Shown: one piece after another, positions 1 through 64,000 of the stretch
Numbering within the stretch: position 1 is the stretch's first letter
Layout of the letters: the number at the start of each line of letters is the position of its first letter
Assembly (NCBI GenBank): GCA_028706745.1
Contig: JAQTVM010000002.1
Coordinates: 33,823 to 97,822, forward strand
Length of the DNA: 64,000 bases
Reading direction: 5' to 3'
From: Candidatus Nanoarchaeia archaeon
GTDB lineage: Archaea; Nanobdellota; Nanobdellia; SCGC-AAA011-G17; GW2011-AR17
Translations under genes and position numbers: made by a program
Notes under the pieces: model-generated
What the model was told of the DNA's origin: nothing
The model's database searches: none
The model's input: only the letters and a program-made list of their open reading frames with translations

Positions 1-621
1 GTAAGGATAATAACAAATGGATTTTGGGCAAGAAACGAGGAAAGCGCTTACAGGACAATCCGGGAGCTTTATGACAATGGGGTTTCTGTGATTGATATAG
101 CAAGCGGTGACAGATACCATTACGAGCAAGGCATAAATCCTGAATTGCTTAAGCCATATCAAAAAGAAAGCCCTATGTGCAAGGCGAGAGAGCAGCTAGA
201 GAAGGAAATGGGCACAGGAAGAAAACTGGAGATAGAATTCAGAAGGCACTACGGCGAGGGAATATTTGCAATACCTTTCGGGCGGGCAAAATCTCTGCCT
301 GCAAAAGAGAAGGACTTAAACAGAATTTGCAGCATAACGCCAAAATTGGATGAAATAACAGTCAATCCGGACGGCAAGGTTTATCCCTGCTGCTGGGCAA
401 TAACTCCTTCAATAGGAAATGCGCTTGAAGACAATCTTGATGCAGTCATAAAAAGAGCAATGAGAAACAGGGTGTTTAAAACACTGGCTGCAGAAGGGCC
501 AATAGGCGTTGCAAAGCTCACCGGATATTTCAGGAGAAGCGATGAGCCGCTTTACAGGAGACAGCAGTGCGTAATGTGCGAAGAAGTTTTTGACGAGATG
601 AGGAAAAATGGAGACATTTGA
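1..621 (+). CDS. Radical SAM/SPASM-like protein, 5'-truncated by window edge
   Basis: Frame 1 is open from base 1; Cys motifs PCCWA and QQCVMCEEVF resemble a C-terminal SPASM cluster. Confidence 0.6.
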   Translation, partial: VRIITNGFWARNEESAYRTIRELYDNGVSVIDIASGDRYHYEQGINPELLKPYQKESPMCKAREQLEKEMGTGRKLEIEFRRHYGEGIFAIPFGRAKSLPAKEKDLNRICSITPKLDEITVNPDGKVYPCCWAITPSIGNALEDNLDAVIKRAMRNRVFKTLAAEGPIGVAKLTGYFRRSDEPLYRRQQCVMCEEVFDEMRKNGDI

Positions 622-1507
622 CAAAATAAACGAAAACCCAAAGATGATTTATCTGGCAAGGGCTGCAAATGAGGATAATGCAGGCGGCTTTCTTTCTGAA
701 GAAGAATTCCAAAGATTCAAAACCCTGTATTCTGCAAACCCGCTTCTTGCAATACAAAGAATGAACAGCGCAATATCCATGATTAGGAATGACGGAGCAA
801 AGAAAAGATACTGCGAAGAATGCGTAAGCCTTGAGTCTGCAGTTGAAAGGGAGATTGTAGGGCAAAAAGAGATGCGCTGCGGCATTGAGACAGAAACAAA
901 AAATGGCATCCCATCCTTTCTTTATGACGGCTTTATTGACATGGGATATTTCAGGAATGAGCTTAAAAGGACAAGAGAGAAGATTCTTGTGGACAAGAGA
1001 AAGCTGAAAAAACATCTTGCTGATGCAAAGCACATGTCAATCTTATATCCTGAACGCAATGAAATGCTGCTTGCAAGAATGGTTTCTGACAGGCTTGAAT
1101 TCAGCAAAAAAATGACAGATATTAACGTAGAAGCGTCAGGCGCAGGGCTTATGGGGATTCATGAATTTGTCGGAGATTACGGCGTATGCAGGCATTTTGC
1201 AATGCTATATCAATTATTTGCGCAGGAAGCAGGCATTGAGTCAAGAATTGTAAGGGGGATGCTTGGAAAAGGGAATAATGCAGGGCTTCACGCGTGGAAT
1301 ATGGCGCACAAGGAAAAAAAAGCGATTTTAGTTGATTCGTCAGGAACATACTTGAGGGATAATCAAGATAACACAATCACAAGATGCATATTTGTTATTG
1401 AGGATTTGTTTGAAGGAAGATGCTACAAAAAGGCAAGGGGTTATGGCAAGCATTACGGACCGCACGAAAGAAGCAGGAATTTTTATAAATACAGGAAATT
1501 AGAATAA
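608..1507 (+). CDS. Transglutaminase-like cysteine protease-fold protein
   Basis: GVCRHFAMLYQLFAQEAGIESRIVRG...HAWN...LVDSSG matches the Cys/His/Asp arrangement of transglutaminase-like domains. Confidence 0.65.
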   Translation: METFDKINENPKMIYLARAANEDNAGGFLSEEEFQRFKTLYSANPLLAIQRMNSAISMIRNDGAKKRYCEECVSLESAVEREIVGQKEMRCGIETETKNGIPSFLYDGFIDMGYFRNELKRTREKILVDKRKLKKHLADAKHMSILYPERNEMLLARMVSDRLEFSKKMTDINVEASGAGLMGIHEFVGDYGVCRHFAMLYQLFAQEAGIESRIVRGMLGKGNNAGLHAWNMAHKEKKAILVDSSGTYLRDNQDNTITRCIFVIEDLFEGRCYKKARGYGKHYGPHERSRNFYKYRKLE

Positions 1508-1528
1508 AAATAAAAATAAGGGATTTTA

Positions 1529-2245
1529 TTAAACCCCGAAGTTTTCTCTCAGGAAGGAAATCATCATTTCATTTCCTGAAGTGCCGTATACCCTGTAAGC
1601 GTCCTTAAGATATTCCTTTTTCAGGTAAAGGTCTCCGAGCTTGTTAAGCTTTTCCTTTTCTGCAGCCGCTGCAAACGCTTTCTCTGCAAAAGGCAATGCT
1701 TCTGTCCTTTCGCTCTTGACGCACCTGTCTCCAACCTCAATGAGCTTTAATCTGTTGCCTAAAAGCTGGAAAACCTCAATGGCAGAGTCAAACTTTTCCC
1801 TCTTGATGCATTCTTCTCCCACCTTCAAAAGCATCTCCTTGTCATTCAAAAGCTTGTAAGCCCTGATTGCATCAACCATCTGTCCGTCCCTTAAGCAGGC
1901 TTCTCCTGTCTTTCTCAGCCTGTCATTGTTCTCAGCCATGTGAAAGCAGTCAATTGCGTCTGAAAACATCCCCTTGGATGCGAAATCATCCCCAATCTCA
2001 ACAAGTTTCTGCCTGTTTCCTGTCTGCACAAATGCCTTAATTGCTTCAGGTATTCTTCCTTTCTTGAGAAGCTCCTCGGCAACCGCATTAAGCACATTGC
2101 CCCTCATTTCATCGCTGAACATTGAAAGGTTTACGTTGTCAACGCCTTTCTTAAGGATAATCGGAACCATCTTTTCGTAGGTTTCGCTACCTTTGGCATT
2201 AAATTTTTCTACCAATCCTGGCACGGCTTTTTTTATGTGGTCCAT
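1529..2245 (-). CDS. TPR/alpha-solenoid repeat protein
   Basis: Repeated helical units (DAIDCFHMAENNDRLRKTGEACLRDGQMVDAIRAYKLLND...). Confidence 0.6.
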   Translation of the reverse strand: MDHIKKAVPGLVEKFNAKGSETYEKMVPIILKKGVDNVNLSMFSDEMRGNVLNAVAEELLKKGRIPEAIKAFVQTGNRQKLVEIGDDFASKGMFSDAIDCFHMAENNDRLRKTGEACLRDGQMVDAIRAYKLLNDKEMLLKVGEECIKREKFDSAIEVFQLLGNRLKLIEVGDRCVKSERTEALPFAEKAFAAAAEKEKLNKLGDLYLKKEYLKDAYRVYGTSGNEMMISFLRENFGV

Positions 2246-2384
2246 GTTAAATCACCCTCGCTTTTTATAATTATAATACTGCTAATTGTGATGAACTACT
2301 TGTTTATAAAGTTATTGTTAATTCATCACGCAAAAGATTAGTCATGATGTTATCACTGCTGTATGATTAGATGGAGAGAAGAAG

Positions 2385-3473
2385 TTAGTGATGTAGAGAA
2401 GGAGGCTGCACTTTTATAATTTCTATTGATTTATTGGTAATTGTTCTCCTTATCTTGAAAGTGTTTGCGTGTTTTGCATAAGCATTCCAGCCTTGCATTG
2501 ATTCAAGCAAATCCAAGGTGTTACTCCTATCTTCCTTGCATAGCTGTTTAAACATTTCAAGCCTTCTTTGCATCTTCCTTATGTTTCTTTTCCTTAAAAT
2601 GCGAAAATGGTAAAAGCACTTGAAGCCGAGCAAGTCAACCCCCCTTCCTAATGGAATTATTTTTGATTTCTGCGGATGTAGTTCAAGCAAAAGCTCATTC
2701 TGGAGGAATGAGCTTATTTCTGTTTTCCAGCTTTCAAGCTGGTTCTTGGAGTTATGGACTATTAAGAAATCATCTACATACCTAAGGTAATATTTCGCTT
2801 TCAGCCTGTGCTTAATGAATTGGTCAAGCTCGTTAAGATAAATGTTTGCAAAGAACTGGCTTGTGAGGTTGCCTAACGGCATTCCTTTGCCCTCTTGTTT
2901 TGCATTGTAATTATTGAGTATTTTTCTGATTAAATCCATTACATCTTTATCAGCTATTTTCTCGCTTATAATTTTCATCAGCTTTTCGTGGGAAACTGTT
3001 TCAAAATAGTGTTTTATATCAGCCTTAAGAGCATAGCCCTGCACATAATTCTTGTCTTGCAATCCCCTTATTTGCCTGCCATTGCAGGACACTTTTCGCT
3101 TGAAATAATCAAAACGCTGTATCGCTTTTAGATTGCCTTTCCCTTTCCTGTTGGCATAGCTGTCGTAAATGAAGTATTTTTCAAAAATCGGCTCTAATAT
3201 ATTGCAAATAGCGTGATGCACAACTCTGTCCCTGAAATCGCTTACTGAAATTCTTCTTGTTTTTGGGTCTCTTAGGATAAATTCATTTAACGGCAGAGGA
3301 AGATATATTTTTTGAATGAGTTCAACATGAAGCATTTGCAGGTTTTCAGCAAGATTCTTCTCAAATTGCATAACATAAGGCTTAAGTGTCTTATGCTTTC
3401 TGGCTTTCTTGAAAGCCAGCTCAAGATTTTCAATTGAGCAAATCTGCTCAAACAAGCGCTTGTATGTTTTCAT
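2385..3473 (-). CDS. DGR-type reverse transcriptase
   Basis: YLRYVDDF catalytic motif; GMPLGNLTSQFFANIYLNELD typical of DGR/retron-like RTs; adjacent TR/VR pair. Confidence 0.93.
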   Translation of the reverse strand: MKTYKRLFEQICSIENLELAFKKARKHKTLKPYVMQFEKNLAENLQMLHVELIQKIYLPLPLNEFILRDPKTRRISVSDFRDRVVHHAICNILEPIFEKYFIYDSYANRKGKGNLKAIQRFDYFKRKVSCNGRQIRGLQDKNYVQGYALKADIKHYFETVSHEKLMKIISEKIADKDVMDLIRKILNNYNAKQEGKGMPLGNLTSQFFANIYLNELDQFIKHRLKAKYYLRYVDDFLIVHNSKNQLESWKTEISSFLQNELLLELHPQKSKIIPLGRGVDLLGFKCFYHFRILRKRNIRKMQRRLEMFKQLCKEDRSNTLDLLESMQGWNAYAKHANTFKIRRTITNKSIEIIKVQPPSLHH

Positions 3474-3506
3474 TGCCGGGAATATGGAGCCCGAACGCAG
3501 AAGAGC

Positions 3507-3603
3507 TATTCCAAAAGCACGGCCGAGGTTGTCGTTGAGGTTGTTGTTGTTGCCGTTAAGGGCTGAATTGTTGTTAAGGTTGTTAGCCCAGAGGGCGCGG
3601 CTG
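3507..3603 (-). repeat. DGR template repeat (TR)
   Basis: 97-bp near-copy of 4021-4117; coding-strand sequence contains 11 AAC codons; all 12 differences from VR are at TR adenines. Confidence 0.93.
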
Positions 3604-3637
3604 TGTAGCTTGCCAACCGATAATAATCACTGATATG

Positions 3638-3665
3638 TCAAGAACACGCAAAAGCGTGTTCTTGA
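3638..3665. repeat. Perfect 12-bp stem, 4-nt loop hairpin between VR and TR
   Basis: TCAAGAACACGC-AAAA-GCGTGTTCTTGA. Confidence 0.8.
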
Positions 3666-3672
3666 GCATGCC

Positions 3673-3697
3673 AGAAATTTCGACATCCGAAATTTCT
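3673..3697. repeat. Perfect 10-bp stem, 5-nt loop hairpin between VR and TR
   Basis: AGAAATTTCG-ACATC-CGAAATTTCT. Confidence 0.8.
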
Positions 3698-3942
3698 AAG
3701 CACTTCACGATTTCACCTTTGCAGGCTACTCAGTGTTGCATCTGTATTGCACCCGAATGCCAAGTTTAAATAAAAGCATTCAGATTGGCAGGCGTGTAGC
3801 CCTTGCGCTACTTGCGCTCGGACAAAAAAGAAGAATAGAAAGAAAGAATAAAAAGTTTTGCTTTTATTTCCTGAAAACTTTAGGATTTACAGGGACATAC
3901 ATTAAGCCATTATGCTCAAAAGCAACTCCTTGCTTAAGCGCA

Positions 3943-4680
3943 TCAGCTATATTTGCTTCCAGCCCTGAAACCGCGCGGCGCCTGCGGCGCCGTTGCTCGC
4001 CCTTCGGGCTCGCTACGACGTACCCCAAAAGCACGGCCGAGGATGTCGTAGAGGTTGCTGAGGTTGCCGTAAAGGGCTGAATTGTAGTAAAGGTAGTCAG
4101 CCCAGAGGGCGCGGCTGAATGCCTTGCCCTGCTCTTTGGCATGCGCCTTGTCAACAACATATAATGGAACATTTTTTATGCCATTTTCCCTCAAAAACCT
4201 TCCGTAATTGTCAGCTTCGTCTCCAAACAGGAAAGCTGTAACAGCTTCCTTGCTGAAAGCGTCTGTTGAAATATTGCTTGGCACATCTTTTCTTTTCAAA
4301 AGCAAAACCTTGCCTTTGTGCTTTGCGCCTCCCTGAAGCGATTCAACAGCAACATCATTAAGGAAATATTCCCTAAATGGATTCGCCCTGTGGCAGTCTG
4401 TTGCATGCTTTGCAGCAGAAGGAGATTGCAGTAAAGGATTAAATGCCCCTGATGCAACAAGAATGTCCCCATTTGGCAAATAATTGAAATTCTCAGCAAG
4501 CCATGACCATTGTCTGCTTACAGCATGATTCGCCCCGCCAAGCATTCTTGCCTCGGCAAGCTGCTTTGCTGTTATCATTTCAAGGTTTTCTGCCCTGAAC
4601 TCATCAACACATCTGTCAAAAGCTCCTTGAGCCTGATAGACTTCAAGTGCCTCGCCCTTTGGTATTACGTATTTTTCCAT
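3943..4680 (-). CDS. DGR target (variable) protein with C-terminal variable region
   Basis: Contains VR: LWADYLYYNSALYGNLSNLYDILGRAFGV, versus TR-encoded LWANNLNNNSALNGNNNNLNDNLGRAFGI. Confidence 0.85.
   Translation of the reverse strand: MEKYVIPKGEALEVYQAQGAFDRCVDEFRAENLEMITAKQLAEARMLGGANHAVSRQWSWLAENFNYLPNGDILVASGAFNPLLQSPSAAKHATDCHRANPFREYFLNDVAVESLQGGAKHKGKVLLLKRKDVPSNISTDAFSKEAVTAFLFGDEADNYGRFLRENGIKNVPLYVVDKAHAKEQGKAFSRALWADYLYYNSALYGNLSNLYDILGRAFGVRRSEPEGRATAPQAPRGFRAGSKYS
4021..4117 (-). repeat. DGR variable repeat (VR)
   Basis: Aligned without gaps to TR 3507-3603; 85/97 identical, all substitutions adenine-specific on the coding strand. Confidence 0.93.
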
Positions 4681-4806
4681 TTTTGAACCTCCTAATAAGT
4701 ATTTTTGGTTAGGATTTGAAGATATTGCAAGTATTTAAGCCTTTTGGTTTTGTTGTCACTTGAAAGTTTAGGTTAATCCAAAATGAGAAAGAAATTTGTT
4801 CAAACT

Positions 4807-4857
4807 TTATGCACAATATATAGTGCATAACTTCCTACTTTATGCATAACGTAAAGT
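4807..4857. promoter_or_regulatory. Two inverted repeats upstream of the ATPase gene (putative operator/promoter)
   Basis: TTATGCAC-N8-GTGCATAA and ACTTTA-N9-TAAAGT, followed by TTTATAAAG. Confidence 0.45.
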
Positions 4858-4887
4858 TTATAAAGTAGATATACCCCCCATAAAGCC

Positions 4888-6231
4888 ATGGATGAAATAA
4901 CCCTCAGGCTGATGGAAAACCTGAATGAGCACTGGGCGCTCGGCAAGGTGCCTGAAAGGCTGAAAGAAAAGATAAAGCGAGAAAAATTCCAGGACATAAT
5001 AAAATATCTTGATGAAAGGCAGATAATAACAATAGTAGGGCTTAGAAGAACCGGGAAAACAACGCTCATATTCCAGATGATGGAGCACCTTATAGAAAAG
5101 GGCGTAAAGCCAAAAAACATCCTTTATTTTTCTTTTGATGAGCTGACAAGCAAAAGCCCCGAAACTATAGATGAGATTATACAGCATTTTGCGTCAAACA
5201 TTTCAAAAAGCAGCATGGAAAGCAAAGAAAGAAAATACATATTTTTTGACGAAATACAAAAAGTTGAGAATTGGCAGGCTGTTCTAAAGAGGTATTATGA
5301 CCTGAAATACAGCCTGAAATTTATAGTTTCAGGCTCTGAAAGCTTGTTGCTCAGAAAGAAAACCAAGGAAACAATGGCAGGGAGAAGCTTTGATTTTCTC
5401 CTTACCCCTATGTCTTTCAGGGAATACCTTGAATTCAACGGCGTAAAAGCGGAAAAAGGCACATGCAGGGAGATTTATGCAAAAACCATTGCGCACCATG
5501 CAAAGCTGAGAGGGATGTTTGAGGAATTTCTGCTTAGAGGCGGCTTTCCTGAAACAATAGGCATGGATACACACAGGCTTCAGGAATACCTTTATGAATC
5601 TGTGCTTCAGAAAATCGTGTTCAGCGACATCCCCTCTTTGTTTAATATTTCAAACCCTGAAATGCTGGTAAAAATTATGGAGCTTGTTTCAAAGAACACG
5701 TCACAGCTTTTTGAGATAGGGCAGATTTGCGAAGTTTTTAATATATCAAGAAACTCAGCTTCAGCATACCTTTCTTACCTTGAAAACTCTTTCCTTATAT
5801 CGATATCATTCAATTACACGAAAAGCAAAGTAAAACAGCTAAGAACAAGCAAAAAAGCATACATAAATGATACAGGAATTGCAAACAGCCTTTTAAAGCA
5901 ATTACATATTGAGTCCCCTGAATATCTTGGGCAGCTAGCTGAAACACAAGTTTACAATGAAATCTCAAGAAGGTGCCAGGCATTATTTTGGCGGGACAAA
6001 ATGCAGCATGAAGTTGATATAATCGTCAAGAACAAAAAAATAATCCCTGTGGAAGTAAAATACAGGGCAACAATAAGCACAGGGGATATTAAAAATACGG
6101 AAATTTTTATGGAAAAAAACAATGTTGTAAAAGGGATAATTGTCACAAAAGACCTGTTCCGGGAAGAAAAAAGCCTTGTATATATCCCGGCGTGGCTTTT
6201 TCTCTTGTCTTACGAAACATTAATAGAATAA
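4888..6231 (+). CDS. AAA ATPase with DUF4143-like C-terminus
   Basis: Walker A GLRRTGKTTL; FFDEIQKVENW; C-terminal nuclease-like HEVDIIVKNKKIIPVEVKYR. Confidence 0.8.
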   Translation: MDEITLRLMENLNEHWALGKVPERLKEKIKREKFQDIIKYLDERQIITIVGLRRTGKTTLIFQMMEHLIEKGVKPKNILYFSFDELTSKSPETIDEIIQHFASNISKSSMESKERKYIFFDEIQKVENWQAVLKRYYDLKYSLKFIVSGSESLLLRKKTKETMAGRSFDFLLTPMSFREYLEFNGVKAEKGTCREIYAKTIAHHAKLRGMFEEFLLRGGFPETIGMDTHRLQEYLYESVLQKIVFSDIPSLFNISNPEMLVKIMELVSKNTSQLFEIGQICEVFNISRNSASAYLSYLENSFLISISFNYTKSKVKQLRTSKKAYINDTGIANSLLKQLHIESPEYLGQLAETQVYNEISRRCQALFWRDKMQHEVDIIVKNKKIIPVEVKYRATISTGDIKNTEIFMEKNNVVKGIIVTKDLFREEKSLVYIPAWLFLLSYETLIE

Positions 6232-6328
6232 ATAAAAAAATATCCCTTGGGCAGGATAACATTATATTGCATTCAGTATAAATGCTTTTCAGAGATGTAA
6301 AACCAAAATAGGGATAAAATTCACGGCG

Positions 6329-6439
6329 GAGGTCTGCGAGCAGAGTGAAGTGAACCTCGGAACATGCTGGAAAATCAAGAAGGATTTTCGGCACACAGAA
6401 AACGCGAAGCGTTTTCAAGTGAAGCGCAGCGAAGTGACA
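6329..6439. repeat. Cluster of short hairpins (intergenic element)
   Basis: GAGGT..ACCTC; GAAAATC-AAGAAG-GATTTTC; GAAAACGC-GAA-GCGTTTTC. Confidence 0.6.
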
Positions 6440-6457
6440 GAGCCCTGCCTTTTGGGA

Positions 6458-7564
6458 CTAGTCAACATGCACCTCAACAATATCCTCATCAGCAACCTTA
6501 TTGTCAAGCTTCAAAATCTTCTGCCCGTCAAACTTCACTGACTTCCCCCAGATTCTCGCGAACCTGAACCGCTTTACAAAATCCCTGTGCAGTTTTTCGC
6601 AGACGTTTTTAATTGTAGCGCCTTCGGTAAGAACCATTGGCTCGCTCATATCTGCATCTTTTCCTGCTTCCTTGCAGTAAATTCTCACGAATTTCAGGCT
6701 TTTGAATATAAGTTCTTTTAATTCATCCAATCCTATATTATTTTCAGCTGAAATGCACAAATCAGGATTTATCTGCGCCTTTACCCTTTCCAGCGCATTA
6801 GCGTCAAGCAGGTCAACTTTGTTTAATATTGTAATCCCGGGCACATATTTCCTGTTGCCTTCAACAATATCTATCAGCTCGTCAGGCGTTATGTCGCCTC
6901 TTATTACTACATCTGCATTGTTTAGTTTTAACTCATGCAGCATTGCAATGGCAGTTGCCTTATCCATTTTTGTGAGATTGCCGCAGGAAAGGTTTAATCC
7001 GCCTGTCGGCTTTTTTGTAATCCTTATTTCCGGCTTTTTCATGTTCATTCTGATTCTTGCCGCATACAATTCATTTTTCATAATCTGAAGCTGCCCCGGA
7101 GCTGCTGCATCAACCAGAAGTATGATTAAGTCTGCGCTCGAGGCTGCTGCAAGAACTTCTTTTCCTCTTCCTTTTCCTTCAGAAGCGCCTTCAATCAAGC
7201 CGGGAACATCCAGTATCTGGATTCTTGTTTTCTTGTAATTCAAGACGCCGGGAATTACTGTCAATGTTGTAAATGCATATGCGCCCACTCTTGATTCAGC
7301 GTCTGTTATCTTGTTCAGCAAAGTGCTTTTGCCTGCTGACGGAAATCCTATTAAGGCAGCTGTCGCGTCGCCTGTTTTTTTTACTGCAAACCCGTCTGCC
7401 GCAATCTTTGCAGTTGATTTCTTGTGCTTCTCATCCCTCAGCCTTGCTATCTTTGCCTTCAGAAGCCCCACAGAACGCTGGGTTCTCTTGTTGTACTTTG
7501 TAGTCCTGAGCTCTTCCTCAAACTCGGCTATCTTCTCGTTCAGTTTTGTGTCATTAATGCCCAT
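6458..7564 (-). CDS. DRG/Obg-family GTPase with C-terminal TGS domain
   Basis: GFPSAGKSTLLNKIT, DVPGLIEGAS, NKVDLLD; C-terminal TGS-like segment; start trimmed to MGINDTKLNEK. Confidence 0.88.
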   Translation of the reverse strand: MGINDTKLNEKIAEFEEELRTTKYNKRTQRSVGLLKAKIARLRDEKHKKSTAKIAADGFAVKKTGDATAALIGFPSAGKSTLLNKITDAESRVGAYAFTTLTVIPGVLNYKKTRIQILDVPGLIEGASEGKGRGKEVLAAASSADLIILLVDAAAPGQLQIMKNELYAARIRMNMKKPEIRITKKPTGGLNLSCGNLTKMDKATAIAMLHELKLNNADVVIRGDITPDELIDIVEGNRKYVPGITILNKVDLLDANALERVKAQINPDLCISAENNIGLDELKELIFKSLKFVRIYCKEAGKDADMSEPMVLTEGATIKNVCEKLHRDFVKRFRFARIWGKSVKFDGQKILKLDNKVADEDIVEVHVD

Positions 7565-7657
7565 TATATTCGAAATATGGAACATATTGGTTAAATAGCT
7601 TTCTATGACAAAAAGAAGAAAGTCAGATTTAAATACTGCCTTGCATTTGTTAAATAT

Positions 7658-8008
7658 ATGAAAAAGCACCCCAAATTAAAAAATCCTGAAGCGTGCAGGA
7701 CATGCGCCGCCTGCTGCAAGCAGTTTCCTTTTTATGACCATAATGATGACGGGCTGGTTGACAGGATAAAACTGCTGAAAACAGACAAGATTATTGTTGA
7801 GGAATCGGATTTTGCGACTCAGGACGGAAAAAGACTTTTCAGGATTGTATTGGACATCACCTGCTCTGCATTGAAATTCAAAAACGGAAAATATTACTGC
7901 AAATTGTACGGCAAGAAGTCAAGACCCAGGATGTGCAGCGAGTATCCCTATGAAATAACTGACTGGGAAAGAAAGCACTGCAAGGGGCTTAAGCCCCGTA
8001 AAGCTTAA
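7658..8008 (+). CDS. YkgJ-type Cys cluster protein
   Basis: CRTCAACC...CSAL...YYCKLYGKKSRPRMCSEYP. Confidence 0.75.
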   Translation: MKKHPKLKNPEACRTCAACCKQFPFYDHNDDGLVDRIKLLKTDKIIVEESDFATQDGKRLFRIVLDITCSALKFKNGKYYCKLYGKKSRPRMCSEYPYEITDWERKHCKGLKPRKA

Positions 8009-8034
8009 ATATAGCCTCTTTTGGAACAATTCTT

Positions 8035-8565
8035 ATGCAGGCAGTAAAAACAATAGCAGAGCCTGAGCTTTCAGGCATTTTAAGAGTAGGGCAAAGGGCT
8101 TTCGGATATTTGGAAAAGAATTCCGGGAAAAAGTACCTTGAGACATTAAGCCTTGCATGCTGTATAGGGCTTTATGCGAGAAGCGAAAATGGGATAGAAG
8201 CGCTGAGCCATATAGACTGCGGCGGAAATACAGGCATAAGAGCTGATTCGCAGGCTTTAATTTTCCTCGATTATATGAAACATAAAGGGATGAATCCTTA
8301 TGAGATAATCATAGTAAGAAGCGCAACAGCGGTTCCTGAAAGTATCTCCAAGATATACAATGTGCTGGAATCAAGGAAGTGCAGAAATATCCGCGGAATA
8401 AAGGGAGGGGATTCAATTGACATTCTTTTTGAGAATGGCCGCCCTTATTTTGTTGAAAACGCAGAAAAGCAAAAGAAGGATTGGCAAACTATCCTGGACA
8501 TGCTAAACAGGCAGGGGCTTAAGTGCGAGAATACAGGCGAGATAATCATACCTGAAAACATTTAA
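8035..8565 (+). CDS. Uncharacterised protein, possible CheD-like fold
   Basis: SLACCIGLYARSENGIEALSHID resembles the Cys/His pair region of CheD-type deamidases. Confidence 0.4.
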   Translation: MQAVKTIAEPELSGILRVGQRAFGYLEKNSGKKYLETLSLACCIGLYARSENGIEALSHIDCGGNTGIRADSQALIFLDYMKHKGMNPYEIIIVRSATAVPESISKIYNVLESRKCRNIRGIKGGDSIDILFENGRPYFVENAEKQKKDWQTILDMLNRQGLKCENTGEIIIPENI

Positions 8566-8590
8566 TAATCAGCCAAGCTTCTGCTAATTC

Positions 8591-9589
8591 ATGAAAAAAG
8601 CCCTATACTGGCAAAAGCTGAAAAACAATACTGTTCAGTGCTCTCTCTGCCCTCACTTCTGCGTCATTGAGGAAGGAAAAAGAGGCAAGTGCGGCGTCAG
8701 GGAGAACCAGAAAGGCATTCTTTACAGCCTTGTCTATGGAAAGCCAAACTCTGCTGCAATTGACCCTGTTGAGAAAAAGCCCTTAAACCATTTCTTTCCG
8801 GGAACAATGACATTCTCAATAGGAACAGCAGGATGCAACCTAAAATGCCATTTCTGCCAGAACTATGAATTGTCGCAAAGCAAACCTGAAGATATTCCTT
8901 TTTACGATATGCCTCCCGAGAAAGTGGTTGAGGAAGCAATAAAGGCAAAATGTCATTCAATATCCTATACTTATTCAGAGCCAACAATCTTCTATGAATA
9001 TGTATTGGATACTGCAAAATTGGCAAAGAAAAAAGGCTTGAAAAACATCTTTGTCACAAACGGATTTATTAATCCCAAACCCTTGGAAGAACTTTGCAAA
9101 TACATTGATGCAGCGCACGTTGACTTGAAGGGATTTGACGAGGAAATATATTCAAAAACCTGCGGCGCAAGGCTTAAGCCGGTTTTAGAAACGTTAAAAC
9201 TGCTAAGGAAAAAGAGTGTATGGTTTGAAGTAATTAATCTTGTCATTCCAAACACTAATGATGACATGAAAAAGATAAAAGAGATGTGCCTTTGGCTGAA
9301 GAAGAATATTGGAGAAGACTGTGTTTTGCATTTCAGCAGGTTCTTTCCCTGCTATTTGATGTCGGATACTCCTGCAACGCCCATTGAAACCTTGGAAAAG
9401 GCAAAGGAAACAGCTGAAAAGGCAGGGCTGCATTACATTTATGTTGGAAATGTCTCAGAAGAGGAAAACACTTACTGCCCAAAATGCAGGAAACTGCTGA
9501 TAAGGAGAAGCAGGCACCATATTCTTGAGAATAACATTGAAAAAGGAAAGTGCAGTTTCTGCAAGACAGCCATTGCAGGCAGATTTTAG
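8591..9589 (+). CDS. amrS: AmmeMemoRadiSam-type radical SAM protein
   Basis: CSLCPHFCVIEEGKRGKCGVRENQKG; GTAGCNLKCHFCQN; C-terminal CPKC. Confidence 0.85.
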   Translation: MKKALYWQKLKNNTVQCSLCPHFCVIEEGKRGKCGVRENQKGILYSLVYGKPNSAAIDPVEKKPLNHFFPGTMTFSIGTAGCNLKCHFCQNYELSQSKPEDIPFYDMPPEKVVEEAIKAKCHSISYTYSEPTIFYEYVLDTAKLAKKKGLKNIFVTNGFINPKPLEELCKYIDAAHVDLKGFDEEIYSKTCGARLKPVLETLKLLRKKSVWFEVINLVIPNTNDDMKKIKEMCLWLKKNIGEDCVLHFSRFFPCYLMSDTPATPIETLEKAKETAEKAGLHYIYVGNVSEEENTYCPKCRKLLIRRSRHHILENNIEKGKCSFCKTAIAGRF

Positions 9590-9609
9590 GAAGTATGCAG
9601 AATCCCGGC

Positions 9610-10152
9610 TTATCTTGTCCTTAAAAGCAAATAAAACGCAGAAAGCCCGAACCCGACTACTGCAACATCCCCCAATAACAAAAATGGAAACGGAACAAAG
9701 AAAACAACAGAATTAAATGCAAACAATTCCCAGCCGCCTTTCAACCGTTTATAATGCCTGCTTGCATACGCAAGCCCGTAGATAAAGCATAAAAAGGAAA
9801 ATACAAGCAAGGCATTCTCTTCAAGCACTGCAATCGCGGAAGTCATGCAAAGCCCTAAAAACAGATAATCAAGATTGAAATTATATTTCTTCCTTTCAAG
9901 CCTTGCGTGCGCTATATTCAGAAAAACAGCCAAAATAATGCCTGCAATTACTGAAACAAGCCCAACCCACGGAATTGAATGCGTGAAAAGCATTGCAATT
10001 GCTGACATTGAGATTAAGAATATGATTATTCTCCTTAAAAGAGAAAGATATTTCCCGCCTGAAACAATCTCTTTTTTTGCAATCCACGCAAGCAGTATTC
10101 CAAGAGGAAGCCCTGCAAACACAGCAATAGGCAGCAAAAACAGGTAATCCAT
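9610..10152 (-). CDS. Polytopic membrane protein, unknown function
   Basis: Multiple hydrophobic segments. Confidence 0.6.
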   Translation of the reverse strand: MDYLFLLPIAVFAGLPLGILLAWIAKKEIVSGGKYLSLLRRIIIFLISMSAIAMLFTHSIPWVGLVSVIAGIILAVFLNIAHARLERKKYNFNLDYLFLGLCMTSAIAVLEENALLVFSFLCFIYGLAYASRHYKRLKGGWELFAFNSVVFFVPFPFLLLGDVAVVGFGLSAFYLLLRTR

Positions 10153-10181
10153 ATTGTATTATACTCCCGCAATATATTTAA

Positions 10182-10754
10182 ATGTATCTTCAGGATTATT
10201 CTGGTATGATTACGACGCCCTATGAAATATTCAGCATACTTGTTGTGGTTGCAGCTGTTGCATACATATTTTCAGGATTTGTTCCGAGAAAAGACCCTTA
10301 CAGCCTGAAGCCGGGCTGGGAAGAAATAAAGTTTGCAGCAATGGTTGCAGCGCCTGCCGTCATTGTGCACGAGATGTTTCACAAGTTCACTGCAATGGCA
10401 TTTGGAATACCTGCATTTTTTCAGGCATGGTGGTTTGGGCTCGGATTGGCGGCTGTGCTTAAATTAGTTGGCTCACCCCTCCTTATAATCGCTCCGGGGT
10501 ATGTATTAATGCCTGCAATCGCAACACCCTTGCAGAGCACGCTTATCGGCTTTGCAGGCCCTTTTGCAAACCTGCTTATGTGGCTCGGCTCTGCGTGGTA
10601 TTTGAAAAGCAGAAAAAGATTCAAAAGGCAGACATTTGTGTTCTTGATAGTATTCAGGCAGATAAACAAGTATTTGTTCATATTCAACATGCTCCCGATA
10701 CCCGGATTTGACGGGTTCCACGTGGTTTCAGGAATCTGGCGCTTAATTGCTTAA
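10182..10754 (+). CDS. M50/site-2-protease-like membrane metalloprotease
   Basis: HEMFH motif and C-terminal NMLPIPGFDGF. Confidence 0.75.
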   Translation: MYLQDYSGMITTPYEIFSILVVVAAVAYIFSGFVPRKDPYSLKPGWEEIKFAAMVAAPAVIVHEMFHKFTAMAFGIPAFFQAWWFGLGLAAVLKLVGSPLLIIAPGYVLMPAIATPLQSTLIGFAGPFANLLMWLGSAWYLKSRKRFKRQTFVFLIVFRQINKYLFIFNMLPIPGFDGFHVVSGIWRLIA

Positions 10755-10813
10755 AAGAATTCACTGCTTAAACCAAGCAATAAAGTTTGCGATTAAAATA
10801 GAATGTAAGTTTT

Positions 10814-11797
10814 TTACTTCTTTTTCTTCTTTGCAAACAGCTTTCCAAAAAAGCTCTTCTTTTCAGTTTTCTTTTGAGTCAAAGGCTTTTTTACAATGAC
10901 TTTCTTCACAGCCTTCTTGACTGCCTTCTTTATGATATTCGGTGCTGTCTTCTTTACAGGCTTCCTGACTATTTTCTTAACAACTTTCTTAACCGCCTTT
11001 TTTGGAACAGCCTTCTTAACAGGTTTTACAGCCGCCTTCTTAACAACTTTCTTGGCCTTTTTCGCAGGCTTTCTTGCAGCGCTCTTCTTTGCCTTTGCAA
11101 TCAATCTTGCTGTCTCGGCAGCCCTTAAATCCTCTTCAATTTTTATCTCGGCTGAAATCTCGTCAATCCTTCTCTGCAGGTTCTCAACAGTCCTCTTGTT
11201 GTCCTGTTCTGTCATCAGCTGCCCGCACTCAGGGCAGTGGAAGTCAGCCTCCATTGCGTCTTCCATTGTCATTCTTGCGCACTTGCCGGGGCAGACATAG
11301 AACTTACCGAATGATTCCTTCGCAATCCTTTCCTGAAAATCAGCAAGCTGCCTTTTTTTCTGCATGAACAAAGCTTCTTTTATGTTCTTGATTGCAAGAG
11401 TCCAGTAGTATATGTACCAGCCTTTCTTCTTGTCTTTCTTTCTTGTAAATGTGACAAGGTTTGACTTGTGAAGGCGGTAAAGCATGTTCCTTACCTGATT
11501 GACTGTAACATTCAGCTTTTCAGCAATTGCAAACTCTGATACATTCTCCCTGCCCCTCAGCAGATTTACCAGGGGCAGTATGTCTTCTCCTGCAAGGTTT
11601 ACTATCAAGTCATCCATTTCGCTTGTTGGAATCTCAAGCCCTAGCTTCAGCGCCGGAATCTTGTTTCCGAATTTCACTGCTTTTTTTGATTTCTTTGCGT
11701 AAAACTTCCTTGCCAGGGATTTTTTTGCCGGTTTTTTGGCAAACGGCTTTTTCTTTATGATTTTTTTTAGAACTGCCTTTTTTTTCTTAGCAACCAT
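10814..11797 (-). CDS. tfe: TFE-like transcription factor with Lys/Ala-rich tails
   Basis: wHTH plus C-x3-C..C-x2-C ribbon (CPGKCARM...CPECGQ) flanked by KKxVKK-rich tails; start trimmed to MVAKKKK. Confidence 0.75.
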   Translation of the reverse strand: MVAKKKKAVLKKIIKKKPFAKKPAKKSLARKFYAKKSKKAVKFGNKIPALKLGLEIPTSEMDDLIVNLAGEDILPLVNLLRGRENVSEFAIAEKLNVTVNQVRNMLYRLHKSNLVTFTRKKDKKKGWYIYYWTLAIKNIKEALFMQKKRQLADFQERIAKESFGKFYVCPGKCARMTMEDAMEADFHCPECGQLMTEQDNKRTVENLQRRIDEISAEIKIEEDLRAAETARLIAKAKKSAARKPAKKAKKVVKKAAVKPVKKAVPKKAVKKVVKKIVRKPVKKTAPNIIKKAVKKAVKKVIVKKPLTQKKTEKKSFFGKLFAKKKKK

Positions 11798-11930
11798 ATG
11801 ATATAGCACCTGCTGTTTAAAGCATTATAATTATTGTCGGAAGTGGTATTTAAAAGTATCGGAAAAAGCGCAAATAAGCAAGAGGGGCGCAAGAAAAAAG
11901 GTTATAAAGAATGCAGACAATTAAAAACAG

Positions 11931-13712
11931 ATGGGAAAAGAGGATGCAAGGTGGAATCTGGACGATGTCCTGCCGATTAAGAAGTTTGATTCACTTTACA
12001 GGGAGATTGAAGAGAAACTGAAAGAGTATGAATTCTTCTATGCAAACGTCTCCCCTGAGATGCCTGATGCAGGATTCAAGGCATTGATTGATTTTGACGA
12101 GAAGATGAGCGAAATGCTGAACAGGCTGACTGACATGCCTCTTTTGATGGAGGCAGCTGACCAGAAATCAGCAGAAGCAAAGCTGATGAAAAGCAAGTCA
12201 GAGAACCTTGCGATAAAGCACGCAAACATCTCAAGAAAGCTCGGATTGTGGATTCAGGGCAAGCCTGTTGAAAATATAAAAACCCTTGATAATTCAAATG
12301 CAGAACGGCTTTTCAATGCCTTGCCTGACTTAAAGTATGTCTTAAGGCACGCAAGGGAGTCTGCAAAATACACGCTTAATGAAAGAGAGGAAAGAATATG
12401 CACTGAGAAGAATGCAACAGGAATAGATGTGGTATTAAGCTTGAGAGAGCTTATTGAGACTGAATTCAAGTACAGGTTCAAGGTAAAAGGAAAGAAAGAA
12501 AGGATAATAGATATTGAGGCAGAGGTTTTGAAGTATGCATATTCAAAGAATCCTGCTGAAAGGGAAGCAGCCTCTGTTGCATTATTGACAAAATTCAAGG
12601 AAAATCTTGACAAGTTCTTCATGATATACCAGGCGGTTGTAAAAGACTGGCATTACTCGGCTGAGATGCGCGGATTCAAGTCAGCAATCGCGATAAGAAA
12701 CCATGCAAATCACGTTCCTGACGAGGCAGTTGAAGCTTTATTGGCTGTCTGCAGGGAAAACAGGGATGTTTACCAGAGATATTTCAAATTCAAGGCAAAA
12801 GAACTGGGGATAAAGCAGTTAAGAAGATATGACTTGTATGCCCCATTGAACATTGCAAAGACAGAGGAAATACCTTATGCAAAAGGCGTTAAGATTGTGC
12901 TTGACACTTATGACAATTTTGCAAAAAGTTTTGGGGAAAAGGCAAGAGTGATAATCAACAGGAAGCATATTGATTCGCATCCAAGATTAAACAAGAGAGG
13001 AGGGGCTTTCTGCTCGACTGTCGCGCCTTCGATTGCGCCGTATGTAATGCTTAACTACACAAACAGGTTCAGGGATGTTTCAACCCTTGCGCATGAATTA
13101 GGGCACGGAATACACTCACTTTATTCAAATAAGCACTCAATAAGCTGCCATCACGCAAATCTGCCTCTTTCTGAGACAGCATCCACTTTGGGAGAGATGA
13201 TTGTGTTTGAAAAGCTGCTTGAGATGGCTAAAAATGACAGAGAGAAAAAGGCGATGCTTGCCGACAAGATGGCTGACTCTTATGCAACAATTATGAGGCA
13301 GGCTTATTTTGTCGAGTTTGAGATTGCAGCGCACAATGAGCTAATAAAAGGGATTACTGCTGAGCAGCTTTCTGACATTTATTTTTCAACGCTGAAAGAG
13401 CAGTTTGGCAATTCTGTGTCTTTGGATCCCTTGTACAGGTATGAGTGGTCAAGGATTCCGCACATATTTGAAAGCCCGTTCTACTGCTATGCATACAACT
13501 TCGGGGAATTATTGTCTTTGGCGCTGTTTGCAAGGTATAAGAAAGAGGGCTCTTCGTTTGTGCCAAAGGTTGAGAAAGTCCTTGCCTATGGCGGCTCTGA
13601 AAACCCTGACAAGGTTCTGAAAGAGATTGGCGTTGACATGTCATCCAAGAAGTTCTGGCAGGGCAGTTTTGAGATTGTAAAAGAGTGGCAAATGAAGCTG
13701 GAGAAGTATTAA
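11931..13712 (+). CDS. pepF: M3-family oligoendopeptidase F-like
   Basis: HELGHGIHS zinc motif; W-x-L-D-D N-terminus. Confidence 0.85.
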   Translation: MGKEDARWNLDDVLPIKKFDSLYREIEEKLKEYEFFYANVSPEMPDAGFKALIDFDEKMSEMLNRLTDMPLLMEAADQKSAEAKLMKSKSENLAIKHANISRKLGLWIQGKPVENIKTLDNSNAERLFNALPDLKYVLRHARESAKYTLNEREERICTEKNATGIDVVLSLRELIETEFKYRFKVKGKKERIIDIEAEVLKYAYSKNPAEREAASVALLTKFKENLDKFFMIYQAVVKDWHYSAEMRGFKSAIAIRNHANHVPDEAVEALLAVCRENRDVYQRYFKFKAKELGIKQLRRYDLYAPLNIAKTEEIPYAKGVKIVLDTYDNFAKSFGEKARVIINRKHIDSHPRLNKRGGAFCSTVAPSIAPYVMLNYTNRFRDVSTLAHELGHGIHSLYSNKHSISCHHANLPLSETASTLGEMIVFEKLLEMAKNDREKKAMLADKMADSYATIMRQAYFVEFEIAAHNELIKGITAEQLSDIYFSTLKEQFGNSVSLDPLYRYEWSRIPHIFESPFYCYAYNFGELLSLALFARYKKEGSSFVPKVEKVLAYGGSENPDKVLKEIGVDMSSKKFWQGSFEIVKEWQMKLEKY

Positions 13713-13756
13713 TTCTACAGAAAAGCTTAAATATACATTGTAATACATAGTATCTC

Positions 13757-14017
13757 ATGGAAGCAATATGCGTAAAGCTGGACAAGGGCATAATGAAGGA
13801 GATAAACGAGATAGCCAAGGAATTTCATTACTCCACAAGGACTGACTTCATAAGGGAAGCAATAAGAAGCAAGATAGAGGAACTGGAGAAGAAAAGGGCA
13901 TTGAAGAACCTCGAGAAGTATTTTGGGGCTTCTAAGACAAAAACAACAGATGCAGAATTGGAGAAAATAAGGGAAGAAGTCGGAAATGAATATATGAAAA
14001 AATTTGGATTAAAATAA
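13757..14017 (+). CDS. Ribbon-helix-helix (CopG-like) protein, putative antitoxin
   Basis: ICVKLDKGIMKEINEIAKEFHYSTRTDFIREAIRSKIEEL. Confidence 0.75.
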   Translation: MEAICVKLDKGIMKEINEIAKEFHYSTRTDFIREAIRSKIEELEKKRALKNLEKYFGASKTKTTDAELEKIREEVGNEYMKKFGLK

Positions 14018-14425
14018 TTCTTCTGGCCTTTTTGTATCAACTATATCTTTAAGCTGTTCAAAATGCTTGTCTCTTGAAACCATAAGCGCAAAATTATCCC
14101 TTGCAAGAATTGCATGAAAACAGTCGCCAAAAGGCAATTCTCTTTCTCTGCTTAATTTGCGTGCTTCAGCTGATTGTTCACTGTTTGCATATACTTTTTT
14201 CAAATTTCTTTTAGGGATAATGTTAAATGCCTTTTCGATTATAGGCATAGGATATTTGCGCAACAATTCATCAAGAACCATATCTGAATAAATGACTATG
14301 CCATTCATTCGGACTATTCCCTTAAACATCTCCAGCGCCCACTCTCCAAGCGGCCTGAACCTGTCCTTTCTGTTCTCATGGAAATCAATCCATATTGCAG
14401 TATCAATGTAATATCTTTCACCCAT
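14009..14425 (-). CDS. PIN-domain nuclease (VapC-like)
   Basis: YYIDTAIWIDFHE...ELPFGDCFHAILARDNFALMVSRDKHF. Confidence 0.75.
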   Translation of the reverse strand: MGERYYIDTAIWIDFHENRKDRFRPLGEWALEMFKGIVRMNGIVIYSDMVLDELLRKYPMPIIEKAFNIIPKRNLKKVYANSEQSAEARKLSRERELPFGDCFHAILARDNFALMVSRDKHFEQLKDIVDTKRPEELF

Positions 14426-14572
14426 TTTTATGCTGCGAATGCTATGCAGAACTTATATAAAAGGTTTTGTTCGGAAAATCGCTCCTTTTTCCGAAGTCAG
14501 CGCAGGATTTTCAACAATCAAGAAAAATCACGTGAAAATTTACAAAAATGGAGATTATTCCAACACAGATGC

Positions 14573-16354
14573 TTATTCCAGCACTGCCTTAATCCTTCTC
14601 ACGCCTTTTGAGGAAGCTTCCTCTTTCCGGATTTTGAATTTGCCTAATTCTTTAGTATTTGTCACATGAGGCCCTGCGCAGATTTCCCTGCTGTAGATGT
14701 TCTTTGGGTCGCAGATTGTGTAAACTGAAATCTTCTCTCCGTACTTGTGCTCAAAAACACCTATTGCGCCCAATTTCTTGGCGTCATCAACAGTCATTTC
14801 CTCTCTCTTGACATCAAGCTGTTTCCCTATATTCTCATTTACAATCTTTTCAACTTCCCTTATCTGCTCAGGAGTCATTTTTTCATCGTGCGAAAAGTCA
14901 AATCTCAATCTCTCGGCAGTAATATTGCTACCTCTCTGCTCAACGTGGCTTCCCAATACCTGCCTTAACGCAGAATCAAGCAGATGCGTTGCTGTATGGA
15001 GCCTTGTTGTTGCCTCTGAATTGTCTGCCAATCCTGACTTGAATTTTCCTTCTGTTGCAGTCCTGCTTAATTCCTGGTGCATTGCCTGCTCTTTTTCATA
15101 GCCGACAATGTCAACTTCAAAGCCATTTTCCCTTGCAAGCTCCTGTGTCATTTCAATCGGAAACCCGCAGCTCTGGTACATAAGGAAAGCTGTCTTGCCG
15201 TCAATCACTTTTCCTTTTATTGTTTCCTTTAATCTTTCAAAATACCTTATTCCCTTTTCAAGAACTTCTGAGAATCTTTCTTCCTCTGCTTTTAATTCCT
15301 TGATTATGAAATCCTTGTTTTTCTGGATAGAAGCATAATCAGGGTAAATCTTAAAGACTTCCTCTGCAATCAAGTGTGTAAAGTTTCCTGCAATCCCCAA
15401 AGTCCTGCCGTGCCTTACCGCCCTTCTAATCAATCTTCTTAATACATATCCCTGCTCAACATTTGAAGGAGAAACAAGCTCAGCCAAAAGAATCACAGAT
15501 GCCCTGATGTGGTCTGCAATTATTCGCATGCTCTTGCCTGTTTCATCATTGTATTCCTTTGCTGAAAGCTCTTCTGTCTTTTTTATCAATGGCAATAATG
15601 AATCAGTGTCATAAACAGATTCATTGCCGTTAAGCGTCGCAACTGTCCTTTCAACGCCCATTCCTGTATCAATGTTTTTCTGTTTCAGCTCTTGAAATGA
15701 GCCGTCTTCTTTCTTTTCATACTGCATAAACACATTGTTCCATATTTCAGCCCAGTCTTTTGGATTAACACCGGGATTTCCGTGCGCTTTTCCTTTTCCA
15801 ACCCAGAAAAATATTTCAGTGTCAGGTCCGCAGGGTCCTGTCTTGCCTGCAGGCCCCCACCAGTTATCCTCTTTTGGCAAAAAGGCAATCCTGTCTTCTT
15901 TTACTCCTAATTTTTTCCATTTCTCGGCAGATTCCTTGTCAGCAGGCGCATCCTTGTCGCCCTTGAAACAGGTTACTGAAAGCATATCTAAAGGTATTCC
16001 TAAAACTTTTGTCAGGAATTCAAATGAGTATTCTATTGATTCTGACTTAAAATAATCTCCAAGGCTCCAGTTGCCGAGCATTTCAAAGAAAGTCAAGTGG
16101 AACTTGTCGCCCACTGCATCAATGTCAGTTGTCCTAATGCATTTCTGCACATTGCACAGCCTTGTTCCCAAAGGATGCTTTTGCCCCAATAAAAAAGGAA
16201 CCAGCGGATGCATTCCAGCTGTTGTAAATAAAACAGTCGGGTCATTCTGCGGTATTAAAGGCGAATTAGGAACTTCCTTGTGGCTTTTGCTTTTAAAAAA
16301 GTCAATATAAGCGCTTATTAATTCCTGCCTTCCTTTTACCTGTTTCATAAGCAT
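14573..16354 (-). CDS. alaS: Alanyl-tRNA synthetase, short form ending after the SAD domain
   Basis: FTTAGMHPLVPFLLGQKHP, RTTDIDAVGDKFHLTFFEMLGNWSLGDYF; HTATHLLDSALR; CAGPHVTNTKELG. Confidence 0.92.
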   Translation of the reverse strand: MLMKQVKGRQELISAYIDFFKSKSHKEVPNSPLIPQNDPTVLFTTAGMHPLVPFLLGQKHPLGTRLCNVQKCIRTTDIDAVGDKFHLTFFEMLGNWSLGDYFKSESIEYSFEFLTKVLGIPLDMLSVTCFKGDKDAPADKESAEKWKKLGVKEDRIAFLPKEDNWWGPAGKTGPCGPDTEIFFWVGKGKAHGNPGVNPKDWAEIWNNVFMQYEKKEDGSFQELKQKNIDTGMGVERTVATLNGNESVYDTDSLLPLIKKTEELSAKEYNDETGKSMRIIADHIRASVILLAELVSPSNVEQGYVLRRLIRRAVRHGRTLGIAGNFTHLIAEEVFKIYPDYASIQKNKDFIIKELKAEEERFSEVLEKGIRYFERLKETIKGKVIDGKTAFLMYQSCGFPIEMTQELARENGFEVDIVGYEKEQAMHQELSRTATEGKFKSGLADNSEATTRLHTATHLLDSALRQVLGSHVEQRGSNITAERLRFDFSHDEKMTPEQIREVEKIVNENIGKQLDVKREEMTVDDAKKLGAIGVFEHKYGEKISVYTICDPKNIYSREICAGPHVTNTKELGKFKIRKEEASSKGVRRIKAVLE

Positions 16355-16388
16355 AAGAGAACCAAAGCGTAATATAAAAGCTTAACGC

Positions 16389-17243
16389 TTAGAATAGCCC
16401 TGACTTATACCTTGCAGCGCACCAGTTTTGTTCCAGTATTTTGCAGTCTTTGTAATCAGTATAAGAAGGCCACATTTCCCAAATATTATCCAAAGTATAA
16501 ATGTCAAGCCCAAGATAATTTGCCTGCTTGTAAGCCGCAAGCACTGAATCCCTCCAGACTTTTCCCTGCAGGCATTCTTTTAATCCGGAATGCCCGCCTC
16601 CGAATACAACTGCAATCTTAGGTCTTTTTTCTTTCCAATCCTTTAATCGCGGAACAACAAATTCCTCTGTTTTTCTTGCTGCAACGCAGTTTCTTAATTC
16701 AACAAGCGGGTTTGGCGGAAGCCTGTGCACAGAAGCAGCCGCTGTTTCAACCGCATTCGGAGATTCTCCCTTGGTAAATGAGCCTAAGAAAAATCCGGAA
16801 TAGCCGTTCAGCAGGTACATCCCGAGCAAGCCCTTGCCAATTCCTTTGAGAAACTGCCTTCTGTCTGTTTTTTCATGCTCAGAAGCTTCCCTTATGTCCT
16901 CCTTTGCAGATGAAAGGACATAACCGGCAGCAAACAAGGGGATGCTCATCATTGCAATACCTGCGGCAAGCCCGAACGGGCTTACATTGGCATCAAGCAG
17001 ATAAACCCACTTGTCATGCTTGTGGGACTGTTTCATAATTGTCTCGTAAATCTTTGGAAGACAGTCAAGACCGAACTGCGAAGCGCCTGTTATTCCGGGA
17101 CCGTGCCCTGTATTTTCAAGAACAATCGCATCCAGTGATTCTATTTGCCCGTCATTGAAAACAGCATCATCAGCATCCTTCAAATGAGCCGCATAAACCA
17201 GAGTATAGTCAGCATTGTCTGTTGAAAAATTCACCCACCCCAT
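16389..17243 (-). CDS. Membrane protein, TraB/GumN-like candidate, with internal twin-arginine-like motif
   Basis: Hydrophobic segments flank TDRRQFLKGIGKG; C-terminal VVFGGGHSGLKECL. Confidence 0.45.
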   Translation of the reverse strand: MGWVNFSTDNADYTLVYAAHLKDADDAVFNDGQIESLDAIVLENTGHGPGITGASQFGLDCLPKIYETIMKQSHKHDKWVYLLDANVSPFGLAAGIAMMSIPLFAAGYVLSSAKEDIREASEHEKTDRRQFLKGIGKGLLGMYLLNGYSGFFLGSFTKGESPNAVETAAASVHRLPPNPLVELRNCVAARKTEEFVVPRLKDWKEKRPKIAVVFGGGHSGLKECLQGKVWRDSVLAAYKQANYLGLDIYTLDNIWEMWPSYTDYKDCKILEQNWCAARYKSGLF

Positions 17244-17266
17244 AAGGGGAGTTATGTATGGGTTGT

Positions 17267-17806
17267 TTAAATATCTTTGCCAAGGTAAGGCATTATTTCA
17301 GGCTTTGCCTCTTCAAGAACGCCTGCAAGCTCCTTGTAATCAACTGCCTTTAATTTTCCAATCAATTCTTTTGACTCTTCTGCAAACTGCTCCAATTCCT
17401 TGAAGTGCAGCTTTTTTTTCGCTTTTATTTTTGCCCAGGTAATGCCTATGAATGTTGAAAGGCAACCCATTCCCAAGGCGCCTACATAAGGATTCACAGG
17501 CATTGCAATTATAAGCAAAGAGCCGATTCCTGATGCTTTCTGGCAGTAATTAACTTTCTTGAGAAATTCCTCATTTATTAATCCTTCAGTCTTTATGTCA
17601 TTTATGGAAACAAGATGATCCTGTATCTTCCTGAAATAGCTGCTTTTCACGCAGGATTGCTCATTATCTCCTAATTTATAATAGCTGTCCAGCATACGGA
17701 GATAGCCTGCTGCATCACAATTATCAGTGTCAACATCATTTTCAACTGTGAATGACGCGCCTTTCACGCTGTTTACCAGCAAGTCAGTGAGTTCTTTTCT
17801 TTCCAT
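17267..17806 (-). CDS. Small membrane protein, paralogue of 17878-18516
   Basis: Shared layout with neighbour (YLxxLxxYY...FRxxxDHLxxI...TM pair). Confidence 0.55.
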   Translation of the reverse strand: MERKELTDLLVNSVKGASFTVENDVDTDNCDAAGYLRMLDSYYKLGDNEQSCVKSSYFRKIQDHLVSINDIKTEGLINEEFLKKVNYCQKASGIGSLLIIAMPVNPYVGALGMGCLSTFIGITWAKIKAKKKLHFKELEQFAEESKELIGKLKAVDYKELAGVLEEAKPEIMPYLGKDI

Positions 17807-17877
17807 TTTTATTTCTACCCCCTCGTTAAGCACTATATTGCATCCCTATATAAATGTTGCTATTATACAGGGGAAAA

Positions 17878-18516
17878 TCATAACTTATCAATATAAGCTG
17901 AAATCTTGTCCTTGCTTTCATCCAAAACATCCTTTACAAGCATGAAATCAGTGTTTTCAAGGAATGCGTTCAAAGCCATAAGCTCGCCTTTCTTCTTCTC
18001 GTTCTTCTTTGTGATGAAATGCCCATAAATCCTTGAAACCGCCTGTATTCCCAGCGCAGGTATTCCAATAGCAAGCGCCAAGGGATTCTGAGTTATTGCA
18101 TAAACTCCAGTGCAGGCAATCGCAGTGCCAAGGCTTGCGTTCTTTATGTATTCTGCAAACTTATTATCTTTCCCGGAGTGAAATGTTTCATTTCCCAAAT
18201 TCACTTCAGGCTGCTCCTGTTCTTGATAATCCTGAAACCCCCTGAATGCGCTTGAGCCATTTACAATAACCTGCTTGTTTCCGCCGGTGTCTGTGATGCC
18301 CATAAGGTAATCGTGCACTTCCCTGCAGAATGCCCTCATCACAGGAGCATCATTCCTATCTTTCATATTATAGTAATTCCTCAGAAGGATAAGGTATTCC
18401 TGCGCATCATCCTCATTGACAAGAAAATGCGCCTTATGTTTGTTTCCCTTTACAAGGCAGCTTGACGCGTCCTCGACGCTCTTCAGTATGATGTCTTCCA
18501 GCGCTTCCTTAGCCAT
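17878..18516 (-). CDS. Small membrane protein, paralogue of 17267-17806
   Basis: Same architecture as neighbour; start trimmed to MAKEALED. Confidence 0.55.
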   Translation of the reverse strand: MAKEALEDIILKSVEDASSCLVKGNKHKAHFLVNEDDAQEYLILLRNYYNMKDRNDAPVMRAFCREVHDYLMGITDTGGNKQVIVNGSSAFRGFQDYQEQEQPEVNLGNETFHSGKDNKFAEYIKNASLGTAIACTGVYAITQNPLALAIGIPALGIQAVSRIYGHFITKKNEKKKGELMALNAFLENTDFMLVKDVLDESKDKISAYIDKL

Positions 18517-18612
18517 ACGGCTGTGTATATAGCAGGAAGTTATAAACGTTGCGGAAAGAAAAGGAGGCAACGATACCATAATGTTTATAATAGCCTAGAA
18601 AAGAATAATTTT

Positions 18613-19305
18613 ATGACAGATTTACCCGACGAATGGTTTAAGCCATTGGAAAAGGATGATGTATATTTTAGGCCGTTTGTATTTGATGGGAATCCGCTAG
18701 ATATTCCTAAAAGAGAATCTATATTTTTAGTCGGAATAAATCCGGCAACTAAGATTACAACAAAGAATAAAAGTCTCGATGAGATTAAAAGGCTTCTTTG
18801 CGATAGGAAAGAACTAAATAGTTTCCTTGAAAAGGAACGAGGAAAAGTAAGTAAAACAAGAAAAGAGATTGGCAAATTAGTAGAATTAATAGGGACCAAT
18901 ATTAAAGTAATAGAAACGGATGTTTGTGCTTACCCTACCAAAGATTTAAGAGAGTTAAAAAACTTTCGTAAGAACCAGGAATATAAGAATAGAATCGAGA
19001 GAGGTATAAAAATATTTAAGGAATTATTGATATCTGTTCAGCCGAAGATTATTATAGTTTATGGAAAATATGCAATAAAAGAATTAAGAAAAGAATATAG
19101 GATAGAAGGCTTAGAAAAAAAGTTTTCTATAAAAGCAGACAAAAGTTCAGCCAAAGATAGAGTATATAAAATGCACTTAATAGATTGTGGATATAAGGTA
19201 AGTATTATCCTTGCCCCTCATTTTTCTAGGAATCAGATTAGCGAAAGAGATATAAAATATATAGCAGAAAAGATTAAAGATATGTGGGCAAAGGGTACAG
19301 GATAG
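18613..19305 (+). CDS. Uracil-DNA glycosylase-superfamily-like protein
   Basis: FLVGINPATKI (motif A-like) and C-terminal APHFSRN; start trimmed to MTDLPDEW. Confidence 0.5.
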   Translation: MTDLPDEWFKPLEKDDVYFRPFVFDGNPLDIPKRESIFLVGINPATKITTKNKSLDEIKRLLCDRKELNSFLEKERGKVSKTRKEIGKLVELIGTNIKVIETDVCAYPTKDLRELKNFRKNQEYKNRIERGIKIFKELLISVQPKIIIVYGKYAIKELRKEYRIEGLEKKFSIKADKSSAKDRVYKMHLIDCGYKVSIILAPHFSRNQISERDIKYIAEKIKDMWAKGTG

Positions 19306-19373
19306 AACGCCGAGTCTGTCGGCGCTGTGCTATGATACAAACATTTTTAAATAATACCAAAATAACAAGGCTT

Positions 19374-19721
19374 ATGGATATTAAGACAAAAATAAAAGTG
19401 TTAACCTGCTGGACAGAAGATTTAAACGAATATCTGAAAGTCCCAAAGGGATTAGAGAAGAAAGTAAGTAAGGATGATATAACTAACCTCCTGAGAGAAG
19501 TAGCATATTGGGCGTCATCAGAATATAATGCAAGCAATATAATGCCCAGCCATATAGATGGATATAGGCGTATGCTTGAAAAAGAATTAAGAGAAAAACA
19601 GCAACATACATGGCAAACATGGCAACATAAACTTTTATGGAGTGTAGTGCCCGCGGCTATTTCTTATTTATTGGGTATATTAACTGCTTTGCTTATAGTA
19701 TACATAGAAGCTAACTTTTAA
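19374..19721 (+). CDS. Small protein with C-terminal transmembrane helix
   Basis: C-terminal LLWSVVPAAISYLLGILTALLIVYIE. Confidence 0.45.
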   Translation: MDIKTKIKVLTCWTEDLNEYLKVPKGLEKKVSKDDITNLLREVAYWASSEYNASNIMPSHIDGYRRMLEKELREKQQHTWQTWQHKLLWSVVPAAISYLLGILTALLIVYIEANF

Positions 19722-20052
19722 TTGATTTAGGAGTTTCCCATTTCAGAAGTATTAAATCTCCACATCTCACACATTTAATTGATTCTATGCCCCCCATTAC
19801 CATTAATTGTTTTTTACAATAAGGACAGCTAAATCCTACACTGCTATTCTTCAAACGTTGACTTATCACAAAACAAAAAGCGCTTACAACTATAGCGCCT
19901 ATCGCTGCAAAAAAGCCTATTATTGTTATAAAGAAAAAAACAGCTACTAAGGCCATTACAACACCTGCCAAAACAAAGATTGCACTTAAGCCCTTGTTTA
20001 GCTCAGAAACAATAGGCAATTTTAATGTTACCTCTTTTTTGGTAGTATTCAT
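19711..20052 (-). CDS. Membrane protein with C-terminal zinc ribbon
   Basis: Two hydrophobic segments then CPYC...CVRC. Confidence 0.6.
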   Translation of the reverse strand: MNTTKKEVTLKLPIVSELNKGLSAIFVLAGVVMALVAVFFFITIIGFFAAIGAIVVSAFCFVISQRLKNSSVGFSCPYCKKQLMVMGGIESIKCVRCGDLILLKWETPKSIKS

Positions 20053-20120
20053 ACCATTCTATTGGGAATTCTAAAGTTTTAAACCTTTGCTTTCAACAAA
20101 TTTTGAATGTTAATTATGAG

Positions 20121-20193
20121 TGGGGATATAGGGATTTGAACCCTAATCAACCGGTCTGGAGCCGGCCGCACTGCCGAGTTATGCTATATCCCC
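20121..20193 (-). tRNA. tRNA-Trp (CCA)
   Basis: GGGGATA/TATCCCC acceptor; GCCGG-CTCCAGA-CCGGT anticodon arm; GGTTCAAATCC T-arm. Confidence 0.92.
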
Positions 20194-20230
20194 GAATGCA
20201 AGAAATATGAGCAATAAAGAGTATTTAACT

Positions 20231-21355
20231 TTAACGCTTCAAGAGATATTTCTCAACCTTGGCTTTTGCCTTCTCCCTTTCAGCCTGGTGCTTCTTCAGG
20301 AAAGAATTAATTTTCTCAATAAGAATTGCTTTCAGCTCGCCTGTAAGCATTTTCCCTGTCTTATAATCGCGGTATATCTCCTGCAATTTCTTGTCATCAG
20401 GCTCAAACAGCATACGCAAGTACTGAAATGAGACATCAACGTCAGGGTTTCCGCCCTTTATCCTGTGCTCCTCAATCGAAACCTGCCCGCCTGAAAATGC
20501 ATACTTGTTAATCTTCTTCTTAACCATCTCAGGAGTGTCTGTTGTGAATATTGCCTGCTCAGCAGCTGACGAAGCAGACATCTTGCCTTCAACGCCGCCT
20601 AATGGCGGCAAAAACATGCACTGGATTGACGCAGGCTTGTAATGCCCTAGCTTAGGCAAAATATCACGAGTTAATCTGAAATGCGGGTCCTGGTCAACTG
20701 CGTGCGGTATTAAGCAGGGAATCTCCTTTCCCTTAAGAACAGACGGCAAAAACGCAGGCACTGCCTGCATTGAAGTGTAAAATATTGAACCTATGTTGTT
20801 CTCATTAGTCATGCCAAAAGTTGATTTTACCATTGAAAACGTGATTTTCTTTGCAACCTTGCAGGCTTCCTTGTACATCAAACCGGCATCTCTTGTATCT
20901 ATGATGAAATGCGTTTTCTTTGGGTCAAAGCCAAGTGCAATCACGTCAAGCATGTTTTCATTAAGCCAGCGCTGTGTGTCCTCAAACTTCATTTCCTGCT
21001 TGAACAGAAACTTTTCCTCGTCAGGAAACTGGAACCAAAGCTCAACATTAAATTTATCCTGCAGCCATTTGGTGAATATCCAAGGCATAAGATGCCCGAG
21101 ATGCACAGGCCCTGAAGGCGCCCTGCCTGTATACAAAAAGAACTTGTTTCCCTTTTCATACTCATCAAGCAAAAATTTCATATCCCTATGGGCAAAAAAT
21201 ACCTTCCTGCAAAGCATGAAATGCAATTCTTTCGTGTGCTTCTTGATTCTCTCAAGCATTGCGTCATTCAGCTTTTCAACGCCAAACTCAGCTATAAGCT
21301 TGTCATAGTCAATGTCGCCTGAAACTTCCCACGGCGTTACCTTGAATTCTGCCAT
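20231..21355 (-). CDS. trpS: Tryptophanyl-tRNA synthetase
   Basis: TGRAPSGPVHLGHLMPW; GGVEGKMSASS (KMSKS-like). Confidence 0.92.
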   Translation of the reverse strand: MAEFKVTPWEVSGDIDYDKLIAEFGVEKLNDAMLERIKKHTKELHFMLCRKVFFAHRDMKFLLDEYEKGNKFFLYTGRAPSGPVHLGHLMPWIFTKWLQDKFNVELWFQFPDEEKFLFKQEMKFEDTQRWLNENMLDVIALGFDPKKTHFIIDTRDAGLMYKEACKVAKKITFSMVKSTFGMTNENNIGSIFYTSMQAVPAFLPSVLKGKEIPCLIPHAVDQDPHFRLTRDILPKLGHYKPASIQCMFLPPLGGVEGKMSASSAAEQAIFTTDTPEMVKKKINKYAFSGGQVSIEEHRIKGGNPDVDVSFQYLRMLFEPDDKKLQEIYRDYKTGKMLTGELKAILIEKINSFLKKHQAEREKAKAKVEKYLLKR

Positions 21356-21445
21356 AGAATATCTTTAGCACAGCGTCTTTATTAAGCTTTTTATTGCTTA
21401 AACCGGGTTTAATGTTTAATAGCTTACAGGGGCTTTACGAACAGG

Positions 21446-21477
21446 TTCGAGCTTAAAAAATCGATTAGATTTTTTAT
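21446..21477 (-). terminator. Putative terminator/hairpin after the nusA end of the RNAP operon
   Basis: AAAAAATC-GATTA-GATTTTTT inverted repeat. Confidence 0.4.
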
Positions 21478-21881
21478 TCAACCTTGACTTCAACCTGAAA
21501 ATACTTGGAAACAATTTCCTGTATGCGCCGCAAATTCGTCTTCTCGCGTCCAAAAACCTTCCCTTTCTCAGCTGTATCAGATGTCTTGATAACAACAAGA
21601 TTGTCCTGCCTTTCAACTGCTTTCGGCTTCAAAGGAAAAAGCAAATTGCGGACAAACTCAACAGGCTCGGGGTTAAACTCATAAACTTTTATCTCTTTCT
21701 TGAAAACAGAAGACGCTTTTTTTATGTTCGCGCCGCCTTTGCCTATGGCAAGCCCCATCTGCCCCATATCAATAATAAATACTAAAGAATCGCCTTCTGC
21801 AAAGCAGTCCTTGACAGAAGCGTGAGTAAGATTCTCAAATACATTAATGAAGCCTATTGTCTTCATATCGAAACTGACCAT
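21474..21881 (-). CDS. nusA: NusA-like KH-domain transcription factor
   Basis: GQMGLAIGKGGANIKKA; position in RNAP operon. Confidence 0.88.
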   Translation of the reverse strand: MVSFDMKTIGFINVFENLTHASVKDCFAEGDSLVFIIDMGQMGLAIGKGGANIKKASSVFKKEIKVYEFNPEPVEFVRNLLFPLKPKAVERQDNLVVIKTSDTAEKGKVFGREKTNLRRIQEIVSKYFQVEVKVE

Positions 21882-21883
21882 CT

Positions 21884-25908
<4,025 letters not shown>

Positions 25909-25915
25909 TTTTTCC

Positions 25916-27751
25916 TCAATACTTGCTCTTCAAGTGCAGCTGCGGGTAGATTCCTATTGCTTTTAGCTCTTCAAGCAAAAGCTTGAATGCATAGCTAAGC
26001 TCCACTGATGCAACTTCAATATTAGCCCCGCACTTTGTGCAGTATGCCTTGCCTTTCATCTCGTCAAAGACAGCAAGCATGCCGCAGCTTTCGCAGATGT
26101 GCACCACTGTCCTGTCCGAGTCAAATCTTTCCTTTAGCAAGAGCGATGCGCCGTGCGCGACAAAGCAGTCTTTTTCCATTTCACCCAATCTCAAACCGCC
26201 GCCCTTGCTTCTTCCTTCAATCGGCTGTCTTGTCAAGAGCTGGATTCTTCCAGATGCCCTTGCATGCAGCTTGTTTGCAACCATGTGCTTTAATTTCATG
26301 TAATACATGCTTCCGATGAATATCTGGGCTGTAAATTCCTCCCCTGTGATTCCGTTGTACATTTTTTCAGTGCCGTTTTCCCTGAAACCCATGTCAAGAA
26401 GTGTTGTTCTCAGGTCTGCCTCGCTTTCTGCCGCGAATGTGCTGCCGTCAATGTACCTTCCTGACAATGCGCCGACTTTTCCGCCTATAACTTCAATCAA
26501 ATGAGATATTGTCATTCTTGAAGGCAGTGAGTGAGGCGAGAATATCAGGTCAGGCGCTATTCCTGATGAAGAAAACGGCATGTCAGACTGCGGAATAATT
26601 CTTCCTATGACTCCTTTCTGCCCGTGCCTTGAAGCGAACTTGTCCCCTATTTCCGGATTTCTCTGGTCCCTTAATCTTACCTGTATAAGCTTGTTTCCTT
26701 CCTCATTCTCTGTGATTACAACAAGATCCACTGTGCCGTGCTCGCCCTGCTTTACAGTTAATGAGCTTTCCCTTCTCATGTTTGCGGCAATGCTGAATTC
26801 TTCAAGCTCGCCAAGGAACCTCGGAGGCGATGTTTTTCCGATTACAACCTCGTGTTCCAGCAGTTTTGCTCCCGGATAAACAATACCATCATCTTCAAGA
26901 TACCTGTAATCTTCCTCTGACTTGTAGCCCTTGACTTCCTTGTCAGGAACAGCTATTTCATCAACCAAGCCTCCCTGGTATCTTAATTCCTCAACAACAT
27001 ACGGCCTGTAATAGCTTGACCTTGCAAGGCCTCTTTCAACAGAACCCTTGTTAAGTATAATCGCGTCTTCCATGTTGTATCCGTCAAGAGCCATGACTGC
27101 AATTGTAACATTGTGCCCTGAAGGGTGCTTTTCATAGTTTGTTACATCGTGAACAAATGATTTTACAATTGGCATCTGCGGGTAATGCAATATGCTTACA
27201 TCCGTGTCAACCCTTAACAAAAAGTTTGACGCATACATGCCCAGGCTCTGCTTCTGGGTTTTTGAACCCCTGTTAAGTCTTGATGACTGCCCGAAGTTTG
27301 CATAGGGGACGAGGGAAGTAACCATTCCCAGAATTGCAATAGGGCTTATTTCCAGATGAGTGTGCTCTTTTGTAAGGTACTTGTCATTCAAAGCAATAAA
27401 CGCCTCTTCCTCTTCTCCTGCATCGAGGTATTCAATTACTCCTTCCTTGACAAGCCCGTCCCATGTCAGCTCGTTTGCCCTTAGCTTTTTCAAGTGCTCT
27501 TCCTTAAGCCTCGGCTCCCCGTTTTCAACAACAATAAGCGGCCTTCTTGCCCTGCCTGTTATTGTATTTATGACAACCTCGTTAAAGTCAGGATCATAAG
27601 AAATATTAACTGCATAAGGCAGTTTTCCCGCTCTTCTTTCTGCCTTGACAGACTTTACAAAGTCTTTTGCGCTGTCAACAGTTCCAATGAATTTTTCATC
27701 TATGTATACATCTACCATTCTCATTCCACCCTGTTCCATTCGAGGGTCCAC
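25916..27751 (-). CDS. rpoB1: RNA polymerase subunit B'
   Basis: GDKFASRHGQKGVIG; GGLRLGEMEKDCFVAHG. Confidence 0.96.
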   Translation of the reverse strand: MDPRMEQGGMRMVDVYIDEKFIGTVDSAKDFVKSVKAERRAGKLPYAVNISYDPDFNEVVINTITGRARRPLIVVENGEPRLKEEHLKKLRANELTWDGLVKEGVIEYLDAGEEEEAFIALNDKYLTKEHTHLEISPIAILGMVTSLVPYANFGQSSRLNRGSKTQKQSLGMYASNFLLRVDTDVSILHYPQMPIVKSFVHDVTNYEKHPSGHNVTIAVMALDGYNMEDAIILNKGSVERGLARSSYYRPYVVEELRYQGGLVDEIAVPDKEVKGYKSEEDYRYLEDDGIVYPGAKLLEHEVVIGKTSPPRFLGELEEFSIAANMRRESSLTVKQGEHGTVDLVVITENEEGNKLIQVRLRDQRNPEIGDKFASRHGQKGVIGRIIPQSDMPFSSSGIAPDLIFSPHSLPSRMTISHLIEVIGGKVGALSGRYIDGSTFAAESEADLRTTLLDMGFRENGTEKMYNGITGEEFTAQIFIGSMYYMKLKHMVANKLHARASGRIQLLTRQPIEGRSKGGGLRLGEMEKDCFVAHGASLLLKERFDSDRTVVHICESCGMLAVFDEMKGKAYCTKCGANIEVASVELSYAFKLLLEELKAIGIYPQLHLKSKY

Positions 27752-27772
27752 TCACTTCGTTCGCAGACCATT
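27741..27772. repeat. Hairpin of dispersed family at the rpoB2/rpoB1 junction
   Basis: Minus strand TGGTCTGCGAACGAAGTGAGTGGACC. Confidence 0.5.
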
Positions 27773-29266
27773 TTATGCGCACTTCCTCAGACCCAATACC
27801 TCAAGAGATTTCTTGAGCTTGTCTTCCTGAACTTCTTCCTGTGTAATCTCGCAAAGCATTGCCATGTTTTTTCTTAAACCAATAGGCGTACCTTCAGGCG
27901 TCTCAATAGGGCATAACCTTCCCCAGTGAGTGCAATGCAATTCCCTTGCCTCGAAGTTTTCCTGGGTTGCTGACAATAATGAAACAACCCTTGTCAAATG
28001 CGATCTTGTTGCAATGAAGTTAATCCTGTCGAGGTTCTGGCTTATTCCCTTTCTTCCGCCAACCCATGTTCCTGTCGCCATTGCGCTCTTTATTCTTGAA
28101 GTCAAAAGCTTGTCCCTTATGATTGTTTTCACTGACTGGAACTTGCCTCTCTTGACTAATCTCTGGAAGTTGTATAATATGTCATTTACAAGCACCTTCA
28201 TGTTTACTCTCATTAATTCAGCCATCAGGTCGCCTGACAATTTCAATTTCTTGTTCTTGTAGTGGTCCTTGTCAGCAGGCGTCACTCCATCCTTTGAAAT
28301 CTGTAGGAATTTCTTGATAATCTTGCATAAGTTGTAAGCTTTCAATGCCCTGTCCTTTTGCGTTATGCCTATGTGAGGCAGCAAAAACTGGTCAAGCTGC
28401 TCAAGGCACTTGTCTGTCTTGCTTTCCTTTGGCTGGACAGCGATTGCTCCCTTTGCAGCAAGCACATTCAATGCGTCTTCCGAGGTTCTTATCTCGCTGA
28501 GGTCGTGAAGGTTCAGGTATACCTCGTCATACATTTTCTCGTCGCAGATAAGCTGCATGATGTCCTGGTCTTTTACAAGCCCGAGAGCCTTGATGACATA
28601 CATGATAGGCACTCTCTTGAATCTCGTGAATGAGATGTAAATTAACCCGTCGCGCATCTGCTCAATCACGTGCGGAATGTTGTATGATTCCTTGTGCGAG
28701 AAGAGTTTTGCAGTAAACTTGCTCGGGCCTGAACTTTCCTGCACAAACAATTTATTGGGAACCAAGTCCTCGACTGTGATTAACGCCCTCTCTTTTCCGT
28801 TGAGTATGAAATATCCGCCCGGGTCGTCAGGGTCTTCCCCCTTCTTGATTAATTCGTCCCTGTTAAGCCCTGTCAGATTGCAGTATTTTGACCTGAGCAT
28901 TACAGGCATTTTTCCTATAGGTGTTGAGAATGCTTCCCTTTGCACTCCGTCAATATGCACAGTGACATCAAGGTGCATCGGCGCCGAGTATGTAAGCTGC
29001 CTTAATCTTGCTTCCATCGGATAAATATCTTTTCTTGAACCGTCTGCTTCCTGTATTTTCGGCTTCTCAATTCTTATGTTGTCGAACCTTATCCTGAAAT
29101 CATTGACATCAGTCGGAATAACTGTAGGAATAATATCCCCCACTTCTTTCACTATCTTGGGAATTTCCATCTCAACAAAATTATTGAATGACTTCCTGTT
29201 AAAGTCAGTGAGAGCGTGCTCTTCAAAGTATTTTCTTATCAGGAAGTTAGAGTCAGGCATTGTCAC
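27773..29266 (-). CDS. rpoB2: RNA polymerase subunit B''
   Basis: GGYFILNGKERALI; HWGRLCPIETPEGTPIGL. Confidence 0.95.
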   Translation of the reverse strand: MTMPDSNFLIRKYFEEHALTDFNRKSFNNFVEMEIPKIVKEVGDIIPTVIPTDVNDFRIRFDNIRIEKPKIQEADGSRKDIYPMEARLRQLTYSAPMHLDVTVHIDGVQREAFSTPIGKMPVMLRSKYCNLTGLNRDELIKKGEDPDDPGGYFILNGKERALITVEDLVPNKLFVQESSGPSKFTAKLFSHKESYNIPHVIEQMRDGLIYISFTRFKRVPIMYVIKALGLVKDQDIMQLICDEKMYDEVYLNLHDLSEIRTSEDALNVLAAKGAIAVQPKESKTDKCLEQLDQFLLPHIGITQKDRALKAYNLCKIIKKFLQISKDGVTPADKDHYKNKKLKLSGDLMAELMRVNMKVLVNDILYNFQRLVKRGKFQSVKTIIRDKLLTSRIKSAMATGTWVGGRKGISQNLDRINFIATRSHLTRVVSLLSATQENFEARELHCTHWGRLCPIETPEGTPIGLRKNMAMLCEITQEEVQEDKLKKSLEVLGLRKCA

Positions 29267-29285
29267 TCGTGCCTCCTCGTTCCAG

Positions 29286-29313
29286 GCTTAACTTCGCTGC
29301 GCTCGTTAAGCAT
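29286..29313. repeat. 7-bp stem hairpin at the rpoH/rpoB2 junction
   Basis: GCTTAAC-TTCGCTGCGCTC-GTTAAGC. Confidence 0.6.
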
Positions 29314-29548
29314 TGATTACCACCCTGAAAAAGTTTACCTTTCCTATTGTCGGGCTTTCCCTTTCAATTTTTATCACATCGCCGGGCTTTATATCAAAGT
29401 TTTTCAAAGCAGGGTCTGATTTTAGAATTTTCGGCAGCTGCCTTAAGGAAACATTGTACTGCTCAAGAAGCTTCTGCGCCTCGTCATCACTAAGCTTTGT
29501 GTGCTTCGGTATAAGCTTGTGTTCCTGAATGTCGAATTTTTCAGCCAT
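29306..29548 (-). CDS. rpoH: RNA polymerase subunit H
   Basis: HKLIPKHTKLSDDEAQKLLEQYNVSLRQLPKI; start trimmed to MAEKFDIQEH. Confidence 0.93.
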   Translation of the reverse strand: MAEKFDIQEHKLIPKHTKLSDDEAQKLLEQYNVSLRQLPKILKSDPALKNFDIKPGDVIKIERESPTIGKVNFFRVVINA

Positions 29549-29608
29549 TTTTATTTTTGTTTCCTTCTGCCGCCCGCCCGTTTGGGCGGAAGGTTTGCCT
29601 CTGAATAA

Positions 29609-29654
29609 GAGCGGACCGGACGGTTCGCATCGCCTTGCGATGCACCGCCCGCTC
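29609..29654. repeat. Long hairpin unit beginning with a copy of the neighbouring tRNA 3' end
   Basis: GAGCGG...CGGT-TC-GCATCGC-CTT-GCGATGC-ACCG-CCCGCTC; GGACCGGACGG repeated at 29673. Confidence 0.6.
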
Positions 29655-29672
29655 CAGCTCACTTCGTTCGCT

Positions 29673-29775
29673 GGACCGGACGGGATTCGAACCCGCGACC
29701 ACCTGATATCTTCCAAGCCTGGTAAAAGTTACACCGCGATTGCTCAGGTGCGCTACCAGGCTGCGCTACCGGTCC
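29673..29775 (-). tRNA. tRNA gene with 30-nt anticodon-arm insertion (putative intron); isotype unresolved
   Basis: GGACCGG/CCGGTCC acceptor, GCGC/GCGC D-stem, CCTGA/TCAGG anticodon stem, GGGTTCGAATCCC T-arm; 37 nt between anticodon stems instead of 7. Confidence 0.8.
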
Positions 29776-29819
29776 TTCATGTCCTGGCCGATGCAGTAAC
29801 TCGCGTTCTGTATCGTCCA
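29776..29819. ncRNA. Tandem hairpin unit 1 (possible structured RNA)
   Basis: Ungapped 44-nt repeat with 29833-29876; minus strand GTCTTGG-A-CGAT-A-CAGAAC-GCGA-GTTACTG-C-ATCG-G-CCAGGAC. Confidence 0.4.
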
Positions 29820-29832
29820 AGACGCTGTTTTT

Positions 29833-29876
29833 TTCACGCCCTTGCCGATGCAGGAATTGTGATTCCTTATCGTCCA
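29833..29876. ncRNA. Tandem hairpin unit 2 (possible structured RNA)
   Basis: Paired with unit 1; minus strand CGAT-A-AGGAAT-CACA-ATTCCT-GC-ATCG with different arm sequence but retained pairing. Confidence 0.4.
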
Positions 29877-29896
29877 GTGCGTCTCGCTTCGCTCAC

Positions 29897-29970
29897 GCCC
29901 TGGCCGAGATTCGAACTCGGGTCGCAACCGTGACAGGGTTGCATGATAGGCCGGGCTACACTACCAGGGC
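29897..29970 (-). tRNA. tRNA-Asp (GTC)
   Basis: GCCCTGG/CCAGGGC acceptor; CAACC-CTGTCAC-GGTTG anticodon arm. Confidence 0.92.
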
Positions 29971-30232
29971 CTAAACCAAATATTCCCCTCAAGGGCGTTA
30001 TTGATATGCATAGTGCCGACTGAGAGAAATGTTTGTGCCATTTTCAAAAGAGAGATACGAGGGTATATATAAATGTTTCGGTTTTTTATTGCTTTTGCTG
30101 ACAATACGGATTTTTAGCCTTTTTGCCAAAAATGCCCATAATTTGCTAATAGGAGCAATTCTGCTATTTAAATTCTGCTATTTATATTGCATGTCTGGCA
30201 GAATTGTCCATAAGATAATTATGGCAACAGAA

Positions 30233-31213
30233 TTATCTATACCACTCCGCATCAAGCTCGTCAATGCGCCATTTCGGATTGATTTCAACTGTTTCCAAAT
30301 TCTCTTCCCTCTTGTTAAAATCATATTCTAAAATTCCCTGCCACGCAATCATCACAGGATTGTCTCCGCAGTATTTCAATGGAACAGGATAAAACCTGCA
30401 ATCCCTGTCCCTGCACATTGAGTCAAGCATTTCGCAGAATCTCTTGTTTGCGGCAACTCCGCCGATAAGAATGACTTCTTTCTTGCCGCAGTGCGCAACA
30501 GCCCTTTCTGTAACTTCAGCGAGCATTGCAAAACAGGTTTCCTGCAATGAGAAACACAGGTCCTCAACTTTTGCGCCTTTCTTGAAAAGCATTTCTGCCT
30601 TTGTGATTATGCCTGCAAAATCAACATCCATTCCCTTCACAACGTAAGGCAATTCAATCAACTTTCCCTTCTTGGCTAATTCTTCTATCTTTGGCCCTGC
30701 GGGAAAGCCCAATCCAGCCATTCTTCCGAACTTGTCCAATGCATTTCCCAAGCCGATACTCAATGTCTCGCCGAAAACCCTGTATTTTCCTCCCTCGTGG
30801 GCGATAATCTGCGTGTTGGCTCCTGAAACAAAAACAAAAACAGGGTCTTTTGTTCCTGTAATCATTCTTCCGATTTCCAAATGAGCGCAGATGTGATTAA
30901 CGCCGATTAAAGATATTTTCAGTTTCTTTGCTAATTCAACTGCAAAGTTCCTTCCCACGTGCAGGCACGGCGCAAGTCCGGGGCCTTTTGAAAAAGAGAT
31001 TAAGTCAATGTCTTCCAATGAAAGCTTTGCATCGTCAAGCGCTTTTTGCAGAAGCTTGTCCTTTAATTCAATGTGGTGCCTTGCAACAACAGGCGGGTTC
31101 ATGCCCCCTTCATTTGTCGTGTATGTATCAGAGGCAGAAGAAAGTTCTTTCTTGTCTTTCATCAAAGCTATTCCAAACGTGTGCGCTGTTGATTCTATTC
31201 CCAGGCATATCAT
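30233..31213 (-). CDS. kae1: KEOPS subunit Kae1 (t6A synthesis)
   Basis: GIESTAHTFG; HHIELK; HICAHLEIGR. Confidence 0.95.
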   Translation of the reverse strand: MICLGIESTAHTFGIALMKDKKELSSASDTYTTNEGGMNPPVVARHHIELKDKLLQKALDDAKLSLEDIDLISFSKGPGLAPCLHVGRNFAVELAKKLKISLIGVNHICAHLEIGRMITGTKDPVFVFVSGANTQIIAHEGGKYRVFGETLSIGLGNALDKFGRMAGLGFPAGPKIEELAKKGKLIELPYVVKGMDVDFAGIITKAEMLFKKGAKVEDLCFSLQETCFAMLAEVTERAVAHCGKKEVILIGGVAANKRFCEMLDSMCRDRDCRFYPVPLKYCGDNPVMIAWQGILEYDFNKREENLETVEINPKWRIDELDAEWYR

Positions 31214-31274
31214 AGATGAAAGAGGTATAAAGAGGGGTTTATAAGATTATTGAAAAAAAGAAAAAAAAGAAAAA

Positions 31275-31469
31275 TCAGCTCAAGTCATTGTCTATTGACT
31301 GCAGGTTCGCTGATACATCCTCAACCTGGGTTGAGACTTCAGCAATTGCTTTCACGGCGTCTGCATCGCTCTTTACTTTTTCAACACCCTCATCGCCGCA
31401 TCCTGCAAGCGAAAAAAGGAGGAGCAATGCAAGCATTGCAACAAGCAGTGCTGATATTGTTTTGTTCAT
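31275..31469 (-). CDS. Small lipoprotein
   Basis: Signal peptide with SLAGCG lipobox. Confidence 0.65.
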   Translation of the reverse strand: MNKTISALLVAMLALLLLFSLAGCGDEGVEKVKSDADAVKAIAEVSTQVEDVSANLQSIDNDLS

Positions 31470-31473
31470 GTTT

Positions 31474-33855
31474 TTACCTCCCTAAAAATTCTTTTAGCAA
31501 GCCAATGGCAACAGCCGCGCCTGTAAGAATCTCACTGCCGGCACTATCGGATTCAACAGCAGTTTCTTCTGAAGTTGGTTGCTCTTCGGTTACAGGCTGT
31601 TCTTCAACAGGGGCTGTTTCAATATACTCCGGTGGAGTATATATCGGTTCTTGTGGCTCAATAAATTGTTCTTGAGGCATCTGCACTACGCCCTGCACAG
31701 GCATTGGCTGCATCTGCTGCATCGGCCCTGTCTGCTGGTTAAAAAACCGCCCATTGTCAGGCATTGGCCCTTTGCAGTCCTGCGGACAGTTTTCAGGATT
31801 TTCCATTGGCTCACAGCAGTCATTGCCGCAGACATCCTTGGGGCTTGTGCCCGCCATTTCGTCAGCGCAGCCGTCCATGCCGCCCTGCTGGAAAGCCTGC
31901 CCCATTTTCTGCATCATTGGCTGTTTTTCAGCCATCTGCATTTGCGGAGCCATGCAGTCACTGGGACAGCTGTAGCTGTTTTCACCGTATCTCTGCTCAC
32001 AACACAAGTTTCCGCAAACTCCTTTGGGATTTATTCCCTGCTCAACCTTTTCACAGCCCATCATCTGCCCCTGGAATGCCTGTTCTGGATTTAATTGAGC
32101 CTTGGTATTCTGCTCAGATGCAAAATCGCCCATATTCTGCTTCAGATATTCAACCATCGAGCCTTCGCAGTACTGCATTACATTGTCAATTGTAAGCGGC
32201 TTGGTTGCATAGTCCATAAACTTGCAGGAGAGCTCTTTTTCTCCGTCAGAAGTATATGCTATTCCCTTCAGCCTGCATACTCCGTCTTCAAGCCCGACTA
32301 TCTTTACATTCGTATCCTGCTGAGGGAAAAATTGCGCTTCAGCCCGGCATATTCTTAATGCCTTTGCAAAGCAGTTTCCGTCTGTTCCGCAGTCTTTTTT
32401 CACCTTGTAGGATTCTTCCTGCTCTTCTTCATCCATCTCACCGTACTCTTCATCATATCCGCCTATGTCTTCTCCGCCGAGAATAACATACAAGGCATCT
32501 TCCATTACAACATCGCTAATCTGCCTTATCTTGTGCTTGATGTCAATAATCTGCTCAACACTCATCCCCTTGACACCCATCTTAAGCTCTTCTTTTACTC
32601 CGTCAATTTGTTTCTTGGCAGATTCAAACATTCCTGCAGCTGTCCTGAACCTTTCTGCGTTTGCGTCATCGCCTTCATTTTCATAATATTCAGCAATGGC
32701 TGTTATCTGCTTCGCCATCTGGTCAAATGAAATCTTTATTGACTCCAGCTTCAAGGCAACCTGCAAAAGCTTTGCAGCAGGGGGAACTTCGTCAAGCTCG
32801 TCATATGATTCAACGCCTTCCTCTCCCCTCTTGACGCATTTTGAGAAAGTAATGCATCCGTTTTCATCAGTATTAATCACAAGCTTTCCGCCCTGGTCCT
32901 CGCACTTGAAGTATGCTTCCTGCGGAACATTATTTACGCATTGTTCTCCTGAAGAGATGCATTTTGGAATATTGCATCCATTCTCGTCAAATGCCTTTAC
33001 GACTTTTCCGCCTTTTTGGCTGCATTCCATTCCCACTCTTTCCCATTCAGCGTGATTGTCAGGGCACTCTGTATGCTGCTTGTTCGGGTCCTCGCACTGC
33101 ACATACTCGCAGCTGCTCCTCATTCTTTTTGGATTAAGCCCCATTGACCTGCATTCCTGTTCTTTTTTTGCAAGCTCGTCAGGCCCCGGGCACATCTGCT
33201 GCTGTCCCGGCATGAAGTTTCCTGTATCTCCGCCAAACACGCAGTCAACAATTCCGCATCCCCTTGAGGCGTCAATATTTTTAACAACAGTCCTTCCGCC
33301 TTTTGCAGCGCATTCCTTTTCGATTCTTTCCCTGTCAGGTCCGGAAGTGCATGTTTCCTGAGGAACCTGCCTTTGCGCATTGTCGCAGACAATGTTTATC
33401 ATGCCGTTATTATTCACTTGTTTGCATCCGGGAGGAATATTCTGGGGATTCATGAAATTAGTTCCCGGCTGCATTCTCTGATTCTGCTGCCCTTCGCCGG
33501 GGCAAGGCACTTGAGTTTCGCCAACCCAGCATCCGCCCTTGTCAGGACCTGATACAGGCGGACTTTCGCTGTCAGTTGTTTGCCCTTCTGCGACTATATC
33601 AACAGGCTGCTGCACTTCTGTTGTATCTTCTGATACAGGAGTTTCAGATGGCTCGCTTGTGGCTTCTGCCGGCTCGCTTGGAGATTCCGGCTCGCTTGGA
33701 GATTCTGCCGGCTCGCTTGAAGCTTCCGGCTCTGACGGCGTTTCTGCCGGAGCAGGCTCGCTGGGCGCTTCCGTAGCTGCTTCTTCGCCTTCAGCAAACG
33801 CCAAAGAAGAAAAAGCCATCAGCAAAATGGCAAATATCGCAAGTGTCTTTTTCAT
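31474..33855 (-). CDS. Large secreted Cys-rich protein with Pro/Ser/Glu-rich N-terminus
   Basis: Signal peptide; SEPxE repeats; Cys repeats; CGNLCCE..CPSDC and CGNDCCE..CPQDC motifs; C-terminal hydrophobic segment. Confidence 0.75.
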   Translation of the reverse strand: MKKTLAIFAILLMAFSSLAFAEGEEAATEAPSEPAPAETPSEPEASSEPAESPSEPESPSEPAEATSEPSETPVSEDTTEVQQPVDIVAEGQTTDSESPPVSGPDKGGCWVGETQVPCPGEGQQNQRMQPGTNFMNPQNIPPGCKQVNNNGMINIVCDNAQRQVPQETCTSGPDRERIEKECAAKGGRTVVKNIDASRGCGIVDCVFGGDTGNFMPGQQQMCPGPDELAKKEQECRSMGLNPKRMRSSCEYVQCEDPNKQHTECPDNHAEWERVGMECSQKGGKVVKAFDENGCNIPKCISSGEQCVNNVPQEAYFKCEDQGGKLVINTDENGCITFSKCVKRGEEGVESYDELDEVPPAAKLLQVALKLESIKISFDQMAKQITAIAEYYENEGDDANAERFRTAAGMFESAKKQIDGVKEELKMGVKGMSVEQIIDIKHKIRQISDVVMEDALYVILGGEDIGGYDEEYGEMDEEEQEESYKVKKDCGTDGNCFAKALRICRAEAQFFPQQDTNVKIVGLEDGVCRLKGIAYTSDGEKELSCKFMDYATKPLTIDNVMQYCEGSMVEYLKQNMGDFASEQNTKAQLNPEQAFQGQMMGCEKVEQGINPKGVCGNLCCEQRYGENSYSCPSDCMAPQMQMAEKQPMMQKMGQAFQQGGMDGCADEMAGTSPKDVCGNDCCEPMENPENCPQDCKGPMPDNGRFFNQQTGPMQQMQPMPVQGVVQMPQEQFIEPQEPIYTPPEYIETAPVEEQPVTEEQPTSEETAVESDSAGSEILTGAAVAIGLLKEFLGR

Positions 33856-33863
33856 TAAATATC

Positions 33864-33905
33864 ACCTTTTTTTGTAAACAAAAAAAAGGTCCAGAACGCA
33901 GTTCT
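33864..33905 (-). promoter_or_regulatory. 5'-UTR hairpin overlapping the Shine-Dalgarno-like site
   Basis: Minus strand ACCTTTTTTTTGT-TT-ACAAAAAAAGGT followed by GATATTTAATG; second stem AGAAC-TGC-GTTCT upstream. Confidence 0.5.
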
Positions 33906-34072
33906 GATACCTCAATTTTGATAATATATATTGGCATTTGCCATATTTAAGTATTATTATAACAGAGAATATAAGAAAAAGCAAAAAACCGCATTAAAAA
34001 GCAGAGGGATAACAAAATTTCCTGTAAAAATCTTTATATACAGCAAAGCACTATGATTTTATTGGTGATAAC

Positions 34073-34531
34073 ATGAAAAAGATAATTCTTATAATAATGG
34101 TCCTTTCACTTGCATCAATTGCATATGCAGATGACGGGATTGAAGACGTGCAGACAATTGAAGACGTGCATAACCTTATGCTTGAACAGCTAAGCCCTTA
34201 CATCGGGCAAAGCCTTGGCGCTGTTGGAAAAATGTACGGTAACGAGGCTGTGAATTTCTATCTTCTTGACAAAAGCTTAATCGGCTATGTAAAGACAGAG
34301 GGTGGAAAATTTGCAAAATTCGGCAAGGGAAAAGTGAAAACACCAACCATGGAAGTTTATATTGAAAGCATTGATGTAATCTCAGAGCTGAATTCTTCTC
34401 CTAAAAAGATAGACACTTTTTACAAGCTGAAGAAAGCAGGGAAGATAAAGCTGCAGCCAATCGGGTTTGGAAAGAAAACAAAGTACGGCTTTGCAAACAC
34501 AATAGGGCATATAGCTAATATGTTTGTTTGA
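34073..34531 (+). CDS. Secreted protein of unknown function
   Basis: Signal peptide MKKIILIIMVLSLASIAYA. Confidence 0.6.
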   Translation: MKKIILIIMVLSLASIAYADDGIEDVQTIEDVHNLMLEQLSPYIGQSLGAVGKMYGNEAVNFYLLDKSLIGYVKTEGGKFAKFGKGKVKTPTMEVYIESIDVISELNSSPKKIDTFYKLKKAGKIKLQPIGFGKKTKYGFANTIGHIANMFV

Positions 34532-36250
34532 TTGCACATGAAAAACACCGAAATAGCATCCATCTTCTTTGAGATGGCTGACATTCTTGAAATGCAAAAT
34601 GTGCAGTGGAAGCCTGTTGCTTACAGAAAAGCGGCAAGGGCAATTAACGAGCTTTCTGAGGATGTTTTTGATATTTATTCAAAAGGCGGGCTGAAGGCTC
34701 TTGAGGAAATTCCGGGAGTCGGAGAAAATATTGCAGGCAAGATTGAGGAGTTTTTGAAAACAGGGAGAGTAAATTCATATGGAAAGCTGAAGAAGTCGCT
34801 TCCATCAGGATTAAGCGCTTTGCTTCAGGTGCCGGGGCTTGGCCCTAAGAAAGCAATGATGCTTTACAAGGAGCTGAAGATAAAAAATGTAAAGGACTTG
34901 GAAAAAGCCGCCTTATCGCATAAGATTTCAAAGCTGCCTTTGTTCAAGCAGAAAGCAGAGGAAAACATACTGAAAGGGCTTGACATTTACAAGAAAGGGC
35001 AGGAGAGGGTTTTGCTTGCATATGCAATGCCAATTGCCGAAGAGATTAAGAAAGCCTTGGAGAAGAAAGCAGAGAAAGTTGTGATTGCAGGCTCATTGAG
35101 GAGAATGAGGGACACTGTGAAGGACATTGACATACTTGCTGTTTCTTCGCGCCCTTCTGATGTAATCAAAATATTTGTTTCCCTGCCTTCTGTCAAGTCA
35201 GTTATTGCAAAAGGTGATACGAAGTCAAGCGTTTTGCTTGATAACAATATGCAGGCGGACTTGAGAGTTGTGCCATTGAAAAGCTTTGGAGCTGCGATGC
35301 AGTATTTCACAGGAAGCAAGGACCACAATATTGAATTAAGGAAGATTGCTATTGCCAAGAAGCTGAAGTTAAGCGAGTACGGGATTTTTGATTCTCACGG
35401 AAAGCAGGTTGCGGGAAAGACAGAGGAGGAAGTGTACAAGAAGCTGGGGCTTTCTTACATTGAGCCTGAATTGCGTGAGAATACAGGGGAGATACAGGCT
35501 GCTTTGCAAGGAATGCTGCCTAAGCTTATTTCTATTGCTGATATCAAGGGGGACTTGCACTGCCATTCAACATATTCTGACGGAAACAACACAATTGAGG
35601 AGATGGCATTGGCTGCCAAAAAAAGAGGATATTCCTATATCTGCATTTCAGACCATTCAAAGTCAGAGTATATTGCAAACGGGCTTTCCGAGGAAACGCT
35701 TTTGAAGAAGATAGATGAAGTGAGGAAGGTAAATAAGAAGCTTCGCGGGATTAGAGTTTTATGCGGCTCTGAAGTGAATATACTGGAGGATGGCTCTTTG
35801 GATTATTCTGATGATATTTTGAAAAAGCTGGACATTGTTGTTGTGTCTGTGCATTCAAAGTTCAGGATGCCACGCGAGGAGATTACCGCGCGGCTTGTAA
35901 AGGCAATTTCCAATCCTTATGTAAATATACTGGGACATCCGACTTCAAGGCATTTCGGGAAAAGGGAAGAGATGGACATTGACATGAACAGGCTTATTGA
36001 GGCTGCAAAAGAGCATAATGTTGCACTGGAAATAAATTCCTCTCCTGCAAGAATGGACTTGCGTGATGTTTACGTGAAAAAGGCAGTTGAAAAGGGAGCG
36101 AAGATTTCTGTCAATACTGATGCGCATTCTGTTGAAGAATTGAAGTTTATGAAGTTTGGGATTGGCACTGCAAGAAGGGGCTGGTGTTCCAGAATGGATG
36201 TTTTGAATACGTATTCCTTGAATGAGCTTATGAAGTTTTTGAAGAAATAA
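34532..36250 (+). CDS. polX: DNA polymerase X with C-terminal PHP domain
   Basis: HhH EIPGVGENIAGKI; GSLRRMRDTVKDIDIL; PHP GDLHCHSTYSDG. Confidence 0.95.
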   Translation: MHMKNTEIASIFFEMADILEMQNVQWKPVAYRKAARAINELSEDVFDIYSKGGLKALEEIPGVGENIAGKIEEFLKTGRVNSYGKLKKSLPSGLSALLQVPGLGPKKAMMLYKELKIKNVKDLEKAALSHKISKLPLFKQKAEENILKGLDIYKKGQERVLLAYAMPIAEEIKKALEKKAEKVVIAGSLRRMRDTVKDIDILAVSSRPSDVIKIFVSLPSVKSVIAKGDTKSSVLLDNNMQADLRVVPLKSFGAAMQYFTGSKDHNIELRKIAIAKKLKLSEYGIFDSHGKQVAGKTEEEVYKKLGLSYIEPELRENTGEIQAALQGMLPKLISIADIKGDLHCHSTYSDGNNTIEEMALAAKKRGYSYICISDHSKSEYIANGLSEETLLKKIDEVRKVNKKLRGIRVLCGSEVNILEDGSLDYSDDILKKLDIVVVSVHSKFRMPREEITARLVKAISNPYVNILGHPTSRHFGKREEMDIDMNRLIEAAKEHNVALEINSSPARMDLRDVYVKKAVEKGAKISVNTDAHSVEELKFMKFGIGTARRGWCSRMDVLNTYSLNELMKFLKK

Positions 36251-36267
36251 AAGAAAGAAGAAAGGAT

Positions 36268-36600
36268 TTATTCGTCGCCACTATAAGCCTTAGCCATTAC
36301 TTTGCCGTACTCTGACCAATAGTCGACATAATTCTGGCCTGCCTTGGTTAATACCCCGTCAACCATCATAGGGTCGTCGCTAAACAATGTCCGGACATAA
36401 TGCCCTTGCTCCTTGCCGTCCGCAGTATTGACCATAACCCCGTATCCAGCGCCTTTTATTCCTGCATGCAATAATTCTATTTCCTTAATTATTGCCTTAT
36501 GGCCATATTTTGCCTGGAAAAGAGGCAGCCATTTCTTTTTTAGCTCCTCGTATGTTTCTTTTACCTTGGTGTCCACAGTTTCTTTTTTCTTTCCTGCCAT
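36268..36600 (-). CDS. Hypothetical protein
   Basis: Intact ORF without a conflicting better ORF. Confidence 0.5.
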   Translation of the reverse strand: MAGKKKETVDTKVKETYEELKKKWLPLFQAKYGHKAIIKEIELLHAGIKGAGYGVMVNTADGKEQGHYVRTLFSDDPMMVDGVLTKAGQNYVDYWSEYGKVMAKAYSGDE

Positions 36601-36720
36601 AGTATTTACCTCCGAAATAAGTTTTCTAAAGCAATAATCTCCCCCATATTTATAAGGCTTATTATGGCTGCAGAACTGCTAATCTATAACTTTATAAATC
36701 TTAAATTACTATTGAAAGCT

Positions 36721-36888
36721 ATGGCAAATGAACTAAAATCAGAAAAGAAACCATACCACGAAGGCGAGTGCGAGGAGTGCGGCTCATACGCAAGACTTTA
36801 CGACGTTGACGGCAGGCTCCTTTGCGAGGAATGCAAGGAAGAGGCATTCGGGACTACAGAAGAAGAGGCAGAGGAGAATACTGACTGA
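36721..36888 (+). CDS. Small zinc-finger protein
   Basis: CEECGSYARLYDVDGRLLCEECKEE. Confidence 0.65.
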   Translation: MANELKSEKKPYHEGECEECGSYARLYDVDGRLLCEECKEEAFGTTEEEAEENTD

Positions 36889-36890
36889 AT

Positions 36891-37400
36891 ATGGGGAAGG
36901 AAAGAAAGAATCCTGTCAATATTTTCAAGAACCTCCTGATTAAGAAAGCAGGAATACTGGACTTTGACGGAATGCTTGCCCTTATTCCGCAGTTTGCGTC
37001 GCAGTACAACTATGACTGCTTTGAGAAGAAGCATTCTGAGAAGACAGGCTCCACAGGCACTTACATTGAGTCAAACTGGTATATGGAAAGGAAGGTTACT
37101 TACTATGTCAAGTTCATCATTGAGGTTGAATTCTTAGTCAGGGACATGAACAATGTTGTTGTCGAGGATTCTGACGGCGGGAAAACAAAGAAGAACCAGG
37201 GAAGGGTGGAAGTTGTTTTCAATGCAAGAATGCAGAAGAATTATCTGAAGAATTTCAGCGAGAAGAAAGGAGAGTTTTCTGACTTTTTGAGGGCAGTTTA
37301 TGAGAAGTATCTTGCAAAGCAAAGGCTCAAGAGCTATGAGGACAAGCTGGAAGACGAAGCAAGGGACCTGCTTGAAGACTTGAAGGAAAAGCTGGATTAG
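36891..37400 (+). CDS. Hypothetical protein, paralogue of 40695-41204
   Basis: Shared core KxxxExxFxxxxxxVVxEDxxxxKK...FxxFLRxxYxK... Confidence 0.6.
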   Translation: MGKERKNPVNIFKNLLIKKAGILDFDGMLALIPQFASQYNYDCFEKKHSEKTGSTGTYIESNWYMERKVTYYVKFIIEVEFLVRDMNNVVVEDSDGGKTKKNQGRVEVVFNARMQKNYLKNFSEKKGEFSDFLRAVYEKYLAKQRLKSYEDKLEDEARDLLEDLKEKLD

Positions 37401-37539
37401 AAGGAGAGCCTCCGGCGTTAAGTTATTGGTTGCTGATAGTTTGGCAATATTTTAGATTAAAAGAAAAATAAGCTTATTCTCTTTTAGTATTTTTTAATAA
37501 AAAAGAAAAAATCTGTATAGTTTATTTCTTTATTTGACT

Positions 37540-37665
37540 TTAACTTTTTGATTTCTGTTTGTTTTTACAAGCAGGGCAAAGATAGCCTTGACATTCAAAA
37601 ACATCAACTATTGTATTACAACCATCAGTTTCACAGATAGTCAAGTCACTAAAAAATGCTGTCAT
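37540..37665 (-). CDS. 41-aa zinc-ribbon microprotein (absent from ORF track)
   Basis: MTAFFSDLTICETDGCNTIVDVFECQGYLCPACKNKQKSKS preceded by AAAGGAGGAAACAAC. Confidence 0.6.
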   Translation of the reverse strand: MTAFFSDLTICETDGCNTIVDVFECQGYLCPACKNKQKSKS

Positions 37666-37853
37666 GTTGTTTCCTCCTTTTTAGGTATAGTAGCTTTTGC
37701 TACATGCAGCGCCTGCGCTTGCTAATCCCCTCAGGGATTAAAGGGGCTAAGCCTCCTCATAATAGGCTATAGAAATTGTATTTAAAATGATTATGGAACT
37801 TCAAAATTTTGAGCTAATTTTGTTTAAAATAACTTCTTTTTCGGGTCATATCT

Positions 37854-38003
37854 TTACCACCAGCCTATTGCATTTCCTAAAAAAAATACAATGAAGAATC
37901 CAATAATTTGCACAATTGTAAATCCAATTCCTAGCCAAAAACCTGCAATTATTAGCTCTTCCGTAGTTAGTCCTGCAGCTTCAATTTTTTTAATGGTTTC
38001 CAT
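37854..38003 (-). CDS. 49-aa membrane microprotein (absent from ORF track)
   Basis: METIKKIEAAGLTTEELIIAGFWLGIGFTIVQIIGFFIVFFLGNAIGWW, one hydrophobic segment. Confidence 0.5.
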   Translation of the reverse strand: METIKKIEAAGLTTEELIIAGFWLGIGFTIVQIIGFFIVFFLGNAIGWW

Positions 38004-38004
38004 T

Positions 38005-39438
38005 TTAGTCCTCCTCGCAAATAGAATCAATAATTTCTGAGTTATATACTACTAATTTTACTGCAGGTGTTTTTGAACTTAAAATATTGCCGGCAGAATC
38101 TGTTTCTTTTATTAAAGTATACATGCCCTCACAATAGTAATAATTCTCATTTTCTCCTTCTTCACTACCTTTTCTACAGGGAACATGTACAAAACTATAG
38201 GGATAAAATTCCCCGATTACAGCATCCCAAGGATATAATTTATACTCACCAGATTTAGCTAAACCTTCATTATTAAGAACCGTAAACGTACAAGAATTAT
38301 CGTAACAACTAAGCCTATCAGTCAAATTTGAGAAATCTGGGCAATCATCTTTAGTTTCAATAACACAAGATTGTGTTTCTGTAGGCTTGCCAACACTATT
38401 TTCACAACTATTTTTGTCATTACATGTTCTTAATTGTATTCCAGAAATACTACATTGAGACCATTCAGTGCATTGCCATTCAGGTGTACATTTTGGTTCT
38501 TGTGTTTGAGTTGTCTGTGTTGGCGCAGGACTTGGTGATTGAATGCACCCTTTCATTTGCATATGAATACATTCTTTAGAACCAGAGTCGTAAGAATCTG
38601 CTGTACACTTGATGCCATCATCGCAATTAGGACAATCTGCTGATCTGCCATATTCTCCTGCTTCGCAGATACCATTTCCGTCGCAACTTAATTGAGGAAT
38701 ATGCATACATTTATATCCTGTTTCTGCACTACACAGGTCATTTGTGCAAGGCATACTATCTTCACAGCTTTTAGGGCATCTTGGAAGAGCTAGATTAATA
38801 ATTATAAATATAATGACTATTGCACTAATCAAAAGACCTTTCCTCAACCAAGACCATTTAAATGTACTTTTCTTGAAAATTAATTTAAATCCTTTATCAA
38901 AAATAGGAGTTAATATAATCAGGGTTAATATTACGGGAATCATATTTAAACGGCTATAAAAGTAAAAATATATGCCTAAGCCTAACAACATAATGGGCAA
39001 GATAATAAACCCGATATCATCTAAATTCCACTTAGGCGATATTTTTTCCTTAATTTTACGATGCTTTTCTGGTATTATTACCTCTTTTGCAAATGTGCGT
39101 AGGCTATAGGGGGACGATTCTTTTTTTTCTTCTTTTTTATTATGGTTCTGTCCGCATTCCGAACAAAACTTAGTTCCTTCTTTGTTTTTGGCACCACAAT
39201 TACCACAATATATTTCTCTTTCTTCCGTGTCTTTTAATTTGCCTGAAAATAATAAAAATAAGCCCGCAAGTAATGGTGAAATAAAAAAGGCTAATGCTAC
39301 CCAATTCCAAGGGTTGCGGTTTTTGCTATTGGCCCAAACTCCAATAAGTGCAACAAAAATAATATACCAAAACCACATACCATTATTTCCTAATAATCCA
39401 ACTAAATCAAATATTGTATATGCCATTTCACTGCTCAA
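38005..39438 (-). CDS. Membrane protein with zinc ribbon and TSP1-like extracellular segment
   Basis: CGNCGAKNKEGTKFCSECG; CTPEWQCTEWSQCSISGIQLRTCND. Confidence 0.7.
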   Translation of the reverse strand: MSSEMAYTIFDLVGLLGNNGMWFWYIIFVALIGVWANSKNRNPWNWVALAFFISPLLAGLFLLFSGKLKDTEEREIYCGNCGAKNKEGTKFCSECGQNHNKKEEKKESSPYSLRTFAKEVIIPEKHRKIKEKISPKWNLDDIGFIILPIMLLGLGIYFYFYSRLNMIPVILTLIILTPIFDKGFKLIFKKSTFKWSWLRKGLLISAIVIIFIIINLALPRCPKSCEDSMPCTNDLCSAETGYKCMHIPQLSCDGNGICEAGEYGRSADCPNCDDGIKCTADSYDSGSKECIHMQMKGCIQSPSPAPTQTTQTQEPKCTPEWQCTEWSQCSISGIQLRTCNDKNSCENSVGKPTETQSCVIETKDDCPDFSNLTDRLSCYDNSCTFTVLNNEGLAKSGEYKLYPWDAVIGEFYPYSFVHVPCRKGSEEGENENYYYCEGMYTLIKETDSAGNILSSKTPAVKLVVYNSEIIDSICEED

Positions 39439-39985
39439 TATCTATTGTCCAACTGCTACCTTCCCAGGCAGTTACTTCAATTCTGTAAAACCCCGCCTCA
39501 GTTATTTTTTTTGCTGAAGAAGTATCAGACGTACCAATTGTATTGGCAATAATTCCTATAAGAGTTCCATCCTCATTAATTAATTCTGCAATAAAATTTA
39601 ATTCTCCTTCATAATGATTCCTAAAAATCGTCAGACCTTCTTTTAAATAAAATTTCTCAGTAACTTGATTACTTGAACCAGAAACAGTTGTACCTGCTCC
39701 TCCCCTTTCTTCTAATGAAGAACAATCTTCTTTGTTATCTTTTATTGAATCATCATAACATTGATATTTTGTAATAGTATTAGTAACTGTTCTCGTTTCC
39801 ACTTTGGCAGGGCAAGCCTCACAATCTAATTTAGGGCATTCTGTTGCTGGGCACGTAACTGTACCGCATTCTGCAATATTATCTACAAAACTCCCATCTA
39901 CGCATTGGTATTTGACAATCGTTTCTGAACATCCAGTTAAAAGTAGTATGCTTAAAATTGTTAACAATAGGCATATTTTTTTCAT
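39428..39985 (-). CDS. Lipoprotein, Cys-rich
   Basis: Signal with LLLTGCS lipobox. Confidence 0.65.
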   Translation of the reverse strand: MKKICLLLTILSILLLTGCSETIVKYQCVDGSFVDNIAECGTVTCPATECPKLDCEACPAKVETRTVTNTITKYQCYDDSIKDNKEDCSSLEERGGAGTTVSGSSNQVTEKFYLKEGLTIFRNHYEGELNFIAELINEDGTLIGIIANTIGTSDTSSAKKITEAGFYRIEVTAWEGSSWTIDIEQ

Positions 39986-39986
39986 T

Positions 39987-40550
39987 TTAATAACTAACCT
40001 CCTCTTCTATATAACTATGCGAGCCACATTTTGGGCACGTTCTTAATTTATCTAATTTTTCGCTTAATGCAGCAATATTCCTCTTTGCCTGTTCTGATGC
40101 ACCTAGAGCAGACCAATTTCCAGCCATCATTCCTAATCCTGCCACTTTAATAGAGCTTTGAGTACGTTTAATCTCAGATTCTATACTAATTTCTTGACTT
40201 TTCAAACAATGCCAAACTTTTTTACAGGCCTTGCATTTTCGTTTGTATTCTATTTTTGCTATTAACTGTTCTTTATTTTTTTCATTTTCCATTATTAATC
40301 CTTCTTTTTTTGCCTCTTGTTCTATATCACAATTATTGCAAACATAAATCCTTTTTCCACCTTTCGTCCTATAGTTTGTTTTTGTATCAAAAATTCCGAA
40401 CTTTTTTCCGCATAATCCGCATTTATCTTTATTAACTGGATCATTAACTGGATCAGAACATTTTGGACAGTGATACTTTCCCTCATTTGGGCAAGTATTG
40501 AACCTCTCCCAAAAAGTTAATGTTTTTCCGCACTTAATACATTTTGCCAT
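39987..40550 (-). CDS. Multi-zinc-ribbon protein
   Basis: Several CxxC pairs; start trimmed to MAKCIKCGK. Confidence 0.6.
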   Translation of the reverse strand: MAKCIKCGKTLTFWERFNTCPNEGKYHCPKCSDPVNDPVNKDKCGLCGKKFGIFDTKTNYRTKGGKRIYVCNNCDIEQEAKKEGLIMENEKNKEQLIAKIEYKRKCKACKKVWHCLKSQEISIESEIKRTQSSIKVAGLGMMAGNWSALGASEQAKRNIAALSEKLDKLRTCPKCGSHSYIEEEVSY

Positions 40551-40694
40551 ACATTTTGCAACTCTTAAGTAATATATAAACCTTTTGATACGTAACTCTA
40601 AATGCAAAAACTCCACCTCCAATAACTTCACGGCGGAGCCCTGCCTTTCTCCCAAGAGAAAGCTATATAAGCAATATATTGTTCTATAAATCCT

Positions 40695-41204
40695 ATGGCA
40701 GTAATGGATTACGTTGTCCCTGTGACAAAGATTAAGCAGAGCCTTAGCTTTGAAATAAAAGACTTCTACAAGATGCTCAAGAACTGGATGAAAGAAAGAG
40801 GATATGAAATTGAGGAAAAAGAATATGCAGAGTCAGGGCACGATAACGGGCACAAGACGCATTTCGTCTGGAAGTGTGAGAAAAAAATGGACTCTTACAC
40901 CAAGATAATAATCGAGCTTAATTTCATTGCAGACACAAAGGATGTTGTTCTTGAGGATGACGAGAAGAAGAAGACCCTTCAGGAAGGCAATGTCTCAATT
41001 GCAGTCGGAGGCTACATCTCCAAGGACATTGAAGACGAGTGGGCAATGAAAGTTAAGACAGGATTTGAAAGATTCCTGAGAGAGCTGTATGACAAGTTCG
41101 GAAAAGGACAGAAGTTTGAGGAATATGAGGGGAAGCTCAAGAAGGACATTGAGACAATTGTTTATGACATAAAGACATACCTTAAAATGCACAGATTTGA
41201 CTAG
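40695..41204 (+). CDS. Hypothetical protein, paralogue of 36891-37400
   Basis: Similar length and C-terminal pattern to 36891-37400. Confidence 0.6.
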   Translation: MAVMDYVVPVTKIKQSLSFEIKDFYKMLKNWMKERGYEIEEKEYAESGHDNGHKTHFVWKCEKKMDSYTKIIIELNFIADTKDVVLEDDEKKKTLQEGNVSIAVGGYISKDIEDEWAMKVKTGFERFLRELYDKFGKGQKFEEYEGKLKKDIETIVYDIKTYLKMHRFD

Positions 41205-41279
41205 AGACAGAAACTTTTATAAACAAGCCCCATATCCCTATTAACAGCATATTCCATTAATAAGGGAAGGTGAAAAATA

Positions 41280-41666
41280 ATGCAAAGGGTTTTTGATTGG
41301 GTAAAAAACAAGGTCGCGGCTCCGGCTTCTGATGAATTCATAGAGATGGAGCACCAAAAGCAGGATCCTAAGGTAAGCATAAGGACAATGCAGCTTACCT
41401 GCTTTGACGACACAAAAAAGATTGCCGCTGTCTTGAGGGAAGGAAGAACAATAATGCTTCTTGACGTTTCTACATTGAAAGAAAAGGATGTTATTGACTT
41501 AAAACGCTCTGTCAACAAGCTGAAAGGCGTTTCAGCAGAAATGGGCGCTGAGATTGCAGGGCTTGGAGGGGACTGGATTGTATTGGCTCCCGGCTTTGCG
41601 GAGATTTACAGGCCGAAGCCCATTCCGCAGGCGCCTGAGATGAGCGAAGTTTCTGAAGTGCAGTAA
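41280..41666 (+). CDS. sepF: SepF-like cell division protein
   Basis: REGRTIMLLDVSTLKEKDVIDLKRSVNKLKGVSAEMGAEIAGLGGDWIVLAPGFAEIY. Confidence 0.85.
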   Translation: MQRVFDWVKNKVAAPASDEFIEMEHQKQDPKVSIRTMQLTCFDDTKKIAAVLREGRTIMLLDVSTLKEKDVIDLKRSVNKLKGVSAEMGAEIAGLGGDWIVLAPGFAEIYRPKPIPQAPEMSEVSEVQ

Positions 41667-41901
41667 GTTTCTTTTATTTTTTATTTAATTCTTGGATTGT
41701 TGTGAAAGAAAAAAGGCAGCAAGGGGACACCCCTTGACCCCCGTTGATTTCAATAGAAAAAGAGATTATAAAAAAATAATAATCTGGAAGTTTATTACGA
41801 GGGGCATTATAAACAAACTTTCGGTTTTTATAAAAAATCACACGTTTTTTTTGAGAAAGGTTAATAAAGATAAAGAACACAATTCAAAGCGGTGAAAAAG
41901 G

Positions 41902-42909
41902 GTGAGTAATACACAAAAGAGAACGCTAAAAATCTTGTCTCTATTTGCAGGATGTGGCGGCATGGATCTGGGATTTCTTAATGCAAAACATCCTACATTA
42001 GCATATGAAGTTGCATGGGCTAATGATTTTGATAAAAATGCCTGTGCTACTTACAAAAAAAATCTCAATCATGATATTGTTTGCGGAGATATATGGAAAA
42101 TAGAATTTGAACACGTTCCTAAAGCCGATATTATAATCGGCGGATTTCCATGCCAAGACTTTTCTATGCTGAGAGGGAACAGACCCGGATTTAAGTCAGA
42201 AAGAGGATTGTTATACACTAAATTTGTAGAATCCGTTGCAAAAAAGCAGCCCTTATTTTTCGTAGCTGAAAATGTAAAAGGACTTTTAACAACACATAAT
42301 GGTGAGGCTATGAAAAGAATAACTCATGATTTTGCGGAGGTTAAGCCTCACGGGTATGAGGTATGCCCTAAATTAATTAATTTTGCAGATTATGGTGTTC
42401 CGCAAAATAGAGAACGAATAATCATAGTGGGCATACGAAAAGATTTAGGTTTAAAATTTGAATTTCCAGAGCCAACACATAAGAAAAATCCAGTCCCTAT
42501 TAAAGTCGCATTAAAAGGTGTAGAATATGCTGAATATAACAATGAAAAGATAAGCATTCTTCCATCAACAAAAAAGAAGCTAGAATTAATTCCGCCGGGC
42601 GGAAATTATAAAAATTTACCGGGACACAAAAATAAAAATTGGATGAGCTTAATCTATAAAAGATTACACCCAGACCAACCGTCCCCCACAATCGTTGCAA
42701 ATGGAGGGGGTGGAACATGGGGTTATCATCATTCCGAGCCGCGGCCCTTAACAAACAGGGAAAGAGCAAGAATACAAAGTTTCCCAGATGAGTTCCAATT
42801 TACCGGTTCTGTATCGGAAGTTAGGAAACAGCTTGGAAATGCAGTACCTCCTGAGGGCATAAGACCGATTGCAGAACAGCTATTAAAAACCGTCGAAAAT
42901 GCCATCTAA
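41902..42909 (+). CDS. DNA (cytosine-5) methyltransferase
   Basis: SLFAGCGGMDLGF; GGFPCQDFS; ENVKGL; GNAVPPEGIRPIAEQL. Confidence 0.95.
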   Translation: MSNTQKRTLKILSLFAGCGGMDLGFLNAKHPTLAYEVAWANDFDKNACATYKKNLNHDIVCGDIWKIEFEHVPKADIIIGGFPCQDFSMLRGNRPGFKSERGLLYTKFVESVAKKQPLFFVAENVKGLLTTHNGEAMKRITHDFAEVKPHGYEVCPKLINFADYGVPQNRERIIIVGIRKDLGLKFEFPEPTHKKNPVPIKVALKGVEYAEYNNEKISILPSTKKKLELIPPGGNYKNLPGHKNKNWMSLIYKRLHPDQPSPTIVANGGGGTWGYHHSEPRPLTNRERARIQSFPDEFQFTGSVSEVRKQLGNAVPPEGIRPIAEQLLKTVENAI

Positions 42910-42950
42910 ATATAGAAAGTTTTATAATCTTCATTCTATAACCGCTAATT

Positions 42951-43754
42951 ATGGCTGATTTTGATTTAGACCAAGCGGCAGAGTATATGGGTATTAAGAG
43001 GACAAAATTAGAGAAAATAATAAAAAATGGCCGCGAGATTAAAAGAACGAAAATAGGTAGAAAATATACTGTTAAAAAAGAGGATATTGACGCATGGGCG
43101 GAACATAAAAAAACAAGAATTGTAAAGTTAGATAAAGCTGATTTTTTAAAAGCATTAAAATTTGCTATACGCATTAATTATGCAGGGCATACCAGGGCGG
43201 ATTTTGGCACCTCTAGGCAAAGAAGTGTTACTCAAGCTGTTGAAAATTGGACACAGGGGGTGCTTGCAGAATTAGCCCTTGTTAAGTTCATAAAAGAAAA
43301 GTTTAATGTGAGATTAGAACCAGAGTTCAGAGTATTTGAAGATACTATTGTCGGTCAAGATATTATTAATGTAATAAGAGGAAGCATATCCAATCCTGCG
43401 CGAAAAGGAGTAAGTGTTAAAAGCGGCAAAAAAAATGGTATGATTCTTATTGTTCCAGTTAATGAGGTAGAAAGAACTGAAAGAGTATCAGATTTTTATG
43501 TATTTGTAAGAGTGATATTTTCTTCAGATTTTATTCTAAGACTGCTAAAGACGCACCCCGATTTATCCGATGTTAAGGATATTATCCCTGATTTCGATTC
43601 CATTGAAGCAGAGATCGCAGGATACTGTTTGAGAAATGAATTAGAAAAGAGAACAGTGCCGGAAGCCAGCATTAAGGAGATGAAATATGTTAAACCTTCG
43701 GGTTTACTTAAGAATAACGATGCAGATTGGCGGGAATTTGTAGAACAATTATAA
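42951..43754 (+). CDS. Putative restriction endonuclease with N-terminal excisionase-like HTH
   Basis: DLDQAAEYMGIKRTKLEKIIKNGREI...; SVKSGKKNGMILIV (PD-ExK-like); directly follows methyltransferase. Confidence 0.65.
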   Translation: MADFDLDQAAEYMGIKRTKLEKIIKNGREIKRTKIGRKYTVKKEDIDAWAEHKKTRIVKLDKADFLKALKFAIRINYAGHTRADFGTSRQRSVTQAVENWTQGVLAELALVKFIKEKFNVRLEPEFRVFEDTIVGQDIINVIRGSISNPARKGVSVKSGKKNGMILIVPVNEVERTERVSDFYVFVRVIFSSDFILRLLKTHPDLSDVKDIIPDFDSIEAEIAGYCLRNELEKRTVPEASIKEMKYVKPSGLLKNNDADWREFVEQL

Positions 43755-44147
43755 TTAGTTTATTACTTTTAGTAAAGCTTTTTCAAAATTATTCTTAATT
43801 TCGTGCCCCCATAAACAAATAACTTCATATCCTTGCTGCCTTAATAATTTTTTAACATTTTTGTCACGTGTTACATTTCTTTCAATTTTTTTCAGCCAGT
43901 ACATCTTGTTGCTTTTCGGCTTAATATAACATAAAGGGCATTTATGCCAAAAGCAGCCTTGTAAAAAAATAACCCTGTTTTTATCCTTAAGAATAATATC
44001 AGGTCTGCCGAACAAGGACGGATGCATCTTATGTTTAATTTTATTTGCTTTAAGATAATTATGAATCTTTTTTTCTTGAGTTGTCCATTTACTTTTAATT
44101 CTAGACATACAATAGCTACGCTGCTTTTTCGTTAGATTATCGGGCAT
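43755..44147 (-). CDS. vsr: Very short patch repair endonuclease (Vsr)
   Basis: RSYCMSRIKSKWTTQEKKI; GRPDIILKDKNRVIFLQGCFWHKC. Confidence 0.93.
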   Translation of the reverse strand: MPDNLTKKQRSYCMSRIKSKWTTQEKKIHNYLKANKIKHKMHPSLFGRPDIILKDKNRVIFLQGCFWHKCPLCYIKPKSNKMYWLKKIERNVTRDKNVKKLLRQQGYEVICLWGHEIKNNFEKALLKVIN

Positions 44148-44201
44148 ATGTATTGGAAATAAAAGAATAAACTTTTATAAGCTTATGTCTAAAAATATAG
44201 C

Positions 44202-45350
44202 TTATTTCTTTCCGAGAAGAGAGCTTAAGTAACTGTCCGCTTTCTCCTGTATTTCCATGCGCATCTCATCCATGTCCCTACGCATTGCTTTTTCCTGTTC
44301 GGCTTTTTCTTTTTTTTGCTCTTCCAAGGCTTTTGCTTTCATTGTTGCAAGCATCCCTTTTGATTCTATCCTGCGGCAGTTAAGGCGAAGCCTTGCTGCA
44401 GTTTCAAGAACAGAGATTTCAAGCGGCAAAATTTCCTGCTCAACATCTTCCAAATTAGTTGCATATAATCCGTTCACAGCTCTCTTGACCGCACTCCCGG
44501 CCGCCTTAAGATTATTGAGTTTTGAAACGGCTATCATCGGAACAGGAATAGAAGCAAACTGCTGTGCTTTAGCGTTAAAGTAATTCTTTAATGTTTCATT
44601 TGCCTTTGATTTGTCTTCTAAGCGGCCATTTACGACAGGAATAGATACTGACTCCCTGAGCCCAAAATTTGATTTTCGGGCATTAGGATTCATTAATTCT
44701 TCAACAATTTTCTCGCAGTCATCGCCGCACTCATCAAGCATTTCCCTTGGAAGCACGCCATAGCTTATTATAACAACATCCTGGCTCTCAGGCATAATCT
44801 GCTTTATAATCCCGTGAATTCCCCCGTTTTCTTTTGCAGGGTGCTCAACTTCATGCAGTATCTGCCCAAGCGCATCCCTCGGAGTGTCAAGCAAATGAGT
44901 CATCGCTTCCCTCTCAAGCGGATCAGGCATTTCTATATCAACACTTCCTTCCCCGTCAGGCGTAAGCTTAATTGAGCTGATATGCTTATATCCTTTTTCA
45001 TCCTTTAATACAGGATATCTTGTTGTATTTCCATGGATAATCTTATAATCTTCTCCTATCTCAATATCGAGTTTGTCAAATTCTTCTTTTGGTGCAGAAG
45101 CGTCAATCCTACGCTCGTATCCCTGAAAAGCATCTGCTGACAATTCAACTATTTTTTCAAGAACATCTTCAGCATCGGGCGATGTGATTCTTCTTATTAT
45201 GATTACTTCTGAAACAGGCATTTCCTTTAAAGCCGGTTTCCATGTTTTAGGGTCAATAAGATTTGTTTGGACACGAACAATACTGTCTTTTCTGTATGCC
45301 TCATCTGCAATAATCGGCTTATAACCTTCAATATTTATTCCTTCAGCCAT
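44202..45350 (-). CDS. Uncharacterised protein with C-terminal coiled coil
   Basis: Intact ORF; charged helical C-terminus. Confidence 0.55.
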   Translation of the reverse strand: MAEGINIEGYKPIIADEAYRKDSIVRVQTNLIDPKTWKPALKEMPVSEVIIIRRITSPDAEDVLEKIVELSADAFQGYERRIDASAPKEEFDKLDIEIGEDYKIIHGNTTRYPVLKDEKGYKHISSIKLTPDGEGSVDIEMPDPLEREAMTHLLDTPRDALGQILHEVEHPAKENGGIHGIIKQIMPESQDVVIISYGVLPREMLDECGDDCEKIVEELMNPNARKSNFGLRESVSIPVVNGRLEDKSKANETLKNYFNAKAQQFASIPVPMIAVSKLNNLKAAGSAVKRAVNGLYATNLEDVEQEILPLEISVLETAARLRLNCRRIESKGMLATMKAKALEEQKKEKAEQEKAMRRDMDEMRMEIQEKADSYLSSLLGKK

Positions 45351-45399
45351 TTTAACCCCCCTATGTCACTATCAGCTAGTTAGTACATATATATAAGCA
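45351..45399 (-). promoter_or_regulatory. Promoter/5' UTR shared with the 48279-48551 gene
   Basis: Minus strand CTTATATATATGTACTAACTAGCTGATAGTGACATAGGGGGGT. Confidence 0.45.
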
Positions 45400-45463
45400 T
45401 TTCGGTGCTCTCATTATTGCCGAACGGAACTTATTTAAGACAATTAATATCTTAGTATTTGTT

Positions 45464-46366
45464 ATGAAACGCAATATAATGATAATGGGTGGCAAAACTT
45501 ATGTCATCTCTCTTCCGGCGCCATGGATTAAGAAGTATGGAATAAAGAAAGGCGAAGAATTAGATGTTGAAGAGCAGGGAGGAAGCATTATTATCACAAC
45601 TCCGAAAGGAATAGCTACTCCAAAAAGATTCGAAATGGATATAACTGATTTTGAGCCGATACTGCCAAAAACTTTAGCTAATATCTACAAAAATGGATAC
45701 TCGGAGATATTCATAAAATCTAGCAATCCATTATTGATAAAAAAAGTGGAAGATTATTTCAATAAATATTTTATAGGGCTGGAAGTTGTAAAACAAGAAA
45801 AGAATTCTTGCTTGATAAAGCAAATTGCACTCACAACCACTGAAGAATTTGATAATATCCTTAGGAGAACCTTTCTCTCAATAATCTCATTGCAAGAAAA
45901 AGTATTGGAAGGTATAAAAGCAAAGAATAAGGCTATACTCAGAGAAGCCATAGAGCAGGATAAATTAGTTAATAATATGTTGGCATTATGCAAATCCCTG
46001 TTAAATAGAAGAAATTATAAGGATTACAAAGATACTACTTATGTCTATTGCCTTTGTGAAGCCCTTCAGAACATTGCAGATGAACATAAATTGATTGCAG
46101 AGTATATACTCTCGCATAAGCTAAAAATAAAACAAGAGATTAGAGACTATGAAACTACAATTGAAATTTTCAAGCAGTTTTATGAAATGTATTATAAATA
46201 TGAACAGCAAATACTAATTGAATTAAGCAAGAAAACTAAAGATTCAAAAAATACCCTCTATAATTTGTTTAATAAAAAATATGACCAGAGAGTATTGCAT
46301 GCCAACATTAGGATTCTTGATTTAATATATGATATGCTTAGTTTTAAACTGTCAATGAGTTTATAG
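45464..46366 (+). CDS. AbrB-type DNA-binding plus PhoU-like domain regulator
   Basis: GGKTYVISLPAPWIKKYGIKKGEELDVEEQGGSIIITTPKG then helical PhoU-like region. Confidence 0.75.
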   Translation: MKRNIMIMGGKTYVISLPAPWIKKYGIKKGEELDVEEQGGSIIITTPKGIATPKRFEMDITDFEPILPKTLANIYKNGYSEIFIKSSNPLLIKKVEDYFNKYFIGLEVVKQEKNSCLIKQIALTTTEEFDNILRRTFLSIISLQEKVLEGIKAKNKAILREAIEQDKLVNNMLALCKSLLNRRNYKDYKDTTYVYCLCEALQNIADEHKLIAEYILSHKLKIKQEIRDYETTIEIFKQFYEMYYKYEQQILIELSKKTKDSKNTLYNLFNKKYDQRVLHANIRILDLIYDMLSFKLSMSL

Positions 46367-48271
46367 ATTAGTTTTAATACGATTAATTGATTTTTCCGCG
46401 CTAGCAAGATAAAAATTCGCCCTGTTTTCGCACTCTTCTTTGGAGTATTTAACAGCCATCCTGCCACTAGAAAATAAACTAGCCCCCAATACACAGATAA
46501 ATGTAGCATTATAATCATAGATATTAAGATAATTTGCCGGGACATTCAGATTATTTTTTCTAGATATTTCAACAAAATAATTTAATAATTCCCTCTTTGT
46601 ATCATCATTAAAATCAAACTCCGACTGCTCCAATAAATAAGCAACATCAAAAAAGCCATTAGCATAACATGCTTTTTGAAAATCAATTCCGCAACTTTCA
46701 CCATTGCCTATAGCCATTATATTTTCAAGATGCATATCTCCGTGAGAAATTATTCTGGGCAGAGTAGATAGATAATCTGCCGCCTTTATTGCAAAAGACA
46801 TTACAAGCGGATTATAACTAAAACCGGAATTAAGCTTAGATTCCAGTTTTTGGTGATAATCACAATTTTCAAATATACCTTCCTGGGGGGGTTTTTCTTT
46901 AAAAGAGGTTTGCATTCGAGCTATTAAATTTAATGCACGTTTAGCATATATTTTCTTAGCATTTGTATATATCTGCTCATTATCCCACCAAGGGATATCA
47001 TTTTCGGGCATTGATCGCAATGCTTCTTTGATATAATCAACAGCTTTACTAAAAGAGATCCTCTTTGTTGAATTTTCAGTTCTAACTTCTTTTAAGACAA
47101 TGTAAGTATTGTCTTTATATTGAAAAGAAAATAAAGGAACAGCATATTCTGATTCTAACCTCCTTGCAGAAATTTCTTGTGATTTATACAATTCTTTTAA
47201 AACTTCAGGGGTATTCCCTGTTTTGAATAATAACCCTTCAAATGCCGGAAGGTTTAATTTAATAACATTGTTGTTTATACCTAAGAAAGCCATATATTCT
47301 AAAGATTTTGATTCTAAAATAGCTTTAAATCCCCCAATTATTTGTTTTTCGGTAGTATATTTTTTATGGGCAGTCTTAGTTCCGTAAGTTTTTACTTCTT
47401 CTGTTAAAATATGCGAAGCCGGATTATTAGTTTTATTAATAAATAGCCAAAAGCCATTAAAGAATATGAATTCTCCATCACCATATAAATTTTGCTTTGA
47501 TAGAAGATAAGAGGCACCATCATAAAAATATTTTTGTCTAAAACTAGTAGTATATACATATTCCCCTTGCCAAAAAGAAGCAGAGTTATTAGTAGAATAT
47601 AAATTTTCAGAAGAGAGAGAATAATCAAAAGAAGTATCTCTATTTATTATCGGGACTTGTTTTAATATTAAGATATTATCTGGATCTTCATCCAATAAAG
47701 TTATATCCTCTTCAAAAAAGGCATACTCTTGAATAGACATTATATCATTATCTATCTCAACACCAAATACATCCTCTTTTCCCCCATTATTTAGATATGG
47801 GAAAAGATTAGGATGTAAAACAGGCACTTCCTTAAAATATTCATCTTGGGCAGTTATAATTGTAGTTTCTTCTTTTATAGAGTTGCTATGACCTATTGGT
47901 TCTAAAAAAGGTATTCCTAAATCGAAGAGACTTTGTTTTAATTTAGTTGATGAAAACAGAGTATCTATTATTGGCAAACTACTATTTAAAAAATAAGATT
48001 GCACAATTGCTAAACCCAATACTAATTGAGGATTATAATTTGGGATATCTATACCTATTAAAGAATCAATAATATCCCTGCAAGACTCTTGGCACTTAAG
48101 ATTTAATTCAAAATTAGAAGGCATATGAAAACGGCCTGTTTCTATACTTTGTAAAATATAACCCGTAAAAGGATCTTCTATTACTTCCTTTGTAGGTACC
48201 CTTCTTGTTTTTAAAAGAGAGATTAATTTTGATATTTTTCGTTCAAGATCACATTTATTTTCATCACTCAT
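46361..48271 (-). CDS. Large protein with C-terminal aminoglycoside-phosphotransferase-like kinase domain
   Basis: ISHGDMHLENIMAIGNGESCGIDFQKACYANGFFDVAYLLEQ. Confidence 0.7.
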   Translation of the reverse strand: MSDENKCDLERKISKLISLLKTRRVPTKEVIEDPFTGYILQSIETGRFHMPSNFELNLKCQESCRDIIDSLIGIDIPNYNPQLVLGLAIVQSYFLNSSLPIIDTLFSSTKLKQSLFDLGIPFLEPIGHSNSIKEETTIITAQDEYFKEVPVLHPNLFPYLNNGGKEDVFGVEIDNDIMSIQEYAFFEEDITLLDEDPDNILILKQVPIINRDTSFDYSLSSENLYSTNNSASFWQGEYVYTTSFRQKYFYDGASYLLSKQNLYGDGEFIFFNGFWLFINKTNNPASHILTEEVKTYGTKTAHKKYTTEKQIIGGFKAILESKSLEYMAFLGINNNVIKLNLPAFEGLLFKTGNTPEVLKELYKSQEISARRLESEYAVPLFSFQYKDNTYIVLKEVRTENSTKRISFSKAVDYIKEALRSMPENDIPWWDNEQIYTNAKKIYAKRALNLIARMQTSFKEKPPQEGIFENCDYHQKLESKLNSGFSYNPLVMSFAIKAADYLSTLPRIISHGDMHLENIMAIGNGESCGIDFQKACYANGFFDVAYLLEQSEFDFNDDTKRELLNYFVEISRKNNLNVPANYLNIYDYNATFICVLGASLFSSGRMAVKYSKEECENRANFYLASAEKSINRIKTNL

Positions 48272-48278
48272 CTCATCC

Positions 48279-48551
48279 TCAATTCAACCTTCCTTTCATG
48301 TAATTCTTAAACACTTCTGTAAGAACGAACAGCTTTGCCTCAACATACCTTGTCATAACGGGCTTGATGTATTCCTTGATGCCGTTGGCGTATATGAGCA
48401 CGTCTCCGAGCCTCTTTGCAGTCATGTCATCAATAACATCGCTGCACTGGCCTATTCTCTTTATGCAGGGCTCTGACAGCATTGCCTTAAGATTGTCCAA
48501 AGCGCCCTCCCTGGAGAGCAATTTGTCCTCAAGCATCTTTTTATCTGCCAT
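48279..48551 (-). CDS. Hypothetical 90-aa protein
   Basis: Intact ORF; shared promoter with 44202-45350. Confidence 0.5.
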   Translation of the reverse strand: MADKKMLEDKLLSREGALDNLKAMLSEPCIKRIGQCSDVIDDMTAKRLGDVLIYANGIKEYIKPVMTRYVEAKLFVLTEVFKNYMKGRLN

Positions 48552-48600
48552 TCTAATACCCCCTAACGTTACTATTTGCTAGTTATTAGTAATATATAAG
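48552..48600 (-). promoter_or_regulatory. Promoter/5' UTR shared with the 44202-45350 gene
   Basis: Minus strand CTTATATATTACTAATAACTAGCAAATAGTAACGTTAGGGGGT. Confidence 0.45.
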
Positions 48601-48605
48601 CCTTG

Positions 48606-48749
48606 CTAATGCCTGTAATTCTCCTCTAAAAACCCCACTGCCGCCTTCTGCCCCCTTGCCAGCCTGAAGTCATAATAAGCAGATGCCGCAATCTCAGCCG
48701 CTCCCAGGGCTATTGCCAAAGGAGTCCAGAAGGATATGAGAAAACAGTG
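48606..48749 (-). pseudogene. 5'-truncated remnant of a membrane protein gene
   Basis: Open frame without start: HCFLISFWTPLAIALGAAEIAASAYYDFRLARGQKAAVGFLEENYRH*. Confidence 0.45.
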
Positions 48750-49907
48750 TTAGCCTTCCTCTTCCTTTCTCCTGTCCAGCTGCCCAAGCTTTTTCAATAT
48801 CAGCTTGGCTGAAGGCAGTTTTGTCATGTAAGTAGCAACCTTCAAAGGAGAAGTTGTGCCTGCCAAGGCAAACCTTACTTCTTCCTTGCCCTTAGACTTG
48901 CATAAAACAATTCCTATACTCTCTCTTTCAGAAGGCAAACGAACTTTCTCATTTAAGGCGGCAAGATATTTCTGTATCTGCCCTATATATTCTGCCTTAA
49001 ACTCCCCTGTCTTCAGCTCAATTGCAACAAGGCACCTTAATTCCCTGTCAAAAAACAACAAGTCAATCCTGTTCTCCCTGCCATCTATTTCAATTACGTA
49101 TTGCGAGCCGACAAATGTCAATGATTTTCCGAATTCAAGGAAGAAGTCTTTTAGGTTGCCCAGAATTGCACTTTCAAGCTCTTTCTCGGAGTATTCATTG
49201 CCAAGGTTAAGGAATTCAAGCACATAATCGTCCTTGAAGTGCCTTGCAATGTCTTCTTCCTTATGCCTTGGGATTAAGGCAGTTACCTTCTCCGGCTTGT
49301 CTGCGTTCATGTAGCGCTCGAAGAGGCAGGAGTTGATTTGGCGCTTTAGCTCTCGCTTGCCCCATCGTTCTTTTATGCACATCCTAATATAGAATTCTCT
49401 TTCTTCCGGCGTTTGAGTCATATTTAATATCGCTAGATGATTACTCCAGCTGATAGTAAAAAGCAATTCTTCAGGCAGGGCCTGGAGTTTTTGGCTTGAA
49501 GGCAATTCTACAGACACTGTCTGTAGTTTTCGACAATTAGTTAATTCTGCAGACGTTTTCTGCAGTTTTTTAGGTAATTCTGCAACTACTGACTGCATTT
49601 TTTGAACTAAAAGCAATTCTCTAGCCACTGGCTGTAGAATTGGATAATTCTCATAAAACCTCTTCATATTCCATAAGTTTACTGATGAATAACCCTTAAT
49701 CCCCGGGAACCTCATCCTTAAGTCCCTTGACAGCCTTTCAACAACTGCCTTGCCATATCCTGAATGACTGCTTAGCTCTTTTCCTATGTTCCAATATGCC
49801 TGCAATAATGCCTTATTTACCTCTGAAAAAGCCCTGAGCTTTGACTGCTCTATCTGGGTTATGACAGAGCCAAGTATTTTCCTGTAATTTAGCGCCTCTT
49901 TTTGCAT
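48750..49907 (-). CDS. DUF1016/YhcG-like PD-(D/E)XK nuclease with internal tandem repeats
   Basis: LLQAYWNIGKELS..YGKAVVERLSRDLRMRFPG..GYSSVNLWNMKRFYENYP; ISWSNHLAIL; EIDGRENRIDLLFFDRELRCLVAIELKTGEF. Confidence 0.88.
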   Translation of the reverse strand: MQKEALNYRKILGSVITQIEQSKLRAFSEVNKALLQAYWNIGKELSSHSGYGKAVVERLSRDLRMRFPGIKGYSSVNLWNMKRFYENYPILQPVARELLLVQKMQSVVAELPKKLQKTSAELTNCRKLQTVSVELPSSQKLQALPEELLFTISWSNHLAILNMTQTPEEREFYIRMCIKERWGKRELKRQINSCLFERYMNADKPEKVTALIPRHKEEDIARHFKDDYVLEFLNLGNEYSEKELESAILGNLKDFFLEFGKSLTFVGSQYVIEIDGRENRIDLLFFDRELRCLVAIELKTGEFKAEYIGQIQKYLAALNEKVRLPSERESIGIVLCKSKGKEEVRFALAGTTSPLKVATYMTKLPSAKLILKKLGQLDRRKEEEG

Positions 49908-50282
49908 AATGCGGGTTTATCGCAGGTTATTCATAAACTCTTCGCTCAAAAAACACGCTTTTTTACGGCAGGTGTTGGAAAACGAGAGGGTTAAGCCGGA
50001 AAAATAATGCCGAAAAGAGCAAATTGCATCTGAATTTTCAACATCTCCGGAAGGGGATTTTTGCTTCCCGTCGTCAAAACTGCCAAAGAAAAAAGCCGTA
50101 TTTTGCCCCAATGCTTTAATTATTGCCCAACCCAATAAAACAACTGCCTAACGCCGAAGGCTCGCCTTCTTAGCCTCATTTTAAGAGCAAAATTCCGCAA
50201 CGCTTATAAACCTCTTTTTTACACTAGTCTTAGGAGTTTTAAGAGTATTCAAACACTAAAACACTAACGGAGGAATTAAAAA

Positions 50283-51917
50283 ATGGCACAAAACCAACAA
50301 CAACCCATATACATCCTGCCTGAGAACACAATGAGAACAATTGGCAGGGACGCGCAGAGAAACAACATAATGGCGGCGAGATTAGTAGCAGAGACAGTCA
50401 GGACCACTCTAGGACCAAAAGGCATGGACAAGATGATTGTCGACAGCCTTGGAGACATCACAGTCACAAACGACGGCGTTACAATTCTTAATGAAATGCA
50501 GATAGAGCATCCTACAGCCAAGATGCTGGTGGAAGTAGCTAAAACACAGGAAGCCCAAGTCGGGGACGGGACAACAACAGCAGTAATCATAGCAGGAGAA
50601 TTGCTCAAGAATGCAGAGCGATTGCTTGACCAGGAAATTCATCCCACAATGATTGTTAAGGGATACAGGCAGGCGGCTGAAAAAGCGCAGGAAGCCCTGA
50701 ATGAAATGGCTGAAAACCTTACAAAGGACGACAAGGCAACTCTCAAGAAAATAGTGGTAACTGCAATGACAGGCAAGGGAGCAGAGTCCTCAAAGGACAA
50801 GCTGGCAGAGATTATTGTAAAGGCAGTTGTTGAAGTCGCGGAAGGCAATTTGGTTGACATGACAGACATCAAGATTGAAAAGAAAGTCGGAGGAGGAATA
50901 GACGACTCTGAATTAATACAGGGATTGGTTCTTGACAAGGAAAAGGTTCATTCAACAATGCCAAAGCAGGTGAGGAATGCAAAGGTTCTTTTGCTTGACT
51001 CTGCAATTGAAGTCAAGAACACAGAGATTGACGCGAAAATCCAGATTACAGACCCTTCGCAGCTGCAGGGGTTTGTTGACCAGGAAGAAAAAATCCTGAA
51101 AGACATGGTTGACAGGATAATAAAGTCAGGCGCAAATGTTGTATTCTGCCAAAAAGGCATTGATGACATTGCGCAGTACTTCCTTTCAAAAGCAGGCATT
51201 TATGCCGCAAGAAGGGTTAAGAAATCTGACATGGAAATGCTGTCAAGGGCGACAGGCGCAGGAATCCTTACAAAGCTGAGCAATGTTTCACCAAAGGACT
51301 TGGGATTTGCAGGGCTTGTTGAGGAAGTCAAGTACGGCGATGAAGAGCTGACTTTTGTCCGAGAATGCAAGAACCCGAAAGCAGTCACTTTGCTTATCAG
51401 GGGCGGAACACAGCACGTTGTTGACGAAGTGGAGCGGGCTGTCAGGGACGCTGTCGGCGACTTGATTGCATCACTTTCAGTCGGCAAGGTTGTTGCAGGC
51501 GCAGGAGCTCCTGAGATAGAAGTTGCAAAGAAATTAAGAAAGTACGCAACGTCGCTTTCAGGCAGGGAGCAGCTTGCTGTTCAGGCTTTTGCAGACGCAA
51601 TGGAAATAGTTCCTAGAACACTTGCCGAGAATGCAGGGCTTGACCCTATTGACATGCTGACTGAATTAAAATCAGAGCACGACAAGGGCAACAAGTGGGC
51701 TGGCTTGGATGTATTCAAGGGAAAGGTAATGGACGCTTGGAAAGCAGGCGTCATAGAACCCTTGAAAATCAAGACACAGGCTGTAAAGGCTGCTTCAGAA
51801 GTCGCTGAGCTCATATTGAGAATTGACGACGTAATCGCAGGCGGCTCAAAAAGCCACGGCATGCCGCAGGGCATGCCTCCCGGAATGGGTGGCATGGGCG
51901 GGATGCCTGAGTATTAG
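50283..51917 (+). CDS. Thermosome subunit (group II chaperonin)
   Basis: [48 protein letters not shown]-rich tail. Confidence 0.97.
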
Positions 51918-51925
51918 GAAATAAA

Positions 51926-52402
51926 ATGAATAGAACATCCATAGACGAATGGAACGAACTTACAGAAGTGTATTCTGATTCAGCACATAGAATGAATAAA
52001 CAATTCAGGGATAAATGGGGCGAGATTGCAAATACACCACAGGTAAATTCGCTTGTTAAAGAAAAAATAGCAGACTTATACATTGATGTCCCAGTTGAAT
52101 GTCCGCAACTACGCGACAGCCTTCTTTTAGGCGCTGACAGCAACAGGTATCAGCCTCATTTTAAAGAGCTGCCTGAGCCAATCACGCAAGAAAGACCGGC
52201 ACTGCACTTAACATGCAATTCCTGCGTATATCAGCTGGGAAATCCAGGCTGGCATAATATAGTTCTTGCAGGATATGCAAAAGGAAGAGAGCCCGTGAGA
52301 GAAGAAATGCTATGGCATAAGGACAGCCTGAAGCACAGGGGCGGACTTTTGGCAAAAATAAGAGAAATGGCTAAGCAGATGGCAGAGATGCCTGAATACT
52401 AG
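51926..52402 (+). CDS. Hypothetical protein immediately downstream of thermosome
   Basis: Intact ORF 8 bp downstream; ends in MPEY like the thermosome. Confidence 0.6.
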   Translation: MNRTSIDEWNELTEVYSDSAHRMNKQFRDKWGEIANTPQVNSLVKEKIADLYIDVPVECPQLRDSLLLGADSNRYQPHFKELPEPITQERPALHLTCNSCVYQLGNPGWHNIVLAGYAKGREPVREEMLWHKDSLKHRGGLLAKIREMAKQMAEMPEY

Positions 52403-52480
52403 TTTTAGTTTATTTATTTCTTTTATCTTATTGCATCACTTTTAGATAGATTAAAAAACAAGCATTAGCTTATAAGATAT

Positions 52481-53419
52481 ATGAGCAAACCAAAATTCAA
52501 TGAAAGAAGAATTGAAATCTTAATCCGCAAATCTTTTCCAAAAGCAAAAATTAAAAAATATGAACAATTTTCCACAGGACTGGTCAGCCCAACTTTTAAA
52601 GTGAAAATTACAGCTCCAAACAGAATCCTTGTTGTAAAACTAGGCAAATTAAAAAATAAAAAAAAGATTCACCAGAACAACAAAATTCTTAATTATCTCA
52701 ATAAGAGCCATATTCCCGCCCCAAAAGTAATTTTGGAGAATATTTTTGACAGGAAATTTATTACAATCATGGAATATTCCCCCGGCAATGTTGCCAGCAA
52801 GACATATGGGAAAGGAAATCAGGTTTTAAGGAGAAAAATTTTATGTAATGCAGGCAAAAACCTAAGAAAGATACATACATTGAAAATACCGCCTTTTTGG
52901 ATTCACCAGCATCATGAAATAAAACATCAAAAAGAATGGAAAAAATGGACAAGATTAAGGATTGATAAATATCTCGGCTTTTTCAGAGAAAAATTAGCTG
53001 AATATTATAGTTTCATCGATATAAATTTAAATGAGTTTTGGAACGTGTTAAAAAATGAAAAAATAGATTTTGTCCCATTGCATTGGGATTACCATCTCTC
53101 AAATCTTAATGTCAATAAAAAAGGAGGCATAACCGGAATTTTTGATTTTGACAATGCAATGAAAGGGCACAGCTTGGGAGATATTGGACAAACCGCCTAT
53201 TGGATAAGGTTCAAAGTGAATGACAGCAAGAATTTTGAAAGTTTTTTAAAAGGATATAAAAGACAATTCACAAAAAAAGAAATGAAATTGATTAAAGGAT
53301 ACTTTCTTTTGCACTTATTGGCGGTTTCCAGAACAATCTGGTTTAAACAAAATAGGCTAGGCTGGATTATAGACGAGCATAAATTAATTCTCGATGAATT
53401 TCGGCGAAAGGGGTTTTAG
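52481..53419 (+). CDS. Aminoglycoside-phosphotransferase-like kinase
   Basis: VPLHWDYHLSNLNVNKKGGITGIFDFDNAMKGHSLGDIGQ. Confidence 0.8.
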   Translation: MSKPKFNERRIEILIRKSFPKAKIKKYEQFSTGLVSPTFKVKITAPNRILVVKLGKLKNKKKIHQNNKILNYLNKSHIPAPKVILENIFDRKFITIMEYSPGNVASKTYGKGNQVLRRKILCNAGKNLRKIHTLKIPPFWIHQHHEIKHQKEWKKWTRLRIDKYLGFFREKLAEYYSFIDINLNEFWNVLKNEKIDFVPLHWDYHLSNLNVNKKGGITGIFDFDNAMKGHSLGDIGQTAYWIRFKVNDSKNFESFLKGYKRQFTKKEMKLIKGYFLLHLLAVSRTIWFKQNRLGWIIDEHKLILDEFRRKGF

Positions 53420-53474
53420 CTTACCTATTTTAAAAAAATAAAAAAAGAAGTTATTAATCCTCTCGGATTCAACA

Positions 53475-55109
53475 TCAGGGTGCAACTTCATCAGCGGCAG
53501 GGGCAACATCATCCCCTTCATTCGAATCAACAGCAGGGGCAACATCATTTGTTCCTTCTGAGCCTGAATCAGCAATCTCATTCACAGCAGGATTGTCAAT
53601 ATTATTCGTAATCACTTCATCCTGTGAAGGATCATAATGCGTTTGAGTCAAGTCAGGCTCTGGAAGCGGCTCGTCCATTATAGTGCCTTCTGCAACATCT
53701 GTCTTCACTTCACGAGTTAGCCCATTATCGCCGCCAGAACCGCCTGCAACATCTGTCCTGATTTCAGTCCTTAATCCTCCGTCTCCGGAAGCAGGACCTG
53801 TTTCAACAACGATATTCTTAATGTCCCTTATTCCTTCTCCAATTTCAGTTGTTCCGGGAGCAAAAGTTCTTAGGGCTATCTGCTCTTTTATTTCATTAAT
53901 ATTGTCCTTCATTTCAACAACAGTATTTTGCCCGGGAGATATTTCCATCGTGCCTTCATCAACTGTCCATTCGCCTTCGTCAATTGTATTTTGCATGGAT
54001 GCGTTTTCAAATTCATCTATGATGTTGTCAATCTCCTTTTCAATAAGATAATTTACCAGGCCTTCCTCATTCCTGACAACGCTGATTTTGCCGCATTTCT
54101 CTTCCAGGAAAGTGCCTGTTTCATCAAAGCACTGGGGAATGGATTCCTGCATTGTCGGTTCCCTGTTTTCAGGTCTTCTGCCTATGTAATGCCCGTATTC
54201 ATCCCAATCCGCGGCTGTCTCTTTTAAATGATCGTACTGCCTGCATTCAGGCTTGGTATTCTCATCCCAGCACTCTTCAGGAACCCCGTCTGAAGGCTGT
54301 ATATCATATTCTATCATGTAAGATTTTTCCCTGAACAAATTCATTAAGAAAGAAGGGACAAAGCTTTCTGCAAAACTGTCGCCTTGCCTTGGCTCCATGG
54401 CTTTTAATTCACTGCAGGAGGATTCATCCGCCTTATACTCGCACTTCATGGCAAGAGCAACCATTTTCTCGCATTTTGCCTTCTGCTCAGGAACAGTATT
54501 GGCTTCACAATTGCATGTTCCCGGGTCATCTATGCAGCTTCTTATTTCAAGCATTAATTTAACAAATAGTTTTATCTGAACATCCTTTAAGTCTGCCAGT
54601 TCCTTTTCAAGCCCTGGCATTGCTGTTTCCGGATTGCATATTTCTTCTTTCAGCATCAACGCAAAATCCCCTTTTGCAAGCTCTTTGCAGTATTCATATG
54701 TTTTCTCAGTAAGCACTGCAGTCAGCATTGTTTTTTCCTCTTCAAGCAGGTATTCATCAAAAATTTCAGAATCAGATTCTTCAATTTTATCCATAATCTC
54801 TTCTGAGCTTGATTTTATATTCTCCACTGTTGCAAGAGACACTTTTTCCTGCACAATCTCAAGTTTTTTACCCGCATTCTCGATGTTTTTCAATGCCTTG
54901 GCTTCATTGTCATTATCCATGTTTTCAATTGCAGAATTGATTTCCTTTTCCCTTATTTCAAGCGCAAGATTTACCTTTGAGTCTCCGCCTGAGAAGACAA
55001 GTTTTGTATTGTCTGAGAACCTTTCAATCCCGGAATAAGTCTCTGCAAGGGCAAAAGGCGCGGCTAATAGTGCTATTACAGCAATTACGAATATTAAGCT
55101 CTTTTTCAT
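53475..55109 (-). CDS. Secreted acidic protein with low-complexity C-terminus
   Basis: Signal peptide; C-terminal repeats NDVAPAVDSNEGDDVAPAADEVAP. Confidence 0.65.
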   Translation of the reverse strand: MKKSLIFVIAVIALLAAPFALAETYSGIERFSDNTKLVFSGGDSKVNLALEIREKEINSAIENMDNDNEAKALKNIENAGKKLEIVQEKVSLATVENIKSSSEEIMDKIEESDSEIFDEYLLEEEKTMLTAVLTEKTYEYCKELAKGDFALMLKEEICNPETAMPGLEKELADLKDVQIKLFVKLMLEIRSCIDDPGTCNCEANTVPEQKAKCEKMVALAMKCEYKADESSCSELKAMEPRQGDSFAESFVPSFLMNLFREKSYMIEYDIQPSDGVPEECWDENTKPECRQYDHLKETAADWDEYGHYIGRRPENREPTMQESIPQCFDETGTFLEEKCGKISVVRNEEGLVNYLIEKEIDNIIDEFENASMQNTIDEGEWTVDEGTMEISPGQNTVVEMKDNINEIKEQIALRTFAPGTTEIGEGIRDIKNIVVETGPASGDGGLRTEIRTDVAGGSGGDNGLTREVKTDVAEGTIMDEPLPEPDLTQTHYDPSQDEVITNNIDNPAVNEIADSGSEGTNDVAPAVDSNEGDDVAPAADEVAP

Positions 55110-55273
55110 AAGTTATATTCAGGCAAAATAAGCTTAAATAAGTATCGGACAATCTTAGGGTGTGGAAATACGGGTTAAAGGTGATTTGGCAACGTTCTAA
55201 TAAGAAAGAGGCAAGGGAGCGCTCTTGAAATCCCCAACGGCGATTATTTATTGCAAATTTATATGCTTTTCCC

Positions 55274-55310
55274 CTAATTAGAGTAAAGTTTGCAAATTGT
55301 TCTCTAATTA
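55274..55310. promoter_or_regulatory. Inverted repeat operator candidate upstream of HTH regulator
   Basis: CTAATTAGAG-N18-CTCTAATTA, then TTTATAAAG. Confidence 0.4.
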
Positions 55311-55373
55311 ACAGAAAGGTTTATAAAGGAGGCTATATCTCCATCATATATTGGGAGAGGCGAGGTGTTGTAA

Positions 55374-56516
55374 ATGGGTAAAAAAAGCACTGCAGAAGTT
55401 ACTGAAAAAATTCTTAAAGCAATGTCGTCCAACTCCGAGCAAGGACTGGTTATTCAGGATATTTCAAAAAAAGCAGATGTAAGCTGGGATTGCACAAAAA
55501 GGCATCTCGAATCATTTGTTAAATCAAAAATTGTCAGGGAATATAATAAAGAAGGCAAAGCACATTATCAAATGATGTGCCCCATAACAAAGTCTGATAC
55601 TTTGTTCTCTTTGCCGTTAAGCGAAGAGCATAGAAGGGCCATTAAAAAAATATACGCAACCATCAAAATAGTATGGAAACAGATTACAAATAAACCTTTA
55701 TCTAAAACGCTTGTCCAAAAAATAGCTGTCGATGTTGTTGAGCAAAAATATAAGGATATCCCGAGAGGATGGTATTTATATGGAGAATTATTGGTGCTTT
55801 CTTTTGAAGCAGATGAAGACTATCAGGAGATATTAACAAAAAAAGAGGAAGTAGATTGTGTAAAAGCAGTATGCAGGGATTATTTAGGCTATTGCGATGC
55901 ATCCTATAAGATACGCCGGCACCAATATGAAAAGAAAGGCAATAAGCTTTATCTCATAAAAGAGGATTTAATGTATTGTTTAGGCTATTCTGATTTTAAT
56001 GACTCTGCTCAAAAGATGAAAATAAGGCAATTGCTTAATGAATTTGCAATAGTTATCGAAAGGACAGAAGAGAATGCAGTTATGCTCGCTATTATAGATG
56101 ACTTCGTTGCAGAAACATTAGCTATTTTCAGGCACAATAACGATGAAGAATTAAGAAAAGCAAGATCCACTATTATGAATGCTTTTGAGAAAATCTGGAT
56201 TTTGGCTGCAACTTATGAATTTTATGAGTCGCTTAAAGCATTTTATGATAAAGAATTTTTGCAGGAGCGTTTCTTTGATAAGTTTGAACTCTTAAAAGAC
56301 AATGCCCTTGAATCATTGGAAGAGCTGAATGATTTTAAGCCAAAATGGGATTTTCCAAATGATGAAATTGCCAAGAAATTAAAAGCATTGATGGGAACTG
56401 CAAATGAAACAGCCCCTGAAGAGAGAATAAGGCGCAAAAAGGAAATTGAAAAAATAAAGCAGGAAAAAGGCGAAAAGAGAGTTGACAAATTCTTATCAGA
56501 AAAAACAGGATTATAG
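55374..56516 (+). CDS. HTH-containing regulator-like protein
   Basis: N-terminal wHTH-like ILKAMSSNSEQGLVIQDISKKADVSWDCTKRHLESFVKSKIVREY. Confidence 0.6.
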   Translation: MGKKSTAEVTEKILKAMSSNSEQGLVIQDISKKADVSWDCTKRHLESFVKSKIVREYNKEGKAHYQMMCPITKSDTLFSLPLSEEHRRAIKKIYATIKIVWKQITNKPLSKTLVQKIAVDVVEQKYKDIPRGWYLYGELLVLSFEADEDYQEILTKKEEVDCVKAVCRDYLGYCDASYKIRRHQYEKKGNKLYLIKEDLMYCLGYSDFNDSAQKMKIRQLLNEFAIVIERTEENAVMLAIIDDFVAETLAIFRHNNDEELRKARSTIMNAFEKIWILAATYEFYESLKAFYDKEFLQERFFDKFELLKDNALESLEELNDFKPKWDFPNDEIAKKLKALMGTANETAPEERIRRKKEIEKIKQEKGEKRVDKFLSEKTGL

Positions 56517-56605
56517 CGCATCTCCTCAATAGTGGAGCTTTATTTCAGGAGATGTGCTATCTAGTAAATCTCACAATATTGTTCCATTATTTTTGAGATT
56601 TACTA

Positions 56606-57007
56606 TTAAATATCTGAAGGCAGTTTTGAAGCGATAATGCTATTAAATTTCTTGAAATGGCGCATGTTTTGGGTAACAAGAAATGCCGCCCCGTATTTTT
56701 TAGCAAGGATAGCATGCAAGGCGTCAGCAGTGTCCTTTGTGTCTGTTTTGCCTGCCTCTTCTTCATCTTCGGAAGTTGGCTCTATGTATCGCAGCTTTGG
56801 CTCAAGAAATTTGAAAAGCATTGCGCTCTCGTTGCCCTGAATATTAGGGTATAACTCGGTTTTTATCTTCTTCGAGAGAAGTATTTCAAATTCGCACCTT
56901 ATTGCCCTATTGAACAGGCTGAATGCATCTTCCGCCTTGCGCTGGGGCCTGCCGTTTATAAGGAAATCAAGGTAAATATTCGTATCAACATAGATGAGAG
57001 TTCCCAT
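56606..57007 (-). CDS. PIN-domain nuclease
   Basis: YVDTNIYLDFLINGR...KDTADALHAILAKKYGAAFLVTQNMRHF. Confidence 0.75.
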   Translation of the reverse strand: MGTLIYVDTNIYLDFLINGRPQRKAEDAFSLFNRAIRCEFEILLSKKIKTELYPNIQGNESAMLFKFLEPKLRYIEPTSEDEEEAGKTDTKDTADALHAILAKKYGAAFLVTQNMRHFKKFNSIIASKLPSDI

Positions 57008-57118
57008 TCTTTAGCTCCAATTTCTGCGCTAAATAATATATTAATGCTTTAAATACCAATCGCGTGTTTGGCAAGTGGCAAGTGGTACCCTTTTCTCAAA
57101 AAGATAAAGAATGAAAAA

Positions 57119-57370
57119 CTACCTTTTCTTCTTCAAAATCTCAATTCCCCTGCCAGTAATATGCACTTCATAGGAAGGACGCCCATTTGCAGGATGCTCT
57201 TTGGTGCATTTGATCTCAACTAACCCATAGAATGCCAATTCTTCGCAGTTTGCTTTTATTGAGCGGAAACCCGTATTTACTTTCCGTTCAAGCTGAGCAT
57301 ACGTTAAAGGAGAAGATTGAATGCTGGAAAGTATGCTTTGCTTGATAGCTATTGAACTTCTTTTTGTCAT
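57119..57370 (-). CDS. Small wHTH protein divergent from Type III R-M operon (putative controller)
   Basis: wHTH/beta-wing pattern AQLERKVNTGFRSIKANCEELAFYGLVEI...ITGRGIEILKKK. Confidence 0.6.
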   Translation of the reverse strand: MTKRSSIAIKQSILSSIQSSPLTYAQLERKVNTGFRSIKANCEELAFYGLVEIKCTKEHPANGRPSYEVHITGRGIEILKKKR

Positions 57371-57425
57371 ACTGCAAAATAGCAGTAAGGTTTAAATAGA
57401 GCTAACTCATAATATTGCAGTAAGT
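57371..57425. promoter_or_regulatory. Putative operator repeats between wHTH gene and mod
   Basis: ACTGC-N6-GCAGTAAG TTTAAATA ... TTGCAGTAAG. Confidence 0.45.
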
Positions 57426-57446
57426 GATAAGAGGATATAAGCCATA

Positions 57447-59372
57447 ATGACACAAAAAGTTTCAAAGGAATCAATGGATATTGTTAAAGAAAAAGTAGAC
57501 GACTTAAAAAGATCATTTCCGGAAGTAATTACAGAAGAGAAGATAGATTTTGAAAAATTAAAACGAACTATTGGTGAAGAAGTTAATGATAAAGAAGAGA
57601 AATATTCGTTTAACTGGGCAGGAAGAAAAGACTCATTTAAGAATCTTCAAACAACAGCAAAAGGAACATTAGTCCCTGTAAAAGAGGAATCAAAAAAATG
57701 GGATTCTACTGACAATTTGTTTATAGAAGGAGATAATCTTGAAGTTCTAAAACTTTTGCAAAAGGCATATTTCAATAAAATAAAAATGATTTATATTGAT
57801 CCTCCTTATAATACCGGTAAAGATTTTGTCTATAAAGATAACTTCCATAATAGCATTAAGGCTTATTTAGAACAGACCGGACAATTAAATGAGGAAGGAA
57901 TTAAATTAACAACAAATCCAGAAACAAATGGAAGATTCCATTCTGATTGGATTAGTATGATGTATCCAAGATTATTTGTAGCTAAAAATTTACTAAAAGA
58001 AGATGGAATAATTTTTGTATCAATGGGCGAAAAAGAAGTCCATAATTTAATATTAATTATGAATGAGATATTTGGGGAAGAGAACCTCCTAGGCATTGCT
58101 TGTAGAGTTTCAAAAAAGACTAATAATAAGGGTGATTTTTATGCGCCTAATTTTGATTATCTCTTAACATATTCCAAGAATAAAGAGGAAACTATTGAGT
58201 TTTCTGAAGAACCCGTTGAAGAATCTTACTCTCTAATAGAAACCGAAGGTCCTAGAAAAGGAGAAAGATATCAATTAATAAGGTTGTATATGTCTAATAT
58301 CCGTAATCAAAATCCAGAACAAAGGTATTTTGTTGAATGCCCTGATGGTTCTAAAGTAATTCCTCCGGGAAAAACGTTTCCTCCTAAAAGACCAGAATGG
58401 GGAGATGGAATTTGGAGATGGACTAAAAAAACATTTGAACAGAATAAAGATCGGATTGTTGTTAAAGAGGTAAGAAGTTCAAACCTTATAGACGAAAAAG
58501 GACGTCCTGCAAGGTACAATGTATATACAAAAACTTATTTAAAAGATGTTATTGAATCATCAAGTGTAAAGCCCCATAATTTAATAGAGGAATATATTAA
58601 TGAGATTGGGACAGAAGAATTGAAAAAATTGAAAATTCCTTTTGATTTTCCAAAACCTTCCCCCTTAATAAAATATCTAATGAAAATAAGTAAAGTCGAC
58701 AAAGAAGATATAGTTCTTGATTTTTTTGCAGGTGCAGGTCCAACTGCCCATGCTGTACTCCAATCAAATAAAGATGATGGAGGACATAGAACATTTATTT
58801 GTGTACAATTACCCGAAAAGACAGATGAAAAATCAGAGGCGTATAAACAGGGATATAAGAATATTGCAGAAATATGCAAAGAGCGTATTCGAAGAGTAAT
58901 CACTCAACTAGAAAAAGGCATAGAAGAAGATTCGAAACAGAAAAAGCTTAATGAGGAAACCAAAAATAGTTTGGATTTAGGTTTTAAGGTATTCAAACTG
59001 GAGAAATCTAATTACAAAATATGGGAGAAATATGAAGGAAAAGATGAAAAAGAATTAACAAAACAATTAGAACTTTTCAAATCCCCTTTAGTCACTGGGT
59101 ATAAAGAAATAAATGTAATATATGAGAGTATAATTAAAGAAGGATATAGCTTAAACTCAAAAATTGAAAAAATAGAATTTAAGACAAATAAAGTCTATAA
59201 AATAACTGACGGAGAGGTATTCTTCTATATTTGCTTAGATAAAGAAGTTAATGCCACTACGATAGAACAGCTAAAGCTCAAAAAAGAGAATATGCTTATT
59301 TGTCTCGATGAAGCCTTAAGTGATAGTAAAAAGAAGAATCTTTCGATTCAATGCAATCTAAAGACAATATAA
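57447..59372 (+). CDS. mod: Type III restriction-modification Mod adenine methyltransferase
   Basis: MIYIDPPYNTGKDFVY; VLDFFAGAGPTAHAVLQ. Confidence 0.95.
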   Translation: MTQKVSKESMDIVKEKVDDLKRSFPEVITEEKIDFEKLKRTIGEEVNDKEEKYSFNWAGRKDSFKNLQTTAKGTLVPVKEESKKWDSTDNLFIEGDNLEVLKLLQKAYFNKIKMIYIDPPYNTGKDFVYKDNFHNSIKAYLEQTGQLNEEGIKLTTNPETNGRFHSDWISMMYPRLFVAKNLLKEDGIIFVSMGEKEVHNLILIMNEIFGEENLLGIACRVSKKTNNKGDFYAPNFDYLLTYSKNKEETIEFSEEPVEESYSLIETEGPRKGERYQLIRLYMSNIRNQNPEQRYFVECPDGSKVIPPGKTFPPKRPEWGDGIWRWTKKTFEQNKDRIVVKEVRSSNLIDEKGRPARYNVYTKTYLKDVIESSSVKPHNLIEEYINEIGTEELKKLKIPFDFPKPSPLIKYLMKISKVDKEDIVLDFFAGAGPTAHAVLQSNKDDGGHRTFICVQLPEKTDEKSEAYKQGYKNIAEICKERIRRVITQLEKGIEEDSKQKKLNEETKNSLDLGFKVFKLEKSNYKIWEKYEGKDEKELTKQLELFKSPLVTGYKEINVIYESIIKEGYSLNSKIEKIEFKTNKVYKITDGEVFFYICLDKEVNATTIEQLKLKKENMLICLDEALSDSKKKNLSIQCNLKTI

Positions 59373-59382
59373 GGGTTAAAGT

Positions 59383-61950
59383 ATGAAATTTAAATTTGAT
59401 GGCAATCTTGATTATCAACTTGAAGCTATTAAGTCAGTTATAACTCTGTTTAGGGGACAAAAGAATACAACAAAATCCTTTCTATTTATTGCCGAAAATG
59501 GAATAGTGCCTAATGAGTTAGGAATTTCTAAAAAAATAATTTTAGATAATCTTAAGGCGATACAAAAAGAGAATAATATAAACGAGTCGGAAAAGTTAGA
59601 AGGAGACGACTTTTCTATTGAAATGGAAACTGGAACAGGCAAAACTTATGTTTATTTAAGAACAATTTTAGAATTGAATAGAGAATATGGATTCAAAAAG
59701 TTTATCATAATTGTACCTTCAGTTGCTATAAGAGAAGGGGTTTTAAAGACATTAGAAATAACAAAACAACACCTAAAACAGATTTATGACAACATCCCTT
59801 ATAACTTCTGTGAATATGATTCAAATCAGCTTTCTAGAATAAGACAATTTTCAAGGAATAATAATATAGAAATTCTAGTTATGACTCTTGATTCATTCAA
59901 TAAAGATACAAATATTATGAACCAAAATATTGATAGATTAAGCGGACAAAAACCTATTGACCTTGTTTCTCAAACAAGGCCTATATTAATCCTAGATGAA
60001 CCTCAAAATATGGAAAGTGATAAGTCAAAAGAGGCACTCAAAAAATTAAATCCTTTATTTAAATTGAGATATTCTGCAACACATAGGAACTATTATAATT
60101 TAATTTATCGATTAACTCCCGTAGATGCATATAATAAAGGGCTAGTTAAAAAAATTGAAGTATTATCTGTTGTTAAAGAAGATGATTTTAATAATGTTTA
60201 TATCAAATGTTTAGATATTATTAGTGATGATAGGGGAATAAGAGCAAAAATAGAGATAAATCAAAAGCAAAAGTCAAGATATAAAGCTAAAAGTATAATT
60301 GTCAAACAAGGAGATGACTTATTTAAAAAATCAGAGAATAATGAGTATAAAGGGATTATTATCGCTGGCATTCATGCAGGATATGGGCATCTGAAATTAT
60401 CAAATGGAATTATTATAAAAAAGGGCGAAGATTTTGGTGGAGATAAAAAAGAGCTAATGAGGATACAAATAAAACATACAATTGAAGAGCATTTTAGGAA
60501 ACAAGAGATATTAAAGCCATTTAAAATAAAAGTTTTGTCTCTATTCTTTATTGATAGAGTATCTAATTATACAGAGAAAGAAGGATTTATAAGGAAGGCA
60601 TTTACGGAAGAGTTTGAGAAGATAAAGTTGAAATTTCCAGCAGCAAAAGGGCTGGAAGTTAATAAGGTGCATAATGGCTATTTCTCAAATTATAAAAGCG
60701 AGAGTGGAATGGAAACAGATAAAAAAGCATTTGATTTAATTATGAGAGATAAAGAAAAGTTACTTTCATTTGAAGAGCCAACGCAGTTTATATTTTCACA
60801 TTCAGCTTTGAGAGAAGGGTGGGATAATCCCAATGTATTCAATATTTGCACATTAAATGAAACTATTTCTGAAATGAGAAAAAGACAGGAAATAGGGCGG
60901 GGAGTTAGACTCCCGGTTAATCAAGAAGGAGATAGGATAACTGATTTAGATTTCAATATACTTACAGTTATAGCCAATGAAAGTTATTCAGATTATGTCT
61001 CAACGCTTCAGAAAGAATATATTGATGAATATGGGGATTTAATTGCTCCACCTAAGCCCGCAAATGCTAGAAACAGAAAAATTCTCAAGCTAAAGAAAGG
61101 ATTTAAGCTTAATCCTGAATTTAAAGAATTATGGCAGAGAATATCTAAGAAAACAATATATTCAGTTGATATTAATGTTCCCGAATTATTAAAAGAATGT
61201 ATTGAAGAGATAAATAAGCTCACAATAAATACAATAAGAATTAGAGTGGAAAAAGTGAGTCTATCAATAAATGATAAAGAGGGCATAAAAATTCAGTTTG
61301 TAGGGGATGAAGCAGAAGAGCTTAACAAAGATTTTGGAATCCCTGATCTGATAGAAAGGGTATCCTCTGAGACATATCTAACAAGGAACACCATATATGA
61401 AATCCTCTCTAGAATCCACAATCTCAGTTTAATATTCAAAAACCCCCAAGAATTTACGCAATCTGTTTCTTTAATTATAAATGAAAAATTAAAAGAGTTT
61501 TTAATAAATGGAATAAAATACTTAGAGCTAAAGGAATCTTGGCAGATGGAATTATTTGAAGACTTAGAAGCATATGAAGATTATATTATTACAGATTATA
61601 ATAATAAAACAGTTTATGAGGGAACTATATGGGATTCAAATGGAGAGAAAGAATTTGCAAAACAATTAGAAGATGATAATAAAATAAAAATGTTTGTAAA
61701 ATTGCCCCCTTGGTTTATTGTTAAAACACCTATAGGAGAATATAATCCTGATTGGGCTATTGTTTTTGAAGAAAAAGATTTACAAGGACAAATTAAAGAT
61801 AAACTCTACCTTGTGAGAGAAACTAAATTTGTGGATAATCTTCACAATTTAAGATATTCTGAACAACATAAAATTAAATGTGCAGAAGAACATTTTAAGA
61901 CAATTAATGTAAATTTTAAAACAATAAAGAATTTTCAAGAAATAATCTAG
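59383..61950 (+). CDS. res: Type III restriction-modification Res helicase-nuclease
   Basis: METGTGKTYVYLRTI; ILDEPQNM; REGWDNPNVFNICTLNE; C-terminal NPDWAIVFEE...YLVRETK. Confidence 0.95.
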   Translation: MKFKFDGNLDYQLEAIKSVITLFRGQKNTTKSFLFIAENGIVPNELGISKKIILDNLKAIQKENNINESEKLEGDDFSIEMETGTGKTYVYLRTILELNREYGFKKFIIIVPSVAIREGVLKTLEITKQHLKQIYDNIPYNFCEYDSNQLSRIRQFSRNNNIEILVMTLDSFNKDTNIMNQNIDRLSGQKPIDLVSQTRPILILDEPQNMESDKSKEALKKLNPLFKLRYSATHRNYYNLIYRLTPVDAYNKGLVKKIEVLSVVKEDDFNNVYIKCLDIISDDRGIRAKIEINQKQKSRYKAKSIIVKQGDDLFKKSENNEYKGIIIAGIHAGYGHLKLSNGIIIKKGEDFGGDKKELMRIQIKHTIEEHFRKQEILKPFKIKVLSLFFIDRVSNYTEKEGFIRKAFTEEFEKIKLKFPAAKGLEVNKVHNGYFSNYKSESGMETDKKAFDLIMRDKEKLLSFEEPTQFIFSHSALREGWDNPNVFNICTLNETISEMRKRQEIGRGVRLPVNQEGDRITDLDFNILTVIANESYSDYVSTLQKEYIDEYGDLIAPPKPANARNRKILKLKKGFKLNPEFKELWQRISKKTIYSVDINVPELLKECIEEINKLTINTIRIRVEKVSLSINDKEGIKIQFVGDEAEELNKDFGIPDLIERVSSETYLTRNTIYEILSRIHNLSLIFKNPQEFTQSVSLIINEKLKEFLINGIKYLELKESWQMELFEDLEAYEDYIITDYNNKTVYEGTIWDSNGEKEFAKQLEDDNKIKMFVKLPPWFIVKTPIGEYNPDWAIVFEEKDLQGQIKDKLYLVRETKFVDNLHNLRYSEQHKIKCAEEHFKTINVNFKTIKNFQEII

Positions 61951-61984
61951 TTTATTCCAAAATAAACAAAGTGTTTAGTCATTT

Positions 61985-62062
61985 CTGAAAACCCCACGGG
62001 TTTTCAGGACGTGCAAAGCCCTGCGGGGCTTTGCCAATATGCCATGGCAACATGGTTGCCAT
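61985..62062. repeat. Three consecutive perfect hairpins downstream of res
   Basis: CTGAAAACCC-CAC-GGGTTTTCAG; GCAAAGCCC-TGCG-GGGCTTTGC; ATGGCAAC-ATG-GTTGCCAT. Confidence 0.8.
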
Positions 62063-62111
62063 CCTCCTTCCCCGCTTCGGCTCACAGAAAGCGTTCTCAC
62101 TCCGGTTCGAG

Positions 62112-62141
62112 GTTTTCTGCTCGCTTCTGCTCACAGAAAAC
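62112..62141. repeat. 8-bp stem hairpin of dispersed family
   Basis: GTTTTCTG-CTCGCTTCTGCTCA-CAGAAAAC. Confidence 0.7.
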
Positions 62142-62187
62142 ATTAAAAGACAAGCCGCCTTCTCTTTAAGCATAACGAGAACTTAAA

Positions 62188-63027
62188 ATGAAACTAAAAA
62201 CAATCATAATAATTTCAATCATTATTCTTATGTTTTACGGCTGCAGCTATATTGGAAATAAACTGCCACAGAGGAGCTCGGAAATGAACTTCAAATGGAA
62301 CATAACAAGCATAACAAATGAGATTAATGAGCAGTGGGCTAACCAGACAAGCAGCAGCTCTTTTACAAGAACAGAGCTTCCTGCGCAAAAAGACGGGCGC
62401 TTTGAAGGGATAATGGAAGTTGATTGCACTAAAGAATTATGCGAAACTGAAAACTGCATTGTTAAATTCGGAACTGCGCCTGAAATGCAGGATTTTGCAA
62501 AAAAAGTCGCGTCAATCTGTGAGATAGAATATCCTAAGATAAAAGAGAGGATTAGAAATCAGAATGTAAAACCACCTTACAGGTTCATAATCAACAAAAC
62601 GCTGGAATATGCAGGATATGAGCTGGACAGTGAAATTTACCTTAATGCAGAGTACTTTGCTAAAAACCCAGGAGACCTTGGCTCAATTGTCCATGAGATG
62701 ACACATGTAATACAGCAATATGACGGAGATTATCCTTCATGGGTATGCGAAGGCATTGCAGACTATATGAGGGCATGGCTCGGATATAATGAGCTGGGGG
62801 CGCCAAGATGCAGCGCTTTTTTTCCGAATTATACCTCCGGATACCAGTGCGCCGCTGCTTTGTTTGAATTTATCGGAAGAGAATACAATGCAGAGATTAT
62901 AACCAAACTTGATGAAGCAATGAGGCATAACAGTTACAGCGATTCAATATTCTATCACCTGACAGGAAAAACCCTTGAAGAGCTTTGGCAGGAATGCAGG
63001 GAAAAGGACTGCAAACTGGAAGAATAG
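62188..63027 (+). CDS. Lipoprotein metalloprotease-like, basic secretory protein (BSP) type
   Basis: FYGCS lipobox; VHEMTHVIQQYDGDYPSWVCEGIADYMRAWLG. Confidence 0.7.
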   Translation: MKLKTIIIISIIILMFYGCSYIGNKLPQRSSEMNFKWNITSITNEINEQWANQTSSSSFTRTELPAQKDGRFEGIMEVDCTKELCETENCIVKFGTAPEMQDFAKKVASICEIEYPKIKERIRNQNVKPPYRFIINKTLEYAGYELDSEIYLNAEYFAKNPGDLGSIVHEMTHVIQQYDGDYPSWVCEGIADYMRAWLGYNELGAPRCSAFFPNYTSGYQCAAALFEFIGREYNAEIITKLDEAMRHNSYSDSIFYHLTGKTLEELWQECREKDCKLEE

Positions 63028-63056
63028 CCAGCATAAAACATATTGCTAATCAAATT

Positions 63057-63455
63057 TCAGCAGGAAGCGGTTTCCCCTGACTTTGTAACTGTCTTGCCGT
63101 AAAGCGAGTCAAAAACATTCCTTGCAATGCAGTAAACAATTGCCCCTTCAAGATTTTCAGGAAACGAGTCGTAAAACATTCTTTCTGTTTTCACTGAAAC
63201 AGGAGAATCATAATCCCCTTTTTCAGAGTGCGGCAAAAGAACAACAAGCATTATGTCATTTCCATTATTTTTCTGCCCTGCAATATAATCCTGCACCATT
63301 CTCTTTACAAATTCCTGCTTTTGTCTTGGCTTTGCCGCAAGGTAAAAAGAGCCCTCGACAACATTGTCGAGATTAAAATCAGGCATTATGGGGATTGAAA
63401 TCTCCCCTTCATCAAGAACCCTTTCCAGCTTGAAGTACAAGTCCTCAAAATCCAT
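63057..63455 (-). CDS. Hypothetical protein, tandem paralogue of 63456-63815
   Basis: Shared LERxxxxG...P.F...Y..A...Q...V..Y...N...D...SFPExxxGA. Confidence 0.5.
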   Translation of the reverse strand: MDFEDLYFKLERVLDEGEISIPIMPDFNLDNVVEGSFYLAAKPRQKQEFVKRMVQDYIAGQKNNGNDIMLVVLLPHSEKGDYDSPVSVKTERMFYDSFPENLEGAIVYCIARNVFDSLYGKTVTKSGETASC

Positions 63456-63815
63456 CTATTCCCCCCTAAAAAGAATGTAAGCTCCGTTTATGTCTTCCGG
63501 GAAACTGTTCCTGAATATATGCCCTGAATTCTCATCATCCGGATTATCAAGGTGCCCTGTGCAGTCAAAGTCATTGCACTGGTAATTTTCAGCAACAACA
63601 AAATCAACATTTCTCTTGTTAAGAAGCGACTGCCTGAAGACATATGTCCTTACCTCTTTCTTTAGCATTGCCTGCAGTTCAGGGTTTTCAGGCGCAAACA
63701 CGTAAATGCAATTCTCAGCTTTTGCGCCAAAAAGAGGCGCTGTCTTAAGAATGCTGCCTTTGCCTTGAACCAGCCTTTCTAGCCTTGCCTGAAAATCAAC
63801 AAATTCATATACCAT
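63456..63815 (-). CDS. Hypothetical protein, tandem paralogue of 63057-63455
   Basis: Abuts and resembles 63057-63455. Confidence 0.5.
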   Translation of the reverse strand: MVYEFVDFQARLERLVQGKGSILKTAPLFGAKAENCIYVFAPENPELQAMLKKEVRTYVFRQSLLNKRNVDFVVAENYQCNDFDCTGHLDNPDDENSGHIFRNSFPEDINGAYILFRGE

Positions 63816-63887
63816 TCATACCACCAAGAGCAATAATTGAGAAGAGGTTTAAATACGTTTCTACGGAGAAAGGAAGTGTATAGTCAA

Positions 63888-63940
63888 GTGACATATGTCA
63901 CCACCCTTTAAATTCAGCGGTTTCCGCTGAATTTTGGTGG
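63888..63940. repeat. Palindrome plus extended hairpin at right edge
   Basis: GTGACATATGTCAC; CCACC-CTTT-AAATTCAGCGG-TTT-CCGCTGAATTT-T-GGTGG. Confidence 0.75.
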
Positions 63941-63945
63941 TATTT

Positions 63946-64000
63946 ATGAAAAAAGAAGATGTAAGACGCGAATTTTTTAAGCTAAAAACAAAAGGGTTTT
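63946..64000 (+). CDS. Truncated ORF start, possibly a transposase/HTH protein
   Basis: ATG then KKEDVRREFFKLKTKGF, open to window end; resembles HTH N-termini of archaeal transposases from memory. Confidence 0.3.
   Translation, partial: MKKEDVRREFFKLKTKGF

Follow-up and report, generated by a model that had tools for sequence, protein, structure and literature searches.

A genuine diversity-generating retroelement (DGR) is present in the window, by which we mean the whole 64,000-nucleotide stretch of DNA analysed here, and it adds one more member to an archaeal kind already known. The novelty lies in the architecture of its RNA: judged from sequence, RT-16, an orphan family in Rfam, forms the 5' half of archaeal DGR template RNAs, an assignment that is new as far as could be checked. 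Among microbes, targeted hypermutation is mainly the work of DGRs, and what is known of the mechanism has been worked out largely in a single phage, whose DGR uses Avd and a 3' spacer RNA. The window forms the last 64 kb of contig C24 in an assembly of 1.24 Mb and 32 contigs.

Template repeat, variable repeat and reverse transcriptase

The protein-coding and repeat features of the element are as follows.

2385-3473, minus strand: DGR reverse transcriptase (RT) ORF, 362 aa, YVDD active site, LGNLTSQ motif
3507-3603, minus strand: DGR template repeat (TR), copied part about 3511-3603
3508-3512, minus strand: IMH* GGAAT at the TR 3' end, signature as in PMC4372165
3943-4680, minus strand: target protein ORF, 245 aa, C-type-lectin fold like the nanoarchaeal DGR protein 5ioo
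3976-3992, minus strand: second post-VR hairpin, CGGCGCC-GCA-GGCGCCG
3999-4009, minus strand: post-VR hairpin GCCC-GAA-GGGC, within the target ORF
4021-4117, minus strand: variable repeat (VR) in the target ORF, target residues about 190-220
4022-4026, minus strand: IMH GGGGT at the VR 3' end

An earlier note on this DNA had claimed an ungapped 97-bp alignment of TR 3507-3603 with VR 4021-4117 and had taken all of the differences as an adenine signature. When the alignment was redone, these positions and the number of mismatches, exactly 12, were reproduced, and every mismatch was an A on the TR coding strand (P = 1.2e-7, hypergeometric, with 30 A among the 97 TR bases); a recount likewise gave 9 of the 11 AAC codons of TR as altered in VR. 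Two of the 12, however, are not due to mutagenesis. The change of AA in TR to GG in VR at 3509/3510 is that between IMH* GGAAT and IMH GGGGT, and since GGAAT at the TR end against GGGGT at the VR end is a fixed difference in nearly all DPANN DGRs compared, 10 mismatches are left as mutagenesis, all at TR adenines (P = 1.0e-6). The adenine bias was examined in 73 TR/VR pairs besides that of the window: mismatches fell at TR adenines in 735 of 810 cases for 54 pairs from related loci (50 archaeal) and in 251 of 264 for 19 further pairs. VRs within the same genome and genus were also checked, and vary mainly at TR adenines.

The RT adjoins TR, with about 30 nt between TR and the RT gene, and carries the YVDD and LGNLTSQ motifs as claimed. 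The closest solved relative of this RT is 8ub7_A (328 residues; E 2.5e-57), which from its length we take to be BPP-1 bRT, the Bordetella DGR RT, and PHROG 1423 is matched with E 3.7e-121.

VR sits in the 3' end of the target gene and ends about 26 codons ahead of the stop. The target protein fell into no family of Pfam, PADLOC or NCBIfam, and fold comparison was therefore used. The AlphaFold2 model, made from 12 related targets (pLDDT 86.9, pTM 0.84), matched 5ioo_A in Foldseek (E 4.5e-8, TM 0.65/0.75) as the only strong PDB match. 5ioo is a nanoarchaeal DGR variable protein of C-type-lectin fold (PMC5006420), sharing the fold with the window target at a sequence identity of 13%. The variable target residues are located in the model between and beside two C-terminal strands, 188-194 and 216-222, and the protein probably serves in binding host cells or other partners. 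Hairpin stems of at least 5 bp after VR were found in 60% of loci, as against 11% of shuffled ones, a family-wide excess.

The TR/VR signature, the closest RT relative and the match of the target to 5ioo together indicate that the element is a genuine DGR and belongs with the nanoarchaeal ones reported in 2015. The central claim of the earlier note, a DGR in an archaeal (DPANN) chromosome, thus stands, with adenine-specific TR/VR differences, a DGR-type RT, a lectin-fold target, the IMH/IMH* pair and post-VR hairpins.

A second target on contig C13 matches the same TR (VR at 8106-8195). The encoded protein is 50% identical to the window target, and its VR differs from TR by substitutions at adenines only, apart from indels (-6 and +3 nt) that keep the frame; DGRs are reported to slip at AAC repeats by lengths that are multiples of three (PMC12875486). 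Contig C15 carries a second DGR (L012, 7076-13327, minus strand) with its own RT and TR and with four tandem targets matching one TR. These arrangements agree with the nanoarchaeal DUSEL4 DGRs (PMC4372165) in the presence of several DGRs per genome, in IMH TGGGGT against IMH* TGGAAT, in the trinucleotide-loop hairpins in the target gene, and in orphan targets and VRs away from RT. Unlike the DUSEL4 description, one TR was matched here to a remote target, the second DGR serves four tandem targets, and the interval between RT and target is shown as structured RNA.

Two other readings of the element were weighed. That the RT derives from a group II intron, a retron or an antiviral DRT system, the repeats being incidental, has a negligible probability: the RT does show weak group II similarity (159 bits against a cut-off of 300) and some similarity to DRT and retron profiles, but all such scores stay under the curated cut-offs, the best group II RT structure (E 2.2e-35) is about 22 orders of magnitude weaker than BPP-1 bRT, no intron RNA was found by the Rfam search, and the TR/VR differences are adenine-specific. 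The profile scores thus place the RT with DGR RTs and not with those of group II introns or retrons. The element might instead be decayed or dormant, its RT, TR and VR being relics and the differences old, and the 69-nt double-hairpin insert in the RNA domain (see below), which weakens the RF03019 match, would fit such a state. This is improbable, however, since the RT and target ORFs are intact, neutral decay would have added non-A changes to TR and VR, which differ at adenines only, and the C13 VR, in-frame indels aside, differs from the same TR only at A.

Some further observations were made on the other targets of this genome and on relatives of the element. A family-less gene, probably for a coiled-coil protein, lies directly upstream of both the remote target (L011:6078-7289, plus strand) and the four-target array (L012:13328-14380, minus strand); the two copies are 39% identical, and the product may be a partner of the variable proteins. 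In genome G015 (L036/L037), a VR compared with the TR of the other DGR gave 15 of 15 mismatches at A, while against its own TR it gave 16 at A and 5 others, a pattern that suggests cross-talk between DGRs.

The RT-16 domain 5' of the template repeat

Most of the 340 nt between target and TR belongs to a structured region, the 5' part of the template RNA, for which the following features were mapped.

3600-3827, minus strand: 5' structured template-RNA domain of Rfam RT-16 type, running up to the start of TR
3637-3705, minus strand: insert of 69 nt in the RT-16 domain, made of two hairpins whose stems (3638-3665 and 3673-3697) are perfect
3848-3854, minus strand: TATA-like TTTTTAT (tentative), about 25-31 nt upstream of the RNA 5' end

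The window copy is under the gathering cut-off of the Rfam model RF03019 (33.6 bits against 50), and was detected with 57.7 bits (E 1e-11) by R1, our own covariance model built from 30 RT-16 copies. In the first two scans RF03019 was above cut-off directly 5' of TR in 28 of 30 further archaeal DGR loci (12/14 and 16/16), and it matched the second DGR of the same genome with 85 bits. One RT-16 copy was found by R1 in most other archaeal DGR loci, none in the bacterial DGR loci L131-L135 and L137-L140, and among 80 IMG/VR DGR loci there were two real matches only, both with archaeal-like RTs. About 100 related cassettes underlie the comparisons on RNA reported here.

RT-16 runs up to the start of TR: the offset between its 3' end and the TR 5' end has a median of -1 nt (interquartile range -4 to 0, 55 loci), and this contact is kept where the RT gene sits on the opposite strand, indicating that RT-16 is part of the template RNA and not of the RT message. 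Helices P1/P2 of RT-16 are 97% paired, with a covariation of 0.857 against 0.294 for shuffled and at most 0.234 for slid alignments. TATA-like words peak 26-40 nt upstream of RT-16 (69 loci). RF03019 and the template RNA considered here share the 5' domain; the Rfam model, however, stops at the TR 5' end and includes a local 5' hairpin but not the long-range helix described below.

The RT-n families of Rfam probably stem from Weinberg et al. 2017. No literature linking RT-16 or RT-14 to DGRs was found in a search made without the original RT-16 description, so that priority is provisional. As to the 69-nt insert, a copy of 85% identity exists at G000:C30:57101-57160 (L261), near the start of another apparent ORF, and the insert therefore looks like a small palindromic repeat element.

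Pairing of the RT-16 5' end with the TR 3' flank

A two-part helix, absent from the Rfam model, is predicted to link the 5' end of RT-16 with the 3' flank of TR, as supported by covariation and by an out-of-sample test. Its strands in the window are the following.

3489-3498, minus strand: outer long-range helix, 3' strand GCGUUCGGGC, 15 nt ahead of the RT start codon
3501-3508, minus strand: inner long-range helix, 3' strand UAGCUCUU, TR flank
3797-3804, minus strand: inner long-range helix, 5' strand AAGGGCUA
3814-3823, minus strand: outer long-range helix, 5' strand GUCCGAGCGC, probably close to where the RNA begins

For the inner helix, the RT-16 5' strand NNRRRCYA is complementary to URRYYYNN just 3' of TR. 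Among 44 loci, 301 of 352 cells were paired, compared with 246 +/- 5 (maximum 265) in 5000 across-locus shuffles and with 88 to 185 when the strands were slid by 1-6 columns; position 2 was T-A in 30 loci, C-G in 13 and T-G in one, and unpaired in none. The long-range duplex energy was -22.8 for native and -15.3 for swapped strands. The helix continues in the outer segment, where UGUCCYRGC pairs with GCYRGGACA (native -12.0, swapped -8.57 +/- 0.41 kcal/mol). As the shuffles do not fully control for shared ancestry of the sequences, it is of note that the slides and the second data set agree with them.

This second, out-of-sample set was collected by a search with RF03019 only, which gave 27 carriers in 140 genomes of the class and no match in 14 control genomes. 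From these, 26 loci were taken, 2 of which repeat earlier ones, and a DGR RT lies within 1.5 kb in 22 of the 26; when two archaeal-like viral loci were added to the 24 new ones, TR/VR pairs were detectable in 19 of these, the 19 further pairs counted above. Both strands were defined in 14 loci: of 112 inner-helix cells 92 were paired, compared with 75.6 +/- 3.4 and at most 88, and the duplex energy came to -22.8 against -13.6 +/- 1.2, the outer segment alone being weaker (-10.0 against -7.1 +/- 0.75).

Pairing in the local 5' hairpin of the Rfam model likewise exceeds chance, and this hairpin and the long-range helix are in competition. Folding of the whole RNA favoured the long-range pairing in 27 of the 44 loci and the local hairpin in 2. 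In the thermodynamic fold of the window copy the inner helix has a probability of only 0.02, although its strands, taken in isolation, pair at -26.8 kcal/mol. A GGCUACA copy just ahead of TR was considered separately as a partner of the TR 3' flank and was rejected, because it showed no covariation with this flank.

These data bear on two further explanations. If RT-16 were a separate regulatory RNA, such as a 5' UTR element of the RT gene or an attenuator, outside the working template RNA, it would be expected where it is found in most loci, upstream of RT on the same strand; its 5' end, however, pairs with the TR 3' flank, and in L039, L090, L095, L101, L116 and L118, which have RT on the other strand, its place immediately 5' of TR is unchanged, so that this explanation is very improbable. 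Somewhat more weight, within the range of the unlikely, is due to the view that the outer helix is mainly a transcription attenuator or processing signal and not part of the template fold. In the window, about 15 nt separate its 3' strand from the RT start codon that follows, and its competition with the local 5' hairpin is switch-like, but the helix is kept in the convergent loci L039, L090, L095 and L101, where no RT gene follows on that strand.

Proposed mechanism and comparison with bacterial DGRs

Built on the TR/VR signature, the RT type, the target fold, the position of RT-16 and the conserved base pairing, the explanation that we consider highly probable is a DGR with a self-closing template RNA, composed of RT-16 and TR, and with RT-driven miscopying of adenines into VR; activity in vivo, the RNA ends, RT binding without Avd, the priming site and the target role are what we infer within it. 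Transcription would probably start a little upstream of 3823, take in the RT-16 domain and TR, and stop near 3489, giving a template RNA of about 340 nt. Its 5' end would pair with the flank just 3' of TR by way of the two-part helix, giving a ring-like closure in which TR is left as a loop and the unpaired GGAA of IMH* adjoins the helix. RT (2385-3473) would then bind the template RNA, begin cDNA at the TR 3' end and miscopy the template adenines. A candidate for the junction of cDNA and RNA is CYACA, a near-invariant motif next to the helix. With IMH GGGGT and the hairpins that closely follow VR as guides, the cDNA would take the place of VR, and about 11 AAC-coded residues would be rewritten on the binding face of the lectin fold. 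The same TR would also have supplied the second target on contig C13.

The best-known DGR, that of BPP-1, is alike in RT family, adenine mutagenesis, IMH/IMH*, post-VR hairpin and lectin-fold target. It differs in having Avd and a 3' spacer, where the archaeal DGR has a conserved domain 5' of TR and no Avd was found. Avd is a typical accessory protein of DGRs, though not a universal one. The bAvd profile PF22296 gave nothing over cut-off in 18 genomes of the family; a weak bAvd-like match elsewhere in the genome (G000:C29) was rejected, being a PF05635 protein. ORFs of Avd-like size and charge have been marked between RT and target (Paul et al. 2015, PMC4372165), but in the loci examined here this interval is made up of the RNA gene and TR. 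The role of Avd could be filled by an unrelated protein encoded elsewhere.

BPP-1 has its structured spacer on the 3' side of TR, where it both recruits the RT-Avd complex and serves in priming (PMC12875486). The Rfam family RT-14 (RF02921) begins at the TR 3' end and runs toward RT in six bacterial or phage DGRs (L134, L160, L167, L177, L184 and L186; start no more than about 12 nt from the TR 3' end), and is thus probably the bacterial/phage spacer RNA. Both RT-14 and RT-16 abut TR but on opposite sides; with RT-14 and the BPP-1 spacer 3' of TR and RT-16 5' of it, the archaeal RNA domain is placed on the opposite side of TR. The RT-16 fold may accordingly be pictured as a substitute for Avd plus the bacterial spacer. 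We put forward tentatively, stopping just short of favouring it, the possibility that DPANN DGRs are a distinct mechanistic class, in which, without Avd or a 3' spacer, the template RNA with its RT-16 domain and TR-closing two-part helix recruits RT and positions the TR 3' end for priming, the competition of closing helix and local 5' hairpin perhaps serving as its on-switch.

Should archaeal DGRs use a self-closing RNA, a function would be given to two orphan Rfam families, RT-16 in archaea and RT-14 in bacteria. Detection of DGRs would be improved, since TR could be located without VR or an adjacent RT and remote templates could be found, and a protein-light system would be available for reconstitution.

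In the convergent loci L080, L119, L095, L039, L101, L121, L118, L116 and L090, the RNA and TR lie downstream of RT on the opposite strand, and several of the RT ORFs in these loci are extended to about 490-570 codons. Within the window itself, an ATPase gene with AAA_14 and DUF4143 domains (4888-6231, plus strand) is divergent from the target gene.
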